Positions 1 through 64,000 of a DNA stretch of 64,000 nt are shown here, piece by piece. Position 1 is the stretch's first letter; each line of letters begins with the position of its first letter. The stretch spans positions 1 to 64,000 of the forward strand of contig NZ_BMOQ01000006.1 in assembly GCF_014647155.1 (NCBI RefSeq), read 5' to 3'. The notes beneath the pieces were generated by a model. The model was not told where the DNA came from. It was given only the letters and a program-made list of their open reading frames with translations, and searched no databases. This DNA is from Halarchaeum nitratireducens (GTDB lineage: Archaea > Halobacteriota > Halobacteria > Halobacteriales > Halobacteriaceae). Made by a program: the position numbers and the translations under genes.

Positions 1-640
1 AGCCGCTGTTTCGCCGTCAGCAGAATCTCCCGAGCGAACGCGTTGATCGCTTCGTGGCACTCGATGCGCCCGAACTTCGCATTGCTAAACCTTGATAACC
101 AAAGCAGGCGACCAGGGTCCACTTCAGCGCTCCCGACCGTCCGTCGAATTCCGCCAGTCGGTCCTCGTCGGGGTCGTCCCGTTCCTTCTCGCGACGGATG
201 GCTGCCTTGATCTCGTCGCGGGCGTCGATGATCGGCTGGAGGACGTCGACGAGGTAGTCCCGGGCGTCGCAAATCGAGTATCCGAGGCCGGGGACGTCGT
301 CGCGGTCGCTGTGACAGCTACACCGGATACCGTCCGGCGAGACGTTCCGGGTACAGATGATGTTCGGATACAACGAGGAGAAGTCGAGTTCGTGGACGTT
401 CCCGTGGAGGCCGACCTCGGGCGCGGAAATGAAGCCGCCGGGGTCGGCGTCGTGGAGCGTCCCCATCGGCTTGTAGAACTCGTGACGCCAGGAGTTCCAC
501 GGCACGAGAACGCCGCGGTCGTTGGCCTCGCAGATTTGGATCGCCGTGAGCACGTTCCCGATCGACGCCCACGCAAGCTCCTGGATGGGCTTTTTCGAGC
601 GCGACACGAGATCAAGGACGCCGTCGATTAGGAGTCTGCA
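1..640 (-). pseudogene. Family-B DNA polymerase fragment, frameshifted
   Basis: Reading leftward from about 640, the translation runs through a family-B polymerase segment: the motif A/II string DFSSLYPNI sits at about 370-396 and the motif B-like KWTLVACFGYQG at about 88-125. At about 89-91 one base is missing: the frame reads on into unrelated residues, whereas shifting by one restores FSNAKFGRIECHEAINAF to the window edge. The N-terminal exonuclease half is absent, because beyond about 640 the other strand carries an integrase end. Family knowledge: haloarchaeal plasmids and integrated elements often carry such polymerases next to integrases. The part left of the window is unseen, so the fragment could be longer, but the frameshift makes it a relic. 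Confidence 0.8.
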
Positions 641-835
641 CGCCGCATCTTTCGGCGTCTCTGCGAAGCAGGCGATATCGATGTGGGGGGCGACCACGAG
701 TACTTGAAGCCACACGGCGCTCGTCGTGGCGCCGGGGAAGTCCTCTATCGGTTGAAGGGGCTGGCCGCTGCCCAGCGTGCGCTCCGCCACCAGGACTCCA
801 CGACGACCTCGGAGATGTACAGCCACGGCCAGTGA
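632..835 (+). pseudogene. Tyrosine recombinase (integrase) C-terminal remnant
   Basis: The frame ending with TGA at 833-835 encodes about 67 residues with no start codon; an in-frame TAG stands at 629-631. It contains YLKPHGARRGAGEVLYR, then QRALRHQDSTTTSEMYSH. This is the C-terminal half of a phage-type integrase: the HxxR box, the second His/ALRH segment and the nucleophilic Tyr of SEMYSH. The N-terminal SAM-like domain and first catalytic Arg are missing, so it cannot recombine alone. It lies tail-inward against the polymerase relic on the opposite strand. Inference: both are leftovers of one integrated element. Confidence 0.78.
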
Positions 836-884
836 GCCACCATCATGAGCGACGCCTTCGAGAGGTCGACAACTGATCCCTTGT

Positions 885-903
885 GTTGTCTGGTCCAGAC
901 AAC
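885..903. promoter_or_regulatory. Perfect 19-bp palindrome
   Basis: GTTGTCTGGTCCAGACAAC has 9-bp perfect arms around one central T. It lies between the integrase remnant and the promoter of the lactonase gene, about 50 nt upstream of that TATA element. Such a dyad normally binds a dimeric repressor. No regulator gene adjoins it, so its owner is unknown. Confidence 0.5.
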
Positions 904-949
904 TAAACAACAGAGAATGGGGCGATCTACTAGGTATCTAGGAAATCCT

Positions 950-1002
950 ATATTAATATACGAAATTCGACGGCGCGCCCCGAGTGTTCGGGGGAAACAC
1001 TC
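950..1002 (+). promoter_or_regulatory. Lactonase promoter with inverted repeat
   Basis: TATATTAATATA at about 950-961 is a good archaeal TATA element. It is followed at 982-1002 by a perfect inverted repeat, GAGTGTT-N7-AACACTC, about where transcription should begin and 26 nt before the ATG at 1029. The position suits a repressor site over the start point. The arms resemble none of the other dyads in this window. Confidence 0.5.
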
Positions 1003-1028
1003 ACGGCGCTGGGCGTAGAGGCGACCGT

Positions 1029-1907
1029 ATGGAGTCCTCCACGCAGGTGACGCGTGTCGCGGACACGCGCTGTGAGACGGGCGAAGGACCGATCTGGCAT
1101 CCCGACGAGGGCGTGCTCTTCTGGTGTGACATCCCGAGCGGTCGACTCCTCCGGTACGACCCGAAGCGAGACCGACACGAATGCGTGCTCGACGGCGACG
1201 ACGCGCTGAGCGGAGTCACGATACAGGAGGACGGCGCGTTGCTCTTGTTCCGTGCGGGCGGTCGCGTCGAGCGCTTCGACGGCGGCTCCCCCTCGACCGT
1301 CGCGACGGTCGGCGACGCCGCGGGCACCCGGTTCAACGACGTCGTCGCGGACCCGAAGGGCCGGGTGTTCGCGGGCACCATGCCGACCGGCGATCGCCTC
1401 GGGCGGCTGTACCGATTCGACACCGACGGTTCGATCGAGCGCGTCGAGGGGGCGTACGACATCCCGAACGGGATGGGGTACACCACGGCGCGTGACGCGA
1501 TGTACGTGACCGAGTCGAACGCGAAGACCGTCTACCGGTTCGACTACGACCCGGAGACCGGGGCGCTCACGCGGCGTCGGACCTTCTTGGACGTGCGCGG
1601 CGAGGCGGGGATCCCGGACGGGATGGCCGTGGACGCGGACGGTGACGTCTGGTCCGCCCGGTGGAACGGGTCGGCGGTCGTCCGCTACGACGCGTCCGCG
1701 ACCGAGCGCGAGCGCGTTCGGTTTCCCGCGGCGAAGGTCTCGAGCGTCGCCTTCGGCGGACCGGACTATCGAGACGTCTACGTCACGACCGCCGGCGGCG
1801 ACGACCGCGCGAGCGAGGGCGACGGTGCGGGCGCGCTCTTCCGGTTCCCGGCGCCGTCTGGCGTTCGCGGGACGGCGCCGTTCCGATCGGCGTTCCCGAC
1901 GGACTGA
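1029..1907 (+). CDS. SMP-30/gluconolactonase-family sugar lactonase
   Basis: 292 residues, the usual length of the SMP-30/regucalcin family, a six-bladed beta-propeller lactonase. Likely metal ligands are visible: Glu19 in GEGP, Asn103 in FNDVV, Asn147 in IPNG and Asp197 in IPDG. The ATG at 1029 was chosen because family homology begins at once after it, and it has a TATA about 70 nt upstream. Role by context: hydrolysis of xylono- or arabinono-lactone to the open sugar acid, the second step of oxidative pentose breakdown, directly upstream (62 nt) of the dehydrogenase that would make the lactone. Cytoplasmic, no signal peptide. Substrate is inferred from neighbours, not from residues. Confidence 0.85.
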   Translation: MESSTQVTRVADTRCETGEGPIWHPDEGVLFWCDIPSGRLLRYDPKRDRHECVLDGDDALSGVTIQEDGALLLFRAGGRVERFDGGSPSTVATVGDAAGTRFNDVVADPKGRVFAGTMPTGDRLGRLYRFDTDGSIERVEGAYDIPNGMGYTTARDAMYVTESNAKTVYRFDYDPETGALTRRRTFLDVRGEAGIPDGMAVDADGDVWSARWNGSAVVRYDASATERERVRFPAAKVSSVAFGGPDYRDVYVTTAGGDDRASEGDGAGALFRFPAPSGVRGTAPFRSAFPTD

Positions 1908-1969
1908 CGCTGTCACCGAGAGCGCGCGGTCCCCGTGATTTATGCTGATCGTCCGTGATACGACAGACG

Positions 1970-3046
1970 ATGGCGACGTATTCCCTCTTGGAGCGCGACA
2001 GTCGGGAGTGGCAGACCGTCCACGACGGCACCGTTCGCTTCGCCCTCGTCGGCGTCGGATGGTGGACGCAGGAGTTCGTCCTTCCCGCGATCGAGGCGTC
2101 CGAGCTATGCACGACGACGGCGGTCGTCACGAGTTCGGCGGCGAAAGCGGAGCGCGTCCGCGAGTCGTACGACTCGATCGATCACGGCCTGACGTACGAC
2201 GAGTTCGCGGACGGGACGGCCGCCGAGGCCTACGACGCGGTGTACGTCTGCACGCCGAACGCGACGCACCTCGAACACGTCGGGTCGGCCGTCGACCTCG
2301 GGAAGGACGTTCTCTGCGAGAAGCCCATGGAGGCGACGCGGGAACGCGCGGAGGCCGTCGTTGAGGCCGCGTCGGGCACTGACGTGACGCTCATGGTCGC
2401 CTACCGGATGCACACCGAACCCGCGGTCCGCCACGCGCGGGACCTCATCCGAGACGGGGTCATCGGCGAGCCGACGGTGCTCAACGGTGAGAACTCGCAG
2501 CCGCTCTTGGACATGATTCCCGACGCCGATCAATGGCGTCTGGCCCCCGACCTCACCGGGTACGGAGCTTCGGTGATGGATCTCGGGATCTATCCGCTGA
2601 ACACGGCACGCTTCCTCCTCGATGCCGATCCGGTCGCCGTGCAGTCGATGATGTGCTCGGCGCGCGAGGAGTTCGAGGACGTCCCCGATGAACACGCCGC
2701 GTTCTCCGTCGAGTACGACGACGGGACGCTCGGATCGTTCACGTCGAGTCAGAACGGGAGCGACGAGACCCGCCTCGAAGTCGTGGGGACCGAGGGACGC
2801 ATCGAACTACACCCCGCGTTCCACATGGAAACCGGGCTGACAGTCGCTCGGGACGGAACGACCGTCAGCGTCGAGACCGAGCAGGTCGATCAGATGGAGT
2901 ACGAGTTCGATTACTTCGCGAACCAGGTGCTCGCTGGCGAACCGGTCTACGCGGATGGCGAGCACGGTCTCGTCGACATGTACGCGCTCGAAGCGATCTA
3001 CGAGGCCGCCGAGACGGGGCAAACGACGTCGGTTCGGCGTCCATAG
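1970..3046 (+). CDS. gfo6: Gfo/Idh/MocA sugar 1-dehydrogenase (copy 1)
   Basis: 358 residues. The N-terminal Rossmann segment [11 protein letters not shown] (about 24-34) and the catalytic EKP triplet (117-119, in CEKPME) mark the Gfo/Idh/MocA family; the GWW variant of the dinucleotide loop is that of haloarchaeal NADP-dependent D-xylose 1-dehydrogenase. An in-frame ATG lies five codons upstream (1955), but MATYSLL at 1970 is preferred by comparison with the paralogue starting at 5469. It oxidises an aldopentose, probably D-xylose or L-arabinose, to its lactone. It follows the lactonase by 62 nt and was probably transcribed with it. A wrecked N-terminus of a third relative is at 17430. Confidence 0.85.
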
Positions 3047-3079
3047 TTCATCGACGTCGCAGAGCGCCGTCCCACCGTT

Positions 3080-3246
3080 TCACACCGGGACGTCGTCTTC
3101 TGCGTCGCTCGTCGATCCAGCCACCGAAACGGAATCCGGGTCCGACGAACGCACCTCACTCGGAACTTCGGAGACGTCGAAGACCGGGGTGGTCGTCCGA
3201 GCGTCGAGGTCCTCGGCGCGGACGAGTGGCGAGTCGTAGCGCGGGG
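3080..3246 (-). other. Possible orphan C-terminal coding remnant
   Basis: On the minus strand an open stretch of about 55 codons ends with TGA at 3080-3082 and reads [14 protein letters not shown] then [13 protein letters not shown]. Its third-position GC and acidic residues look haloarchaeal, but it has no start codon: a TGA stops it immediately upstream, where the IclR promoter begins. No family is recognised. It may be the tail of a lost gene. It might equally be chance in GC-rich DNA, so confidence is low. Confidence 0.25.
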
Positions 3247-3260
3247 ACGGTCATCAGTCG

Positions 3261-3286
3261 TTCTGAAATCCAGAATGTTTATTCAT
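3261..3286 (+). promoter_or_regulatory. IclR-gene promoter with TTCTG-N5-CAGAA operator
   Basis: A perfect 5-bp dyad TTCTG-AAATC-CAGAA (3261-3275) sits directly upstream of a TATA-like TTTATTCA (about 3278-3285), which is about 25 nt before the ATG at 3307; the transcript would be nearly leaderless. The same dyad occurs in degenerate form at 4163-4179, and both are kept in the decayed gene block near 17.6-17.8 kb. The layout suggests autoregulation by the IclR protein. Confidence 0.6.
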
Positions 3287-3306
3287 GTGAGTACGTAGTC
3301 GAACGT

Positions 3307-4062
3307 ATGGGAGCGAAACACACGGTTCGGACGACCGCGAAGACGCTCACCCTCGTGGAGGAGCTCCGCAACAGGGGCGCCTGTGGCGTGACCGAGCTGG
3401 CCGACGAACTCGACATGGGAAAGAGCGCGGTACACAACCACTTGACGACGCTCAAGGAACACGGCTACGTCCTCCAAGACGGCGACGAGTACCGACTCGG
3501 ACTGAAATTTCTCGAGATCGGTGGCCACACCAGGAAGTCGATGGACTTCTACCGCATCGCCGAACCCGAAGTGAAGTCGCTCGCGGACGAGACCGGCGAG
3601 CTCGCTAACCTCCTCGTCGAGGAGCGCGGCGTCGGCGTCTACCTCATGCGCTCGAAGGGAGAGGACGCCGTCGATCTCGACACCTATGCGGGCCGCCGGA
3701 CGTATCTTCACACGACCGGACTGGGAAAGGCGATCCTCGCACACCTCCCTGAGGCACGCGTCGACGAGATCGTCGAGCGCCACGGACTCGAACGCCGGAC
3801 AGCGCGGAGCATCGGGACTCGAGGAGAACTCGACGAGGCGCTCGACGAGGTTCGCGAGCGCGGGTACGCGATCGACGACGGGGAACGCCTCGAAGGCCTC
3901 CGGTGTATCGCGGCCCCGGTCACGCAGTCCACCGGCGACGTCGTCGGGGCCATCAGCCTCTCCGCCCCCGCGAGCCGGGTCAGCGACGAGGAGTTGGAGG
4001 GGCGACTCGCCGAGCGCGTGCTGAGCGCGGCGAACGTGATCGAACTCAACCTCAACTACTAG
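3307..4062 (+). CDS. IclR-family transcriptional regulator (pentose block)
   Basis: 251 residues. An N-terminal winged helix-turn-helix (about 5-65, including [17 protein letters not shown]) is followed by the IclR effector-binding domain (about 75-250; [19 protein letters not shown] and GLRCIAAPV are typical). The ATG at 3307 matches the start seen in the second IclR gene (24139) and sits at TATA spacing; the open frame extends upstream only through the promoter. In Haloferax volcanii an IclR protein (XacR) controls the oxidative pentose genes; position between the dehydrogenase and the FAH dehydratase suggests the same job. The effector would be a pentose or its acid. A crippled copy is at 17612. 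Confidence 0.88.
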
Positions 4063-4162
4063 CGTCGAAAATAGAGAACAGTTCGGACCCCGTTTCGCCG
4101 TCGCACAGATAGTGTTTACACTAGTATTATCGTAAACCATCGGTCCAGCGTCCGCGTGGGCC

Positions 4163-4179
4163 GTTCTCTCCTTCAGAAC
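4163..4179. promoter_or_regulatory. Second TTCTG-N5-CAGAA-type dyad, upstream of FAH gene
   Basis: GTTCTC-TCCTT-CAGAAC differs from a perfect 6-bp dyad by one base. It lies about 145 nt upstream of the TATA-like TATTTTATC (about 4323-4331) that serves the FAH gene. The rest of 4063-4355 holds no gene. The decayed counterpart at 17824-17840 is a perfect GTTCTG-N5-CAGAAC, supporting function. Confidence 0.5.
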
Positions 4180-4355
4180 GGTCCGGTGGGTCGGCCGACA
4201 TCGCGGAGTACACGCGTGTTATCGACGCCCTCCGCGGTGTGAACGCGATCGCGCGAGCGATCCGTCGTCGTCGGTCCCACGGCGTATCGACCCGCCGACC
4301 GAGCCGTTCCGCTCGCGGCGGTACTATTTTATCACCCTCGGTGTATCGTACCCGT

Positions 4356-5240
4356 ATGCGATACTACCGCCTCCCACGCACAGCGCAGAGTACCGCAACG
4401 GCCTCTCTCGTTGCCGTCGACACGTCGGGCGACGCCCACGACCTCACGACGGCGTCGCCCGACCTGGGCTCGTTCACCGAGCTCGCTCGGGCGGCCAACG
4501 CGAGCGACCGATCGATCGACGCCATCGCGCGGGATCGACTCGGTGACGCCGACCCGCTCGATCCGACGACCCTCCGCGGTGAGTCCCTTCGGCCGGTCGT
4601 GCCGGACGAGGTGTGGGCGGCGGGCGTCACGTATCAGATCAGCGAGGAGGCGCGAAAGGCGGAGAGCGGAAAGCCGGAGGTCTACATCGACGTCTACGAG
4701 AGCGAGCGGCCGGAAGTCTTCTTCAAGGCGACGCCGTCGCGGACCGTCGGCCCGAACGACGCGATCGGCGTCCGCGCGGACTCCGCGTGGGACGTCCCCG
4801 AACCCGAACTCGGGGTCGTGCTCCACCGGGGAAGCGTCGTCGGATATACGGTCGGAAACGACGTTTCGAGCCGGGAGATCGAGGGTGAGAACCCGCTCTA
4901 CCTCCCGCAGGCGAAGGTGTACGACCGGTGTTGTTCGATCGGCCCGTGCGTCGCGACCGGTGAAACTGTCGAGGACCCCCACGACCTCACGATGACGCTC
5001 GCGATCGAACGCGACGGCGATCGAGTGTACGAGGGGTCGACGTCGACGAGCGAGATGGCGACGACGTGTGAAACGCTCGTCGAGTACCTCAGCCGGCACA
5101 ACGACCTCCCCGAGACCGTGGTGCTCCTCACGGGGACGGCGCTCGTGCCGCCGGACGGGTTCACACTCACAGAGGGCGACGAAGTGCGTATCGACATCGA
5201 GAACATCGGACAGTTGGTCAACCGAACGATCTCCGTCTGA
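4356..5240 (+). CDS. FAH-family 2-keto-3-deoxy-pentonate dehydratase (copy 1)
   Basis: 294 residues of the fumarylacetoacetate hydrolase fold. Metal ligands are visible as Glu149 and Glu151 in VPEPELG and Asp169 in GNDVSSREIEGENP; the ATPSRTVGP segment before them is also typical. In haloarchaea and Sulfolobus, FAH-family enzymes dehydrate 2-keto-3-deoxy-xylonate/arabinonate to 2-oxoglutarate semialdehyde (XacE/KdaD type). Start at 4356 (MRYYRLP) is chosen because the paralogue begins MRYQQLM and a TATA sits about 25 nt upstream; the longer frame lacks homology. A second intact copy is at 26373 and an internally deleted one at 18015. Confidence 0.83.
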   Translation: MRYYRLPRTAQSTATASLVAVDTSGDAHDLTTASPDLGSFTELARAANASDRSIDAIARDRLGDADPLDPTTLRGESLRPVVPDEVWAAGVTYQISEEARKAESGKPEVYIDVYESERPEVFFKATPSRTVGPNDAIGVRADSAWDVPEPELGVVLHRGSVVGYTVGNDVSSREIEGENPLYLPQAKVYDRCCSIGPCVATGETVEDPHDLTMTLAIERDGDRVYEGSTSTSEMATTCETLVEYLSRHNDLPETVVLLTGTALVPPDGFTLTEGDEVRIDIENIGQLVNRTISV

Positions 5241-5342
5241 ACTCGCGGTTCCGACGGGCTCCACGGCCCGGCGAAAAGGCCGTGCTGAGACGCCCGAAGA
5301 GGGAGCGAAGCGAGACACCGATTTCAGCCCGCTGCCGGCGAG

Positions 5343-5411
5343 GTTTGAGAAGTGAGCAGGTCGATGCGTGTATCGTCCAAAGATGTGCGCAGACTCGTCC
5401 ACTTCTCAAAC
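5343..5411. repeat. 12-bp inverted repeat pair, MITE-like or terminator
   Basis: GTTTGAGAAGTG at 5343-5354 and its exact reverse complement CACTTCTCAAAC at 5400-5411 enclose 45 nt without a gene, between the FAH gene and the second dehydrogenase. It could be a miniature transposable element, the ends of a vanished insertion, or a long-looped transcript hairpin. No flanking direct repeat is obvious. Confidence 0.45.
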
Positions 5412-5468
5412 TGACTCAACTAGGCAGTGTCCGTGAAGACTATCTGTCGGGAGTGGAATGTGTCGCGC

Positions 5469-6539
5469 ATGGAAGTCGACCTCGACAGCTTCAGCGGACG
5501 TGACTGGGAGACGCCCACTGACGCCGCTCCGGTCCGGTTCGCCATGGTCGGGCTCGGGTGGTGGACGCGCGAGCAGTCGATCCCTGCCGTCGAAAACGCG
5601 GAGCACTGCACGACGACCGCTCTGGTCAGTTCCAGCACGGAGAAGGCCGAGGACGTCGCGGCCGACCTGGAGGGTATCGAAGCGACACTCACGTACGACG
5701 AGTACGCCGACGGCGTGGCGAGCGACGCGTACGATGCGGTGTATGTCTGCACGCCGAACGGCTTCCACCGCGAGCACGTCGAGGCCGCGGCCGCACACGG
5801 CAAGGCGGTCCTCTGCGAGAAACCCTTAGAGGCGACCGTCGAGGACGCGCAGGCGACCGTCGATGCTTGCCGCGAGGCAGGCGTCCCGTTGATGGTCGCG
5901 TACCGGCTCCAGACCGAGCCGGTGGCTCGCCGCGCCCGGGAGCTGATTCGGGACGGCGCCATCGGGGACGTCGTCTCGATAGTCGGGCACATGTCGGACA
6001 CGATTCTCGACTCCGTCGACGAGACTAGTTGGCGGTTCGACCGCGACTTGGCGGGCGGGACGACGCTCAACGACATCGGGATCTACCCGCTGAACACGAT
6101 CCGGTTCATCCTGGAGGAGGATCCACAGGCGGTGTACGCACGGACGGAGTCCGAGCAACCCGCCTACGATGGGACTGACGAACACGGGGCCTTCCAACTC
6201 GAGTTCCCCGACGGCAAGCTCGCCTCGTGTACGATCTCCCACAGCGCGACGGTGACGTCGAGCCTCCGGTTCGTCGGTACCGAGGGCGAGCTGAGCATCG
6301 AGGGACTGTTCTTCCCGAACACCCAGAAAGTGCTCCGGGTATCCGGGCCGGACATCGGGGGCGAGTTCCGTCCGGAACCGGTCGACCAGATGCGCGAGGA
6401 GTTCGACTACTTCGCCAATCGCCTCCAGCGCGGCCTCGACCCCGAACCCGACGGCGAACACGGTATGGTCGACATGCGCGCCATCCGTGCCCTTTACGAG
6501 TCCGCCGAGAGCGGGCGGCGCGTCGAACTCGACCCGTAA
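5469..6539 (+). CDS. gfo6: Gfo/Idh/MocA sugar 1-dehydrogenase (copy 2)
   Basis: 356 residues, clearly paralogous to the gene at 1970: FAMVGLGWWTREQSIPA replaces [17 protein letters not shown], and the catalytic EKP is again at 117-119. MEVDLDSFSGRDWET at 5469 is the expected N-terminus of the haloarchaeal D-xylose dehydrogenase group, so the earlier in-frame codon at 5427 is not used. Two intact copies with diverged middle regions suggest split substrate ranges (for example xylose versus arabinose), though no residue proves this. Monocistronic by spacing: 228 nt from the FAH gene, and followed by a convergent gene. Confidence 0.85.
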   Translation: MEVDLDSFSGRDWETPTDAAPVRFAMVGLGWWTREQSIPAVENAEHCTTTALVSSSTEKAEDVAADLEGIEATLTYDEYADGVASDAYDAVYVCTPNGFHREHVEAAAAHGKAVLCEKPLEATVEDAQATVDACREAGVPLMVAYRLQTEPVARRARELIRDGAIGDVVSIVGHMSDTILDSVDETSWRFDRDLAGGTTLNDIGIYPLNTIRFILEEDPQAVYARTESEQPAYDGTDEHGAFQLEFPDGKLASCTISHSATVTSSLRFVGTEGELSIEGLFFPNTQKVLRVSGPDIGGEFRPEPVDQMREEFDYFANRLQRGLDPEPDGEHGMVDMRAIRALYESAESGRRVELDP

Positions 6540-6707
6540 CCGAGACGCCGGGCACTAGCTTTCGACACGGCCGCAGCGGGGTGCCGACGTACGGGCGGGA
6601 TTCGAGACGAGTGAGCCGTGGTCTCGCTCAACGTCGCCGCTGCACTGGGGACACGTCCAACGCACGCCACGTTTTCTTTCGGCAATCAGCTAAATGCTCG
6701 TCGGTCG

Positions 6708-7823
6708 TCAGTCTAGGACGAGCGGGTCGTGGAACGACACCGACTCGTCGTATCCGACGGCCTCGTAGGTGGTGGTCGGCCACCGGCCGGTCGTTGTGGC
6801 GACCTCGATGCCGCGCTCGGTGACCAGCGCCGTATCCTCGCATTTCGCGCCCTGCACGGTCGGGTTCCACGCGAACGGCATCGGGAGCGCTACGCGGTTC
6901 TCGGCGTCCGGCGTCGCAATCCACTCCCGGGTCGCATACCCGATGGCGCCGCCCTGATGGTGGGCGCGCCACTCGCTTTCGAACCCGACCGCCGCGTACG
7001 CATCCGAGAGTGCGTCGAAGACCTCGCCGGCCGACCCGACGGACGAACCGACCTCCCGCGTCGCCGCGAACGCTGTCGCCGCGACCCGACCGGCGGCGTC
7101 GTGGCGCTCCTGGAGCCACGCCGGTGCGTCGAAGGCGACCGTCCGCGTCACGGCGACGTCGTGGCCGCCCCGTTCCGCTACGACCGTCAGGTGGGCGAAG
7201 TCGCCGAGGGGCGCGCCGCTGGGCGTGTAGTGGCGGTATCGCTGCGAGCGGTCGCCGCCGCCGACCAGCACGACCGGGGTGCGGAAGCCGCGTTCGAACA
7301 GCGCCTGCGAGAGCGCACCGGCGGCCGCCCGCTCGGTCGTCTCGCTGGTGAGGTCTCGGGCGACGGCCTCGACGGCTGCGGTCGTCTCTTCGCAGGCATC
7401 CCGGTACCGGTCGCGCTCCACGGGCGGCATCGGCGAACGTACGCGCGTCGGGTCGAGCTCCTCGACGCCCGCGATGGCCACGTCCGCGGCGGCCACGCCG
7501 TTGTGGTGTGAGGCGACGGCCTCCCGGAGCGAGGCGTCGTGCCACTCGAACTCCGTCACCTCGGGAGCGGTGTCCGCGGCGTCGAGTCCGGGAAGCTCCT
7601 CGTCGAGGAGGCGGCCGCGTTCGTTGTTCGGCGCGAGCACGCGCACGCCGTCGTGCCCGACGCCGACCGCCCCGACACCCACGTCGCTGGTCATGTCGAC
7701 GACCGGGTCGCCACCGGTCAGCCACCCGTAGTTCGCTGGCCGACAGAGCCACAGCTCGTCAAGATCGCGCTCGGCGAGTACAGCTCGAAGTCGTTCGAGC
7801 TTCGTCGTGGTCGCGTACGCCAT
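6708..7823 (-). CDS. Creatinase/Xaa-Pro peptidase-like (M24) protein
   Basis: 371 residues with an N-terminal creatinase domain (LWLCRPANYGWLTGG about 18-32) and a C-terminal pita-bread fold. The second half keeps a His in HHQGGAIGYATREW and a Glu in CEDTALVTERGIE, but where M24 metallopeptidases have the first two Asp ligands it reads TVVAERGGHDVAVTRTVAF, with neither Asp. It is therefore more likely a non-metal, creatinase-like hydrolase or a lactone/amide-acting enzyme than an aminopeptidase. A truncated paralogue on the other strand lies at 22916. In haloarchaea such genes sit among sugar genes; substrate unknown. Confidence 0.7.
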   Translation of the reverse strand: MAYATTTKLERLRAVLAERDLDELWLCRPANYGWLTGGDPVVDMTSDVGVGAVGVGHDGVRVLAPNNERGRLLDEELPGLDAADTAPEVTEFEWHDASLREAVASHHNGVAAADVAIAGVEELDPTRVRSPMPPVERDRYRDACEETTAAVEAVARDLTSETTERAAAGALSQALFERGFRTPVVLVGGGDRSQRYRHYTPSGAPLGDFAHLTVVAERGGHDVAVTRTVAFDAPAWLQERHDAAGRVAATAFAATREVGSSVGSAGEVFDALSDAYAAVGFESEWRAHHQGGAIGYATREWIATPDAENRVALPMPFAWNPTVQGAKCEDTALVTERGIEVATTTGRWPTTTYEAVGYDESVSFHDPLVLD

Positions 7824-7880
7824 AGGTCACCATGCGCACGCTGGCGACTAAAACATACGGCCTTCTTCCAACGAACTACC

Positions 7881-7917
7881 CCGGTTCCGGTGTGTGCGCC
7901 GCACACATCGAAACCGG
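7881..7917. promoter_or_regulatory. 37-bp near-perfect palindrome
   Basis: Two 18-nt arms (7881-7898 and 7900-7917) flank one base and match at 16 of 18 positions; both mismatches would be G-U pairs in one transcript. It lies 58 nt upstream of the M24 start and 57 nt beyond the end of the BNR-repeat gene, both on the minus strand. It could be a repressor site for the first or a terminator hairpin for the second; no T-run follows on the minus strand. Confidence 0.5.
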
Positions 7918-7973
7918 TGGCGGAGGACGCGTGACTCGACGGATGGTAGCGAGTGTTGCGCTCGTGTCGCTAG

Positions 7974-9299
7974 TCAGAGCTTGTTCAGTTTCAGTGGCCG
8001 CTCGGCGTACTGAATCTGGGTCAGCGTCTCGTTCATCGCGGTCGACGTCATTTCGAGGAGGTGTTTGCCATTTGGCGACGGGAGAATCGGAGTCGTCCAC
8101 CCGACGAAGATTCGGCCGCCGAGTTCGCCCGATGTCCGGAACGACAGCGGCGCCTCGACGGCTGTCCAGTCCCCACTTCCGTCGAGGTTCGTGTTGGCAA
8201 GGACGACCTCGCCGTTCCCCTCTGCGGGTTGATGGTTCTCGTCAACCAACTGTTTGCCGGAGACCAGTACCGTCCCGTCCGGGCCGCCCCGCGGCGTCCA
8301 CGTGACGTACGGACCGTTGACTAACCGTCGACCGTCGGCGGTAACGACCTGCTGGCCGAGGTCGGTCGGGTCACCCCAATCGCGGCCGTTCGGGGATGTC
8401 TTCACACGTATCTCACCGTTCACCTCGTTGGAGCCGACGACCTCGTAGGCAATCATATAGGTACCGTCCGGGAGTTCGACGACGACCGGCATGCCGGGCC
8501 GGTCGACCCCGTTCGGCACCGCGGCCACGAACTGCTCGTCGCCCCACGTCTGCCCGCCGTCCGCGGACGCCTTGAGTCCAACGAGCTGATTGTAGTCGTC
8601 GTCGCTGCCTTGCCGCTCGTCCGCGAAGTAACAGATGAGATGGCCGTCCGCGTCGAGCTGGAGCTCCGGTTCCCAGACTGGGCTGTTGCCAGCCTGTGGA
8701 ACTGCCGTCCCGCTGGTGACGACAGTGCTGACGTACTCCCATGACTCGCCGTGATCAGTGCTGGCGTAGAGGTCGATACTGGAGTCGCCGAGCGTCCCGA
8801 TTTCGCCCTCTGGGATGTCGCTAGGGTCGTCGAGAATCGGAATCGAATTCCCAGCGGCGAGTACGGTTCCCGCCGGCCACGGCCCGACCTCCTCGGGAAG
8901 TTCGTAGAGGGTGGGCTGATACCGCATCCCCCAGTCCTTTCCGCTCTGGTCGTAAATCTCGGAGAACTTCGACCACGTCTGGCCACCGTTCGTGCTCCGG
9001 TATACCGGGAAGAACGGCTCCGCGCCGCCGCTCATCGACGGGTAGTACTCGAAGGTCGCTAGCAGCGTGTCGTTGCCGCCGGGTGCGTGTTCAAGGCGCT
9101 CGACGCGGGGGTACATCGCGCCGGGCGCCGGTGCGCCCTCGGGCGGTGCGTACAGCGTCTCCCCACTGTGTTTGGTGCCGGGGTCGGTGGTCGCCGCATG
9201 AACGGATCCCGTCGCGCCGACGCTGGCAGCGCCGAGGAGCCCGAGTACCCGGAGGTAGTCTCTACGTGTCGCGCCGTCGCCGAGAGTGGGTTTATTCAT
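7974..9299 (-). CDS. Secreted BNR-repeat glycoside hydrolase (GH93/GH33-like)
   Basis: 441 residues. The start TRRDYLRVLGLLGAAS (11-26) is a Tat signal, so the protein is exported folded. The mature part is a sialidase-type beta-propeller with Asp-box repeats STNGGQTW (about 102-109), STDHGESW (about 180-187), SADGGQTW and a degenerate SPNGRDWG. Families with this fold include GH33 sialidases and GH93 exo-1,5-alpha-L-arabinanases. Because a GH51 arabinofuranosidase gene and sugar ABC transporter follow upstream on the same strand, exo-arabinanase is the more likely activity. No catalytic residue was assigned with certainty. Confidence 0.7.
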   Translation of the reverse strand: MNKPTLGDGATRRDYLRVLGLLGAASVGATGSVHAATTDPGTKHSGETLYAPPEGAPAPGAMYPRVERLEHAPGGNDTLLATFEYYPSMSGGAEPFFPVYRSTNGGQTWSKFSEIYDQSGKDWGMRYQPTLYELPEEVGPWPAGTVLAAGNSIPILDDPSDIPEGEIGTLGDSSIDLYASTDHGESWEYVSTVVTSGTAVPQAGNSPVWEPELQLDADGHLICYFADERQGSDDDYNQLVGLKASADGGQTWGDEQFVAAVPNGVDRPGMPVVVELPDGTYMIAYEVVGSNEVNGEIRVKTSPNGRDWGDPTDLGQQVVTADGRRLVNGPYVTWTPRGGPDGTVLVSGKQLVDENHQPAEGNGEVVLANTNLDGSGDWTAVEAPLSFRTSGELGGRIFVGWTTPILPSPNGKHLLEMTSTAMNETLTQIQYAERPLKLNKL

Positions 9300-9520
9300 G
9301 CATTCATCACCGCAACACTATCGTCGGCAGGAAATTGTAACAATCTTTCGCAAGTGTTATCGGTGTGATCGCCGCTCCGTGGGAAGCGTGCTCACGTCGA
9401 TTCTCGGGCGCGGTTGACGACTAGCTGTCTGAGCACCTTAACGTGCAGGCTGACCGCGGCAATCTCGAACGAACCACGAAAAACGGAGTCGTCGCGTGGG
9501 AAGAGTCGTAGGACGACTCG

Positions 9521-11026
9521 TTACTCGACGGAGATGCCGGCGACCGTCGACGGCGCGAGGTCCACGGTCAGCACGTCGCCGTCCACGTCCACGCCGAGGT
9601 CGTCGGCCGCGAACTCGTCGGCGTTCGACGCGCCGGCTTCGAGGCCCGGGTCCTGCCCCTCGAACAGCACTTGTGCGGCCACGTCGGCGTCGCCGGCGTC
9701 CGCACCCTCGATGGCGACCTCGACGGTATGGCCGTCGCGGCAGTCCAGATTCGTGACTGTCACGTACGTCTCGCCGTCCTCGGCGACCGAGGCGGACGCG
9801 CCGACGAACGGCAGGTCGTCGTCCCCGTGCTCGACCTCGCGGGACGGCGTGTCCACGGTCGTCGTGAGCGCGTCGTTGCCCTTGTGGGGCGCGTAGAGGT
9901 CGAACACGCGGTAGGTCGGGCGCGCCCACGCCTCGTCGCCGTCGGTCTCCACGAGACACTGGAGGACGTTGACCGTCTGCGCGATGTTCGACATCGTCAT
10001 CACGTCGCTGTGATGGTTGAAGATGTCGAGGACTGCGGCCGCCGACAGCGCGTCGATGACGGTGCCGGGCTGTTCGAGGCCGTTCTCCGCGACCGCCTCG
10101 GTGTGCCACGCGCCCCACTCGTCGATGATGACGCCGATGTCCCGCGTCGTCGCCACGGCGTTGATGGCCGAGGCGATGCGCTCGATGTGGTAGTCCATTT
10201 CGAGGGCCTCCACGAGGAACTGATCGTACTTCTCCTCGCCGGCCTCCGCGATGGACATCGTGCGGCCGTAGTAGTGGTGCAGCGTGAGGTGATCAAGCGG
10301 GAACTCGACGCCCCAGTTCGTGTTCCCGATCTCCTCCATGAAACGGTGGTTCCACTCGTGGTTCTCGAACCCGCAGGCGATGAGCTCGAGATCGTGGTCG
10401 AGCATCAGGTTGTCCATCGACCCGACGTAGGTAGCGAACCGGCGGTACTCGCGGGCGTACTGTTCGGGGGTCATCTGGCCGCCGCATCCCCAGTTCTCGT
10501 TTCCGAGCCCCCAGTACTTGACGCCGTAGGGTTCCTCGTGGCCGTTCGCGCGGCGGCGGTCGGCGAGCTCGGTGTCGCCGTCGTAGTTACAGTACTCGAC
10601 CCAGTCGGCGGCCTCCTGCGGGTCGCCCGAGCCGACGTTCGCGGCGAGATACGGCTCGGTGCCGACGCGCTCGCAGAACTCCAAGAACTCGTCGGTTCCG
10701 AAGGCGTTCGACTCCTCGGGCACGTCCTCGCGGCCCTGCGCCCAGAAGAGATTGCGCCGACGGGGGCGGTCCTCCCGCGAGCCGACGCCGTCCTCCCAGT
10801 GGTAGTCGTCGGCGAAACAGCCGCCCGGCCACCGGAGAACGGGGATTTCGAGATCGGCGAGCAGTCCGAGGACGTCCTCGCGGAACCCGTCCTCGTCGGC
10901 GGTGTCGTCGGTCCACAGGCCGTCGTAGACGCAGCGGCCGAGGTGTTCGGAGAAGTGGCCGTGGAGTTCCGGTTCGATGCGGTCGATACGCGCCTCTGGG
11001 TGGACGGTAACGCGGGCGTTTGCCAT
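9521..11026 (-). CDS. GH51 alpha-L-arabinofuranosidase
   Basis: 501 residues, the normal GH51 length. The (beta/alpha)8 domain carries the acid/base Glu177 in GLGNENWGCGG and the nucleophile Glu303 in IIDEWGAWH; IEPELHGHFSEHLGRCVYDG at 19-38 is the family N-terminal signature. No signal peptide, so it acts in the cytoplasm on imported arabino-oligosaccharides or arabinosides and releases L-arabinose for the oxidative route. A TATA element at about 11050-11060 lies about 28 nt before the ATG, so the mRNA is probably leaderless. A 16-bp palindrome overlaps the start codon. Confidence 0.9.
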   Translation of the reverse strand: MANARVTVHPEARIDRIEPELHGHFSEHLGRCVYDGLWTDDTADEDGFREDVLGLLADLEIPVLRWPGGCFADDYHWEDGVGSREDRPRRRNLFWAQGREDVPEESNAFGTDEFLEFCERVGTEPYLAANVGSGDPQEAADWVEYCNYDGDTELADRRRANGHEEPYGVKYWGLGNENWGCGGQMTPEQYAREYRRFATYVGSMDNLMLDHDLELIACGFENHEWNHRFMEEIGNTNWGVEFPLDHLTLHHYYGRTMSIAEAGEEKYDQFLVEALEMDYHIERIASAINAVATTRDIGVIIDEWGAWHTEAVAENGLEQPGTVIDALSAAAVLDIFNHHSDVMTMSNIAQTVNVLQCLVETDGDEAWARPTYRVFDLYAPHKGNDALTTTVDTPSREVEHGDDDLPFVGASASVAEDGETYVTVTNLDCRDGHTVEVAIEGADAGDADVAAQVLFEGQDPGLEAGASNADEFAADDLGVDVDGDVLTVDLAPSTVAGISVE

Positions 11027-11038
11027 GCAACTGCATGG
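11023..11038 (-). promoter_or_regulatory. Palindrome over GH51 start codon
   Basis: CCATGCA-AC-TGCATGG has perfect 7-bp arms and includes the GH51 ATG (complement of 11024-11026). With TTTATAATC at about 11051-11060 as TATA box, the dyad covers the transcription start, a classic place for archaeal repression by occlusion. Confidence 0.5.
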
Positions 11039-11134
11039 TTGTAGTATCGATGATTATAAATCAATGGGTTGACCCGACAGCCGACGACACCCGCGGCACC
11101 GACGGCGCCGTCCGACGGTTAGGGGAGCCGAACG

Positions 11135-11607
11135 CTACCAGAACTTCACGTTGACCTCGACGACGTTGGCGGTCCGCAACACGAGGTCGGGAATCCCCGC
11201 TTTGAAGCGCTCGTCGAGAATATCGTGTATCTTCTCGTCGGAGAACTCCACGAGAATCGCCTTCCTCGCGGAGGTCGTCGAGAGGTTGACGTGCTCGCCG
11301 ACCTGGTGGGCCATCTTCTAAATCTCGGGCTCGACCACGTCGTAGGTGGGATCTCGCTTCCGGGCGTACCCGCCGATTTCGAGAATCGTGTACCTACGCG
11401 GTAGCTGTCGTCGTCGCTAGTCACGAACTCCTCGTCTTCCAGCGTCCGGTGGTGGTCGAACACCGTACTCGTGGGCAGGTCCACGTGCTCGGTGAGCGCT
11501 GAGACGCCAGTTTGATGTGCTCTTGGAGCACCTCGACGACGCGCCGAACGTCGACCGCGAACCGTAACCGGACTGCCGAGCTCCCCCGTCGCTCCCTGCT
11601 GGGACAA
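11135..11607 (-). pseudogene. IclR-family regulator, degraded
   Basis: The minus strand still spells an IclR helix-turn-helix (VSALTEHVDLPTSTVFDHH) and a following wing, then shifts frame near 11385 (one base lost before LEIGGYARKRDPTYDVVEPEI), meets an in-frame TAG, and continues as KMAHQVGEHVNLS. The middle of the effector domain is gone: the text jumps to KAILVEFSDEKIHDILDE and then to the terminal TANVVEVNVKFW with TAG at 11135-11137. At least two frameshifts, one nonsense codon and two or more internal deletions make it dead. It probably once regulated the arabinan genes, which would now need another regulator. Confidence 0.8.
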
Positions 11608-11638
11608 TGTTTATGGGTGACTGCGTTCAGGTGACGGT

Positions 11639-12100
11639 ATGGCGTTCGATACCATACTGGTAGGCATCGGACCGGGCGACTGGGACCGAACGACCCGCGT
11701 CGCGGCCGAGACCATCACGGTCGCAGAACCGACCGACGCCACGGTCGTGTTGCTGCACGTGTTCTCCGAGGACGAGTTTGAGGACACCGCTCGGAAGTTG
11801 GAGTTCGACCCGTCGAGGGAGGACGTCGACCCGGGCACCGTTGCGCGCCGGGACATGGTGATTCACGATCTCGTGGACGCGTTTGAGGACGCCGGCGTCG
11901 AGTACGCGATTCGCGGCGCAATCGGCGACCCGGCGGAGGAGATCGTCCGAGTCGCGGAGGCGGAGGGCGCCGACCGGGTGTTCGTTGGCGGGCGGAGCCG
12001 TAGCCCCACCGGGAAGGCGGTCTTCGGGAGCATCGCCCAGTCGGTACTGCTGTCGTCGCCGTGTCCGGTCACGTTCGTCCGCCGCGAGACCGACACGTGA
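11639..12100 (+). CDS. Universal stress protein (UspA family)
   Basis: 153 residues, a single Usp domain. The C-terminal nucleotide-binding loop is recognisable in VGGRSRSPTGKAVFGS (about 120-135), followed by SPCPVTFVR. UspA proteins bind ATP or AMP and modulate stress or transport functions; no specific role can be read here. It is the first of four Usp genes in the window, and each stands near a transporter or catabolic block. It is divergent from the IclR pseudogene and convergent with the DUF624 gene. Confidence 0.85.
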   Translation: MAFDTILVGIGPGDWDRTTRVAAETITVAEPTDATVVLLHVFSEDEFEDTARKLEFDPSREDVDPGTVARRDMVIHDLVDAFEDAGVEYAIRGAIGDPAEEIVRVAEAEGADRVFVGGRSRSPTGKAVFGSIAQSVLLSSPCPVTFVRRETDT

Positions 12101-12154
12101 CGACGCACTCTTCACGTGAGACTGCCGACACGCCGCTCATCGAGAACGCGTCGG

Positions 12155-12760
12155 TCACGTCGCGTGTCGGCCGACGACGGCGACGTGGAAGGTGAACAGC
12201 AGGAACGGGAAGACCAGACAGACGGTGACGGTGAGCAGGGCGCTGACGGCGAACAGTCCGAGGCTGACGAACCCGACGAGCACCGTGTCGAAGGGACGGG
12301 AGACGGTCCACGAGTACCCGCCGGTGACCGCCTCGTACACCGATGCGCCCTCGGAGAGGCGGACGAACGCGACGACGAGGACGACGGCGAGGTGCGCGGT
12401 CACGTAGCCCACGACGACGGCGAGCGCGCCGGCTTGAACGCCGCCAGTCTGGAAGTACTGGGTTGCGTAGGCGACGGTGACGACGGTGAACGCGACGAAC
12501 ACGCCGCTGAGGAGCGCCGCGTTGTGCCAGTTGGCGGCCAGCGCCTCGCGGACCTCGCTGCGGTCGACGCGGCCGTGCTCGCGCAGCGACTGGATGGCGG
12601 CGTACGCGGCGAGCGTCGCCGGACCGACGGTGACGACCGGGAGTGACGCCACGAACCACCCGAGACTGACGACGACCGCGGCGACGCTGTGGTGGTACGC
12701 CGACCGAAACGCGTCGCCGAGGCCGGCGTGGACCGATCGCACGTCGTCTGCCGTGTTCAT
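12155..12760 (-). CDS. DUF624 (YesL-like) membrane protein
   Basis: 201 residues with about five hydrophobic segments (near 25-45, 75-98, 100-130, 155-195). The N-terminal pattern, an amphipathic start then FVASLPVVTVGPATLAAYAAI, is that of DUF624/YesL proteins, which in bacteria and archaea travel with carbohydrate ABC importers of the MalFG type. Function is unknown; a role in transporter assembly or regulation is a guess from linkage. It lies 134 nt downstream of the permease genes on the same strand, with a 12-bp palindrome in between, so it may have its own promoter. Confidence 0.75.
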   Translation of the reverse strand: MNTADDVRSVHAGLGDAFRSAYHHSVAAVVVSLGWFVASLPVVTVGPATLAAYAAIQSLREHGRVDRSEVREALAANWHNAALLSGVFVAFTVVTVAYATQYFQTGGVQAGALAVVVGYVTAHLAVVLVVAFVRLSEGASVYEAVTGGYSWTVSRPFDTVLVGFVSLGLFAVSALLTVTVCLVFPFLLFTFHVAVVGRHAT

Positions 12761-12828
12761 CGCGTCACCCGCGTCGGCTGGTCGGTGCGCGGCGCACCGT
12801 CGGAGTCGCGTCGAGCGTGCATGTTGTC

Positions 12829-12840
12829 AACACGCGTGTT
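12829..12840. promoter_or_regulatory. 12-bp palindrome upstream of DUF624 gene
   Basis: AACACGCGTGTT is a perfect palindrome 69 nt upstream of the DUF624 start, in the gap after the last ABC permease gene. It may be an operator of a secondary promoter; short palindromes are not rare in GC-rich DNA, so support is modest. Confidence 0.3.
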
Positions 12841-12894
12841 GGTCGTAATGAGTGTTGTCCCCGACGTGGGCGGCGGGAAGTGGGGATCGGGGGG

Positions 12895-13758
12895 TTACCC
12901 GGTGGTGCCGGTGCCCTGAATCTGGACGGCGCGGACGATCTCACCTTGGAAGAAGAGGTAAACGATGAACAGAGGCAGCGACGCCAGCACCGTCACGGCC
13001 ATGTGGAGGCCGGGCGTCGTGATGTTGCCCTGATAGAGGTTCACGAGCCCGATGGGGAGCGTGTACGCCGCTTGGTCCGAGAGGACGATGAGCGGCCACA
13101 GGAACGCGTTCCAGTTGTAGACGAACATGAACAGCGCCAGCGACGCCAGAATCGGACGCGCGAGCGGCAGGACGATGCGCGAGTAAATCTGGAACGTCGA
13201 GAACCCGTCAAGGCGCGCGGCTTCCTCGTACTCGTCGGGGATGTCCCTGAAGAACTGGTAGAGGAGGAACACGCCAAGCGGGCTCGCCACCGCGGGCAGA
13301 ATCACCCCCCAGTAGGAGTTCACCAGCCCGAGGTCCGAGACGACCGTGTACAGCGGGACGATGTTCATGTAGTACGGGACCATGAAGCTCGCGAGGATGA
13401 CGCCCATCACGACGGACTGGCCGGGCCAGTCCAGCCGCGTCAGTGAGAACGCGATCATCGAGTCGATGACGAGAATGATGAGCGTCGCGCCGCCGGCGAT
13501 GATGAACGTGTTTATCGTCCACTGCACGAACAGCGACTGCGTGAGGATGTGTCGGTAGTACTCGAAGGTGATCTCGGGCGGAATCCAGAACGGCTTCGGA
13601 CTCGTCAGGAACCGCCGCGGCTGGAACGACCGCGAGATCGTGTACAGGTACGGGACCGCCATGAGGATGGCAGTGCCGTACAGCACCGCGTGGGTCCCCA
13701 GTGAGCGCAGCGACACGTCGTCGAGCAGGCCGGACCGCTCGTGTTCGGCGTCAGTCAT
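12895..13758 (-). CDS. Sugar ABC transporter permease, MalG type
   Basis: 287 residues with six predicted membrane helices. The EAA loop EEAARLDGFSTFQIYSRIVLPLARP marks a MalG-type inner-membrane subunit of a carbohydrate ABC importer. Its start overlaps the end of the partner permease gene by 8 nt (13751-13758), so the two are translationally coupled. With the binding protein upstream and the divergent ATPase at 16210 it forms a complete importer. Context (GH51, GH93-like enzyme) suggests arabino-oligosaccharides as cargo. Confidence 0.88.
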   Translation of the reverse strand: MTDAEHERSGLLDDVSLRSLGTHAVLYGTAILMAVPYLYTISRSFQPRRFLTSPKPFWIPPEITFEYYRHILTQSLFVQWTINTFIIAGGATLIILVIDSMIAFSLTRLDWPGQSVVMGVILASFMVPYYMNIVPLYTVVSDLGLVNSYWGVILPAVASPLGVFLLYQFFRDIPDEYEEAARLDGFSTFQIYSRIVLPLARPILASLALFMFVYNWNAFLWPLIVLSDQAAYTLPIGLVNLYQGNITTPGLHMAVTVLASLPLFIVYLFFQGEIVRAVQIQGTGTTG

Positions 13759-14674
13759 TGGTTCCGATCACCTTGAAGTTGATGACCGCGATGAGCACCA
13801 GAATCATCACGAGCACGTACCCGATTGCCGCGCCGTAGCCGTACTGCTGTTGGGAGAACGCGCTCCGGTAGAGGTAGTACACCAGCGTGTCAGTCGAGTC
13901 TCGGGGGCCGCCACCCGTCAGGACGTACGGCTGGGCGAACACTTGGAACTGGAGGATGAACTGAATGATGACTACGAACAGGATGGAGTTGCGCATCTGC
14001 GGTAGCGTGACGTCCTTGAACGCGCGCCACGTGCTCGCGCCGTCGAGGCGTGCGGCCTCGTAGAGGCGCTCGGGAATGCCCTGTCGGGCCGCGAGGAAGA
14101 TGACGAAGTTGAACCCCACGAGCCACCACACCGTCATGAACGCCAGCGCCGGCATCGCTAAGTCCGTCGACGTCAGCCAGCCGGGCGGACTGTCCATGAC
14201 GTACCCGAGGTAGTAGTTGATGAGGCCGTATCCCTCGGAGTACACCTCCGACCAGATGAGCGTGACGACGGCGACGGTGAGGATGTACGGGCTGAAGTAG
14301 ATGGCCCGCAAGATGCGCTTGCCCTTCACGTTCTTGTTGACGCCGAGCGCCAGTCCGAGCCCGACGAGTACGAGTAACGGGACCGAGAGCGCGACGAAGT
14401 ACACCGTCCCCTGCATCGCGTTCCAGAACACGGGGTCGTGTAACAGCTGGACGTAGTTCTGGACGCCGATGAACTCCGACTGCGAGGGAACGAACGGGTC
14501 CCAGTCGAAGAGGCTCATGTACATCCCCTTCAGCGCCGGCCAGACGAGGAACACCGAGAACACCGCCAGATACGGGAGCGACCATGCCACGCCCTCGACG
14601 GTCTCCTTGCGGACGCCGAAGACGGTCTGGCGGGCGTGGTCAGATTCCTTGGTGAAGCGGTTTCGTAGTCCCAT
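13751..14674 (-). CDS. Sugar ABC transporter permease, MalF type
   Basis: 307 residues, six predicted helices, with the EAA loop YEAARLDGASTWRAFKDVTLPQMR in the cytoplasmic loop. The N-terminus begins with a short charged stretch followed by a first helix at about 30-50, typical of MalF-type permeases without the long periplasmic loop. It starts 3 nt after the stop codon of the binding-protein gene and overlaps the next permease gene, so the three form one operon. Confidence 0.88.
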   Translation of the reverse strand: MGLRNRFTKESDHARQTVFGVRKETVEGVAWSLPYLAVFSVFLVWPALKGMYMSLFDWDPFVPSQSEFIGVQNYVQLLHDPVFWNAMQGTVYFVALSVPLLVLVGLGLALGVNKNVKGKRILRAIYFSPYILTVAVVTLIWSEVYSEGYGLINYYLGYVMDSPPGWLTSTDLAMPALAFMTVWWLVGFNFVIFLAARQGIPERLYEAARLDGASTWRAFKDVTLPQMRNSILFVVIIQFILQFQVFAQPYVLTGGGPRDSTDTLVYYLYRSAFSQQQYGYGAAIGYVLVMILVLIAVINFKVIGTND

Positions 14675-14677
14675 CTC

Positions 14678-16009
14678 TCACTCTTTGATGCCGTTACTGA
14701 TGGTCGAGACGCCGTCTTCGAGAGCCGCCTGCGGATTCTCGTAGTTGTGGCCCCATAGGTCGCGCAGCCACTGGTACCAGTCTTGAGAGGTCGGGTCGCC
14801 GTTGGGTACCTTCGGTTGGTAGAAGTACACGTCGTTCTCGGCCATTTCGAGGTACTTCGAGAGGGTCTTGTCGTAGAACGGGGAGTTCTGGAACACCTCG
14901 GATTCGCGGATGTCGGCGGCGGCGGGCAGGTGGCCGGCGCGCGCTCCCCACTCGGGGTTTTCGGTGGTCATCCAGTGGGCGGCCTTCGCGGCGAGCTCAG
15001 ATTTGCGCTGGCCGCGACTCTGACTCCGGGGGAGGACGACCGTGTGGCCGTCCGCCCAGACCGCCTCTTGGCTCCGGTTCGGCGCGACGTTCGGCTTGAA
15101 GAACCCCCAGTTGAGGTCCTCGACATCCGATAGCGAGGCGACGTACCACGTGCCGTTCATCGTCATCCCGAGGTTCCCGTTCGAGAATGCGTTGGTGCCC
15201 CAGTCGGCCTCGGTCGTTTGCGGCGACCAGCCCATGTCGCCGGTCATGTCCCAGAACAACTGAGAGGTGTTCTGGCCGGCCTGGTTGTTGAACGACGGGT
15301 TCCAGTCGCTGTCGAAGAGGGTACCACCCTGCTGTTTGACGAGGCTGCTCCACGTCCGCCACGAGCCGAACCCATCGTTGGCCGGGGATTGGCTGAATGC
15401 CGCGTTGTCAGTCTGGTCGACGATGGCGTTACCGGCGGTCTGGAACTCCTCCCAGTTGGTCGGCGGCGATTCGGGATCGAGACCCGCGGACTCGAAGACG
15501 TCCTTGTTGTAGTAGCCGCCGAGCGGGTGGAGATCCATCGGGAGGGCGCGCGTCTCGCCCTCGACGGTGACGAGGTCCCAGTGGTTGTCGAGGTAGTCAC
15601 TCTCGATGTCGCTCGTCTCGAGATAGTCCCCGATGGGGTCGATGACGTTGTTCCACGAGCGCAGGTACGCCGCGTGCATGATGGCCATGTCGGGCCCGCT
15701 ACCGCTGGTCAGCGCAGTGTAGAGTTTGTTGTAGTACTGAGCCCACGGCGTGCGTTGGCGGTTGATCGTTACCTCCTCCTCGACGTCGAGGGGCTGTTCG
15801 TCGTTGAACTTCTGGACGATGTCCTTCATCACGGGGCCCTCGCCGCCGCTGAACAGTTCCCAGAACGTGATCGTGTACGAGTCGGATCCGCCACCGCCGC
15901 CCGAGGACCCGCCACCGCCCATGCAGCCGGCGAGTGCGATGCTCCCGGTCACTCCGGTAGCGGCGATGAATCTACGGCGCGTACTCGTGGATAGTCGGTC
16001 GCCAGTCAT
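14678..16009 (-). CDS. Sugar ABC substrate-binding lipoprotein
   Basis: 443 residues, family-1 extracellular solute-binding protein. The N-terminus has Tat-like TRRRFIAATG (10-19) and the lipobox LAGC with the lipidated Cys29, followed by a Gly/Ser linker, so it is anchored outside the membrane. YTITFWELFSGGEGPVMKDIV opens the binding domain. First gene of the operon with two permeases; the ATPase is transcribed divergently across a 200-nt promoter region. Ligand inferred from neighbours as an arabinose-containing sugar. Confidence 0.87.
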   Translation of the reverse strand: MTGDRLSTSTRRRFIAATGVTGSIALAGCMGGGGSSGGGGGSDSYTITFWELFSGGEGPVMKDIVQKFNDEQPLDVEEEVTINRQRTPWAQYYNKLYTALTSGSGPDMAIMHAAYLRSWNNVIDPIGDYLETSDIESDYLDNHWDLVTVEGETRALPMDLHPLGGYYNKDVFESAGLDPESPPTNWEEFQTAGNAIVDQTDNAAFSQSPANDGFGSWRTWSSLVKQQGGTLFDSDWNPSFNNQAGQNTSQLFWDMTGDMGWSPQTTEADWGTNAFSNGNLGMTMNGTWYVASLSDVEDLNWGFFKPNVAPNRSQEAVWADGHTVVLPRSQSRGQRKSELAAKAAHWMTTENPEWGARAGHLPAAADIRESEVFQNSPFYDKTLSKYLEMAENDVYFYQPKVPNGDPTSQDWYQWLRDLWGHNYENPQAALEDGVSTISNGIKE

Positions 16010-16023
16010 GATTGTCCCGGTTA

Positions 16024-16046
16024 ATCATGGCCGACTGCACCATGAT
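16024..16046. promoter_or_regulatory. Inverted repeat in the ABC operon promoter
   Basis: ATCATGG-N9-CCATGAT has perfect 7-bp arms and sits 15-37 nt upstream of the binding-protein ATG, just inside a TATA-like CATTTATCAT read on the minus strand. As at the GH51 gene, a dyad containing CATG covers the likely start point. The rest of 16010-16209 holds the divergent ATPase promoter (TATA-like TTATACAG near 16186). Confidence 0.5.
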
Positions 16047-16209
16047 AAATGTTAGGTAGGGAACTGCTCAAAACCGCGCCTGCGGATCGAACTCCGCGTT
16101 CGCGGTCTGGGCGTAGGTCTCCCGAGTGGACGACACGGCGACCGAGCAGCGTCGTCGGGGGCCACAGACCATCCGAAGAACTATTATACAGTGTTAATAA
16201 TCACTTCCC

Positions 16210-17352
16210 ATGAGTCGCGTTAGCATCGAGAACGTATCGAAGCTTTACGACGGCAGCGGTGACGGCGAGGGGAAAATCGTCGCCGTAGATGGGGTCACCC
16301 TCGACATCGAGGACGGCGAGTTCCTCACCATCGTCGGTCCCTCGGGGTCGGGGAAATCGACGCTCCTGCGGATGGTCGCGGGGTTGGAGGACATCAGCTC
16401 CGGGACGATTCGCATCGGCGACCGCGTCGTCAACGACATCCAGCCCCAAGATCGGGGCGTGGCGATGGTGTTCCAGAACTACGCGCTGTACCCTCACATG
16501 TCCACGCGGAAGAACATGGCCTACGGCCTGAAGCTGACCTCCGACCTCTCGGACGACGAGGTCCAACAGCGCGTCGAGGAGGCCGCCGAGATGATGGGCA
16601 TCGAGGACCAACTCGGCAAGAAGCCGGGAAGCCTCTCGGGCGGCCAACAGCAGCGCGTGGCGACGGGTCGCGCCATCGTCCGCGACCCCGAGGTCTTCCT
16701 GATGGACGAGCCGCTCTCGAATCTCGACGCGAAGCTCCGAGCGCACATGCGCACGGAGATTCAACGCATCCACGAGGAACTCGGCACCACGTTCATCTAC
16801 GTGACGCACGACCAAGAGGAGGCGATGACGATGTCCGACCGCGTCGCCATCCTCAACCACGGCGAAGTCCAACAGATCGGAACGCCCGACGAGATATACA
16901 ACGAGCCGAAGAATCTCTTCGTCGCGGACTTCGTGGGCAGTCCGGCGATGAACACCTTCGACGTGACTTTCGACGGGACGACGCTGACGGCTACGGACTT
17001 CGAGTACGAGGTCTCGTCGACGCGCGCCGAGCGGGTGCGCGAGCGCGCCGGCGACGACGCGTCGCTCGTGCTCGGGATTCGACCGGAGGATATTCACATC
17101 GCCGAGGCGGACGCCGAGAACGCCATCGAGACGATACTCGACGTCCGGGAGCCCGTCGGGTCCGACAACTACCTCTACCTCGAAATGGAGGGCGTCGAGG
17201 AGTGTCGGGTGCGCGTCCCCGGTGACGTGAAGCCCCGCGAGGGCGAGGCCCTCACCGTCTCCTTCGACGAGGACGACATCCACCTCTTTCGGGCGTCCGA
17301 CGGCGAGAACATCCTCGCCGAGGAACGCGGCCAGCACGAAGTCACCGCGTGA
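16210..17352 (+). CDS. Sugar ABC transporter ATPase (copy A)
   Basis: 380 residues of the MalK/UgpC/MsmX type. Walker A GPSGSGKST is at 43-51, followed by the Q-loop (VFQNYALYPHMS), signature LSGGQQQRVATGR, Walker B VFLMDEPLSNLDAK and the H-loop THDQEEAMTMSDR. A C-terminal TOBE/regulatory domain (about 240-380) completes it. It energises the importer encoded divergently at 12895-16009; such ATPases can be shared between several sugar importers. Confidence 0.9.
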   Translation: MSRVSIENVSKLYDGSGDGEGKIVAVDGVTLDIEDGEFLTIVGPSGSGKSTLLRMVAGLEDISSGTIRIGDRVVNDIQPQDRGVAMVFQNYALYPHMSTRKNMAYGLKLTSDLSDDEVQQRVEEAAEMMGIEDQLGKKPGSLSGGQQQRVATGRAIVRDPEVFLMDEPLSNLDAKLRAHMRTEIQRIHEELGTTFIYVTHDQEEAMTMSDRVAILNHGEVQQIGTPDEIYNEPKNLFVADFVGSPAMNTFDVTFDGTTLTATDFEYEVSSTRAERVRERAGDDASLVLGIRPEDIHIAEADAENAIETILDVREPVGSDNYLYLEMEGVEECRVRVPGDVKPREGEALTVSFDEDDIHLFRASDGENILAEERGQHEVTA

Positions 17353-17429
17353 ACGGCACTCGGCGGTAACGGGTCGTGAACGGATGCTCGCGCGGTCGAC
17401 GCTGCGCCCTACATAGAAGTCGAACAGGC

Positions 17430-17547
17430 ATGCGTTCGTTCGCGGACCACGACTTGCGGGAGACTACCGACGGCGCGCTGCGGCCCGCGCTCGTCTGTCT
17501 CGGGTGAGGGGCCATCGACGTCGGCGTCGCGGATCGCGCGTTCTACT
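17430..17547 (+). pseudogene. gfo6: Gfo6-type dehydrogenase N-terminus, remnant
   Basis: After ATG at 17430 the frame reads RSFADHDLRETTDGALRPALVCLG, then TGA (17505-17507), then GAIDVGVADRAF. This matches the N-terminus of the two intact dehydrogenases (DWETPTDAAPVRFAMVGLGWWTREQSIPA), with a Trp codon of the GWW loop turned into TGA. About 40 codons survive and the rest is deleted up to the IclR promoter remnant. It is the first of three wrecked genes in the same order as the intact block at 1970-5240. Confidence 0.65.
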
Positions 17548-17723
17548 CGGAGCGGTCGTCAGTCGTTCTGAAATATAGAATCTTTATTCATTCGGGTACG
17601 TAGACAAACGTAGGGGAGCGAAACACACGGTACGGACGACCGCGAAAGACGGGACCGGCGAACTCGCTACCCTCCTCGCCAAGGAGTGCGGCGAACATGA
17701 TCGAGGTCGACCCCAACCAGTAG
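17548..17723 (+). pseudogene. IclR gene and promoter, deleted copy
   Basis: From about 17548 the sequence aligns base by base with the promoter and first codons of the IclR gene at 3307, including the operator (17566-17580) and TATA. The ATG has become AGG (17612-17614). After about 11 codons the text jumps to a piece of the effector domain (matching about 3590-3625), then to the last codons and TAG at 17721-17723, followed by the same 3' flank. Two internal deletions removed almost the whole protein. Confidence 0.85.
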
Positions 17724-17823
17724 CGTCGAAAATAGAGAACAGCGTGGACCCCGTTTCGCCGTCGTACAGAGGTATTTTACATTAATATCTTTGTAAGCCT
17801 TCGGCCCAACATCCGTGTGATTT

Positions 17824-17840
17824 GTTCTGTATTTCAGAAC
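17824..17840. promoter_or_regulatory. Preserved GTTCTG-N5-CAGAAC dyad in decayed block
   Basis: This is the counterpart of the dyad at 4163-4179 and is a perfect 6-bp palindrome with spacer TATTT, although the flanking genes are dead. It shows the ancestral operator form and still could titrate the regulator. Confidence 0.5.
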
Positions 17841-18014
17841 GGATCGGTGAGTCGGCCGTCACCGCGGGTGCAGGCGTGCCATCGCCGCCCTGTACGGTGT
17901 GAACGCAATCGCACGATCGATCCGCCGTCGTCGGCCCCATAGCGTATCGGCCCGCCACCCGACCGTCCTGCCCGCGGTGATATTATCTTGTCATCCTCAG
18001 TGTATTATACGCAC

Positions 18015-18340
18015 ATGATACCACTACCGCCCACGAACGGCCTAGAGTACCGTAGCGACGTCTCCTGATGCCGTCGACGCGTCGGACGACGCCTATGACC
18101 TCACGACGACGCGCGACGGTAGACGGGTGTACGAGAGGACGGCGTCAACGAGTGAGATGACAACATGATTGGAGATACTCGTCGGGTGCCTCGACCAGCA
18201 CAACGACCTCCAGAGAGTGGTGTTGCTCAGGGGGACGGGGGCTCGTACCGTCAGACAGTTTCACGCTCACCGGGGATGACGAGGTCAGAATCGACATCAA
18301 GAACATGGGACGCCTGGTCAGTTGGATGGTCGCAGTCTAA
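18015..18340 (+). pseudogene. FAH-family dehydratase, internally deleted copy
   Basis: The ATG at 18015 corresponds to 4356, and the flanks before it match the intact promoter. After about 30 codons, with frame damage, a deletion of roughly 560 nt relative to the intact gene removes the metal-binding core; the text resumes at the segment matching about 5018 and runs to TAA at 18338-18340 (intact copy: TGA). It includes recognisable DDEVRIDIKNMG near the end. Non-functional. Confidence 0.85.
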
Positions 18341-18451
18341 CGCGGTCCGGACGCGACGCGCCAGCGGGCTGGCCAGCGACGTATCCCCCAAGATCGAGAG
18401 ATATGACACCACAAGTACTATATGCGTCTACCGAGGCGAATGTAACGAACG

Positions 18452-19795
18452 ATGGCGAACGACATCCCATCCACCGATTTCATTACGAACAGGCGCAAAG
18501 TTATGGCCAGTCTCGGTGCGCTCGGCGCGAGCGCGCTCGCCGGTTGCGGCGGGAGTTCCGGCGGCGGCGAAAACAATAGTGGCGGGTCCAGTAGTCAGAG
18601 TAGTGGATCAGAATCATCCGGCGGAACCCTCGAAGTTCTCCACGGGTGGACCGGGGGAGACGGTAGCAACGCGATCGAGGCGCTCAAGCAAGAATTCAAA
18701 AACACGCACCCCGAGGTCAAGACCAATATCAAGGCGGTCGGCGGGAGCGCGAACGTCAGCCTGAACGCAACGGTGACGCGCCGGCTCGCGAATAACAATC
18801 CGATGAGTTCCTTCGCCAACTGGCCGGGGAAGAACCTCCAGCGGTACGAGGGCGCACTCATGGACCTCGAAGAAGACGTCTGGGACGCAAACGGTCTGAA
18901 GGACAAGATATTCGACCCGGCGGTCGAGAAATGTAAGTTCAACGGGATAATGCCGACGGTTCCCATCGGCTCCCACCGGCTGAACAACCTCTTCTACAAC
19001 GTCCACGTCTTCGAGGAGGCGGGCGTGAACGCCGAAGACCTCACAGACCCCTCATCGCTCGTTGACGCGCTCGAAAAGATCCAGAAGAACACGGACGCCG
19101 TCGGGATGGCACAGGCGATGAAGGCGCCATTCACGAACCTTCAGCTGTTCACGGAGATTCTCATGGGGCAGGCCGGCGTGAAGTCGTATATGAACTTCAT
19201 CAACGGGAACCCCAACCGGAGCGATATCGCCGACGCCCTCGAGACTGAAAAGACCATCCTAGAGAACTACATCAACAACGACTCTTCCTCGATCAACTAC
19301 ACCACGGCGAACTCGAAGGTGATGTCCGGGAAGGCGGGCTGTATTCACGAGGGGAACTGGATGTACGGGATGTACCGCGCCGACGAGAGTTTCAAGTACA
19401 AAGAGGACTGGGACTGGATCCCTTTCCCCGGGACGGAGGGGTTGTACGTCTTCCACCTCGACTCCTTCATCGCGACGGCGAACAACCCGTCCCCGGACAC
19501 GACGAAAACGTGGGAGAAGTTCGTCGGGTCGAAGAAGGCCCAAGTGACGTTCAACAACCCGAAGGGGTCGGTACCGCCGCGCAACGATATCGACCCGGAG
19601 AAGCTCACGCCGTTCCTGAAGATGACCTACAAGGACCTCCTCTCGGCGGACCAGCTCCCGCCGACGACGGCTCACGGACTCGCTGTCTCCCCGAAGACGC
19701 TCGGCGACCTCAAGAGCGCGTTCGGGAACGACTTCATGGGACCATTCCACGTCGACAAGACGGCGGACGCGCTCGTCTCCGCGGTGAGCAGCTGA
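18452..19795 (+). CDS. Sugar ABC substrate-binding lipoprotein (second importer)
   Basis: 447 residues. NRRKVMASLGALG (13-25) and the lipobox LAGC with Cys32 mark a Tat-exported lipoprotein; a Ser/Gly/Asn linker follows. GTLEVLHGWTGGDGSNAIEA opens a family-1 solute-binding domain. It heads a tight four-gene operon with two permeases and an ATPase. In Haloferax volcanii an importer of this make-up (XacGHIJK) takes up xylose and arabinose; the location beside pentose-oxidation genes suggests the same cargo. The gene uses more AT-rich codons than its neighbours. Confidence 0.87.
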   Translation: MANDIPSTDFITNRRKVMASLGALGASALAGCGGSSGGGENNSGGSSSQSSGSESSGGTLEVLHGWTGGDGSNAIEALKQEFKNTHPEVKTNIKAVGGSANVSLNATVTRRLANNNPMSSFANWPGKNLQRYEGALMDLEEDVWDANGLKDKIFDPAVEKCKFNGIMPTVPIGSHRLNNLFYNVHVFEEAGVNAEDLTDPSSLVDALEKIQKNTDAVGMAQAMKAPFTNLQLFTEILMGQAGVKSYMNFINGNPNRSDIADALETEKTILENYINNDSSSINYTTANSKVMSGKAGCIHEGNWMYGMYRADESFKYKEDWDWIPFPGTEGLYVFHLDSFIATANNPSPDTTKTWEKFVGSKKAQVTFNNPKGSVPPRNDIDPEKLTPFLKMTYKDLLSADQLPPTTAHGLAVSPKTLGDLKSAFGNDFMGPFHVDKTADALVSAVSS

Positions 19796-19817
19796 GACCT
19801 TTCTCCCACGACAATAC

Positions 19818-20765
19818 ATGGTTACACAGAACCCGACCGATCACGCGGGCCGGACGGATGAGAGGCCGTTCTCGGAGCGGCTCCAGCACTTCGTCAACGG
19901 GACGTTCGTCCGATCACTCCCGTTCTGGGGGATCCCGTTCCTGCTCATGGGGAGCGCCGTCTACGCCGGAATCGGGTGGAACGTCCTCATCTCGCTGACC
20001 GACTACGAGGGGTTGGCGTCCGCGAGCTACTCCCAGCTCGACTTCGAGATGTACGCGCGGGCCTTCGGCAGCTCGACCTTCTGGACGGCCGCGCAGAACA
20101 CGTTCGTCCTGCTCGTCGCGTTCACTGTCATCTGCCTTGTCCTCGGGCTAGCGCTGGCGGTGCTCCTCGACCGGAACATCCGGTACTCCGAGTCCGTCCA
20201 GACGATATACGTCCTCCCGATGGCGCTCTCGTTCGTCATCACCGCCCAGCTCTGGCTGTGGATGTACAACCCGGATAGCGGCCTCGTGAACCTCGCCATC
20301 AAGACGCTCGGGCTCTCTTCGATCGACTTCCTCGGAAATCCAAAGTTCGCCCTCGCTGCGGTGATCTTCGCCCTCGTCTGGCAGTTCAGCGGATACGCGA
20401 TGGTCGTCTACCTCGCGGGACTCCGATCCATCCCTACGTCTCAGTTCGAGGCCGGGAAGATAGACGGCGCGAGCACCGCGCGGATCTATCTCCGGATCAT
20501 CATCCCACAACTTCGCGCGTCCTCGGTCAGCGCCGCGGTAGTGCTGATGGTGTTCGCGCTGAAGGCGTTCACCTTCCTCTATTCGCTCACGGGCGTGTTC
20601 CGGCCACCGAACGGGACTGACATCCTCGCGACGCTGATGGTGCGACGTGCGTTCAAGTACACGGAGTGGGCGTACGGCGCGGCCATCGCCACGATGTTGC
20701 TGTTGTTGGCGCTCGGCGTCATCGCACCGTACCTCTACTACCAGCACAAACACGGGAGTCTCTGA
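19818..20765 (+). CDS. Sugar ABC transporter permease (second importer, MalF type)
   Basis: 315 residues, six predicted helices (first at about 37-60). The EAA loop FEAGKIDGASTARIYLRIIIPQLR marks the ATPase contact. It begins 22 nt after the binding-protein gene and its TGA (20763-20765) is one base from the next ATG, so the genes are co-transcribed and probably translationally coupled. Confidence 0.88.
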   Translation: MVTQNPTDHAGRTDERPFSERLQHFVNGTFVRSLPFWGIPFLLMGSAVYAGIGWNVLISLTDYEGLASASYSQLDFEMYARAFGSSTFWTAAQNTFVLLVAFTVICLVLGLALAVLLDRNIRYSESVQTIYVLPMALSFVITAQLWLWMYNPDSGLVNLAIKTLGLSSIDFLGNPKFALAAVIFALVWQFSGYAMVVYLAGLRSIPTSQFEAGKIDGASTARIYLRIIIPQLRASSVSAAVVLMVFALKAFTFLYSLTGVFRPPNGTDILATLMVRRAFKYTEWAYGAAIATMLLLLALGVIAPYLYYQHKHGSL

Positions 20766-20766
20766 G

Positions 20767-21693
20767 ATGTCCGTTTCCACACCAACGACAGACGACCTCG
20801 CCGACTGGTACACCGATCTGACGTGGACACGCGCGGCGCTATACGCGCTCGTCCTGCTCGGGGTCGTGTTCTTCCTCGCACCGCTCGAGACGGGGCTGAT
20901 GACGGCGTTCAAGTCGAACGCCGCAGTCATCCGCACGCTCCCGTTCCTGCCGCCGTTCGGGGATGGGTTCACGCTCGACAACGCGCAGTTCGCGTGGAAC
21001 CATCTCAGCGGTCCACTCCTCAACTCGCTCGTGATGTCCATCCCGGCGACGCTGTTCACCGTGCTGTTCGCGAGTATGGCAGCGTACGGGCTGACGATGG
21101 TGGACTGGCGCGGCCAACTCGCCGTGCTCAGCCTGTTCTTGGTCGGCGTGTTCGTCCCCTATCAGGCCGTGCTCGTGCCGCTCGCGCGGTTCTGGAACAA
21201 CATCTTGCCGCTCGGGAAAATGGTCGCGCCGTACGTCGCAGCGCTCCCGTACTTCACGGAGAACCATGCGGTGCTCGTGCCGCTGATCATCACGCACGTC
21301 GCGTACGGCATCCCGATCATCACGGTGCTGTTCCGGTCGTACATGCAGACGCTCCCGACATCGCTCGTTGAATCCGCGATGATAGACGGTGCGAGCGTGA
21401 CGAAGATCTACTACCGCATTATCGTCCCGCTCTGCAAGCCGATGTTCGCCGTCGTCTTCATCTACCAGTTCACGCAGATTTACAACGAGTTCTTATTCTC
21501 TCTGACGCTTATCGGGAACGCGTCGAGTTCAGCGGCGACGGTGACGCTCGTCCTACCGAGTCTCGGGGCGTCCGTTAGCGGGATGGACTTCGGGGTTCGG
21601 ATGTCGGCGTCGCTCCTCGCAGCGATTCCGACGCTCATCATCTACGTCGCGTTCGCCGAACAGTTCGCCAAAGGACTCGCAACGGAAGCCTGA
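20767..21693 (+). CDS. Sugar ABC transporter permease (second importer, MalG type)
   Basis: 308 residues with six predicted helices and the EAA loop VESAMIDGASVTKIYYRIIVPLCKP. The open frame extends upstream to 20647, but that part lies inside the preceding permease gene; MSVSTPTTDDLADWY at 20767 follows its stop by one base and is the natural start. Ends 4 nt before the ATPase gene. Confidence 0.88.
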   Translation: MSVSTPTTDDLADWYTDLTWTRAALYALVLLGVVFFLAPLETGLMTAFKSNAAVIRTLPFLPPFGDGFTLDNAQFAWNHLSGPLLNSLVMSIPATLFTVLFASMAAYGLTMVDWRGQLAVLSLFLVGVFVPYQAVLVPLARFWNNILPLGKMVAPYVAALPYFTENHAVLVPLIITHVAYGIPIITVLFRSYMQTLPTSLVESAMIDGASVTKIYYRIIVPLCKPMFAVVFIYQFTQIYNEFLFSLTLIGNASSSAATVTLVLPSLGASVSGMDFGVRMSASLLAAIPTLIIYVAFAEQFAKGLATEA

Positions 21694-21697
21694 AACC

Positions 21698-22852
21698 ATG
21701 GGAGAGATCAACCTATCCAACCTGACGAAACGATTCGGCGACGTTGTCGCCGTGAACGACCTCGATCTGGAAATCGAGGACGGGGAGTTCCTCGTCCTCG
21801 TCGGCCCGTCCGGCTGCGGGAAGTCCACGACGCTCCGCTGTGTCGCAGGGCTGGAGACACCGTCCAGTGGCCAGATCCGATTCGACGAGACGGACGTCAC
21901 CTACCGCGTCCCACAGAACCGGGACGTGGCGATGGTCTTCCAGGACTACGCGCTCTACCCGCACATGACTGTACGGGAGAACATGAAGTTCGGCTTGGAG
22001 GAGGAGCCCGATTACACGGACGAGGAGCGCGAGGAGCGCGTCGAGTCCGTCGCGGACTTACTCGACATTCCCGACCTGCTCGACCGGAAACCCGGCGAAC
22101 TCTCGGGGGGCCAACAGCAACGGGTCGCACTCGGTCGTGCTATCGTCCGCGACCCCTCGGTGTTCCTGATGGACGAGCCGCTCTCGAATCTCGACGCGAA
22201 GCTCCGCGCGACAATGCGGATGGAGCTCCAACACCTGCAGGAGGACCTCGGTGTCACCACCGTCTACGTCACGCACGACCAGACCGAGGCGATGACGATG
22301 AGCGACCGGATGGCTGTGATGAACGACGGGGAACTCCAGCAGGTCGGCGAACCTCTGGATCTCTATCACGCCCCCGCGAACCTGTTCGTCGCCGAGTTTC
22401 TCGGCGAACCGAACATGAACCACCTCAACGGGACGGTCGACGACGGCCGGTTCGTCGCCGACAGCTTCACCTACCCGTTTGACGACTCGGTGCTCGACGA
22501 CGTCGAGGACGCGGATGACGTCGTCCTCGGCGTCCGCCCGGAGTCGGTCGAGATCCTCGACGACGACCCGGAAGCGGTGTCACTCGGCGATCGCGAGTTC
22601 GAGATGACAGTGGATGTCGTCGAACCGATGGGGAATGAGCACGTCGTTCACCTCGATTTCGCCGCCGACGCGTCGGAGTCGCTCACCGCAATCGCCGACG
22701 GAATGCGTCGCATCGAGGAGGGCGAGTCCGTTATCGTCCACTTGCCACACGACGCCGCCCATGTGTTCGATGCGAGAACCGGCGTGGCCCTCCACAACCG
22801 GCGGGTCTCGTTCGATGGTTCGAGCGACCAGCTTGACGAGCCGCGCGTCTGA
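21698..22852 (+). CDS. Sugar ABC transporter ATPase (copy B)
   Basis: 384 residues. Walker A GPSGCGKST (36-44), Q-loop VFQDYALYPHMT, signature LSGGQQQRVALGR, Walker B VFLMDEPLSNLDAK, H-loop THDQTEAMTMSDR, and a C-terminal TOBE domain from about 240. Last gene of the second importer operon (18452-22852). It is closely related to the ATPase at 16210 but has Cys in place of Ser in the Walker A motif, which is common in this subfamily. Confidence 0.9.
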   Translation: MGEINLSNLTKRFGDVVAVNDLDLEIEDGEFLVLVGPSGCGKSTTLRCVAGLETPSSGQIRFDETDVTYRVPQNRDVAMVFQDYALYPHMTVRENMKFGLEEEPDYTDEEREERVESVADLLDIPDLLDRKPGELSGGQQQRVALGRAIVRDPSVFLMDEPLSNLDAKLRATMRMELQHLQEDLGVTTVYVTHDQTEAMTMSDRMAVMNDGELQQVGEPLDLYHAPANLFVAEFLGEPNMNHLNGTVDDGRFVADSFTYPFDDSVLDDVEDADDVVLGVRPESVEILDDDPEAVSLGDREFEMTVDVVEPMGNEHVVHLDFAADASESLTAIADGMRRIEEGESVIVHLPHDAAHVFDARTGVALHNRRVSFDGSSDQLDEPRV

Positions 22853-22915
22853 GTAGGCGATCGCCGCGGGACTCCGATGCGTCCCGGGATGCGATTTTAA
22901 TTTCTCGCAGTCGCT

Positions 22916-23380
22916 ACGACACGTATACGACGACTCGATCGGCCGGACACGTACCTTGACGTCCGCGGCCTCGCGACCGTCTGGTTCGCCCGGCCGAACG
23001 GGTTCGCCTGTCTGATCCGCGAAGAACTGTGCGTGCTGACGGCGAACATCAAGGCCGACCGGCTCGCGGAGGGGGAGATCCCAGCTGACGCCGTCGTCGA
23101 TCACTATCCATGGCACGAGACGGACCTCGTGGACGCGCTCACTGATCGGGATCCGACGCCGACTCAGTGGACGCCGACGTGTCTCGGTTCGAGCGCGGCC
23201 GAAGCGGCGCTCACGGGCCAACTGGCCGAGCGCGACGTTCGTGGGCCGGTGGTCCTTGTCGGCGGTGCCGAGAGCGCGGTACGCCACCGCCACTTCACGC
23301 CAACAGACACCGAACTTGGCGCGTACGCGCTGGTGTCGGTGACGGCCTCCCGCGGCGGCTTCTTCAAGTGCGGAAATTAG
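22916..23380 (+). pseudogene. M24/creatinase-like protein, truncated copy
   Basis: The frame reads TYLDVRGLATVWFARPNGFACL, skips the segment that should contain the WLTGG turn, continues CVLTANIKADRLAEGEIPADAVVDHYPWHE, and later PVVLVGGAESAVRHRHFTPTDTELGAYALVSVTASRGG before TAG. These pieces parallel the intact gene at 6708-7823 (CRPANYGWL; VLVGGGDRSQRYRHYTP). The catalytic half beyond this point is missing and no ATG begins the homologous part. An internal GTG at 23033 could start a short peptide, without a plausible function. Confidence 0.75.
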
Positions 23381-23393
23381 AGTACTTTCGAGG

Positions 23394-23894
23394 GAGAAGG
23401 TCCGGACCTTTCGGACAGTTTCGATCGCGGGCGTCGAAATCGCGTACATGGTCCTCTGGATGCTCGGTCTGGTCGTCCTCTTCGGCCTTCTCCTCCAACG
23501 GACCCGATGCGGACACCACGTCTACGCGACGGGTGACGACGAGTCAGCCGCGAACCGGAGCGGGATCGACACCGACCGCATCAAGATCACGAACTTCGTC
23601 ATCACCGGAGTCGTCACGGCCGTCGCTGGCGTCCCGTCGATCACGTACTTCGGGTCGATGTTCGGCTCCGCGGGACGAGGGTTCGAGCTGTTGATCATCG
23701 CCGCGGTCGTCATCGGCGGCACGAATCTCTTCGGCGGCGAGGGCAGTATCTCCGGCATGTTCCTCGGTTCGCTCGTCATCGCCGTCATCCCCGTTCTCCT
23801 GGTTCTGAACGGGATGTCGGTCGCGTTTCAGGAGACGTTGACCGGCGCGGTTATCATCGGTGCGGTCATGATCGATATCTTCCTCCGCGACTGA
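23394..23894 (+). pseudogene. RbsC-type sugar ABC permease, C-terminal half
   Basis: From about 23394 the translation VSIAGVEIAYMVLWMLGLVVLFGLLLQRTRCGHHVYATG is the middle of a ribose/xylose-type ABC permease (RbsC/XylH, about 330 residues), continuing through GIDTDRIKITNF and the last helices to TGA at 23894. Only about 165 residues remain; the first half is lost at the junction with the M24 fragment. An ATG at 23448 could in theory start a four-helix stub. No matching ATPase or binding protein is near, so it is taken as a relic. Confidence 0.75.
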
Positions 23895-24138
23895 GCCATC
23901 CCTCCGCTTTCGATCCGCACCCCCGGAATCGACGGACTTCCCGTCGATCCATCGGACGGCGCGCTCCCGCTACGCAGACGGCGGCGAACGACTCGCCACG
24001 CGCCGATGCCGCCATCGGTATCGATAACGACTCCGCCACGCTCCCGGTCGATCGGGTGGGGCGATCGACGCGATGGTCGGAACGGGTGTCCCACTAGGGT
24101 GAACAGACATAAGTGGGTATGCGTAGAAGACCCGGAGC

Positions 24139-24900
24139 ATGGGAACACAGAACTCGACGGTTCAGGCGACCCGGACGAGCATCGCGATCGTAGAGGCGCT
24201 CGTTCGACTGGACGGTGCGGGCGTTACCGAGCTCGCGACCGAACTCGACCTCCCGAAGAGCACGGTTCACAACCACCTCGATACGCTCCGTGACATCGAG
24301 TACGTCGTGAAGGCGGACGGGGAGTACAACGTGGGCCTGCGGTTCTTGAAGCTGGGCGAGTACTCCCGTAACCGCCTCAAGATCTACGACATCGTGCGGC
24401 CGGAGATCGACGCGCTCGCGGAGCAGACCGGCGAGTTGGTCAACCTCTCGGTCGAGGAGTACGGCCGCGGCGTCTATCTGTACCTCGCGCGGGGCGACGA
24501 GGCGGTTCATCTCGACACGCACGCCGGGATGCAGGTGCACCTCCACTGCACGGCGCTCGGGAAGGCGATCCTCGCACACACGCCGGAGGAGCGCGTCGAG
24601 CAGATCCTCGACATGATGGGGATGCCCTCGCGCACCGAGCAGACGGTCACGGACCGCGGGGAGCTGTACGAGGAACTCGAGACGATCCGAGAACGGGGGT
24701 ACGCGTACGACCGACAGGAGCGACTAGACGGCCTCCGCTGCGTCGCGGCGCCGATCACGACGTCGGAGCAAGAGATCGTCGGCGCGATCAGCGTGTCCGG
24801 GCCGACCAGCCGGATGCAGGGTGAGCGCTTCGATACCGAGATCCCGGACGCGCTTCGCGACACCGCCAACGTGGTCGAGCTCAACATGACTTACTCGTAG
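24139..24900 (+). CDS. IclR-family transcriptional regulator (second)
   Basis: 253 residues. Winged helix-turn-helix at about 5-65 (ELATELDLPKSTVHNHLDTL) and effector domain at about 78-250 (HAGMQVHLHCTALGKAIL; GLRCVAAPITTSEQ). It is about as long as the first IclR protein and related throughout. It stands convergent to the enolase-superfamily dehydratase and next to FAH copy 2, which it may regulate. A half site GGTGAAC occurs just upstream (about 24098). The 244 nt before it contain no gene. Confidence 0.88.
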   Translation: MGTQNSTVQATRTSIAIVEALVRLDGAGVTELATELDLPKSTVHNHLDTLRDIEYVVKADGEYNVGLRFLKLGEYSRNRLKIYDIVRPEIDALAEQTGELVNLSVEEYGRGVYLYLARGDEAVHLDTHAGMQVHLHCTALGKAILAHTPEERVEQILDMMGMPSRTEQTVTDRGELYEELETIRERGYAYDRQERLDGLRCVAAPITTSEQEIVGAISVSGPTSRMQGERFDTEIPDALRDTANVVELNMTYS

Positions 24901-24931
24901 ACGCGGCCGACGCGCCCGCCGTCAACACGGT

Positions 24932-24950
24932 CGTTCAGACAGAGTGAACG
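24932..24950. promoter_or_regulatory. CGTTCA-N7-TGAACG dyad (site 1)
   Basis: Perfect 6-bp arms around GACAGAG. It lies between the converging ends of the IclR and enolase-superfamily genes, so here it may act as a hairpin terminator rather than an operator. The same arms and spacer length recur at 30919-30937 and, with 5-bp arms, at 35092-35108. Confidence 0.45.
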
Positions 24951-25031
24951 GGAGTCGACGGCGAATTGCCCCCGGTTCGGAACACGCGCTCGCCCGCCTT
25001 CACTCACGGTGACGCGAAACGGCGTGGTGGG

Positions 25032-26207
25032 TCAGTCGTAGACGTGACGGCTGCCGGTACTGTTCGCTTCGATGTAGTCCCAGTCGTACGCGACGCCGAG
25101 CCCCGGCCCATCCGGGACGGGAACGGTTCCGTCGTCGTCGACCGTCTCGAACTGATCCTCGTAGCCGTCGGCGTAGATCGGCGGGGTCGTGTTCGCCGCG
25201 TCGGGGTGGACGAGCGCCATCTCGTAGTAGTTGGCGTTGCGGGTGGCCGCGATGCAGTGACGCTGTGCGGGGCCGGGCGCGTGGAACTCCGTGTCGATCC
25301 CGAACCCTTCGGCGACGCGTGCCACCTTCATCGCGCCCGTGATGCCGCCGTCGTACTCGGGATCCGCGCGAAGGAAGTCGGTCGACTCCGAGGCGGCGAA
25401 GTCGGACTTGATCTCGAGCCCGCGAATGTGTTCGGTCTGGAGGATCGGCGTGTCGAGCTTCTGCCGGAGCTTCCGATGGGCGTGTTGGCTGATCCCCGCG
25501 TCCCGGAAGGGATCTTCGTACCAGAAGAACCCCTCCTCGTCGAGCGCGCGCCCGAGTTTCAGCGCGTCCGCGAACGTCTCCAGTTCGCAGGCCGGGTCGT
25601 GCATCAAGTCCATCTCGTCGCCGACGGCGTCCCCGACCGCGTGGACCGCGTCGATCTCGCGCGAGAGGTCGCGCGCGGCGTCGCCGCCGCCCCAGCCGTG
25701 GATCTTGAACCCCGCGTACCCCTGTTCGCGCGCCTCCTCGGCGAACTCGGCGAACGCCGCGGGCGAGTCGAGGCCGCCGTGCTCGTCGCCGTGATACGTG
25801 GAGGCGTACGCGGGGATTCGCTCCCGATAGGTCCCGAGGAGTTCGTGAATCGGTGCGTCGTAATACTTCCCGGCGAAGTCCCACAGCGCGATGTCGACGG
25901 GACCGATTCCCATTCGATCGTACTTCCGGAGGGCGCGTTTGATCTCGCTCCAGTGTTTCTCCCGTTCGAGGGGGTTCTCGCCGATCAGATAGTCGGCGAA
26001 CATGTTCACCTGCGCCGCTCCCGGGGAGTTCCCCCCGACGTACTCGCCGGTGATTCCGGTGTCCGTGTGCACACGGAGCGCGAACAGTTTGCGCGTCGTC
26101 GTCGACCCGGGTTCGTAGACGAGATTGAACCCGTGTTCGTCCGTCCCCACGTCCGCCAGCTCGTACGCGAATTCGGTGCTGTCGATTCGGGTGATCTCGG
26201 GTGCCAT
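25032..26207 (-). CDS. Enolase-superfamily xylonate/arabinonate dehydratase
   Basis: 391 residues of the mandelate racemase/enolase superfamily. Visible active-site elements: KIHGWGGG (base Lys, KxH type), metal ligands in MDLMHDPACE (Asp), WYEDPFRD (Glu) and LQTEHIRG (Glu), and the His of EFHAPGPAQRH. Haloarchaeal xylonate dehydratase (XacD) belongs here. It would convert xylonate or arabinonate to the 2-keto-3-deoxy acid, the substrate of the FAH dehydratase encoded divergently at 26373. Start at 26207 (MAPEITRID) is chosen because the longer frame runs through the divergent promoter without homology. Confidence 0.83.
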   Translation of the reverse strand: MAPEITRIDSTEFAYELADVGTDEHGFNLVYEPGSTTTRKLFALRVHTDTGITGEYVGGNSPGAAQVNMFADYLIGENPLEREKHWSEIKRALRKYDRMGIGPVDIALWDFAGKYYDAPIHELLGTYRERIPAYASTYHGDEHGGLDSPAAFAEFAEEAREQGYAGFKIHGWGGGDAARDLSREIDAVHAVGDAVGDEMDLMHDPACELETFADALKLGRALDEEGFFWYEDPFRDAGISQHAHRKLRQKLDTPILQTEHIRGLEIKSDFAASESTDFLRADPEYDGGITGAMKVARVAEGFGIDTEFHAPGPAQRHCIAATRNANYYEMALVHPDAANTTPPIYADGYEDQFETVDDDGTVPVPDGPGLGVAYDWDYIEANSTGSRHVYD

Positions 26208-26372
26208 ACGTGAGACACCCACGGCGGCGCGATAAAGCTTGGTGGCCGAGACCCGATCCGGCCCCAGCGCCCGGCCCGTAGTCCGATCGAACGGGCGACG
26301 GCAACTGGATCCGTATCCGAGACGTCTCTCAGCAACACAAGAGCTAAGACCGGGACCGAACATGTACCCAGC

Positions 26373-27242
26373 ATGCGTTACCAGCAGCTAATGCGAGGTT
26401 CCGAGAGTCACCTCGTCGCCGAAACCGACGGGGCTTACTACGACCTCACAGCCGCCAAGCCCGAACTCGAGGGGTTCCGTGATCTCGCTCGCTCCGCGTC
26501 GGTCGCCGACGCCTCGATCGACGCCCTCGCGGCCGATGTGCTCGACGACGCACCCGAGATCGACGCCGGCGACGTCGCGTCCGATCGCGACCTCCCCGTC
26601 GTCCCCGAAGAGGTGTGGGCGGCGGGCGTCACGTACCAGATCAGCGAGCAGGCGCGGCAAGCGGAGAGCGACACGCCCGACATGTACGTCGACGTCTACG
26701 ACGCCGAGCGGCCGGAGGTGTTCTTCAAAGCGACGCCGTCACGGACCGTCGGCCCGAACGAGGATGTCGGCGTCCGCGCGGACTCCGAGTGGAACGTCCC
26801 CGAACCCGAACTGGGGATCGTCCTCTACCGGGGCGACGTCGTCGGATACACGATCGGCAACGACGTCTCCAGCCGCGACATCGAGGGTGAGAACCCGCTC
26901 TACCTCCCGCAGGCGAAGGTATACGACCGGTGTTGTTCGATCGGTCCCTGTATCGTCAGCACCGGCGACATCCCCGATCCACACGATCTCTCGATGTCCA
27001 TGTCGGTCACGCGCGACGGTGTGGAGATCTACGCGGACGAGACGTCGACGATCGAGATGGTCCGCACCTGCGAGGAGCTCGCCGACTACTACACGCGGCA
27101 CAACGCGATTCCCGAACTCGCCGTCCTCCTCACCGGGACGTCGATCGTGCCGGACGAGGGCTTCGACCTCACCGCGGGCGACGTCGTGTCGATCGACATC
27201 GAGGGAATCGGCACGCTCACGAACGGCGTCCGCACGGTCTGA
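26373..27242 (+). CDS. FAH-family 2-keto-3-deoxy-pentonate dehydratase (copy 2)
   Basis: 289 residues, paralogue of the gene at 4356. Metal ligands Glu144, Glu146 (VPEPELG) and Asp164 (GNDVSSRDIEGENP); the segments ATPSRTVGPN and NPLYLPQAKVYDRCCSIGPC are identical or nearly so to copy 1. Divergent from the sugar-acid dehydratase across 165 nt, giving a coherent two-step pair: acid to 2-keto-3-deoxy acid to 2-oxoglutarate semialdehyde. Conservation is highest around the active site and lowest in the N-terminal 60 residues. Confidence 0.84.
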   Translation: MRYQQLMRGSESHLVAETDGAYYDLTAAKPELEGFRDLARSASVADASIDALAADVLDDAPEIDAGDVASDRDLPVVPEEVWAAGVTYQISEQARQAESDTPDMYVDVYDAERPEVFFKATPSRTVGPNEDVGVRADSEWNVPEPELGIVLYRGDVVGYTIGNDVSSRDIEGENPLYLPQAKVYDRCCSIGPCIVSTGDIPDPHDLSMSMSVTRDGVEIYADETSTIEMVRTCEELADYYTRHNAIPELAVLLTGTSIVPDEGFDLTAGDVVSIDIEGIGTLTNGVRTV

Positions 27243-27363
27243 AGGTCCGTTCGAGCGGCCGTCGGGTCCCTCGGGGTTCGGGACGGCACGTGGTCTCTCT
27301 CACGACGCGCTTACGACGCGCGTCACGGGACGCGTCCACGGGCCAGCGCGTCCTTCGGCGGAT

Positions 27364-28404
27364 TCAGTCGTAGAGCTCGGAGACGTCGAAGACGGGTTTG
27401 ACCGTCTGGCCGTCGACGAACGCGTCGAAGGCCTCGTCGGCGTCGAGCAGCGAGAAGCGGTCGTCGATGAACGTCTGTGCATCCACCTCCCGACTCCTGA
27501 TCATGCGTAGCGCGCGTTCGAAGTCCTCGTACATCGACGCGTACGAGCACTGGAGGTCGATCTCGGAGCGGACGAGCGGCGAGTACGGCATCGTCGTCTC
27601 GCCGGTCTGGCCGACGAGCACGATCTGGCCGCCCTTCCGGACTTGCTCGACGGCGGTCGTCAGGCCGGAGGGGTGCCCGGTCGTGTCGAAGACGACGTCG
27701 TAGCCGACGCCGTCGGTGACTTCTGCGCGCTTCTCGGCCATGTCCTCGCCGACGGTCACCGTCTCGAACCCGAGTTCGCACGCGAGCGGGAGTCGATAGT
27801 CGGTGTCCGGGCCGACGCCGGAGACGACGACGTCCCCGCCCTGCGCGCGCGCGACCTGCGCGGTCAACTGCCCGATGGGACCCGGGCCCTCGACGAGCAC
27901 GCGGTCACCGGGGCCGACGCGCGAGTTCTCGATGACGGCGCGCGCGGCGATGCTCGTCGGTTCGACGACGGCGGCGTGTTTCGACCGCACGTCGTCCGGG
28001 ACGGGGTGGAGGGCGTCTTCGGGGACGGCGATGTAGCGTTCGTACGCGCCGTCGTGGTCGACGCCGGTGATGACCGCGTCCTGGCAGACGTTCGACTCGC
28101 CGATGCGACACTGATAACACTCGCCACAGCCCCGGATCGGCCGCTCGACGACGCGGTCGCCGGCGGCGAACTCGGTGACGTCTTCACCGGTCTCGACGAC
28201 GGTGCCGCAGTACTCGTGCCCGATGACGTTCGGGAGGTCCATGCGCTCGAACGCCGACTCGAACTCGTAAATACCGGCGTCGCTCCCGCAGAGACCGGCG
28301 TACTCCACCTCGACGAGCGCCTCGTCGGCGGCGGGCGTGGGACGCTCGCGGTCGATGAGCTCTAGCGCGCCAGCTGTCCGCTCTACTTTCGCCAATCCTC
28401 GCAT
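27364..28404 (-). CDS. Zinc-dependent medium-chain alcohol/polyol dehydrogenase
   Basis: 346 residues of the MDR family. Catalytic zinc ligands are in AGLCGSD and IGHEYC, and four structural-zinc cysteines in CGECYQCRIGESNVC (about 92-106). The nucleotide loop reads VLVEGPGPIGQLTAQVARAQ, a G-x-G-x-x-G pattern. Likely substrates are sugars or polyols (sorbitol dehydrogenase, glucose dehydrogenase and threonine dehydrogenase are relatives). Its place in the pentose block suggests a pentose or pentitol, but the sequence does not decide. Divergent from the SDR gene. Confidence 0.8.
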   Translation of the reverse strand: MRGLAKVERTAGALELIDRERPTPAADEALVEVEYAGLCGSDAGIYEFESAFERMDLPNVIGHEYCGTVVETGEDVTEFAAGDRVVERPIRGCGECYQCRIGESNVCQDAVITGVDHDGAYERYIAVPEDALHPVPDDVRSKHAAVVEPTSIAARAVIENSRVGPGDRVLVEGPGPIGQLTAQVARAQGGDVVVSGVGPDTDYRLPLACELGFETVTVGEDMAEKRAEVTDGVGYDVVFDTTGHPSGLTTAVEQVRKGGQIVLVGQTGETTMPYSPLVRSEIDLQCSYASMYEDFERALRMIRSREVDAQTFIDDRFSLLDADEAFDAFVDGQTVKPVFDVSELYD

Positions 28405-28501
28405 ACAGACAGGTCAGTAACCATCGACCATAACTCTATAGGATACGCGTCAATCTTCGGGATTCCACAACGATAATGTAGTACGTTTCCGCAGCACTGG
28501 T

Positions 28502-29275
28502 ATGGTCGAGTACGAGCACACACCGGTGAGTGTCGCCGACAAGCGCGCGGTCGTCGTGGGCGGGACGAGCGGGATCGGACAGGCGATCGCGCTCGGCTTT
28601 GCGAGCGAGGGCGCGGACGTCGTCGCGACGAGTCGGAGCGAGGAGAAAGTCGCGGAGACGAGCGACGCGATCGAGGCGCGCGGAGCCGAGACGGTCCGCG
28701 TCACCTGTGACGTCACCGACTCGGAGTCGCTCGCCGACGTCCGCGAGGCCGCCGTCGAAGCCCTCGGCGGGATCGACATCGTCGTCGCCTCACAGGGCGC
28801 GATCTCTCGGGAGACCGTGCTCGGCATCGACGACGCGGACTGGGACTTCGTGACCGACGTCGCGCTCGACGGCGTCCGCCGCGTCACGCAGGCGTTCGCG
28901 CCCGCGATCGACGACGGCGGGAGCATCGTCAACATCTCGTCGCTGGCGGCTCGGCTCTCGATGGCGAACCTCCCGGCGTACGCGGCGGCGAAGGGCGGCG
29001 TCGAGGCGTTCACGCGTGCGGCCGCGAAGGAGCTCGGTCCCGACGTCCGCGTCAACGCCATCGCACCCGGGTTCGTCATCACGCCGCAGAACGCGGAGAC
29101 GTACGCCGAGGGGACGGAGAAGCGCGAACGCATCGACGAACGCGCGATACTCGGTCGCGTCGCCCGCCGCGACGAGATCGTCGGTGCGGCGGTCTATCTC
29201 GCGAGCGACGCGTCGTCGTACGTCACCGGCGAAGTCATCACCGTCGACGGCGGCTTCGCGGACAGCGCGTTCTAA
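28502..29275 (+). CDS. Short-chain dehydrogenase/reductase
   Basis: 257 residues. Cofactor loop GGTSGIGQAIALGFA (about 20-34), acidic/Arg tail ATSRSEEK favouring NADP(H), NNAG position replaced by VASQGA, catalytic Ser in NISSL and YxxxK in PAYAAAKGG, and C-terminal EVITVDGGF. Such SDRs oxidise sugars or reduce 2-keto sugar acids. The ATG at 28502 lies about 60 nt after a TATA-like CTATAGG. Transcribed divergently from the zinc dehydrogenase, 97 nt apart. Exact substrate unknown. Confidence 0.82.
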   Translation: MVEYEHTPVSVADKRAVVVGGTSGIGQAIALGFASEGADVVATSRSEEKVAETSDAIEARGAETVRVTCDVTDSESLADVREAAVEALGGIDIVVASQGAISRETVLGIDDADWDFVTDVALDGVRRVTQAFAPAIDDGGSIVNISSLAARLSMANLPAYAAAKGGVEAFTRAAAKELGPDVRVNAIAPGFVITPQNAETYAEGTEKRERIDERAILGRVARRDEIVGAAVYLASDASSYVTGEVITVDGGFADSAF

Positions 29276-29399
29276 CGGGGCGGCCTCGCGCGTTCGGCTC
29301 CGCGACGATCGGGACGACGAAACGTCGAGGCGACGCGCGAGGTCGGTCGTTCGGTAAAAATCGAGAGAAACGGACGATGGGGGCGTCGAGAGGGGCGCC

Positions 29400-30848
29400 T
29401 CAGTAGTTCTCGTAGACGGTCTTCGAGATCGTGTAGAAATCGAGCCCGGCGTCGCCCTGTTCGCGCCACGTCTCGCTCGAGGAGTTCTTGAAGCCACCGA
29501 AGGGCACGTGGAGTTCGAGACCGGTCGTCGCCTCGTTGATCTTCACGACGCCGGCCTCGACGTCGCGCGTGAAGCGGTTGATCTCGGAGTGGTCGTTCGA
29601 TACGATGCTGGCGGCCAGCCCGTACTCGACGTCGTTACAGACCTCCAGGGCCTCCTCGTAGCTCGAAACGGAGATCACGGCGAGCACGGGACCGAAGACC
29701 TCCTCCTGGGCGATCCGCATGTCGCGATCGACGTCGGTGAAGACCGTCGGCTCGACGTAGTAGCCGTCGCCGAAGCGATCGCCGGTGGGCTGACTACCGC
29801 CCGCGGCGAGTTCGGCGCCCTCGTCGGCGGCGATGTCGATGTATTCGAGCGTCCCCTCGAGCTCGGACTCGGAGACCTGCGGGCCCATCTCGTACTCGTT
29901 GCCGGGGCCGATCTCGATGCTCTCGGCGCGCTCGACGATGGCGTCGACGAAGTCGTCGTAGACGTCCTCGTGGACGATGGCGCGCGACGTGGCCGTGCAC
30001 GCCTGCCCGGTCACGCCGAACGCGCCGCCGGCGACGATGTCGGCGGCGTCGGCGACGTCGGCGCTGTCCATGACGAGGGTGGGGTTCTTGCCACCCATCT
30101 CCATCTGCACGCGCTTCTGGTCGTCCGTCGCCTGCTCGTAGACCGTGTTCCCGACCTGGCTACTCCCGGTGAAGGAGACGGCGTCGACGCGGTCGTGCGT
30201 GGCGAGCTCGGTCCCGACTTCGCTTCCGGGACCCGTGACGAGGTTGACCGCGCCGTCGGCGATGCCGGCCTCGTCGAGCGCCTCGACGATGGCGTGTGCC
30301 GGCCCGGGGGCGACGGACGCGGGCTTGATGACGACGGCGTTCCCGGCGGCGAGCGCGGGCGCCATCTTCCACGCGGGGATCGCGATAGGGTAGTTCCACG
30401 GCGTGATGAGGGAGACGACGCCGACCGGCTCGTCGACCGTGTACAGGTTCGTCCCCGTCCCGCTCGCGGACTTGACGTCGCCGCCCATGTCGCGCGTCTT
30501 GCCGGCGTAGTAGTGGAAGATGTCGATCGCCCGCTGGACCTCGCCGCCGGCCTCGGCGTGCGTCTTCCCCTCCTCGGCGGTGAGGAGTTCGGTCAGCTCT
30601 TCCTTGCGGTCGGCGAGGATGTCGCCGGCCCGTCGGAGGACGTCGCCGCGCTGGGGCGCGGGCGTAGCTTCCCACTCGTCCGCGGCGGCGGCCGCGGCGT
30701 CGACGGCGTCGGCGGCGTCGGCGGCGCTCGACTGCTGGTAGGTGTTGACGACGTCGCTCGGGTTCGCGGGATCGGTCACGTCGACGGTGTCTCCCGTGCT
30801 CGCTGCGACCCACTCCCCTCCGACGTAATTCTGGCGTGTATCTACCAT
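29400..30848 (-). CDS. 2-oxoglutarate semialdehyde (aldehyde) dehydrogenase
   Basis: 482 residues of the aldehyde dehydrogenase superfamily: FTGSSQVGNTV at the cofactor site, the general-base Glu in MEMGGKNPT, the nucleophilic Cys in GQACTATSR, and VFGPVLAVISV near the end. It fits the last step of the Weimberg-type route, oxidising 2-oxoglutarate semialdehyde to 2-oxoglutarate (XacF type). Start at 30848 (MVDTRQNYVGGEWV) is preferred over an ATG four codons earlier because YVGGEW is the usual N-terminus. A GTTCA-N7-TGAAC dyad lies about 70 nt upstream. Confidence 0.85.
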   Translation of the reverse strand: MVDTRQNYVGGEWVAASTGDTVDVTDPANPSDVVNTYQQSSAADAADAVDAAAAAADEWEATPAPQRGDVLRRAGDILADRKEELTELLTAEEGKTHAEAGGEVQRAIDIFHYYAGKTRDMGGDVKSASGTGTNLYTVDEPVGVVSLITPWNYPIAIPAWKMAPALAAGNAVVIKPASVAPGPAHAIVEALDEAGIADGAVNLVTGPGSEVGTELATHDRVDAVSFTGSSQVGNTVYEQATDDQKRVQMEMGGKNPTLVMDSADVADAADIVAGGAFGVTGQACTATSRAIVHEDVYDDFVDAIVERAESIEIGPGNEYEMGPQVSESELEGTLEYIDIAADEGAELAAGGSQPTGDRFGDGYYVEPTVFTDVDRDMRIAQEEVFGPVLAVISVSSYEEALEVCNDVEYGLAASIVSNDHSEINRFTRDVEAGVVKINEATTGLELHVPFGGFKNSSSETWREQGDAGLDFYTISKTVYENY

Positions 30849-30918
30849 ACGATATCCCATTGGACGTCATTACAAAGGGGTCTTTCGGTCTCGGCATGCG
30901 TCGCCCTGCCACGAAAAC

Positions 30919-30937
30919 CGTTCACTCAGTATGAACG
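30919..30937. promoter_or_regulatory. CGTTCA-N7-TGAACG dyad (site 2)
   Basis: Perfect 6-bp arms around CTCAGTA, 71-89 nt upstream of the semialdehyde dehydrogenase start on the minus strand, a credible operator position. The remaining 30938-31387 contains no gene I can support; frames there are Arg/Pro-rich shadows. Confidence 0.5.
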
Positions 30938-31387
30938 AGATGTCGGTCAGACGGGATACGAGTGAGGATAGTGTCGAGTGGGGGTAGCGACGTGTTCGCG
31001 CCGTCGTGCGACGACGCGGCCAGTCCATCGCAGCGCCGGTGATCCGTAGACGGTGAACGCGCCGTCTCCCGAACGGGCGGAAATCGCCCGGTCTTACGTG
31101 TATACTCCCGTCAATAACTCAGCGGACGAGAGACGACGGGGTTCACTCCAGTCGAACGATCGAGCCGCAACGTGACGGGGCGCGGGAGAGGCGGTCCGCG
31201 CACGCGGTAACGGACGTGCGAGTACGATCGGCGTGCCGGGAGTGCGGGGACGCCCGCGATAGGCGATCGTCGGACGCTCGGAGACGACGCGGGATCGCCG
31301 GCACGCCACCGGCCGACGGACTCGTAGTGTAAAAGGCGGCGTCGGTGGAGGGACGAGCGGCGTCAGCAAAGAGGGGGCGAACGGCCG

Positions 31388-32785
31388 TCAGGCGAGCGGG
31401 AGAATCGTGGAGTAGACGAGGACGATGATCAGGGCGGCCACGGAGAGGATCGAGGTGACCGCGGTCCACGTCTTGAACGTCTCGGACTGCGTCAGACCGC
31501 CGATCTCCTTGACGATCCAGAAGCCGGAGTCGTTGTACCACGACGTCGTGATCCCGCCGGCGCCGATGGCCATGACGAGGTAGGCGGGGTGGACGGTGAG
31601 CTCGGGCACCAGCGGTGCCATGATCCCGCCGGTCGTGATCATCGCGACGGTGGCCGAACCCTGCGCGATGCGGACGATGGCGGCGATGAGCCACGCCGTA
31701 ATGAGCAGGCCGATACCGAGGCCACTGAGCGCGTTCGCGATCACCATCCCGATGCCGGAGGCCGCGAGCATCGCACCGAACGCACCGCCGGCCGCGGTGA
31801 TCGCGGCGATGTTCCCACCGTTCTGGAGCGCCTCGGTGAGCTCGTCCTGCCAGATCTGGCGCGGGAAGTCGTCCATGCGGAGGTAGGTGATGGCGGCGAC
31901 CATCGCCGCGACGGTGAGTGCGAAGTTCGCGTCCCCGATGAAGTTCGTGAGCGGATCGAGGGCCTGAAGCGACGGGTAGCTACCGGAGAAGGTATCGACG
32001 AAGGTCCCGGCGGCGATGAAGAGGACGGCGACGAGGATCGGGAGCAGGGACTCGAAGAAGCCCGGCAGGCTCTCGATCGGTTTCTGGGCCTGGTTCTCGA
32101 GGTCCTCTGCGGTCGTGCCCATGGACTCTCGAAGCGGAATGTCCACGCGCTCGTTAATGAAGCGACCGTACGCGACGCCGGCGATGAGTGCAGCGGGGAT
32201 GGCGGTCGCGAGACCGACCACGATCGTCATGCCGAGGATCGACTCTCCCGCGCCGAGCTTTTGTGCGACGGCGAGCGGGCCAGGAGTCGGGGGGATGAAC
32301 GCGTGCGCGGCCGTGCCACCGCCGCCGACGACGGCGATGTAGAGGGCGTAGTTATCCCCGATGCGCGCACGCATCGAGCGTGCGAGCGGCGCCATGAGGT
32401 AGAACACGTTGTCGAAGAACACCGGGATGGCCAGCACGGTGCTGCTTCCCCAGAGGGCGAAGTCGGCGTTGTCATCGGAGACCAGCGACTGGAACGAGCG
32501 AACGACGCGGTTCGCCGCCCCGGATTCGGTCATCGATTTCCCGATGATCGCGGCCATCAGGATGGGGATACCGATTCCGGCCATGTTGTTCCCGAACGCG
32601 GTCGCGACGTCGCCGGGTATGGATCCGAACGCGACGTCGGGCATGAGGAGAGCGTTCACCAGTCCGACGGTGAACGCCGAGATGACGAGGCCGACGAACG
32701 CCGGGAGATCCAAGACGACGAGTAGCAATACGACGACTATGACACCAATAGCCAACGCCGTGAGGGCGGGGAGTGCTGCTGGCAT
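31388..32785 (-). CDS. gntP: GntP-family gluconate/sugar-acid permease
   Basis: 465 residues, very hydrophobic, about 12-14 predicted helices, with GntP-family segments such as GGGGTAAHAFIPPTPGPLAVA (about 155-175) and ITTGGIMAPLV near the C-terminus. GntP proteins bring in gluconate or related sugar acids with protons. It pairs logically with the sugar-acid dehydratase at 33550, providing uptake for free aldonic acids that bypass the dehydrogenase step. Divergent from a UspA gene; the TATA-like TTTTTATACC lies at about 32819-32828 on the minus strand. Confidence 0.87.
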   Translation of the reverse strand: MPAALPALTALAIGVIVVVLLLVVLDLPAFVGLVISAFTVGLVNALLMPDVAFGSIPGDVATAFGNNMAGIGIPILMAAIIGKSMTESGAANRVVRSFQSLVSDDNADFALWGSSTVLAIPVFFDNVFYLMAPLARSMRARIGDNYALYIAVVGGGGTAAHAFIPPTPGPLAVAQKLGAGESILGMTIVVGLATAIPAALIAGVAYGRFINERVDIPLRESMGTTAEDLENQAQKPIESLPGFFESLLPILVAVLFIAAGTFVDTFSGSYPSLQALDPLTNFIGDANFALTVAAMVAAITYLRMDDFPRQIWQDELTEALQNGGNIAAITAAGGAFGAMLAASGIGMVIANALSGLGIGLLITAWLIAAIVRIAQGSATVAMITTGGIMAPLVPELTVHPAYLVMAIGAGGITTSWYNDSGFWIVKEIGGLTQSETFKTWTAVTSILSVAALIIVLVYSTILPLA

Positions 32786-32902
32786 GGGAGTTCTACATCA
32801 TCCACAATAATGAGGGTGGTATAAAAACACTATGGATATGGTAGTACGTCTTCCCCCGGCGACGGGAACACACTTATCAACCACGAAAATGATGGTGAGG
32901 GT

Positions 32903-33376
32903 ATGCAGCGAGGACTGATCGTCGTCGAAGAGACGCCCGCACACGCGGATCTCCTCCGCGAGGCCGAAGAGCACGCACGTGGTGCCGACGCACCGCTCAC
33001 AGTGATGACGTTCGCCACCGAGCGGGACGTGGGCGAGGGTGTCGAGAAGTTCGAAGCCCTCGGCGGCGTCGAAGGCATCACCTACGACGACGAGGAGGAG
33101 TTCATCGACGCCGCGGAGGACGCCCTCTCCGAGTACGTCGAACGAGTCTTGGGTGACACCGAGATCTCGTACGACGTCGTCGTCGAAGTCATCGACGGCG
33201 GCTACGGGACGGCGACACTCGCCGCCGCCGACGACCACGGCGCCGACCACGTCTTCATCACCGGCCGGCGTCGCTCCCCGACGGGGAAGGCGATCTTCGG
33301 CGATTGGATCCAGCGCGTCCTCCTCGGCTTCGGCGGGTTCGTCACCGTTCAGACGCGCGAGAAGGAGGAAACGTAA
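32903..33376 (+). CDS. Universal stress protein (UspA family)
   Basis: 157 residues; the nucleotide loop reads ITGRRRSPTGKAIFGDWIQR (about 120-139). The N-terminus MQRGLIVVEETPAHADLL is unusual for the family, with fewer hydrophobic residues after the first strand. Divergent from the GntP gene across 117 nt and convergent with the dehydratase, which suggests co-regulation with sugar-acid uptake. No specific function is deducible. Confidence 0.82.
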   Translation: MQRGLIVVEETPAHADLLREAEEHARGADAPLTVMTFATERDVGEGVEKFEALGGVEGITYDDEEEFIDAAEDALSEYVERVLGDTEISYDVVVEVIDGGYGTATLAAADDHGADHVFITGRRRSPTGKAIFGDWIQRVLLGFGGFVTVQTREKEET

Positions 33377-33549
33377 CGCCGCGATCGCCGAGCTCGTTTT
33401 CGATCGCGGACGCGAGTACAGCGATTCTGCCGGCCCCGCTCCCTGCGCCGACCCCGAGGACGAGGCGTGTCGGGTAGTCGATGAGGTACCGTTTCGCTAC
33501 GCCTCGTCGAGTTGGGCGACGCGAGGCATCGCTTGCCCGGCGAGTCGGG

Positions 33550-34788
33550 TCACTCCTCGTCGAATAGCGTCTCACCGGCGACCATGTGCTCCTCGACGAC
33601 GTCGAGGTCGAGGGTGAGGCCGAGTCCGGGTTCTTCGGGGACCTCCATGCGTCCCTCCTCGATGAGGTTCGACTCCTCGACGAGGTCCTCCCACCAGCCG
33701 AGTTCGTAGGAGTGGTACTCCAGAGCGAGCGAGTTCGGGATGGCGGCGGCGACCTGCGCGGACGCCATCGTCCCGATCGGCGAGGAGACGTTGTGCATCG
33801 CGACCGGGATGTAGTACATGTCCGCGATGTCCGCGATCTTGCGGGTCTCGCGCATCCCCCCGACGCGGGGCAGGTCGGGCGCGACGATGTCGACCGCCTG
33901 CGGTTCGAGAAGCGTCCGCTGGCCGAACTTCCGGTAGACGTTCTCGCCGACGGCGATCGGCGTCGACGTCGAATCCGTTACTTTCTGCTGGACGTCGTGG
34001 TTCTCCGGCGGGACGGGGTCTTCGAGCCACCAGACGTCGTACGGTTCGAGCTCGCGCGCGAGTCGCTTCGCGCTGCCCGCGGTGAACGACCAGTGACAGT
34101 CGAAGGCGACGTCCGCCCGGTCACCGACGGCCTCCGTCGTCGCCTCCACGATCTCGACTTTGTGGTCGATCTCGGGGTTGCGGAGGTGGCGGTTCGCGCG
34201 GTCCTTCCCGTGGCCGCTCGGGACGTCGAGATCGAACTTGATCGCGTCGTAGCCGAGGTCCTCGACGACGCGCTCGGCCTCCGCGGCGCAGGCCTGCGGG
34301 TCGGCTTCGTTCTCCGTGTGGAGGTCGCAGTAGACGCGGACCTCGTCGCGGTATTTCCCACCGACGAGCTGGTAGGCGGGGACGTCGAGGAGCTTCCCGG
34401 CGACGTCGTGGAGGGCGATCTCGATCCCGGAGATCGCCGAGATCACCTTTCCGGAGATGGATCCCTCGCCGCTCATCTTCTGGACGAGGTGTTCGTAGAG
34501 TCGGTCGATGTCGAGGGGGTTCTCACCCTCGAGGAAGGGCGCCATCCGTTCGATGATCTCGGCATCACCCCCACCCCAGTACGACTCGCCGGTCCCGACG
34601 ACGCCCGCGTCCGTGTACACCCGAACGAGGATCCAAGGGTAGTTGCCGTCCACCATCGTCGTCTGCACGTCCGTGATCTCGACGTCCCGGACCCCACCTC
34701 GGTCGTTCGTCACGCCCATCGTCTCCGCGGAGAGATCCCGCATCGTGTACTCCGCGTTCGGGTCGCTTAGCTGGTTGTAGTCGACCAT
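33550..34788 (-). CDS. Enolase-superfamily gluconate/galactonate-type dehydratase
   Basis: 412 residues. Active-site elements: Lys in IKFDLDVP, Asp in FDCHWSF, Glu in WLEDPVPPE, Glu in AVGENVYRK and His in MHNVSSPIG, the layout of sugar-acid dehydratases of the mandelate racemase group. Haloarchaeal D-gluconate dehydratase, first enzyme of the semiphosphorylative Entner-Doudoroff pathway, is of this type and length. MVDYNQLSDPNAEY at 34788 is taken as the start; an ATG nine codons upstream is possible. With GntP it forms a gluconate-use pair. Specificity (gluconate, galactonate, other) is not settled by sequence. Confidence 0.8.
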   Translation of the reverse strand: MVDYNQLSDPNAEYTMRDLSAETMGVTNDRGGVRDVEITDVQTTMVDGNYPWILVRVYTDAGVVGTGESYWGGGDAEIIERMAPFLEGENPLDIDRLYEHLVQKMSGEGSISGKVISAISGIEIALHDVAGKLLDVPAYQLVGGKYRDEVRVYCDLHTENEADPQACAAEAERVVEDLGYDAIKFDLDVPSGHGKDRANRHLRNPEIDHKVEIVEATTEAVGDRADVAFDCHWSFTAGSAKRLARELEPYDVWWLEDPVPPENHDVQQKVTDSTSTPIAVGENVYRKFGQRTLLEPQAVDIVAPDLPRVGGMRETRKIADIADMYYIPVAMHNVSSPIGTMASAQVAAAIPNSLALEYHSYELGWWEDLVEESNLIEEGRMEVPEEPGLGLTLDLDVVEEHMVAGETLFDEE

Positions 34789-34815
34789 TGCATCTACCCA
34801 GTCAGTAACGGTCAT

Positions 34816-35955
34816 GGTAAATCTTCTGCATTGGACACCGACGCCCCATCGGGCTCCCGACGGTCCGCGCGTAGACGGACGGACATCGATCGAACGCGAG
34901 GCCGCCGTGTCGCCACCCGCAACGAGCGGGCGCGGGACGTCAACCCACGAAACTCGCGTTCAGTATGAAGGGACGAATGACCGACTCCCCGTCGATCGCT
35001 GCCCCACAGTGGACGTGCCGAGGAGCCGAGTGAGCATCTGCTACACTCTCGAACCCATTCGATTACGAAGATATAGATGTAAACCAATAGTGTTCATCTT
35101 GGGTGAACGAAGCGTCGATCGAGCGTGGTCGGGGTCGGTGGCCCGGTCGGATCATGCGTGCTGCGACGCGGATCGATTTGTGAACCGAGACGGCTATCGG
35201 ACGCCCCCATTCGTCCCGTACCGCCACCGATTCGTGTCGGTGCGTACTCGGGGAGCGGCTCTGGGCCAGCGACGGCTCGACATCCGACTCACCACGCCGG
35301 TTCAAACAGATTAAATATATGCTAGCTGTACTGTTGTTTATCGTAGATGAGCGCTCGACTGGAGTCGCGTGGGGCGAGTGAAACGACGGCCCACCACCAG
35401 GCGACTTCGGGCAGCCCCGTGGTCGGACCGGGAGTCTCGAGATCGACGACAATCGGTGCTAAACGACGCGTGCGGCCCCGTCAAACCGATCGTTCGTCAG
35501 CTTCGGGATCCGATCGACGGCGTCACTCGGTGGATCGACGCTGATCACGGTACAGGCGTCGATGCACTCGACCGATACAAAATCATAAATATAAGAATGA
35601 GTCGTCTAAACGGTTAGATGGAGAATTATGTGTGGTTGACAAAATCGGGCGACGGACTGTGGGACCTCGTCCGTCGCTTCGGCGTCGCGTGTGCGCGCCG
35701 CTCGCGTGCAATGCACGCTCGCTTCGCTTGATGCGGTCCGACGTCGCCCGTCGAGTCGACGCCGTCCCCCACCCCGTGCTGTCCGCTGTAGTGTCGTCCG
35801 CGAGGACCTCACCGTGGTCACGTGCATCCGAACGTCTCGCGTCCTGACGTGGACGTCTGTCGGGGCGTCACCGACTATCTCGTCGCACTCGGACGGTGAC
35901 CGCCAGTTGGGTCGCGGCTACGACCGGACAGCGAATCGTGTATCTCACGGGCGAC
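34816..35955. other. 1.1-kb region without a supported gene
   Basis: All six frames give only Arg/Ser/Pro-rich or broken readings. Two A+T-rich patches with TATA-like strings (TTAAATATATGC near 35311-35322 and AATCATAAATATAAG near 35579-35594) look like promoters without genes, and the GTTCA-N7-TGAAC dyad sits at 35092-35108. A tail DPIDGVTRWIDADHGTGVDALDRYK on the plus strand before 35617 reads like protein but has no homology I recognise. It may be decayed coding DNA or contain an untranslated RNA. Confidence 0.4.
35092..35108. promoter_or_regulatory. GTTCA-N7-TGAAC dyad (site 3)
   Basis: Perfect 5-bp arms around TCTTGGG, in the gene-poor gap about 300 nt upstream of the sugar-acid dehydratase. 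It has the same spacing as sites 1 and 2. No promoter directly beside it is evident on the minus strand, so its target is unclear. Confidence 0.4.
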
Positions 35956-36201
35956 TCACCAGTGCGTCAGCGACCGCCAGATGCACTTGAATGGTTTCCC
36001 GCAGCTCTGGCAGATGATCGTCCGAGTGCGACTCGTCTTGACGAGATCGACGCTCCAGTCCTCGTCCGTCGGGATGCACTCGTCGACTTGGGTCTGCGGG
36101 ATGTTTCCGGCCGCCTGGTCCTCCCTGTGGGCCCCGCAATGCGGACACCGTAACACACCCTTCACTCGCTTGTCGTCGCTACCTCGCTCGACTCCTCCCA
36201 T
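35956..36201 (-). CDS. Small zinc-finger protein, 81 residues
   Basis: The ATG at 36201 lies about 35-45 nt after a TATA-like ATTTATAAAT (about 36240-36249 on the minus strand), fitting a short or absent leader. Two CxxC knuckles, CPHC (about 19-22) and CQSC (about 64-67), flank an acidic middle (TQVDECIPTDEDWSVDL), suggesting one zinc-ribbon fold; the last residues CIWRSLTHW are aromatic. Small CxxC proteins are common in haloarchaea and mostly uncharacterised. It stands alone in a poor region; function unknown. Confidence 0.65.
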   Translation of the reverse strand: MGGVERGSDDKRVKGVLRCPHCGAHREDQAAGNIPQTQVDECIPTDEDWSVDLVKTSRTRTIICQSCGKPFKCIWRSLTHW

Positions 36202-36447
36202 GGGTAATGACTCTCCAGTGTTCGCAAAAAGCTTTGTGAATTTATAAATAGTGGATTGGGGAATCCTCCTGTTCAAGCCTCGAAACCCACGCTACCGTGG
36301 TTCTATCGACTCGACACCCCAGATACCTTTCATACGTTATTCCACAAATTGTGGTTGTGTCGGCCGGGTCCACTCCGGGGGTCGTAACGGTCGTCGAGAC
36401 GGACGGGTACCATCAGGGCGGGGGCCGTGAGTCGCGGGCCGCGGATT

Positions 36448-38958
36448 CTATCGGAGCAGTTTCTCGCGCTCGGGGTCGAAGAGTGGGCCGGAGCGAACTG
36501 TGGCGTCGTAACGCTCGCCCTCGTACTCGATCTCGACGGACCGGCCGACATCGGTGTACTCGGTTGGGAGGTAGGCGTACGCGATGCCGGCGTCGATGCT
36601 GTAGCCGTAGTCGGCGCGGCAGGCGTACGCGACGACCTCGTCGTCGACGAGTATCGGGTGGCCGGCGTCGATGACCGTCCCTTCCTCGTCGAGCGTGATG
36701 GGGACGATCTGCTCCTCGATACCGTCCTCGCGGGCGTCGAGGAGTGCGTCCTTCCCGACGAAATCGGTGTCGAGGTCGACCGCGAAGCCGATGCCGGCCT
36801 CGTAGGGATTGTACTCGGGCGTGATGTCCGTCCCCCAGAGCCGGAAGCCCTTCTCCATGCTCGTCGAGTCGAGCGCTTCCCACCCGACCGGCGCGATGTC
36901 GTAGGCTTCGCCCGCGTCGGCGATGGCCTCCCAGAGCCGACCCCCGTACTCGGTCGGCGCGTAGATCTCCCAGCCGAGCTCGCCCGCGTACGAGAGGCGC
37001 AGCATCGTCACCGGGATGCTCCCGAGGTAGGTCTCCTGGGCGGAGTAGAACGGGAACGCGTCGTTCGAGAGGTCCGCTTCCACGAGGTCCACGAGCACGT
37101 TCCGCGAGTCGGGCCCGAAGACCCCGATGCCGGTCCGACTCGAGTCGTGGACGGTGACGTCGACCGAGCCGTCGTCGGGGGCGTGCTCGGTGATCCACCG
37201 CGAGTGGAGGGTGGCGGAGCTCCCGCCGCCGGTGAACAGCACGTAGCGGTCGTCCGCGAAGCGCGCGACCGTCAGGTCCGCGAGCACGCCGCCGTCCTCG
37301 TCGAGCATCGCGGAGTAGCGCATCCGCCCCGACGTGACGTCGACGTCGTTCGTCAGGAGGCCCTGGAGGAAGGCTTCGGCACCTGACCCCTCGACCTCGA
37401 TGGGGGTGAACGTCGTCATGTCCACCATTCCGACCTTCTCGCGGAGGTGCTGGTGCTCGGCGCCGTGAGCCTTCGACCAGTTGCGTGCGAGCCACTCCGG
37501 GCGGTCCGGGACGTCGTACTCCCCGAGTAACCCCTCGTTCACTTCGTACCACTGCGGCACCTCCCAGCCGTCGCTGTCGTAGAACTCCGCCCCCAACTCC
37601 GCTTGCCGGTGGTAGAACGGGCCCCGGCGGAGGTCGCGCTGGCTCCGTGGCTGCTCGCGCGGGTGGATGAGCTGGTAGACCTCCTGGTACTGCTGGGCGC
37701 CACGGCCGTAGGTGTACTCGTGGCTCCCGGTGTGTGGCTGGAAGCGCGAGATGTGCGCGCCGGTCGCGTCGACGGCGTCGCCGTCGAGACGCGGGGTGCC
37801 GTGCTCCATCCATTCAGCGACGATGCTGCCGGCGCCGCCCGACTGGGTGACCCAGATGGCGAGCGCCCACCAGAGCCCGTCGGTGCCCTCGTCGGGCCCG
37901 AGGATGGGCATCCCGTCGGGCGTGAAGGAGAACATCCCGTTTATCTGCGAGGTCCACTCGCAGTCACCGAGCGCGGGGACGAGTTCGCTCGCGGCGTCGT
38001 ACGCCGTCCGGTCGTGGTCGGGGTGGGTGTTCTCGTAGAAGTGCTCCTCGGTGAACTCCCGGAGGGAGGGGTACTCGAGGCCGAGGTCGTCGAGTCTCTC
38101 CGGGCCGTAGATGTCCTCGGGTTCGACGAGGAGCGGCGCGTGGTTGTACGAACCGATGCCGTAGCGTTCGCCGTGCTGGCGGAAGTAGAGCGAGTGGTCC
38201 TGGTGGCGCAGCAGGGGCTGTTCGACCTCGCGCTCGGCGCCTTCGAGCGCATCGATCTCGTCGGAGACGAGGTACTGGTGGGCGCAGGGGACGAGCGGGA
38301 TGTCGGTGTCGACCACGTCGCCGAGGAGCGGCCCCCAGATGTTGGTGGCGACGAGCACGTCGTCGGCCTCGATGCGGCCGTTCTCGGTCGCGACCGCGTC
38401 CACGCTCCCGCCCGACGTCTCGATGTCCGTGACCTCGGTGTTGCCGTAGAACTCGACGCCCCGGTCCCGCGCGTACTCGGCCATGGAGGCGGAGGCGCTG
38501 ATGGCGTCCGCCTTCCCGTCCGAGGGGAGGTAGTACCCGCCGAGGATCGCGTCCTCGTCGACCTGCGGGACTTCCGCGACGACCTCCTCGGCGGAGAGGA
38601 GCTCGCCGCCTTCGAGGCCGAAGGAGCGCCCCCACTCGCGCTTGCGCTTGAGGAATGCCCAGCGGTCCTCCGTATAGGCGACTTCGACGCCGCCGCAGGT
38701 GCGAAAGTCACCGAAGCTGTCGTAGAGGTCGCGCGTGTAGGACGCCATGTTCGCCATGAGCTTGTTCCCGGTGGTCTGGAAGACAAGCCCGGGCGCGTGC
38801 GAGGTCGACCCGCCGGTCTCGAAGAGCGGCCCGCGGTCGACGACGACGACGTCCTCGCGCCCCATCTCTGCGAGGTGGTAGGCGGCGCTACAGCCGACGC
38901 ATCCGGCGCCGACGATGACCGTGTCGGCGCGCTCCGGGAGCGTAGACCCTGTGTTCAT
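36448..38958 (-). CDS. FAD demethylase-GcvT fusion (dimethylglycine/sarcosine dehydrogenase-like), copy 1
   Basis: 836 residues. N-terminal FAD oxidoreductase: VIVGAGCVGCSAAYHLAEMG (14-33), and STSHAPG with His54 at the place where mammalian dimethylglycine dehydrogenase carries covalent FAD. From about 430 to the end it is GcvT-like (folate-binding aminomethyltransferase; VGMVDMTTFTPIEVEG, LSYAGELGWEIYAPTEYGGRLWE). Such fusions oxidise an N-methyl group and hand the carbon to tetrahydrofolate. MNTGSTLPERAD at 38958 is the start, since the longer frame runs through the promoter. Its partner genes nearby (BCCT, sarcosine oxidase, GlyA) indicate betaine-derived substrates. A paralogue begins at 62029. 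Confidence 0.85.
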   Translation of the reverse strand: MNTGSTLPERADTVIVGAGCVGCSAAYHLAEMGREDVVVVDRGPLFETGGSTSHAPGLVFQTTGNKLMANMASYTRDLYDSFGDFRTCGGVEVAYTEDRWAFLKRKREWGRSFGLEGGELLSAEEVVAEVPQVDEDAILGGYYLPSDGKADAISASASMAEYARDRGVEFYGNTEVTDIETSGGSVDAVATENGRIEADDVLVATNIWGPLLGDVVDTDIPLVPCAHQYLVSDEIDALEGAEREVEQPLLRHQDHSLYFRQHGERYGIGSYNHAPLLVEPEDIYGPERLDDLGLEYPSLREFTEEHFYENTHPDHDRTAYDAASELVPALGDCEWTSQINGMFSFTPDGMPILGPDEGTDGLWWALAIWVTQSGGAGSIVAEWMEHGTPRLDGDAVDATGAHISRFQPHTGSHEYTYGRGAQQYQEVYQLIHPREQPRSQRDLRRGPFYHRQAELGAEFYDSDGWEVPQWYEVNEGLLGEYDVPDRPEWLARNWSKAHGAEHQHLREKVGMVDMTTFTPIEVEGSGAEAFLQGLLTNDVDVTSGRMRYSAMLDEDGGVLADLTVARFADDRYVLFTGGGSSATLHSRWITEHAPDDGSVDVTVHDSSRTGIGVFGPDSRNVLVDLVEADLSNDAFPFYSAQETYLGSIPVTMLRLSYAGELGWEIYAPTEYGGRLWEAIADAGEAYDIAPVGWEALDSTSMEKGFRLWGTDITPEYNPYEAGIGFAVDLDTDFVGKDALLDAREDGIEEQIVPITLDEEGTVIDAGHPILVDDEVVAYACRADYGYSIDAGIAYAYLPTEYTDVGRSVEIEYEGERYDATVRSGPLFDPEREKLLR

Positions 38959-39152
38959 GTACCATGCAGACGAGGGTCGTCTCCGGGTATATCTTTCCGG
39001 GTGTATAATCTGTGCCCTATACGTACCCCGAGCAACATCCGGGGCCCGCGAGTGGTAGAACAGAATATTCGGTGAGGTATTGGGGCTCATTCGGATAGTC
39101 TTTCGGCACAATCGTTTTACGAATGCTGTCTGAAACGCCCACGTAGCCGAGT

Positions 39153-39596
39153 ATGTACGACGAGATGCTAATTCCGTACGACGGGAGCGACGAGGGGGAG
39201 ATGGGCGCGCGACACGGTATCGAGCTCGCCGCCGAGCTCGGCTCGACCGTCCACGCGCTCTACGTCGTCGACCTCCCCGGCGTCCCGCGTTCGCTCTCCC
39301 TCCGGGAGGACGAGGAGGCGCTCCGCGAGGAGTACCGCAAGCACGGCGCCGACACGCTCGCCGAGGTCGAGGCGTTGGCCGCCGAGCACGGCGTCGACTG
39401 CGTGACCGAGATGCGCAGCGGCTCGGTCAGCGACAAGATCATCTCCTATGCCGAGGACGAGGAGATGGACGTCATCGTGATGGGGTCGGCCTACCGCGGG
39501 AAACTCGGGAACGTCCTCGGCGGCACGACCGACAAGGTCGTGCGCTCGACGACGATTCCCGTCGTCTCGAAGCGGATGGACGCCGACGCGCGCTAG
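39153..39596 (+). CDS. Universal stress protein, BCCT-linked (copy 1)
   Basis: 147 residues, Usp domain with MGSAYRGKLGNVLGG (nucleotide loop) and ending RSTTIPVVSKRMDADAR. MYDEMLIPYDGSDEGEMGARH is shared almost word for word with the copy at 58028. Both copies lie convergent to a two-helix miniprotein and a BCCT carrier gene, so the arrangement was duplicated as a unit. In bacteria some osmolyte carriers have Usp partners that bind nucleotide and adjust transport; this is a possible role here. Confidence 0.87.
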   Translation: MYDEMLIPYDGSDEGEMGARHGIELAAELGSTVHALYVVDLPGVPRSLSLREDEEALREEYRKHGADTLAEVEALAAEHGVDCVTEMRSGSVSDKIISYAEDEEMDVIVMGSAYRGKLGNVLGGTTDKVVRSTTIPVVSKRMDADAR

Positions 39597-39651
39597 TGCA
39601 CGCACCGAGCTGGACTGATGATGACGCCGTCTCCCGGAGTCGAGTCCGCGC

Positions 39652-39813
39652 TCAGAGGCGCGATTCGCGCAGGTAGATGAGGACGCTCGCGCCGAGGAAG
39701 CTGAGCCCGGCGAACGGGAACTGTTCTCGCGTCATCAGTACGAGTCCGGCGCCGAAGAGCGCGACGACGACGGCGAGCGCGCCGGCGCGGAGGACGGTTA
39801 CTGTATCGGTCAT
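39652..39813 (-). CDS. Two-helix membrane miniprotein downstream of BCCT (copy 1)
   Basis: 53 residues, MTDTVTVLRAG then two hydrophobic segments (about 11-27 and 32-47) separated by MTREQ, ending YLRESRL. The copy at 58490 has the same length and the same C-terminal LSFLGAS-I/V-LIYLRESRL, while its N-terminus differs: a pattern of selection on protein. It begins 85 nt after the BCCT stop codon on the same strand. The family is not one I can name. Position suggests an accessory subunit or regulator of the carrier. Confidence 0.75.
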   Translation of the reverse strand: MTDTVTVLRAGALAVVVALFGAGLVLMTREQFPFAGLSFLGASVLIYLRESRL

Positions 39814-39898
39814 GTCGGAGCGCGGAATGATAGGTACTGCGGTGATAGTCGAGTACGGGCGCCGCGTGGCGACCCGCGTCGATGCCTGTCTGGTGCGG

Positions 39899-41659
39899 TC
39901 AGTCGTCGCTGACGTCGGCGCCGGTGTCGCGGATGTCCGTCACCACCTCCGTGCCGGAGGTGTTGATGTCGAACTCCTCGTCGGTCATCTCGTCGATGCG
40001 CTCCTTGAACTCCTCGGAGGCGAGGACGTCGTACTCGTTCTTGAGGCCGAGGTAGACGGTGTAGCACATCACGACGAGGATGATGGCGAACGGGAAGCCG
40101 GTGGCGATGGCGGCGGTCTGGAGGGCGTTGAGGCTCGCCTCCCCGCCGCCGTAGAGCAGGAGCGCGGCGACGCCGCCCTCGGTCATCGCCCAGAAGATGC
40201 GCTGGGCGCGCGGGACGTCGTGCTTCCCGCCGGAGGTGAGGTGGTCGACGACGAGCGACCCCGAGTCCGAGGACGTCACGAAGAACGTCACGACGAGCAG
40301 GACCGCGACCAGTCCCGATATCGCGCCGATCGGGAACTGGTCCAGCATCGCGAACATCGCGACCGTCTGCCCGACGTCATTGTACGTCGCGAGCACGGAG
40401 CCGTTCCCCATCAGGGTGTTGAAGAGGCCGCTGCCGCCGAACGCGGCGAGCCAGATGGTGGAGAACAGCGATGGGAGGACGAGCACGCCGAGGACGAACT
40501 CGCGGATCGTCCGCCCCTTCGAGATGCGCGCGACGAACATCCCGACGAACGGCGACCACGCGATCCACCACGCCCAGTAGAACACCGTCCAGGCGTGGAC
40601 GGTCGTTGCGCCCTCGCCGAGCGCGCCCGTGAAGAAGGAGAGCGTGAGGAGGTCTCCGAAGTACGCGCCGAGGCCCTGCACCCACGTGCTGAAGATGAAG
40701 ATTGTCGGGCCGACGATGAGGAGGAAGCCGAGCAGCGTGAACATCAGGTAGACGTTCAGCGTGCTCAGACGTCTGACACCGGCGTCGAGACCGGCGGCGA
40801 CGGACGCGGTGGCGATGAGCGTGATCGCGACGATGAGCAGTATCTGTGGGATGGTTCCGGTCGGGACGTTCGCGACCCCGAGCATGCTGCTCCCGAGGAT
40901 GTAGGAGAGACCGGTGTTGATCTGGGCGACGCCGAGGCCGAGCGAGGTCGCGAGGCCGAACAGCGTCGCGAACACCGAGACGAGGTCGATGACGTGGCCG
41001 GGCCAGCCGTAGATGCGTTCGCCGAGGAGCGGCCAGAAGATCGAGCGGAACGTCAGCGGGAGCCCGCGGTTGAACGAGAAGAACGCGAGGCCGAGCCCGA
41101 CGAGGCCGTATATCGCCCACGGGTGGAATCCCCAGTGGAAGAACGTCTGCGTCACCGCGGCGATGCCGGCTTCGCCGGTGCCGGCTTCGGCGCTGTAGAA
41201 GCCGGGGACGTTCGAGACGTAGTAGAGCGGTTCGGAGACGCTGTAGAACATCAGTCCGATACCCATGCCGGCGCTGAACAGCATGGCCATCCACGAAAAC
41301 GTGCTGAACTCCGTCTCGGCTTCGACGCCGCCGAGTCGGATCTTCCCGTACTTGCTGACGGCGAAGAAGAGGAGCGTGACGATGAAGATGTTCACCGAGA
41401 GGAGGTAGAACCACCCGAAGTTCCCCTCGAAGAAGCCGCGAATGTCGGAGTAGACGGTCGCAGCTTGCTGTCCGAGCACGAGCGTCACGACGACGAACAG
41501 CCCGATGATGAGGAGCGCGGCCGGGAAAACGACGGGGTGAACATCGAAGCCCCACTTCTGGATGTTCCCGTCGCCGGGTTCGCGCTCGGTCTCCGGGTGG
41601 AAGAGGTCCACCTGTAGTCCCTTCGAGACGCCGTCGCTCGCGTCGTCGCTGTTCGACAT
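39899..41659 (-). CDS. BCCT-family betaine/choline/carnitine transporter (copy 1)
   Basis: 586 residues with about 12 predicted helices. The family signature FYWAWWIAWSPFVGMFVARISKGRT in helix 8, including the Trp cluster that binds the trimethylammonium group, is intact. MSNSDDASDGVSKGL at 41659 is the start; the acidic N-terminus and a C-terminal soluble tail (KERIDEMTDEEFDINTS) are cytoplasmic. It imports glycine betaine or a related methylated amine with sodium or protons, here probably as food rather than only as osmolyte, because demethylating enzymes surround it. Confidence 0.9.
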   Translation of the reverse strand: MSNSDDASDGVSKGLQVDLFHPETEREPGDGNIQKWGFDVHPVVFPAALLIIGLFVVVTLVLGQQAATVYSDIRGFFEGNFGWFYLLSVNIFIVTLLFFAVSKYGKIRLGGVEAETEFSTFSWMAMLFSAGMGIGLMFYSVSEPLYYVSNVPGFYSAEAGTGEAGIAAVTQTFFHWGFHPWAIYGLVGLGLAFFSFNRGLPLTFRSIFWPLLGERIYGWPGHVIDLVSVFATLFGLATSLGLGVAQINTGLSYILGSSMLGVANVPTGTIPQILLIVAITLIATASVAAGLDAGVRRLSTLNVYLMFTLLGFLLIVGPTIFIFSTWVQGLGAYFGDLLTLSFFTGALGEGATTVHAWTVFYWAWWIAWSPFVGMFVARISKGRTIREFVLGVLVLPSLFSTIWLAAFGGSGLFNTLMGNGSVLATYNDVGQTVAMFAMLDQFPIGAISGLVAVLLVVTFFVTSSDSGSLVVDHLTSGGKHDVPRAQRIFWAMTEGGVAALLLYGGGEASLNALQTAAIATGFPFAIILVVMCYTVYLGLKNEYDVLASEEFKERIDEMTDEEFDINTSGTEVVTDIRDTGADVSDD

Positions 41660-41934
41660 CGTTACGCCCTCCGCTCTTGGTCGTCGCTGTCTGCTGACTG
41701 TATCATGGGTTCGTCCCTCGTCGTGTTCACTGAGTCGTCCGGCGTGTCTCGGCGGCACTCCGTCTCGATCGAATCGTACGTGTCGGTGTCACGCGTACGG
41801 AACGCAGGTCGGTAGCATGACACATAACCCTTTGGCAGAAGATGCGAGGGTGTTTATGACATAGTGGGACAGAAAGGGACCAAATTGGATTCTAGCGTCC
41901 TAGATTGGTTGGTATATGTGGTATCTATGGACGA

Positions 41935-43080
41935 TCAGTCGAATCTGTCGAGCGAGAACATGTCGATGTCGTGGTCGCTCTCGCCGTCGACGGCGAGGTC
42001 GGCGAGCACCTCGCCGATGGCGCTCGCGAACTTGAAGCCGTGCCCGGAGAACCCCGCGCCGACCGCGACCTGCGGGTGGTCGGGGAGCGTATCGAGGATG
42101 AAGTGCTCGTCGGGCGAGTTCGTGAACATGCACGTCGAGAGGCGCATCGTCGGTCCCGCCGCGCTCGGGAAGTACTTCTCCGTGACGTCGCGGAGCACGG
42201 CCTCGTCCGCCCGATTCGGCTCCCGATCGAAGTCGTCCGGGTCCACGGTCTCCTCGCGGTGGTGGTACTTCCCGAGTTTGAACCCGGGGACGTCGTGGAT
42301 GGGGAAGCCGTAGAAGCGCCCCTCGGGGACGCTGAGGTTCCACACCGGGAACGACTCCGGCCGGTAGTCATCGAGCGCGTCCCCGTCCGGCTGGAACCAC
42401 GCGAGCGCCTGGCGCTCGGGCACCGCGAGCCCGTCGAGGGCGTCCGCGAGCGTGTGGGTCCACGCGCCCGCGGCGAGCACGAGCGAGTCCGCGACGTAGA
42501 CGCCGCGGTCCGTCCGGACGCGGACGCCCCCGTCGTTCGTCTCCGCCCAATCCTCGACGCGCTCGCGGGCGCGTATCTCCGCGCCGCGCGCCTGGGCGGC
42601 CTCCGTGTGGCCGACGATCGCCTGCTCGGGGACGACGAACCCGCCGTCCGCCTGGTACACGGCTCGGTAGTCCTCCGGGAGGTCGTAGCCGGGGAAGCGC
42701 TCGTTCACCGCCGCGCCCGACAACACCTCGTGTGGGATGTCATGCTCCTCGCAGGAGCGCTTCGAGCCCGCGAACACCTGATCGTCCGCGGGTCCGGCGT
42801 CGATCGAGCCCGTCCGGTGGATGACGTCGCGGCCGGTCTCCGCCGCGAGCTCGTCCCAGAGGTCGTACGCGCGCTCGACGAGCGGCACGTACGAGGGGTG
42901 TTCGTAGTAGGCGCGCCGGATGATCCGCGTGATCCCGTGCGAGGAGCCCTTCGTGTGCGGGACATCGTAGCGTTCGAGGCCGAGGACATCGAGGCCGCGC
43001 TCGGCGAGGTGGTAGGCGCTCGCGCTCCCCATGCCGCCGACGCCGACGACGATCGCGTCGTATCGGTCTGTCGCAGTCAT
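41935..43080 (-). CDS. Monomeric sarcosine oxidase/N-methyl amino acid oxidase-like FAD protein
   Basis: 381 residues, the length of monomeric sarcosine oxidase. VVGVGGMGSASAYHLAERG (11-29) binds FAD; Cys317 in LSTCMFTNSPDEHFILD corresponds to the Cys that carries covalent FAD in bacterial enzymes, Lys268 in GFKLGKYHH to the oxygen-activating Lys, and GAGFSGHGFKFA closes the site. It converts sarcosine (or another N-methyl amino acid) to glycine plus a one-carbon unit. It sits between the BCCT carrier and the divergent Rieske gene. Confidence 0.85.
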   Translation of the reverse strand: MTATDRYDAIVVGVGGMGSASAYHLAERGLDVLGLERYDVPHTKGSSHGITRIIRRAYYEHPSYVPLVERAYDLWDELAAETGRDVIHRTGSIDAGPADDQVFAGSKRSCEEHDIPHEVLSGAAVNERFPGYDLPEDYRAVYQADGGFVVPEQAIVGHTEAAQARGAEIRARERVEDWAETNDGGVRVRTDRGVYVADSLVLAAGAWTHTLADALDGLAVPERQALAWFQPDGDALDDYRPESFPVWNLSVPEGRFYGFPIHDVPGFKLGKYHHREETVDPDDFDREPNRADEAVLRDVTEKYFPSAAGPTMRLSTCMFTNSPDEHFILDTLPDHPQVAVGAGFSGHGFKFASAIGEVLADLAVDGESDHDIDMFSLDRFD

Positions 43081-43255
43081 CGTCTCCCGCCTTTCGATGG
43101 CGTCCGACTTGATTGTTCACCCTGCACTCTGAACTCCTTATCCGTCCACCGAGAGAGGCGTCTCGGAGCCCGTTCGGTGGTCGTTCCGACCAATACTTAT
43201 ACGGGTGACGTATTCCCGGCGAACCATTTTTACGTCGTGTGTGCTCCATTCGCCC

Positions 43256-44398
43256 ATGACACGGTGGAACGACGGCCACGACGAGATCGGCGCGGTCAGC
43301 GCTGACATCACCGAAGAGACGAACGCGCTCCCGGCGCAGTACTTCACCGACCCCGACGTCCACGAGATGGAGAAGGAGAAGGTCTTCGGGCGCTACTGGG
43401 TCTACGCGGGCCACGCGAACCGCATCCCCGAGCGCGGCGACTACTTCACGCGGACGATCGGCGACAGACAGATCATCGTCACGCGGGACGACGAGGGCGG
43501 CGTCCGGGCGTTCTACAACGTCTGTGCGCACCGCGGCTCGAAGATGCTCGACGACACCCCGATGACGGATCCGGGGAGTCTCAGCCGCATCACCTGCCCC
43601 TACCACCTGTGGGCGTACGAGCTCGACGGCGACCTCGCGAGCACGCCGAAGAGCTTCGAGGAGGCCAGCCTCAACCCCGACCTCGACGACGACGCCGTCC
43701 GCGAACTCGACCCCGCGGAGAACGGCCTCATGGAGGTGAACCTGGACTCGATCGGCCCGCTCGTCTTCGTCAACTTCCAGGACGACCCCGACCTCACGCT
43801 CGCCGAGCAGGCCGGCTCGATGAAGGACGAACTCGAAGCCCTCCCGCTCGGGGAGTACGAGCACGCGCGGCGCTACGTCTCCGAGGTCGAGTGCAACTGG
43901 AAGACCTTCAGCGGGAACTACTCCGAGTGCGATCACTGTCAGGCGAACCACCAGGATTGGGTGCGCGGCCTCGAACTCATGGAGTCCGAACTCGAAGTCA
44001 ACGACTACCACTGGATCCTCCACTACCAGCATAAGGAGGACGTCGACGACGAAATGCGCATCCACGAGGAACACGAGGCGAAGTTCTACTACTTCTGGCC
44101 GAACTTCACTGTAAACATGTACGGCACCGCCGACGGGTACGGGACGTACATCATCGATCCGATCGATGAGGGTCGCTTCCAGCTCGTCGCCGACTACTAC
44201 TTCCGTGACTCCGAACTCACCGACGAGGAGGAGAAGTTCGTCCAGACGAGCCGTCAGCTCCAAGAAGAGGACTTCGAGCTGGTCGAGCGCCAGTACGAGG
44301 GGCTGCGCTCGGGCGCGCTCGCGCAGGCCCAACTCGGCCCGAACGAGCACACCGTCCACAAGCTCCACCGGCTCGCGCAGGAAGCCTACGAGGCCTGA
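43256..44398 (+). CDS. Rieske oxygenase large subunit, glycine betaine demethylase-like
   Basis: 380 residues. Rieske cluster ligands Cys90, His92 (CAHRG) and Cys114, His117 (CPYH); mononuclear iron site NYSECDHCQANH with His227 and His232. GbcA-type glycine betaine monooxygenases and carnitine oxygenases belong to this family. MTRWNDGHDEIG at 43256 is the start; upstream codons lie in the promoter. It would remove one methyl of glycine betaine as formaldehyde, giving dimethylglycine for the FAD/GcvT enzymes. No ferredoxin reductase gene accompanies it, so electrons must come from elsewhere. Confidence 0.85.
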   Translation: MTRWNDGHDEIGAVSADITEETNALPAQYFTDPDVHEMEKEKVFGRYWVYAGHANRIPERGDYFTRTIGDRQIIVTRDDEGGVRAFYNVCAHRGSKMLDDTPMTDPGSLSRITCPYHLWAYELDGDLASTPKSFEEASLNPDLDDDAVRELDPAENGLMEVNLDSIGPLVFVNFQDDPDLTLAEQAGSMKDELEALPLGEYEHARRYVSEVECNWKTFSGNYSECDHCQANHQDWVRGLELMESELEVNDYHWILHYQHKEDVDDEMRIHEEHEAKFYYFWPNFTVNMYGTADGYGTYIIDPIDEGRFQLVADYYFRDSELTDEEEKFVQTSRQLQEEDFELVERQYEGLRSGALAQAQLGPNEHTVHKLHRLAQEAYEA

Positions 44399-44400
44399 CA

Positions 44401-44766
44401 ATGGCGTCGACGACGGACGCCGAGCGGCCACACGCCGGCACGATCACGTGTGCGACCTGCGACTTCCACGCCGTCATCACGGAGCCGAACGACGCGATCG
44501 AGCGTTATCGACGCCACCGTAGCGTCACCGGGCACGACATCAAGTGGGAGCGGACGGCACTCGACGCCGGACTCGACACTGACGACGTCGAGAGCGCGCT
44601 CGACGCGCTCGGCGACGAGTATCCCGACGGCGTCCCCCTCGGCGTCCTCACGGCGGCGCTCTCCGAGCAGGAGGTCACCATTGAGGCGACGCTCGATGCG
44701 ATCTACGACCTCCGGATGGCGGGTGCGATCTACGAGCCGCGGGACGACCACGTCCTCGTGGTCTAA
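44401..44766 (+). CDS. Zinc-finger plus winged-helix-like small protein
   Basis: 121 residues, starting 2 nt after the Rieske gene and so cotranscribed. An N-terminal C-x2-C (CATC, 17-20) followed by His residues (RRHRSVTGH) suggests a C2H2-like finger; the C-terminal half (PDGVPLGVLTAALSEQEVTIEATLDAIYDLRMAGAIYEPRDDHVLVV) has the pattern of a winged helix such as the MCM C-terminal domain. No named family is recognised. It may regulate the operon or help assemble the oxygenase; regulation is the more natural guess. Confidence 0.7.
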   Translation: MASTTDAERPHAGTITCATCDFHAVITEPNDAIERYRRHRSVTGHDIKWERTALDAGLDTDDVESALDALGDEYPDGVPLGVLTAALSEQEVTIEATLDAIYDLRMAGAIYEPRDDHVLVV

Positions 44767-44778
44767 GCGACACCGCTC

Positions 44779-45423
44779 CTATTCTTCGAGCAACGTCGAT
44801 TCGACGAGCTGGGCGGTGCCGCGGCGGATCCGCCCGCTGACGGCGGTCGAGGAGATGTCGAGGACCGCCGCGAGGTCTGCGAGCGAGGCCTCGCGCGGCT
44901 CCTCGAAGTACCCCTCGTCGTACGCGGTGACGAGCGCGTCGCGCTGTGCGTCGGTGAGCGTGCTCGGCTCGCCGTGTTCCCAGCCGTCCTGTCGGAAGGT
45001 CCGCTTGAGCGTGAAGTCGATCCCCTCGGACTCGCAGTACTCCCAGAGCCCGGAGAGCGACTCGCGACCGGTGAGGAGGAGACGCACCGTCCAGCCGCGC
45101 TCGCTGCCCTTCGCCTCGAGCATCAGCCCGCCCAGGGAGGTGACCATCGGCGACAGGAGGATGGTGTCGTCCGTGTGGCCGATCCGATAGATGCGCGTGT
45201 TCTTCTCCTCGGCGATGCGCGTCCACTCGCTAACGGTGTGGTCGGCGTCGAGCGCTTCCTCAAAGTCGCCATTGATCCCCTTCACGAGGAAGAAGAACTG
45301 GCCCGTCTCGGGGTCGGTCGCGGACTGCGAGACGACCTTGAGCTCGTCGCTCGCGTGGGACTCGATGGTCGGCGTCAACGCCAGATCGTCGTGTCTGATG
45401 TCCGCAACGGTGACGAGGCTCAC
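44779..45423 (-). CDS. HTH-10 (bacterio-opsin activator-like) transcription regulator
   Basis: 214 residues. The C-terminal 55 residues (LTDAQRDALVTAYDEGYFEEPREASLADLAAVLDISSTAVSGRIRRG) are an HTH-10 domain as in Bat regulators of haloarchaea; the N-terminal part is an unassigned sensor-like domain. It begins with GTG at 45423 because no ATG precedes the conserved part. It is convergent with the Rieske operon and divergent from the paralogue-A gene, so it is a prime candidate regulator of the betaine island. A palindrome ACAATATTGT is at 45516-45525, in its upstream region. Confidence 0.83.
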   Translation of the reverse strand: MSLVTVADIRHDDLALTPTIESHASDELKVVSQSATDPETGQFFFLVKGINGDFEEALDADHTVSEWTRIAEEKNTRIYRIGHTDDTILLSPMVTSLGGLMLEAKGSERGWTVRLLLTGRESLSGLWEYCESEGIDFTLKRTFRQDGWEHGEPSTLTDAQRDALVTAYDEGYFEEPREASLADLAAVLDISSTAVSGRIRRGTAQLVESTLLEE

Positions 45424-45660
45424 CGTTCCTCCCGACGGCCGCGGCGACGCGTCCCGCGCGACGGCGACCCGAGACGATCCGCGGGCTTCCGTTCAGAAAT
45501 ACCCCTCTTCTCCGAACAATATTGTCTATACCCACTCACTATAGGAACGAATCGGGCGGATATATTTATAATTTAGCCCTAACGTATTATTCTGTCGTAT
45601 AAACCCTCTCACTATTCCACACCGCGTTTCAGGGACGCCGGATCCGTGGTCACGACCAGT

Positions 45661-46572
45661 ATGTCTGTGGGAGACTCACTGCAACGGATTGGGTGTTTCC
45701 TTGAGAAATGCGAACAGCGGTCGAGCATCGACGTCCGTGGCGCGGACGTCACGATCACGGACGACGAAGCGCGCGTCGACGCCGACATCGCGCTCGCGAC
45801 CGACGACGGGACGCCAACGGCCGCTGTCGACGTCCGAGACGCCTCCCTCGACGCCGACGGCTCGCTCGCGGTCACGCTCGCGTTGAGCGGTCCGCTCGTT
45901 CCCTCCCACGCCGACGCCATCGATGTCGCGGTGCGTGACGTCTCCCTCACCCCCACTCCGACCACCGTCGTCACGGCGCGAACGCCCGTCAGATCGGGAT
46001 CGTCGGCGGGCAACGCACCGACGGCGACGACGCCCACGCCCGACGACGCACAGGGCGGTGGCGACGCCGACGTACCGCCGTTCCGGGACGCCGATCGGCT
46101 CGCCGAGATCTACGCGTCGTGCGAGACGTTCGCCGAGATGGCGGACGTCATCGAGATGGACGTCTCCGCGGAGACGGTCCGGCGCTACATGATCCGGAAC
46201 GGGATCCACGAACCGGACAGCTACGACACGGGGAACGCGGACGACGCCACGACACCGGAGACCGCGCCCGCCGCGCAGTCGCCGTCCACGACACCGGACG
46301 CCCACGACGATACCGCGCCGCCGATCCGGACGGACGGGATGGGCCTCCCGGAGTCGGTGACGGTCGACGACCTCGTGGTGGCCGTGAACGATGCCGAGAC
46401 GATCCGCGAGGTCGGGCGGTGTCTCGGCATCGAGCGCATGGACGCCTTCGAGTTGCTCACCGATCTCGACCTCCTCGAGTTCGTGATGGGGCGTCTCACC
46501 CGCGACGACGACGGCCAGGTCGGCCGAGAACAGATCCTCGCTCGCCTCCGGGAGACCGCGGTCCAGTCGTGA
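45661..46572 (+). CDS. Unrecognised HTH-like protein, paralogue A
   Basis: 303 residues from the ATG at 45661. Three parts: an N-terminal SLQRIGCFLEKCEQRSSI motif plus a beta-rich, variable segment (1-110); a central helical unit FRDADRLAEIYASCETFAEMADVIEMDVSAETVRRYMIRNGIHEP (about 137-185) that looks like a helix-turn-helix; and a C-terminal helical unit MGLPESVTVDDLVVAVNDAETIREVGRCLGIERMDAFELL (about 225-265). Linkers are Thr/Asp/Ala-rich. The paralogue at 53930 keeps the same three parts, with the central unit almost identical. I know no family name. A regulator is the best guess. Confidence 0.72.
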   Translation: MSVGDSLQRIGCFLEKCEQRSSIDVRGADVTITDDEARVDADIALATDDGTPTAAVDVRDASLDADGSLAVTLALSGPLVPSHADAIDVAVRDVSLTPTPTTVVTARTPVRSGSSAGNAPTATTPTPDDAQGGGDADVPPFRDADRLAEIYASCETFAEMADVIEMDVSAETVRRYMIRNGIHEPDSYDTGNADDATTPETAPAAQSPSTTPDAHDDTAPPIRTDGMGLPESVTVDDLVVAVNDAETIREVGRCLGIERMDAFELLTDLDLLEFVMGRLTRDDDGQVGREQILARLRETAVQS

Positions 46573-46689
46573 TAGCCCCCTAGCCCCCGCAGCACAGTCG
46601 CAACCGTCGCGTAGCCCCCGCGATCCGGCACCGAACGCGTCACCGTCTTGGCGGCGGTCGATCGTCCGACCGGGGCCGCCTCCGGGCGT

Positions 46690-47076
46690 TCAGCCGGCGT
46701 CGGCGACGACCTCGATCTCGACGGCGGCGCCCTTCGGGACGTCGGCGACGCCGACCGCGCTCCGCGCCGGCGGCTCGTCGTCGAAGAAGTCGCTGTACGC
46801 CGCGTCGAACGCGTCGAAGTCGTCGATGTCGTCGAGGAACACCGTCGTCTTCAGGACGTCGCTTGCGTCGAGTCCCTCCGCGGCGAGGACGGCCTCGACG
46901 TTCCGGAGGCACTGTGCGGTCTGCTCGTCGACCGGCGCGTCGTCGAGGAGGTCGCCGTCCGCCGTCAACGGGAGTTGCCCGGCGGTGAAGAGGAGATCGC
47001 CGTTCGTCGTCGCCTGACTGTACGCTCCGACTGCCGCTGCCGCACCGTCTGTACTGATAATTCGCGTCACACGCAT
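46690..47076 (-). CDS. ridA: RidA-family enamine/imine deaminase
   Basis: 128 residues of the YjgF/YER057c/UK114 family: GAYSQATTNGDLLFTAGQLPL (16-37), then VLKTTVFLDDIDDFDAF and PPARSAVGVADVPKGAAVEIE with the conserved Arg in ARSA. RidA hydrolyses 2-aminoacrylate and 2-aminocrotonate released by PLP serine/threonine deaminases. It begins 63 nt after the IlvA-type gene on the same strand, which is exactly the partner that makes these enamines. The frame extends upstream to 47130, but MRVTRIIST at 47076 is the natural start. Confidence 0.9.
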   Translation of the reverse strand: MRVTRIISTDGAAAAVGAYSQATTNGDLLFTAGQLPLTADGDLLDDAPVDEQTAQCLRNVEAVLAAEGLDASDVLKTTVFLDDIDDFDAFDAAYSDFFDDEPPARSAVGVADVPKGAAVEIEVVADAG

Positions 47077-47139
47077 TCGGTCTACCCGATCGATAGTAAA
47101 ACCGCTCGACGCGGGGGGAACCACGACCACTCGGATTAC

Positions 47140-48378
47140 TTAGGTGCCCCGGGTGACGTCGTCGACGGTGTATCCGGCGCCTTCGATCGTGGTAACGATC
47201 GAGGCGGCGTGCTCGGCGCCGTTCGTCTCCACGCGGAAGAGGAGATACGCCTCCCCGACGTCGAGCGACTCGTCGGCGCGGACGTGCCGGACATCGTGGA
47301 TGTTCGCGTCGCGCTCGGCGATGAGCCCAGCGAGACGCTCCATCTCGCCGGGACGGTCGTCGATTTGCACGCGCAACCGGAGCGTCTGCTGGCGGTCGGT
47401 GAGCGCGTGTACGAGCACGGTCTGGAGCATCGTCATGTCGAGGTTCCCTCCGCAGAGCAGCGGCATCACGGTCTCGCCCGCGACGTCGAGGTCGTCGCCG
47501 AGGAGCGCCGCGACGGACGCCGCGCCCGCGCCCTCGACGACCTGCTTCGCGCGTTCGAGAAGGAGGAGGATCGCGCGCGTGATCTCGTCGTCGGTGACGG
47601 TCACGACCTCGTCGACGTGGGCGTCGATGGTGCGCAGCGTCAGCTCAGAGATGCCGCCGGTCGCGATACCGTCGGCGATCGTGTCCGTCTCGTCGAGCGT
47701 CACGGGCGCGCCCTTATCGAGGCTCGCGTGGACAGTTTCGGCACCGCGGGCCTGCACCCCGACGACACGAACGCTCGGATCGTGGTGTTTGATCGCGGTC
47801 GCGATCCCCGAGATGAGCCCCCCGCCGCCGATCGGGACGACGACGGTGTCCATCTCGGGGAGGTCCTCGTACATGTCGATGCCGAGGGTCCCCTGGCCGG
47901 CGACGATGTCTGGATCGTCGTAGGCGTGGACAAACTCGGCGTCGGCGCCCTCGACGAGCGACTGCGCGTGTGCCATCGTCTCTTGGAAGTCCTCGCCGAC
48001 GAGCTCGACACTCGCACCGTAGTCGCGCGTCGCGTCGACCTTCGCCTGCGGTGCGGTCTCGGGCATCACGACCGTAGAGTCCGCGCCGCACTCGGTCGCG
48101 GCGAGCGCGACGCCCTGGGCGTGGTTGCCGGCGCTCGCCGCCACGAACTCGTCGACGCCGTCGGCGACGTCCTGGCTGATCTTGTTGAACGCGCCCCGCG
48201 TCTTGAACGAGCCCGTCCACTGGAGGTGTTCCATCTTCAGGTGGACGTCCGCGTCGACGAGCTCGCCGATCGACGTGCTGCGCTCGACCGGCGTGCGTTT
48301 GACGACGTCGTCGCGGAGGCGCTCGCGCGCGCGCTCGATGTCGCTGTACTGGATCGGGTGGTGGGGTGCGTCGGTCAT
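47140..48378 (-). CDS. ilvA: Threonine/serine ammonia-lyase (IlvA/TdcB type), copy 1
   Basis: 412 residues. PLP Lys59 in SFKTRGAFNK, substrate loop ASAGNHAQG, phosphate-binding loop PIGGGGLIS (glycines 184-187), SLLCGGN-like PLLCGGNLDM, and a C-terminal ACT-like domain (about 325-412). The family deaminates threonine to 2-oxobutyrate or serine to pyruvate. Adjacent RidA and nearby divergent GlyA make serine, formed from glycine, the likely substrate. Divergent from GlyA across 326 nt that contains only promoters. Confidence 0.87.
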   Translation of the reverse strand: MTDAPHHPIQYSDIERARERLRDDVVKRTPVERSTSIGELVDADVHLKMEHLQWTGSFKTRGAFNKISQDVADGVDEFVAASAGNHAQGVALAATECGADSTVVMPETAPQAKVDATRDYGASVELVGEDFQETMAHAQSLVEGADAEFVHAYDDPDIVAGQGTLGIDMYEDLPEMDTVVVPIGGGGLISGIATAIKHHDPSVRVVGVQARGAETVHASLDKGAPVTLDETDTIADGIATGGISELTLRTIDAHVDEVVTVTDDEITRAILLLLERAKQVVEGAGAASVAALLGDDLDVAGETVMPLLCGGNLDMTMLQTVLVHALTDRQQTLRLRVQIDDRPGEMERLAGLIAERDANIHDVRHVRADESLDVGEAYLLFRVETNGAEHAASIVTTIEGAGYTVDDVTRGT

Positions 48379-48704
48379 CGTGTTTTCCTCGTCGCCCGTG
48401 CGGGCGCGACTCGCCCGCGTCGTCGCGATAGGCGGCCATGACAGCGACGGAGTATATAGCTATCGTCGCCCCGCGATCGACGCGTCGCCACGAACCGCCG
48501 ACTGGAACGACGAGGGAGACGAATAGCAGTGAGACAGCCGGTATCGATGCGCGTTGGCGGATCGGCGATCTGCTCGTCGAGCGACGTCCGCGACGCGAAA
48601 CACACGTCAACTCTATTGGTACACTATCCGAAATATTGTGTTCTTGCGGTGCGGCGGGCGGGGGACGGCGAAGGCCTATACGGGAGTCCCGTGACGTGCG
48701 CACG

Positions 48705-49952
48705 ATGACGTACGAGACGGTCCGACAGATCGACCCAGCAGTGGCGTCGGCACTGACGAGCGAACGCGAGCGGCAGAACGAGACGCTGGCGATGATCGCG
48801 AGCGAGAACCACGTCAGTCAGGCGGTCATGGAGGCACAGAGCTCCGAGCTGACGAACAACTACGCGGAGGGCTACCCCGGCGGGCGCTACTACGGCGGCT
48901 GCGAGTACGCCGACGACGTCGAGCAGCTCGCGATCGAGCGCGCGAAGGAGCTCTGGGGGGCCGAGCACGTCAACGTCCAGCCCCACTCCGGGTCGCAGGC
49001 GAACATGGCGGTCCTCATGTCCGTCCTCGATCCGGGCGATACGATCCTCTCGCTCGACCTGATGCACGGCGGGCACCTCTCGCACGGCCATCCCGCGAAC
49101 GCCGCCGGCAAGCTCTACGACGTCGTGCAGTACGAGGTCGACAGCGAGACCGGACGCCTCGACTACGCGGGCCTCGACGAGCTCGCTCGCGACGTCGAAC
49201 CCGACCTCGTCATCTCCGGCTTCTCCGCGTACCCCCGCGAGGTCGACTGGGAGGCGATCCAGGAGAGCGCCGATTCGGTGGGCGCCTACCACCTCGCCGA
49301 CATCGCGCACATCACGGGGCTGGTCGCGGCGGGCGAGCATCCGAGTCCGGTCGGCATCGCGGACTTCGTCACCGGGAGCACGCACAAGACGATCCGCTCA
49401 GGTCGCGGCGGCCTCATCATGTGTCGCGAGGAGTACGCCGACGACGTCGACGCCGCCGTCTTCCCCGGGATACAGGGCGGTCCCCTCATGCACAACGTCG
49501 CGGGCAAGGCCGTCGGCTTCGGCGAGGCCCTTGACCCCGAGTTCGACGCGTACGCCGCGCAGGTCGTAAAGAACGCCGAGGCGCTCGCGGAGACCTTCGA
49601 ACTGCGCGGGCTCTCGCTCGTCTCCGGCGGGACGGATACCCACCTCGTCCTCGCCGACCTCCGGCCGTCGCATCCGGAGACGGCCGGGAAGGACGTCGAA
49701 GCGGCCCTGGAGGAGGCGGGGATCGTCCTCAACGCCAACACGGTGCCGGGGGAGTCGCGCTCGGCGTTCAACCCCTCGGGTATCCGTGTGGGGACGCCCG
49801 CGCTCACGACGCGCGGCTTTGAGGAGGCGGAGATGCGCCAGGTCGGCAACCTCATCGCGGACGTCGTCGACGCCCCGAATGACGACGACGTGATCGAGGG
49901 CGTCAGCGCACAGGTCGACGAACTGACCGACGCGTACCCGCTCTACGACTGA
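48705..49952 (+). CDS. glyA: Serine hydroxymethyltransferase
   Basis: 415 residues; PLP-binding Lys228 in TGSTHKTIRSGRGG, MIASENHVS at 30-38, YAEGYPGGRYYGGCEYAD, and GIRVGTPALTTRGF near the C-terminus are all characteristic. It joins glycine and methylene-tetrahydrofolate to serine, thereby consuming both products of sarcosine demethylation. MTYETVRQID at 48705 is the start; the open frame upstream is promoter. An additional housekeeping copy elsewhere in the genome is likely. Confidence 0.93.
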   Translation: MTYETVRQIDPAVASALTSERERQNETLAMIASENHVSQAVMEAQSSELTNNYAEGYPGGRYYGGCEYADDVEQLAIERAKELWGAEHVNVQPHSGSQANMAVLMSVLDPGDTILSLDLMHGGHLSHGHPANAAGKLYDVVQYEVDSETGRLDYAGLDELARDVEPDLVISGFSAYPREVDWEAIQESADSVGAYHLADIAHITGLVAAGEHPSPVGIADFVTGSTHKTIRSGRGGLIMCREEYADDVDAAVFPGIQGGPLMHNVAGKAVGFGEALDPEFDAYAAQVVKNAEALAETFELRGLSLVSGGTDTHLVLADLRPSHPETAGKDVEAALEEAGIVLNANTVPGESRSAFNPSGIRVGTPALTTRGFEEAEMRQVGNLIADVVDAPNDDDVIEGVSAQVDELTDAYPLYD

Positions 49953-50125
49953 TCGGGCGAACGCTCGTGGTCGCGCACCGAGGCAGCGTCGTGCTCCCGG
50001 CACCCGTGGCCGACGGCGTCGGATCCCGCCGACCGAAACACATCAGTATGTGTATGTGTTGTGGTTGGATCCGTCTGTCCTCGGCACGTACTACTAAGTG
50101 CCGTACTCGACTATCAGCGTACGTC

Positions 50126-50545
50126 ATGAGCGAGACGATCACGCTGACTGAAGCGACGGATCTGATCGAGAAAGCCGAGGCAGCCGCCGCTGAGATGGAT
50201 CTGGAGATGGTGATCACAGTGGCGAACCCGGCGGGGAACCTCGTCGCCCAGCACCGAATGGACGACGCGTGGCTGGCGAGCGTCTCCATCTCGCGTAACA
50301 AGGCATATACCGCGGCGGCACTCCAGATGCCCACACACGACCTCGCGGAGGCGTCGACGCCCGGGGAGTCCCTCTGGGGGCTCCAGACCACCGACGAGAA
50401 CCGGCTGGTCGTCTTCGGTGGCGGCTATCCGATCGTACGCGACGGCGACACCATCGGCACCATCGGTGTCAGCGGCGGCGAAGTCTCGCAGGACATGGCC
50501 GTCGCCGAAGCCGCGCTCGACGCGTTCGGGGAGCACACCGCGTAA
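50126..50545 (+). CDS. GlcG/HbpS-family (DUF336) protein
   Basis: 139 residues: ATDLIEKAEAAAAEMDLEMVITVANPAGNLVAQHRMDDAWLASVSISRNKAYTAAAL and GGGYPIVRDGDTIGTIGVSGG are typical of the GlcG/HbpS family, small cytosolic or secreted proteins linked to heme/corrinoid binding or glycolate and polyol use. Ends one base before the next ATG, so it is coupled to the M20 gene. No cofactor ligand can be assigned. It may be a small-molecule-binding helper of the adjacent amidohydrolase. Confidence 0.82.
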   Translation: MSETITLTEATDLIEKAEAAAAEMDLEMVITVANPAGNLVAQHRMDDAWLASVSISRNKAYTAAALQMPTHDLAEASTPGESLWGLQTTDENRLVVFGGGYPIVRDGDTIGTIGVSGGEVSQDMAVAEAALDAFGEHTA

Positions 50546-50546
50546 A

Positions 50547-51827
50547 ATGGCGTTCGCCGAGTCAGACGCCCGGATCGCCCAGCGCCGCACGTTCCACGCG
50601 TATCCGGAGCCGTCGTGGTGCGAGTTCCTGACGACGAGTCGGCTCGTCGACGCCGTCGAAGCGATCGGCGTCGATCGCCTGCACGTCGGCTCATCGGCGC
50701 TCGACGCGGACGAGCGCGTTGGGGTGCCGGACGTCGACACGCTCGACCGGTGGCGCGAGCGCGCGGCCGACCGGGGCGCGCGCGTGGACGTCCTCGACGC
50801 GACCGCGGGAGGGACGACCGGGCTCGTCGCGGTGCTCGATCGCGGACCCGGCCCCATCGTCGGCCTCCGGGTTGACATCGACGCGCTCCCCGTAACAGAG
50901 GCGGACGACGACGAGCACCAGCCCGCGGCAGAGAAGTTCCGTTCGGAGAACGCGGGCGTCATGCACGCCTGCGGGCACGACGCCCACATGACGATCGGCC
51001 TCGGCGTCCTCGAGGCCGTGAAGGCGAGCGACTTCGCGGGAACCTTCAAGCTCTTCTTCCAGCCGGCGGAGGAGGTACTCGGTGGCGGTCGTCCGATGGC
51101 CGAGAGCGGGCACGCCGACGACATCGATGCCCTCTTCGCGGTGCACGTCGGCTTCGATCACCCGACGGGCGAAATCGTCTCCGGCGTCGAGAAACCGCTC
51201 GCGATCCGCCAGACGCACGCCCGCTTCACCGGCGAGAGCGCACACGCCGGCGCGGCACCACACGAGGGGCGAAACGCCGTCCAGGCCATGGCCACGACGG
51301 TGCAGAACGTCTACGGGATCGCGCGGCACGCTGACGCGCTCACTCGCGTGAACGTCGGACGCGTCGAGGCCGGCACCGCGTCGAACGTCGTCGCGGACGA
51401 CGCCGTCCTCGAACTCGAGGCACGTGCTGGGACGAACGATGTCCTCGACTACCTCACGGATCGCGTCGACCGCGTCCTCGAGCATGCGGGCGCGATGCAC
51501 GACTGTACCCTCTCGACGGAGACCGTCGGACGGGCGCCGCGCGTCGACAGCGACGACGGCCTCGCGGACATCGTCGGCGCCGTCGCCACCAACGTTCCAG
51601 CCGTCGAGTCCGTTCGCCCGAGCGCGCCGTTCGGCGCGAGTGAGGACGCCACGTACCTGATGCGTCGGGTACAAGAGCGCGGCGGCGAAGCGACGTACGT
51701 CATCGTCGGCACCGACCACCCGACCGGTCACCACACGCCCACGTTCGACATCGACGAAGCCAGTATCGATATCGGAATAGACGTGCTCACGCGCGCTATC
51801 CGGCGGACTCTCGGCGACGACGCATAG
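50547..51827 (+). CDS. M20-family amidohydrolase/aminoacylase
   Basis: 426 residues. Metal-site motifs GLRVDIDALPVTE and MHACGHDAHMTIGLGVL, catalytic Glu in FQPAEEVLGGG, dimerisation domain (RQTHARFTGESAHAGAAPHEGRNAV) and terminal HTPTFDIDE. Typical activities are hydrolysis of N-acyl or indoleacetyl amino acids. MAFAESDARIAQRR at 50547 begins one base after the DUF336 stop. It may release glycine, sarcosine or another amino acid from an amide for the neighbouring route; this is inference. Confidence 0.85.
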   Translation: MAFAESDARIAQRRTFHAYPEPSWCEFLTTSRLVDAVEAIGVDRLHVGSSALDADERVGVPDVDTLDRWRERAADRGARVDVLDATAGGTTGLVAVLDRGPGPIVGLRVDIDALPVTEADDDEHQPAAEKFRSENAGVMHACGHDAHMTIGLGVLEAVKASDFAGTFKLFFQPAEEVLGGGRPMAESGHADDIDALFAVHVGFDHPTGEIVSGVEKPLAIRQTHARFTGESAHAGAAPHEGRNAVQAMATTVQNVYGIARHADALTRVNVGRVEAGTASNVVADDAVLELEARAGTNDVLDYLTDRVDRVLEHAGAMHDCTLSTETVGRAPRVDSDDGLADIVGAVATNVPAVESVRPSAPFGASEDATYLMRRVQERGGEATYVIVGTDHPTGHHTPTFDIDEASIDIGIDVLTRAIRRTLGDDA

Positions 51828-52481
51828 ATCGCGACCACCGTTCGCCCCGCGGTGGACCGCGGGCCGTCTCGATGGCTCCCGTCGACACCGGACCCGGAGC
51901 GTCGCGTGGCGCGTCCTCGGCACTCCGCGAATTCCTCGACGCCGTACGGGCCGACGGCTGGCACCGACTCGGGGAGCGCGGCGTCGTCGCAGCCCACCGC
52001 CGTCCGGGTGCCTCACACAACATATTACACTAATAGGTGTGTAAATGTAATGTTAGCCGATTTAGGACGCTGATCGGGGGGCGTACGCACCCGGGGTCGT
52101 TCTCCCGAATCCGGTCAGGGCAACACCAGAGTCGCGATACACACGACGGAAAAGACACAGACACACACATAATACATAGATAAGGTATATTCACTCTCGC
52201 CTCAACTGCTCCAGTTCGATACACACCGTCAGCGTGCGTCAGCAACCGCTTCTGACGAGCGCCTACCGTCCCTATATCCGGCATTAGTCTACGAATGTGG
52301 CCTCCATGTCGGCTTTCGCATCCGCAGGTGTCGTTGTCTCTTTAGACTTATTCTTGGATAATATCGTATCGAGTCACTGTATAATTAAGCTATTTTGAGG
52401 AATGAACAGGACATTGAGTAGCTGACCAGAGATGCTTGCATACCTGCTCAGCGAATGCTATGATGGGGATTTAGGCATCGT
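51828..52481. other. A+T-richer gap before the dead transposase
   Basis: No gene is supported. From about 52020 the base composition falls clearly below that of the neighbours, with a short CA-rich tract near 52155-52172 and TTACAC-N8-GTGTAA at 52026-52045. The stretch adjoins the transposase remnant and is probably old mobile-element or foreign DNA. Confidence 0.45.
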
Positions 52482-52870
52482 CTGGTGCTGCACCTCCTGC
52501 GCTGGCGTCTTTCCGTCAAGAGATTGATTCGGTCAATGGCAGTTGTAGTAGTACATGGATTGTTCAATCTATTTGCGTGTACTTGACCGACTTCCCACCC
52601 ACGAATTATGAAAGCGGTCGATGCGCGTTTTAAGGGTATGAAATCACTTCTCGATGAAGTCTCGCTCGGTGTAGTTGACCCGACCGCCCATTCTAATCAA
52701 GCAATGGTAGTCCGACAGCCGAACTGATCCACGAGAAATACGGTGTCGGAGAGATCCTATTTCTCGTCGAGTCGATAGAGAAGCGCAACCGCTGGATCAG
52801 TACCATGCCGACCAAACAGCTCGACGTCGAGGATCAGTGTTGTCTCAATGTTTATTGCAGCGTACAACCA
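52482..52870 (-). pseudogene. DDE transposase remnant (IS6-like haloarchaeal type)
   Basis: On the minus strand, in two frames: WLYAAINIETTLILDVELFGRHGTDPAVALLYRL, then DTVFLVDQFGCRTTIA, then GGRVNYTERDFIEK, RIDRFHNSWVGSRSSTRK, YYYNCH and PNQSLDGKTPAQEVQH, interrupted by about five stop codons and at least one frameshift. The order of D (DIET-like), VDQFG, NxIEK(W)FHTxK and NSWVGS is that of haloarchaeal DDE transposases; assignment to IS6 is tentative. The N-terminal DNA-binding part is missing and the right end abuts the truncated methyltransferase gene. Confidence 0.75.
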
Positions 52871-52965
52871 AGGTCACCTACTATGGGGTCTCGCCGTCGT
52901 CGGCAACGACTTCCCGCGAACAAGCGTCGTCACCATCTCGCCTGTCATCTCGCGCCCCTCGTACC

Positions 52966-53841
52966 ATGGCGGCGATCGCGACCGGGGTGCCGTCGCTGTC
53001 GCGGCCGGTGATTGCGGGGCTCGTGAACACGCTCCCGCCGCGTGGGATCGGTACGGAGATGCTCGGGGCGTTGCTCGCGTACGCCGAGCACGGCCAGCCG
53101 GTGATCGTCTCCTCGTTCACGATGCCGGGCGCGTCGGGGCCGCGCTCGTTCGCCGCGTCGCTCGCGCAGGCGAACGCAGAGACGCTGTTCGGGATCACGC
53201 TCGCGCAGCTCTGCAATCCGGGGACGCCGGTGGTGTACGGCCTCCCGCTGGCGCGCGTGGACGACCGGCACGAATCCCTCTCGATCGGCGGCCCGGCGTC
53301 CGGGCTGTTCGCGTCTGTGACGGCCCAGCTCGGCCGCTACTACGGGGTGCCGACGCGCGCGGGCGGTGGAGTGACGGACGCGGTGACGGTCGGCCACCAG
53401 AGCGGCGCGGAGTCGGCGCTCGCGCAGGCGGTGACAGCGCTCGCCGGCGTCGACTTCGTCCTGCACGCGGCCGGTGTCTTGGACTCGTACGCGGCGGTTT
53501 CATGGGAGAAGTTCGTGCTGGACTGTGAGACACTGCGCGCCTTGGAATGGTTCCGTGAGGGTATCTCGGTCCCGGAGGAGGGGATCGACGTCGAACGGAT
53601 CGCATCGGTCGACCCGGCCGGCCACTACTTGGGCGCGGCGGGGTCGGACGACGACACGGGGTTCCGGCCGCGGATCGCGGAGCGTCGGCCGCATCGCGCG
53701 TGGGCGGACGGGACGAGCGACTCGACGTTCGAGCGGGCACACGAGTACGTCGAGGACCGGTTGGCTGCGTACGAGCGCCCCCCGATGGACGACGCAGTCG
53801 AGCGCCGCCTGCGCTCGTACGTCGAGGCGAATCTGCCGTGA
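52966..53841 (+). pseudogene. MttB-family methyltransferase, N-terminally truncated
   Basis: About 290 residues remain of a family normally near 480. GLVNTLPPRGIGTEMLGALLAYAEHGQPV, SFTMPGASGPRSFAASLAQANAETL, LAQLCNPGTPVVYG and AGVDFVLHAAGVLDSYAAVSWEKFVLD are the trimethylamine/glycine-betaine methyltransferase (MttB/MtgB) core and C-terminus. The preserved part begins next to the transposase remnant, so insertion probably removed the first 180 residues. An ATG at 52966 could start translation, but half the TIM barrel is absent. No in-frame TAG occurs in what is left. In the intact state it would have moved a betaine methyl to a corrinoid protein. Confidence 0.78.
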
Positions 53842-53929
53842 CGCGTGCCCGCTCCGGCCACCAGTTATAAAAATGTTGTTTATACAACGCCATTGTTCAT
53901 GATTTTTGTGTGTGTAGAGGACATGGATC

Positions 53930-54835
53930 ATGACACGAGGGGGCGCGCTTCGTCGGCTGGGACGGTTCCTCGAGAAGTGCGAGCGACGGGACGACGCGGG
54001 CGTCGAGCTGTCCGACCCCCGTATCGAAGTGACGGAGACGGAAGCGCGCGCGACCGTCACGTACCATGTCGGCCCGAACGCTGAGGATATCGGGGAGATT
54101 GCGCTCGCCGACGCGACGCTCGACGACGAGTCGCTCACACTCACACTCGACGCGAACCTCCCCACCATCCCGACCGACGACCGACTCGACGTCACGCCGA
54201 CGTTCCTCACCATCGAAGACGGCGCGCTCTCCGTCCTTCTCACCGTCACCGCCGACGATGTCGACACGACGAGCGACACCGCTGGCGCCGCCGAGCGCGA
54301 CGCGACCGCGACGGGAACTGACCGATCGGAGCGCACCGACCGTGACGTCCCCCCGTTCGAGGACACTGAACTCCTCGCCGACATCTACGACTCCTGCGAG
54401 ACGTTCGCCGAGATGGCGGACGTCATCGAGATGGACGTCACCGCGGAGACCGTGCGGCGCTACATGATCCAGCACGGGATTCACGAACCGAACTCCTACG
54501 ACACGGCGCGGACGAACGCCGAAGAGACGGGCAATGATACCGGTACTCCCTCGCCTGCGCCCGACGCGGACGCCCCGACGTCCGAAGTCGTGACGGACGG
54601 GATGGGTCTCTCCGAGTCCGTCACGATTGACGACATCGTCGACGCCGTGGACGCCGCAAACACCATCCACGAGGTCGGCCGCGCCATCGGGGTCGAACGT
54701 ATGGACGCCTTCGAGCTCCTCCAAGAGTTCGACCTGCTCGAGTGCGTCATGGGCAAACTCTCCACCGAGGCCGACCGCGAGGTCGACCGCGACGAGATAC
54801 TTGACCGGATCCGCCGGGCCGCGAACGCGCGCTGA
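53930..54835 (+). CDS. Unrecognised HTH-like protein, paralogue B
   Basis: 301 residues. Same three-part build as the protein at 45661: RLGRFLEKCERRDDAGVEL at the N-terminus, central FEDTELLADIYDSCETFAEMADVIEMDVTAETVRRYMIQHGIHEPNSYDT, C-terminal MGLSESVTIDDIVDAVDAANTIHEVGRAIGVERMDAFELLQEFDLLECVMGKL. Linkers and the beta-rich N-terminal half diverge freely, which points to selection on the helical units. It too is followed by an oppositely oriented ridA (here broken). Function unknown; transcription factor likely. Confidence 0.72.
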   Translation: MTRGGALRRLGRFLEKCERRDDAGVELSDPRIEVTETEARATVTYHVGPNAEDIGEIALADATLDDESLTLTLDANLPTIPTDDRLDVTPTFLTIEDGALSVLLTVTADDVDTTSDTAGAAERDATATGTDRSERTDRDVPPFEDTELLADIYDSCETFAEMADVIEMDVTAETVRRYMIQHGIHEPNSYDTARTNAEETGNDTGTPSPAPDADAPTSEVVTDGMGLSESVTIDDIVDAVDAANTIHEVGRAIGVERMDAFELLQEFDLLECVMGKLSTEADREVDRDEILDRIRRAANAR

Positions 54836-54921
54836 CGGCGTCCGCGCCGTCTCACCCCACCTCGAACCGTCTCGGCCAATCTCGCCCTGAATCCGAGTTC
54901 AAGCGCCGCGGTCCCGGGCGC

Positions 54922-55292
54922 CTACTCGACCGTCGCGATCGCCTCGATTTCGACGGCGGGGCCCTTCGAGACGTCGCCCGCTCCGACCGCACTCCGAGCG
55001 GGCGGCGCCGTCTCGAAGAACCCGCTGTACGCCGCGTCGAAGTCGTCGATGTCGTCGAGGAAGACAGTCGTCTTGAGGACATCCTCGAGCGACCTGTCCT
55101 CCGATTTGAGGATCGCCTCGACGTTCCGGAGACACTGGCACGTCTGCTCGGCGACGAAGGCGTCGTCGAGCAACCCGCCGTCAGCCGTGAGCGGGAGTTG
55201 CCCGGCCGTGATAGTATCTCGCCGTTCGTTGTCGCCTGATTGTACGCGCCCACCGCCGCCGGTACGTCGTCCGTGCTGATGGCCCGCTTCAT
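54922..55292 (-). pseudogene. ridA: RidA homologue broken by a one-base deletion
   Basis: From ATG (complement of 55290-55292) the frame reads MKRAISTDDVPAAVGAYNQATTNGEIL, then loses one base near 55208, where GEILFTAGQLPLTADG would be expected; the other frame then continues through GQLPLTADGGLLDDAF, VLKTTVFLDDIDDFDAAY and PPARSAVGAGDVSKGPAVEIEAIATVE to the stop. The remainder is well preserved, so the loss is recent (or a sequencing error). It mirrors the intact copy at 46690 and its position next to the HTH-like gene. Confidence 0.82.
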
Positions 55293-55621
55293 CGCTTGCC
55301 TAGAGCGACTCTCGGCGCTTAACTCTCGGCCGCGCGGCCGTCTGCCACGACCAGTCGGTGACCTTATCAGTCGTGGTGTGACGTCGAGCGCGTCACGTGA
55401 GCGCACCAGGGCGCGATGCGCGTGCGGTAGTGTTCTCCACGACTCGCCCCCCACATCGTGGCCTCGTCGACGAGCGGGAGTTTCTCCGCGACTTCCTCGG
55501 GCGAGAGGACCGTCCTCCTTGAACGGGTGCGGTATTCCGCGCCATCGACTATCCAGGTGTCCCGGGTCCCATGCGAACGACGGCACTGGGCGGCGAGCGA
55601 CCCACGCGTACGGAGACAACT

Positions 55622-56516
55622 ATGACTAGGACGATCGACTGGAACGCGATCGCGGACGGAATCAGGAGGGAACTCGAGTCGTGCGTCGGGACGTTGGCGG
55701 ACGCGGGTGTGACGCCCCGGGCTCGCGACCGTCCTGATGAGTGAGGACGACACGAGTGAGACGTACGTCTCGATGAAGCAGCGCGCCTGCGCGGAGGTCG
55801 GGGGATTGAGGGATCCACGTCGAGATCGACCCCGAGTCACCCGCAGCGGCACTCTACGAGACGATCGACGAGCTGAACGCCGACCCGGACGTCCACGGCA
55901 TCCTCGTCCAGCACCCCCTCGCGGAGCACGTCGAAGAGTCGACGGTGATTCGCCGGGTCGACCCGGCGAAGGACGTGGACGGCTTCCACCCGGAGAACGT
56001 CGGCCGCCTCGTCTCCGGCGACGCCCGCTTCAAGCCCTGCACCCCACACGGCGTCGAGAAGATACTCGAAGCGGAAGACATCGACCCCGCGGGGTCGGAC
56101 GTGGTAGTGGTAGAGCGCTGGGAAATCGTCGGGAAGCCGCTCGCGAACCTCCTCTTGCAGCGCGATGACGGCGGAAACGCTACCATCACCATCTGCCACT
56201 CCCGTACCGACGACCTCGGAGCGCACACGCGACATGCGGACATCGTCGTCACCGCCGCCGGCGTCCCCGAACTCGTGGACAGCTCCATGCTCTCCGAGGG
56301 AACGACGGTGATCGACGTCGGCGTCAACCGCGTGGAGGCGGACACGGAGAAGGGCTACGAGCTCGTCGGGGACGTCGAGTTCGAGACGCATCGGCGAAGG
56401 CGGACGCCATCACGTCCGTTCCGGGCGGCGTCGGTCCGCTGACCATCGCGATGCTTCTCTACAACACTGTGAAGGCCGCCGGCGACCAGGCGGGCGTCGC
56501 CGTCGACCTCCCCTGA
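55622..56516 (+). pseudogene. folD: FolD (methylene-THF dehydrogenase/cyclohydrolase), multiply frameshifted
   Basis: ATG at 55622 begins MTRTIDWNAIADGIRRELES. The frame breaks near 55720 (then LATVLMSEDDTSETYVSMKQRACAEVG), near 55805 (then HVEIDPESPAAALYETIDELNADPDVHGILVQHPL, RRVDPAKDVDGFHPENVGRL) and near 56390 (then [24 protein letters not shown]) before TGA at 56514-56516. The catalytic Lys of YVSMKQRAC survives, but the cofactor loop has decayed to VVERWEIVGKP where family members have VGRSxIVGKP. At least three frameshifts: dead. Same strand as PurU downstream; another folD must exist elsewhere. Confidence 0.85.
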
Positions 56517-56864
56517 AACGCACCACCAATTAGCCATCTGCCCGTTTGCGGTTGCAGTTCCGAGACGCGTCGAACGCGGCGTCAGGACTGATCGACGGAG
56601 TTTTTGCGGCGATATACGCCACGCACATGTGCGAAGCGATACATGGCATTGAGACGCCGGATGAGTGCTTCGAAACGCTCGCTGACGGCGACACGAGCGG
56701 TTCCGCGACGGCCACCGTCACGGCCCCGACCGGCGTTGAGCAATCGTGCCGCGGCGCCCCGTATTAAAAGAAGACCACATCTACACATACACGCTTTTCA
56801 ACTGAAGCGGCGTCGATTACGATGATCACACAATGAGTGGTTCTGTCAGCGAGAGGCGAGTCGT
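56517..56864. other. Gap between folD remnant and purU
   Basis: 348 nt with no supported gene; the frames here are short and lack a plausible start or composition. An A+T-rich stretch (TATTAAAAGAAG at about 56762-56773) looks like promoter sequence, about 95 nt before the PurU ATG. Confidence 0.4.
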
Positions 56865-57845
56865 ATGAGTGACGGACTAACCGAGATCACAGTCGTCGGA
56901 GAGGACGACTCGGGGATCGTTGCGGAGATCACCTCGGTCCTCTTCGAGCGCAACGTCAACATCGAGGACATCGATCAAGCCGTCCGCGAGGGGACGTTTC
57001 GGATGACGATGCGCGTGGACACCGACGACATGGTGACCACGCACGAGACGCTCCGTCACGACCTCGCCGAACTCGGTGAGAAGACCGGCGTCGACGTCGA
57101 CATCCGGTATCCCGGGAGCGAGGACCGCTCGATCGCCGTCCTCGTGACGAAGGAGAGCCACTGCTTGGAGGCGCTCATCGACGCGTGGGAGAACGACGAA
57201 CTCGGAACGGAAATCGCGGTCGTCGTCGGCAACCACAGCGACCTCGAACCGCTCGCCGCCGAGCACGACATTCCGTTCTACGACATCGGTGACGAGAACG
57301 GCGTCCCGGACGAGGACGAACTCCTCGACGTCCTCGACGACCACGACACCGACCTGATCGCGCTCGCGCGCTACATCCGCATCCTCTCCCCGAAGGTCGT
57401 CTTCCGCTATCAACACCGGATCATCAACGTCCATCCGAGCCTCCTTCCCGCCTTTCCCGGCGCGTCCGCCTACATGCAGGCCATCGAGGCCGGCGCGCGC
57501 GTCGCCGGCGTCACTGCACACTACGTCACCACGGACCTCGATCAGGGCCCGATCATCGCCCAACGAGCGTTCAACGTCCCCGACGACGCCACCGAGGACG
57601 AACTTCGAGCGGTGGGCCAACCCCTCGAAGCGGAAGTGCTCGTAGAGGCGATCCACCTCCATCTGAACGACGACCTCTACATCCACCGCGGTCGCACGCA
57701 ACTCCGGAATCCGGACGCCTCGAACGCCCGACTCGGTCTCCCGAACGGTCTCAACCGACAGCTCCCCGACGACCCCGTGGACTCACACGACGAGATCGTA
57801 GAACGCGAGTCCGAACGCGAGACCGCGTCCGCCGAGAGCGACTGA
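56865..57845 (+). CDS. purU: Formyltetrahydrofolate deformylase
   Basis: 326 residues. An N-terminal ACT domain (about 6-80: EITVVGEDDSGIVAEITSVLFERNVNIEDIDQ) and a formyltransferase-fold hydrolase (about 95-285) with HPSLLPAFPG near 188-198 and the catalytic Asp in TTDLDQGPII near 222-231. It splits 10-formyl-THF into formate and THF, the overflow valve for one-carbon units. A C-terminal acidic extension of about 45 residues is not part of the usual family. It would regenerate free THF for the demethylases. Confidence 0.9.
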   Translation: MSDGLTEITVVGEDDSGIVAEITSVLFERNVNIEDIDQAVREGTFRMTMRVDTDDMVTTHETLRHDLAELGEKTGVDVDIRYPGSEDRSIAVLVTKESHCLEALIDAWENDELGTEIAVVVGNHSDLEPLAAEHDIPFYDIGDENGVPDEDELLDVLDDHDTDLIALARYIRILSPKVVFRYQHRIINVHPSLLPAFPGASAYMQAIEAGARVAGVTAHYVTTDLDQGPIIAQRAFNVPDDATEDELRAVGQPLEAEVLVEAIHLHLNDDLYIHRGRTQLRNPDASNARLGLPNGLNRQLPDDPVDSHDEIVERESERETASAESD

Positions 57846-58027
57846 CGCTTCGCCCCCGTCTTACGTCTCCGGCGCGCCCCGGCCCGCGCGGCGCGCACGG
57901 GTGTTCGCACCCGTCGAGCGTTCGGCATCGCCCGGGATCGCTCTGAGATGGCTCGAAACGCTTCCCATCGGCCGATTCGGGGGAAATCGTTTTACGAGCA
58001 CTGGGTGAATGGCCGATGGTGTCGAGC

Positions 58028-58471
58028 ATGTACGATGAGATGTTGATTCCGTACGACGGGAGCGACGAGGGAGAGATGGGGGCGCGACACGGCGTAGAGC
58101 TCGCGGCCGAGCTCGGATCGGCTGTTCACGCGCTTTACGTGGTAGATCTACCGGGAGTACCGCGCGCGCTCTCCATCCGCGACAATGAGGAGAAAATACG
58201 CGAGGAGTACCGCGAGCACGGGACGCAGACCCTCGCCGATGTCGAGGAGATGGCGGCCGAGCACGGGGTCGACTGTGTCACCGCGTTGCGCAGCGGCTCG
58301 GTTAGCGAGAAAATACTCTCCTACGCGGAAGATGAGGAGATGGACGCAATCGTGCTCGGGTCGGCTTATTACGGCAAACTCGGCAACGTCCTCGGTGGTA
58401 CGACGAACAAGATCATTCGATCGACGACGATTCCCGTCATCTCGAAGCGAATGGACGCCGACGCGCGGTGA
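58028..58471 (+). CDS. Universal stress protein, BCCT-linked (copy 2)
   Basis: 147 residues, same length as and close to the copy at 39153: MYDEMLIPYDGSDEGEMGARHGVELAAELGS, loop LGSAYYGKLGNVLGGTTNK, ending SKRMDADAR. Start at 58028 matches the paralogue; four more codons upstream are open but unconserved. It is convergent with the miniprotein and BCCT genes, as in the first module, 18 nt from the miniprotein stop. Confidence 0.87.
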   Translation: MYDEMLIPYDGSDEGEMGARHGVELAAELGSAVHALYVVDLPGVPRALSIRDNEEKIREEYREHGTQTLADVEEMAAEHGVDCVTALRSGSVSEKILSYAEDEEMDAIVLGSAYYGKLGNVLGGTTNKIIRSTTIPVISKRMDADAR

Positions 58472-58489
58472 CGCCGCGCGTCGCGTCAT

Positions 58490-58645
58490 TCAGAGTCGCG
58501 ATTCGCGCAGATAGATGAGGATGCTCGCGCCGAGGAAGCTGAGTCCGGCGAACATCAGCTGGCCGCGCGACATCAGCACGAGGCCGACCCCGAAGAGCGC
58601 GACGACGATGGCGGCGGTACCGGCTCGGAACGGGGTGTTGATCAT
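58490..58645 (-). CDS. Two-helix membrane miniprotein downstream of BCCT (copy 2)
   Basis: 51 residues from ATG at 58645: MINTPFRAGTAAIVVALFGVGLVLMSRGQLMFAGLSFLGAS and the terminal ILIYLRESRL. Two predicted helices. It begins 87 nt after the BCCT stop, the same spacing as in the first module (85 nt). Substitutions relative to copy 1 are conservative within the helices. Confidence 0.75.
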   Translation of the reverse strand: MINTPFRAGTAAIVVALFGVGLVLMSRGQLMFAGLSFLGASILIYLRESRL

Positions 58646-58732
58646 CTTGGGAGGGAGGTACGGGTCGCAGTCGCCGTCGCGGACGACCGATGCGGGACGG
58701 CGTGAGTGCGTCCGAACCACAGTGCGGCGGCG

Positions 58733-60487
<1,755 letters not shown>

Positions 60488-60775
60488 ACCACACCCCCGC
60501 AATCTGAGCGTGCCGAGTGTGTGCTGTCCGTCGGGGGTCGTCTCCGCCGTTCCCCGTCGACCGTTGTCTCCCTACGCGCCTCCACCAGCCTGGATCGTAT
60601 AATGCCATCTCTTAGCACACCTCGTGGTGCGGAGAAGTAATAGGTGTTATTCATCATAATAGTTCGGCTTTGGTACGGACAGTCTTTATAGCGGTACTGG
60701 CCGACCGGCGAGGATACCGGAACCGCGACATCCGACCCGGCGTGCACACGACCCGTTCGATCGCTTAAAAAATGA

Positions 60776-62014
60776 TCAGGTGTGCGTGGCCAGTTCGACC
60801 TCGTATCCCGCGCCCTCGATGCCGTCGAGGATGGACGCCGTGTGCTCCTCGCCGCTCGCCTCCACGGTGAACACGAGGTAGGCCTCCCCGACGTCTAAGT
60901 CCACCACGGACCGGTCGTGGCGGACGTCGTGGATGTTCGCGCCGTACTCCGCGATGATGCCCGACAGCTCTGACATCGTCCCGGGGCGGTCGTCGATGCG
61001 CACGCGCAGGCGGAGGATCTGCCGGCGCTCCGTGAGCGCGTGGATCAGGAGCGTCCGCAGCATCGTCATGTCGAGGTTTCCCCCGCAGAGCAGCGGCATT
61101 ACCGTTTCTCCGGAGACGTCCAGGTCATCGCTCAATATCGCCGCGACGGACGCCGCGCCCGCGCCCTCGACCACCTGCTTCGCGCGCTCCAAGAGCAGGA
61201 GGAGCGCTTGTGCGATCTGCGCGTCCGAGACCGTCACCACCTCGTCGACGTTCTCTCGGATGATCGACAGCGTCGTCTCCGAGATGCCGCCCGTCGCGAT
61301 GCCGTCCGCGATGGTGTCCACCTCGTCGAGCGTCACCGGCGCGCCCTTATCGAGGCTCTCGTGGACCGTCTCCGCGCCCGTCGCCTGCACGCCCACGACG
61401 CGGACGTCCGGCGAGAGGTGCTTCAGCGCCGTCGAGACGCCGCTGATGAGGCCGCCGCCGATGGGGACGACGACCGTGTCCAGGTTCGGGTGATCGTGGT
61501 ACATCTCGATCCCGAGCGTCCCCTGTCCGGCGATGATGTCCGCGTCGTCGTACGCGTGGACGAACGAGGCGTCCTCGTCGTCCGCGGCGAGCGACTGGGC
61601 GTGCGCCATCGTCTCCTGGAAGTCGTCCCCGACCAGTTCGACCGTCGCGCCGTAGCCCCTGGTCGCGTCGATCTTCGCCTGCGGGGCGTTCGTCGGCATG
61701 CAGATGGTCGAGTCCGCCCCGCACTTCGTCGCCGCGAGCGCGACGCCCTGCGCGTGGTTGCCGGCGCTCGCGGCGATGAACTTCTGTGCGCCCGCCGCGA
61801 CGTCCTGGCTGATCTTGTTGTACGCGCCGCGAGTCTTGAACGACCCCGTCCACTGGAGGTGCTCCATCTTCAGGTAGACGTCCGCGTCCACGAACTCGCC
61901 GAGGGACCGACTGTACTCGACCGGCGTCTGCTTGACCACCGTCTCGTCGTCGATCCGCTCGCGCGCCTGTTCGATGTCGCCGTACGTCACCGGGAGTTCG
62001 ACTGCGTCGCTCAT
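60776..62014 (-). CDS. ilvA: Threonine/serine ammonia-lyase (IlvA/TdcB type), copy 2
   Basis: 412 residues. PLP Lys60 in SFKTRGAYNK, ASAGNHAQG loop, PLLCGGNLDM, and a C-terminal ACT-like domain as in copy 1. The PLP phosphate-binding loop reads PIGGGLIS (186-188), one glycine fewer than copy 1 and the family norm. It starts 14 nt after the stop of the FAD/GcvT gene on the same strand, so the two are one operon, which supports serine deamination at the end of a demethylation route. Confidence 0.85.
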   Translation of the reverse strand: MSDAVELPVTYGDIEQARERIDDETVVKQTPVEYSRSLGEFVDADVYLKMEHLQWTGSFKTRGAYNKISQDVAAGAQKFIAASAGNHAQGVALAATKCGADSTICMPTNAPQAKIDATRGYGATVELVGDDFQETMAHAQSLAADDEDASFVHAYDDADIIAGQGTLGIEMYHDHPNLDTVVVPIGGGLISGVSTALKHLSPDVRVVGVQATGAETVHESLDKGAPVTLDEVDTIADGIATGGISETTLSIIRENVDEVVTVSDAQIAQALLLLLERAKQVVEGAGAASVAAILSDDLDVSGETVMPLLCGGNLDMTMLRTLLIHALTERRQILRLRVRIDDRPGTMSELSGIIAEYGANIHDVRHDRSVVDLDVGEAYLVFTVEASGEEHTASILDGIEGAGYEVELATHT

Positions 62015-62028
62015 TCGTTGTCTGTCTC

Positions 62029-64000
62029 CTATCTGATGATCTTCTCTCGCCCGGGATCGAACAACGGTTCCTCGCGAACTGTCGCGTCGTACGTCTCGCC
62101 CTCGCACGCGACTCGGATGTCGGTGCCGGGGTCGGCGTGCTCGCTCGGGACGTACGTGTACGCGATCGACTCCCCGACGGAGTATCCGTAGTCGCCCGCC
62201 TGCACGTAGCCGAGCGTCTCCTCGCCCTCGGCGTCGAGCACGGGCCGGCCGCTCAGCGCGATGTCCGTCGAGTCGTCGAGCGTCACCGGGACGATATGGC
62301 TGTCGATGCCGTCCTCGCGCGCCCGTTCGAGGGCGTCGCGGCCGACGAAGTCGGTGTCCATGTCGACGGCGAACCCGAGGCCGGCCTCGAAGGGGTTGGC
62401 GTCCGTGTCGATGTCCGTCCCCCAGAGCCGGAACCCCTTCTCTAAGCGCATCGATTCGAGCGCGCCGCCGCCCATCGGCCGCACGTCCAGGTCCTCGCCG
62501 GCGTCCTCCAAGACCTCCCAGAGCCGCCGGCCGTACTCGGTCGGCGTCCACAGCTCCCAGCCGAGTTCGCCGACGTAGGAGACGCGCATCGCCATCACCG
62601 GGACCTCGCCGACGTAGATGCGCTTCGCGCTGAAGTACGGGAAGCCGTCGTTCGAGACGTCCGCGTCCGTGACGCGCTGGAGGAGCAACCGGGACTTCGG
62701 CCCCCAGAGGCCGATGGTCGACCGCCCGCCCTCATCGACGTTCACCGAGACCGTCTCGGGCGCGTGCTCGTCGAGCCACGACCCGTGGATGCCGGGGGAG
62801 TTCCCGCCGCCGGTCGTGACGACGTACTCCTCGTCGCCGAGGCGCGCGACGGTGACGTCCGCCAAAACGCCGCCGCCCTCGTTGCAGAGCAGCGAGTACG
62901 TCACGTCCCCGACGTCCATCTCGACGTCGTTCGTGCAGACGCGCTGCAGGAACGCCTCGGCGTCGGCGCCCGAGACGTCCACGGCGCTGAACGACGTCAT
63001 GTCGAACATCGAGACGTGCTCGCGCGTGTGCAGGTGCTCCGCGCCCTCGATCGGCGAGCGGTTGATCCCTCGCCAGCCCTCCTGTTCGGGGATCTCGTCG
63101 GCGTAGCGCTCCGCGAGGTCCGCGTTCGACTCGTAGTACTGCGGGGACTCCCAGCCGCCGCCCTGGTAGAACTCCGCGCCGAGTTCGCGCTGGCGCTCGT
63201 GGAACGGGCTGGTGCGGAGGCCGCGGTGATCGTCCGGCTGCCAGCGCGGTTCGACGATACTGTACACCTGCCGGTAGCGCGTCGCGCCCCGATCCACGAA
63301 GTAGTCCTTCTCGCCGGCGTGCGGTTCGAAGCGCCGGACGTGGATGCCGCCGACGGGAACCGGGCCGGACGGGAGGCGCGGGACGCCGTTCTCCATCCAC
63401 TCCGCGAGGATGCGCCCGTAGCCGCCCGAGTGCGTCCACCAGACGGCGAGCGCGGTCCAGAGGCCGTCCACCTGCGCCGTCTCGCCGACGGCGGGCATCC
63501 CGTCGGGCGTGAAGACGAAGATGCCGTTCTCCGTCGTCTCGTAGTCGGCGTCCGCGGTCGCGGGCAGGAGGCCGTCGAACGCCTCCTTCGCGGACGTGTC
63601 CCGGTCGGGGTGGGTCGCGCGCTCCCAGTGCTCGCGGGAGAACCCCCTGACCGAGGCCTGGTGCTCCTCTGTGTTCTTCCCCATCGCGTCCGGGTCGACG
63701 GAGAGCGTCTCGTGGTTGTACGATCCCATGCCGACGGCGTCGCCGTGCGTGCGGAAGTAGAGCGAGTGGTCCTGGTCGCGGCCGACCGGTCGGTTCGGCC
63801 CCTCGCTCATCTGCTCGGCGACGTCGCGCTGGCCGGGGACGTCGAGGCCGGTCGTGTTCTCGCCGACGTCGCTGTCCTCCTCCGCGAGTTCGTCGAGCGG
63901 TTCGGTGACGACGTACTGGTGTTCGACGGGCGCGATGGGGAGGTCGACGCCCGCCATCTGCCCGGTCTGGTAGCCCCAGTTGTTCGTCGCGACGACCGCG
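62029..64000 (-). CDS. FAD demethylase-GcvT fusion, copy 2 (N-terminus beyond window)
   Basis: About 657 residues are visible; the frame stays open to the window edge (AVVATNNWGYQTGQMAGVDLP), so the first roughly 180 residues with the FAD loop lie outside. The visible part keeps HSLYFRTHGDAVGMGSYNHE and GIFVFTPDGMPAVGE of the FAD half, and a GcvT half from about 62100 to 63150 (ALCNEGGGVLADVTVARLGDEEY-like, MRVSYVGELGWELWTPTEYGRRLWE). Relative to copy 1 it has an insert near EEDSDVGENTTGLDVPGQ. Role as for copy 1, perhaps acting on the other of dimethylglycine and sarcosine. Confidence 0.85.
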   Translation of the reverse strand, partial: AVVATNNWGYQTGQMAGVDLPIAPVEHQYVVTEPLDELAEEDSDVGENTTGLDVPGQRDVAEQMSEGPNRPVGRDQDHSLYFRTHGDAVGMGSYNHETLSVDPDAMGKNTEEHQASVRGFSREHWERATHPDRDTSAKEAFDGLLPATADADYETTENGIFVFTPDGMPAVGETAQVDGLWTALAVWWTHSGGYGRILAEWMENGVPRLPSGPVPVGGIHVRRFEPHAGEKDYFVDRGATRYRQVYSIVEPRWQPDDHRGLRTSPFHERQRELGAEFYQGGGWESPQYYESNADLAERYADEIPEQEGWRGINRSPIEGAEHLHTREHVSMFDMTSFSAVDVSGADAEAFLQRVCTNDVEMDVGDVTYSLLCNEGGGVLADVTVARLGDEEYVVTTGGGNSPGIHGSWLDEHAPETVSVNVDEGGRSTIGLWGPKSRLLLQRVTDADVSNDGFPYFSAKRIYVGEVPVMAMRVSYVGELGWELWTPTEYGRRLWEVLEDAGEDLDVRPMGGGALESMRLEKGFRLWGTDIDTDANPFEAGLGFAVDMDTDFVGRDALERAREDGIDSHIVPVTLDDSTDIALSGRPVLDAEGEETLGYVQAGDYGYSVGESIAYTYVPSEHADPGTDIRVACEGETYDATVREEPLFDPGREKIIR

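Follow-up and report, generated by a model that had tools for sequence, protein, structure and literature searches.

A small finger/winged-helix protein as constant genomic partner of a haloarchaeal Rieske oxygenase clade, and a probable two-chain oxygenase in relatives

The Rieske locus and its surroundings

The window, as we call the whole 64,000-nucleotide stretch of Halarchaeum nitratireducens DNA that was analysed, contains at 43256..44398 (plus strand) a gene for a 380-residue Rieske oxygenase of the quaternary-amine type (CntA/GbcA-like), recognised by domain models and a PDB sequence match. After 2 nt it is followed by a gene for a small finger/winged-helix protein of the HVO_B0008 family with 121 residues (44401..44766, plus strand; Pfam models and AlphaFold2). 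The preliminary description had read the two genes in the same way, and coordinates, Pfam domains and the AlphaFold2 fold all agree with it. A SolA-type FAD oxidase is encoded divergently on one side (41935..43080, minus strand; domain and NCBIfam models) and a Bat-type HTH regulator convergently on the other (44779..45423, minus strand; domain models). Together these genes belong to an island resembling those for betaine catabolism, which also encodes a dimethylglycine-dehydrogenase-like FAD/GcvT protein, a BCCT transporter, RidA, a threonine ammonia-lyase and a serine hydroxymethyltransferase, with names taken from domain and family models and from a matching annotated island.

Between 36448 and 63957 the island is partly doubled, with two BCCT transporters, two dimethylglycine-dehydrogenase-like proteins and two threonine ammonia-lyases, and the window also encodes two similar-looking 300-residue proteins without a Pfam match (45646-46572 and 53930-54835). 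The neighbours labelled hyp798, hyp609 and hyp1200 gave no Pfam match at E ≤ 0.01. In 20 of the 60 loci that were tallied, the surroundings of the Rieske gene include a 400-residue protein without Pfam match, in many cases next to an AstE-type desuccinylase (L069, 3426-4625; also L076, L087, L088 and others).

The oxygenase matches the Pfam Rieske and Ring_hydroxyl_A (catalytic domain) models above the gathering thresholds. Its cluster ligands C90, H92, C114 and H117 (43523..43606, plus strand; motif and alignment) form the C-x-H...C-x2-H arrangement, and the catalytic motif Y222, E224, H227 and H232 (43919..43951, plus strand; alignment) includes the catalytic-domain histidines, which together place it among the Rieske non-heme iron oxygenases. 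In the PDB its best sequence match is CntA, the carnitine monooxygenase (6y8j, E 9.7e-38); biphenyl, cumene and Stc2-type (3vca) oxygenases come next. Tyrosine 203 and the bridging glutamate 205 described for CntA (PMC7948474) correspond by motif, in a register placed by eye, to Y222 and E224. The best NCBIfam model is GbcA (NF058607), but as the score of 133.8 bits is far under the equivalog cut-off of 670, the enzyme is assigned to the same broad group only and not filed as GbcA; we call it a quaternary-amine-type Rieske oxygenase. It shares with CntA, GbcA/BmoA and Stc2 the Rieske ligands and the CntA-type tyrosine, glutamate and two histidines, and differs from them in the score below the GbcA cut-off and in that no dedicated reductase was found for it. 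From its family and its neighbours we infer that glycine betaine is the substrate, so that the oxygenase, by N-demethylation of glycine betaine, would be the first enzyme of the island, which would lead from betaine via dimethylglycine and sarcosine to glycine, serine and pyruvate.

The preliminary description had remarked that a GbcB-type reductase is missing from the island. None was found in the genome either (G000; 3.14 Mb, 98% complete): at E ≤ 0.001 no fused GbcB-type reductase came up, as its two FAD_binding_6 matches (contigs C7 and C2) share no contig with its three Fer2 matches, of which two are on C3 and one is on C6, some 48 kb past the end of the window. The cognate flavin/ferredoxin reductase of the two-component GbcAB class is thus not found here. 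Among the 67 pair-bearing genomes no reductase lies near the Rieske gene, the closest of 87 FAD_binding_6 matches being 54,979 nt away and 26 of the 87 being on the same contig. The three Fer2 proteins include two small [2Fe-2S] ferredoxins (130 and 112 residues) that stand alone. BLAST searches beside the loci with these three Fer2 proteins gave matches only in L126, a locus that lacks the small gene. Haloarchaeal ferredoxin is described as serving oxidative decarboxylation and nitrate assimilation (PMC8305020), and the window oxygenase would most likely receive its electrons from such a stand-alone [2Fe-2S] ferredoxin.

The small protein and its linkage to the Rieske gene

The small protein scores 63.3 bits with PF25214 (cut-off 27.0) and 82.8 bits with PF25215 (cut-off 27.4) and so possesses both the HVO_B0008_N and the HVO_B0008_C domain, whose Pfam descriptions state no function and do not mention Rieske enzymes. 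Full-text searches, with most subscription journals outside their reach, returned no paper on HVO_B0008 by name, and in literature searches of the same reach no paper among those listed was recognised as treating the pair of Rieske gene and small gene. The AlphaFold2 model (pLDDT 91.1, pTM 0.83) consists of a beta-beta-alpha finger and a winged helix. The predicted C2H2-type finger spans residues 13-52 (44437..44556, plus strand; AlphaFold2 and alignment), with strands 13-16 and 23-26 and a helix 29-43, and its ligands C17xxC20...H39x5H45 are two cysteines and two histidines in C2H2 spacing; a fold search with this half gave no informative match. The winged-helix half comprises residues 59-121 (44575..44763, plus strand; AlphaFold2 and fold search), with the winged helix itself modelled at 63-120 in a fold of the MCM C-terminal type. 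In the fold search two MCM C-termini, 2ma3 and 2m45, matched it best (Z 7.4; for 2ma3 with an rmsd of 2.0 over 63 residues), followed by IdeR (6.8) and RPA32-C/Rpa2 types (5.8-6.4). As MCM C-termini, the metal regulator IdeR and RPA32-C types score alike, the fold is undecided between DNA binding and protein binding. The likeness to the archaeal MCM C-terminal winged helix and to RPA32-C concerns the fold of the C-terminal half, and with Z below 8 it may mean only a common arrangement; the sequence match to MCM_WH_arc is weak (22.0 bits, under the cut-off of 26.1). Unlike MCM and RPA32-C proteins, the small protein is free-standing, joined to a finger and without a helicase. Acidic residues mark the putative recognition helix (94-106) as well as the wing (EPRDDH), and the net charge is negative in the finger half and in the winged-helix half alike.

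Across 67 aligned homologues R37, R38, L70, G81, R105, G108, E112 and P113 are invariant, and 58 of the 67 retain the complete set of four finger ligands. The other nine, all of family f2, have lost three ligands (four sequences) or four (five sequences); they evolve under purifying selection (pairwise w 0.12-0.53) and lie beside intact Rieske enzymes, while other members of f2 retain the ligands. The losses are found at L110-L116, L118 and L120. A conserved redox, metal or electron-carrier role of the finger is unlikely in view of these nine sequences. Fingers of the Ros family that lack zinc are reported still to bind DNA (PMC11241148).

The preliminary description had called the two genes coupled and had proposed a survey of haloarchaeal Rieske genes for the small partner. 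In 391 haloarchaeal genomes, matches to the small protein occur in 108 at E ≤ 1e-3, many of the weak ones being partial, and each of the 70 strong homologues is immediately preceded, in the same orientation, by the gene for a close relative of the window oxygenase, with gaps of 2-181 nt measured between match ends rather than exact gene ends. The small gene is therefore not a chance reading frame, and far from lying mostly apart from Rieske genes it adjoins one in every strong case, which strongly supports the coupling and confirms the pair in a stronger form than was first put. For this count 73 small-protein rows were entered, omitting the second halves of two split genes in G357 and weaker partial matches below 4.2e-6; the three rows without an upstream Rieske gene all score below 33 bits, and the 70 linked genes include two broken copies in G357. 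At these two loci (L122 and L129) the small gene is split in two frames and the adjoining oxygenases look broken as well.

Seen from the oxygenase, 91 Rieske rows were entered, with nine omitted (second fragments, two contig-edge pieces of G192 and the C-terminal piece G181:C1:22966), and 70 of the 91 places have the small gene. The 21 without it are 16 shortened paralogues and five distant enzymes, four of them at 46-48% identity and one at 55%, which in a 70-row tree are split off together by one branch and do not fall within the clade that bears the small gene. The shortened paralogue, here called B, is found in 16 genomes alongside a Rieske-bearing paralogue A; the small gene always lies directly behind A, and none of the 16 B genes has a copy of its own. 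With a profile from 65 rows, members of the small-protein family score 88-191 bits, whereas the matches listed after them reach at most 45.6 bits and, by position and frame length, look like MCM C-termini, so that no full-length relative without a Rieske gene stands above 45.6 bits among the matches listed. A match at G383:C5, considered as a further member, was rejected, as it matches DUF7542 and neither HVO_B0008 model. The closest relative of the small gene on a plasmid record is that of Halarchaeum sp. CBA1220 (67.8%).

The further neighbours vary widely. In the tally of 60 loci, 55 of them with the small gene, a Bat-type regulator lies near 28 and an IclR-type regulator near 11, with labels assigned by similarity to three annotated loci only; other regulators are thus variable and the Rieske gene and the small gene are constant. 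The small protein constantly accompanies a single Rieske clade in the haloarchaeal genomes. A domain family without stated function is thereby linked to one enzyme through an almost perfect correlation across genomes and gains a direct experimental handle, and the clade represents an archaeal Rieske oxygenase system for which no cognate reductase was found.

A promoter element and the role of the small protein

The regions upstream of the Rieske genes have in common a 16-bp element with the core TATCnCnGGTGAAC, which comes shortly after the TATA box and in most cases 43-53 nt ahead of the ATG. The window has a TATA-box-like sequence at 43195..43202 (plus strand; at a position common to relatives) and, at 43209..43224 (plus strand), a putative operator that scores a weak 12.4 bits with the element matrix and goes undetected once its own row is withheld; a stronger match of 14.9 bits lies at 52421 on the minus strand. 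A scan of 43080-44800 for terminators and sigma-70 promoters, a type that does not cover archaeal promoters, gave nothing. Over 41 non-redundant promoters a 30-wide motif including the TATA box reaches 22.2 bits, compared with 9.5-9.6 in mononucleotide shuffles. At 14 bits or more the element is present in 74 of 87 partner-bearing promoters (duplicates included), the matrix having been trained on the 41 non-redundant promoters among the 87 scored. None of the five partner-less promoters has it, their best score being 0.76, and of 1200 random windows 0.5% reach 14 bits. It is missing or divergent at the partner-bearing promoters L071, L073/L137, L086, L091, L097, L102/L153 and L148. When the own family was held out, which was done for 31 of 47 rows, 21 of the 31 non-redundant promoters exceeded the 1% shuffle threshold, and in each of these 21 the match began at the expected distance, 43-54 nt ahead of the ATG (f2 7/9, f3 9/11, f4 3/7, f6 2/2, f9 0/1, the window itself 0/1). 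This check strengthens the case for the element in relatives and lessens it for the copy in the window.

Of the B promoters, 14 of 24 (duplicates included) have the element at 13 bits or more and at the same distance; as A and B promoters are paralogous, this may reflect ancestry. A pattern derived from one promoter group had 26 places in 16 genomes, 18 of which coincide in their coordinates with promoters of Rieske A or B, with none in the four genomes without the gene and four places for the reversed pattern. Element distances, compared over 41 of 47 rows after removal of near-duplicates, correlate with those of the small protein at 0.58 (winged-helix half 0.59, finger 0.42) and with those of the Rieske domain at 0.52; the Mantel partials, from which phylogeny is not removed, are 0.39 for the small protein and 0.26 for the Rieske domain, each at the permutation floor, and a control stretch gives 0.16. 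By information content alone the element does not stand out: with no more than 27 non-redundant promoters taken per gene, it has 13.4 bits, and the best 16-mers upstream of other island genes have 11.1-18.6 (DMGDH 12.9, IlvA 18.6). Only its spacing is tighter (sd 5.8 versus 17-35).

What the small protein does can be read from these data in several ways, and we lean towards control rather than maturation. Our tentative preference is that it is a dedicated local regulator of the Rieske gene, probably an autorepressor. The small gene would probably be co-transcribed with the Rieske gene, and its product would bind, probably via the winged-helix half, to the element and limit the transcription of its own operon, possibly in response to a signal; repression is suggested by the position of the element between the TATA box and the presumed transcription start. 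The strict linkage, the predicted fold, and an element that is found at most promoters of the clade, rare elsewhere in the genomes scanned and absent at partner-less Rieske genes are the computed basis for such a regulator, and the promoter data lend it moderate support. Against it stand the acidic recognition helix and wing, the resemblance to MCM C-terminal and RPA32-C folds, some of which were solved as protein-binding modules (DNA binders of the IdeR type score alike), the information content of other island promoters, the partner-bearing promoters at which the element is missing or divergent, the failure of held-out recovery at 10 of 31 promoters including that of the window, the stronger match at 52421, the possible ancestry of the element shared by A and B promoters, and the partial correlation that the Rieske domain keeps. 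The two options of the preliminary description, namely a distant reductase with ferredoxin, or a role of the small protein in maturation or control, are compatible with each other, and its interpretation is supported in part.

Less likely, though a serious rival, is that the small protein assists the enzyme as an accessory, which would bind the Rieske-bearing chain and aid cluster insertion, assembly or the docking of a general ferredoxin, in the manner of NdmE, which has been postulated to align a Rieske cluster with NdmC (PMC4408171). Besides this precedent, the linkage to one gene regardless of the remaining island would fit such a role, as would the place of the small gene behind A even where A has no catalytic site, the cognate reductase that was not found, and the use of RPA32-C type winged helices as protein-binding modules, as stated in structure titles. 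However, A, the small gene and B often lie together, so that the place behind A may reflect inheritance only; partner-less Rieske enzymes of the same class do without the small gene; and the promoter element would then need some other regulator. That such a regulator, unlinked or variable (Bat-type, IclR-type or other), binds the element, with the small protein otherwise employed, for example in RNA-level control or sensing, seems to us rather improbable. Bat-type and IclR-type genes do lie near a part of the loci, the acidic recognition helix and wing of the small protein speak for it, and a minority of the partner-bearing promoters do not show the element, but the element also occurs at loci without a labelled Bat or IclR gene within about 10 kb (L087, L088, L096, L112 and L116 are examples), and its near absence elsewhere in the genomes scanned makes a broad regulator unlikely. 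An electron carrier whose CxxC/His site binds a redox metal and replaces the absent reductase or ferredoxin was also considered, given the missing reductase and the two cysteines and two histidines of most homologues, and it was set aside as very improbable: the ligand-poor homologues remain under purifying selection beside intact Rieske enzymes, and stand-alone ferredoxins are available. The dedicated local regulator thus remains the reading that we prefer.

Paralogous chains A and B in relatives

The ligands of B were inspected in 14 of the 16 genomes, all but G192 and G164, and in two of the 14 the gene is cut by the locus edge. In B, C90 is replaced by S and H92 by R or N, about 42 residues including CPYH are deleted in frame, and the catalytic motif (YEHH) is kept wherever the catalytic half was in view. 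Conversely, A retains all four Rieske ligands and has lost both catalytic histidines in G248 (N. amylolyticus), G365, G390, G130 (N. jeotgali), G132 and the MAG locus L149; in the Natronococcus pair A has CHCH only and B has YEHH without Rieske ligands. Such degenerate complementary pairs lie at L095 (10218-11666 and 8482-9546, minus strand), L090, L098, L100, L105 and L149, and B stands beside an intact A at L068 (24350-25360), L076, L087, L088, L092, L094 and L096; an annotated example of B is HTUR_RS22955, termed "SRPBCC family protein". The AlphaFold model of B has a mean pLDDT of 48.1, and its catalytic part is unusable.

In five genomes whose A lacks the catalytic site, the constraint on the two chains is complementary. 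The Rieske half of A is 80-94% identical between them (w 0.11-0.35) and its catalytic half 41-58%, with two closer pairs at 75 and 91% (w 0.33-0.75), whereas B has 93-99% identity in the catalytic half (w 0.02-0.14) and a w of 0.15-0.48 in the Rieske half. Intact A enzymes of relatives show lower values (w 0.07-0.19 in the Rieske half, 0.03-0.11 in the catalytic half), so that the Rieske half of these A chains is somewhat relaxed too, and an A without catalytic site may be decaying. In the tree these A chains form one clade (100/100) within the clade that holds B, with two rows of odd composition. The B of G361 (pair at L092, 8554-9687 and 10453-11493) groups with the A of its own genome, as if by gene conversion.

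The complementary constraint suggests an obligate split enzyme. Rieske oxygenases are described as handing electrons between neighbouring chains, over about 12 Å between chains compared with about 44 Å within one chain (PMC12445004, PMC7948474), so that A and B would be expected to work only together, and from their complementary loss and constraint it seems that they form one active complex. We consider it probable that the Natronococcus enzyme is an obligate two-chain oxygenase, in which A would provide only the [2Fe-2S] Rieske site and B only the mononuclear-iron site, with every electron crossing the subunit interface, that the genomes with an intact A and a Rieske-less B represent living intermediates, and that the finger/winged-helix protein is the dedicated partner of the Rieske-bearing chain across its haloarchaeal clade. 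If this is true, the relatives offer a natural complementation experiment for electron transfer between subunits, with the apparent intermediates still living. No archaeal split Rieske oxygenase was recognised among the papers listed in the literature searches, for which most subscription journals were outside reach.

Two known systems are comparable. In NdmC/NdmD/NdmE, the complex that N7-demethylates caffeine, a Rieske-less oxygenase chain is described as requiring the Rieske cluster of another protein and an accessory protein (PMC4408171), which resembles the A/B pairs. In that complex, reductase and Rieske domain form one fused protein, whereas here the Rieske domain is located on a paralogous oxygenase chain that has lost its own catalytic site. 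In Micromonas chlorophyllide a oxygenase (CAO), the Rieske site reportedly resides on one chain and the iron site on the other. This enzyme has been described as a Rieske oxygenase made of two polypeptides, for which a heterodimer was suggested (PMC9615114), and in this respect it is like the A/B pairs. Unlike the Micromonas enzyme, which acts in eukaryotic chlorophyll synthesis, A and B are archaeal and would be catabolic, and their relatives appear to preserve intermediate stages.
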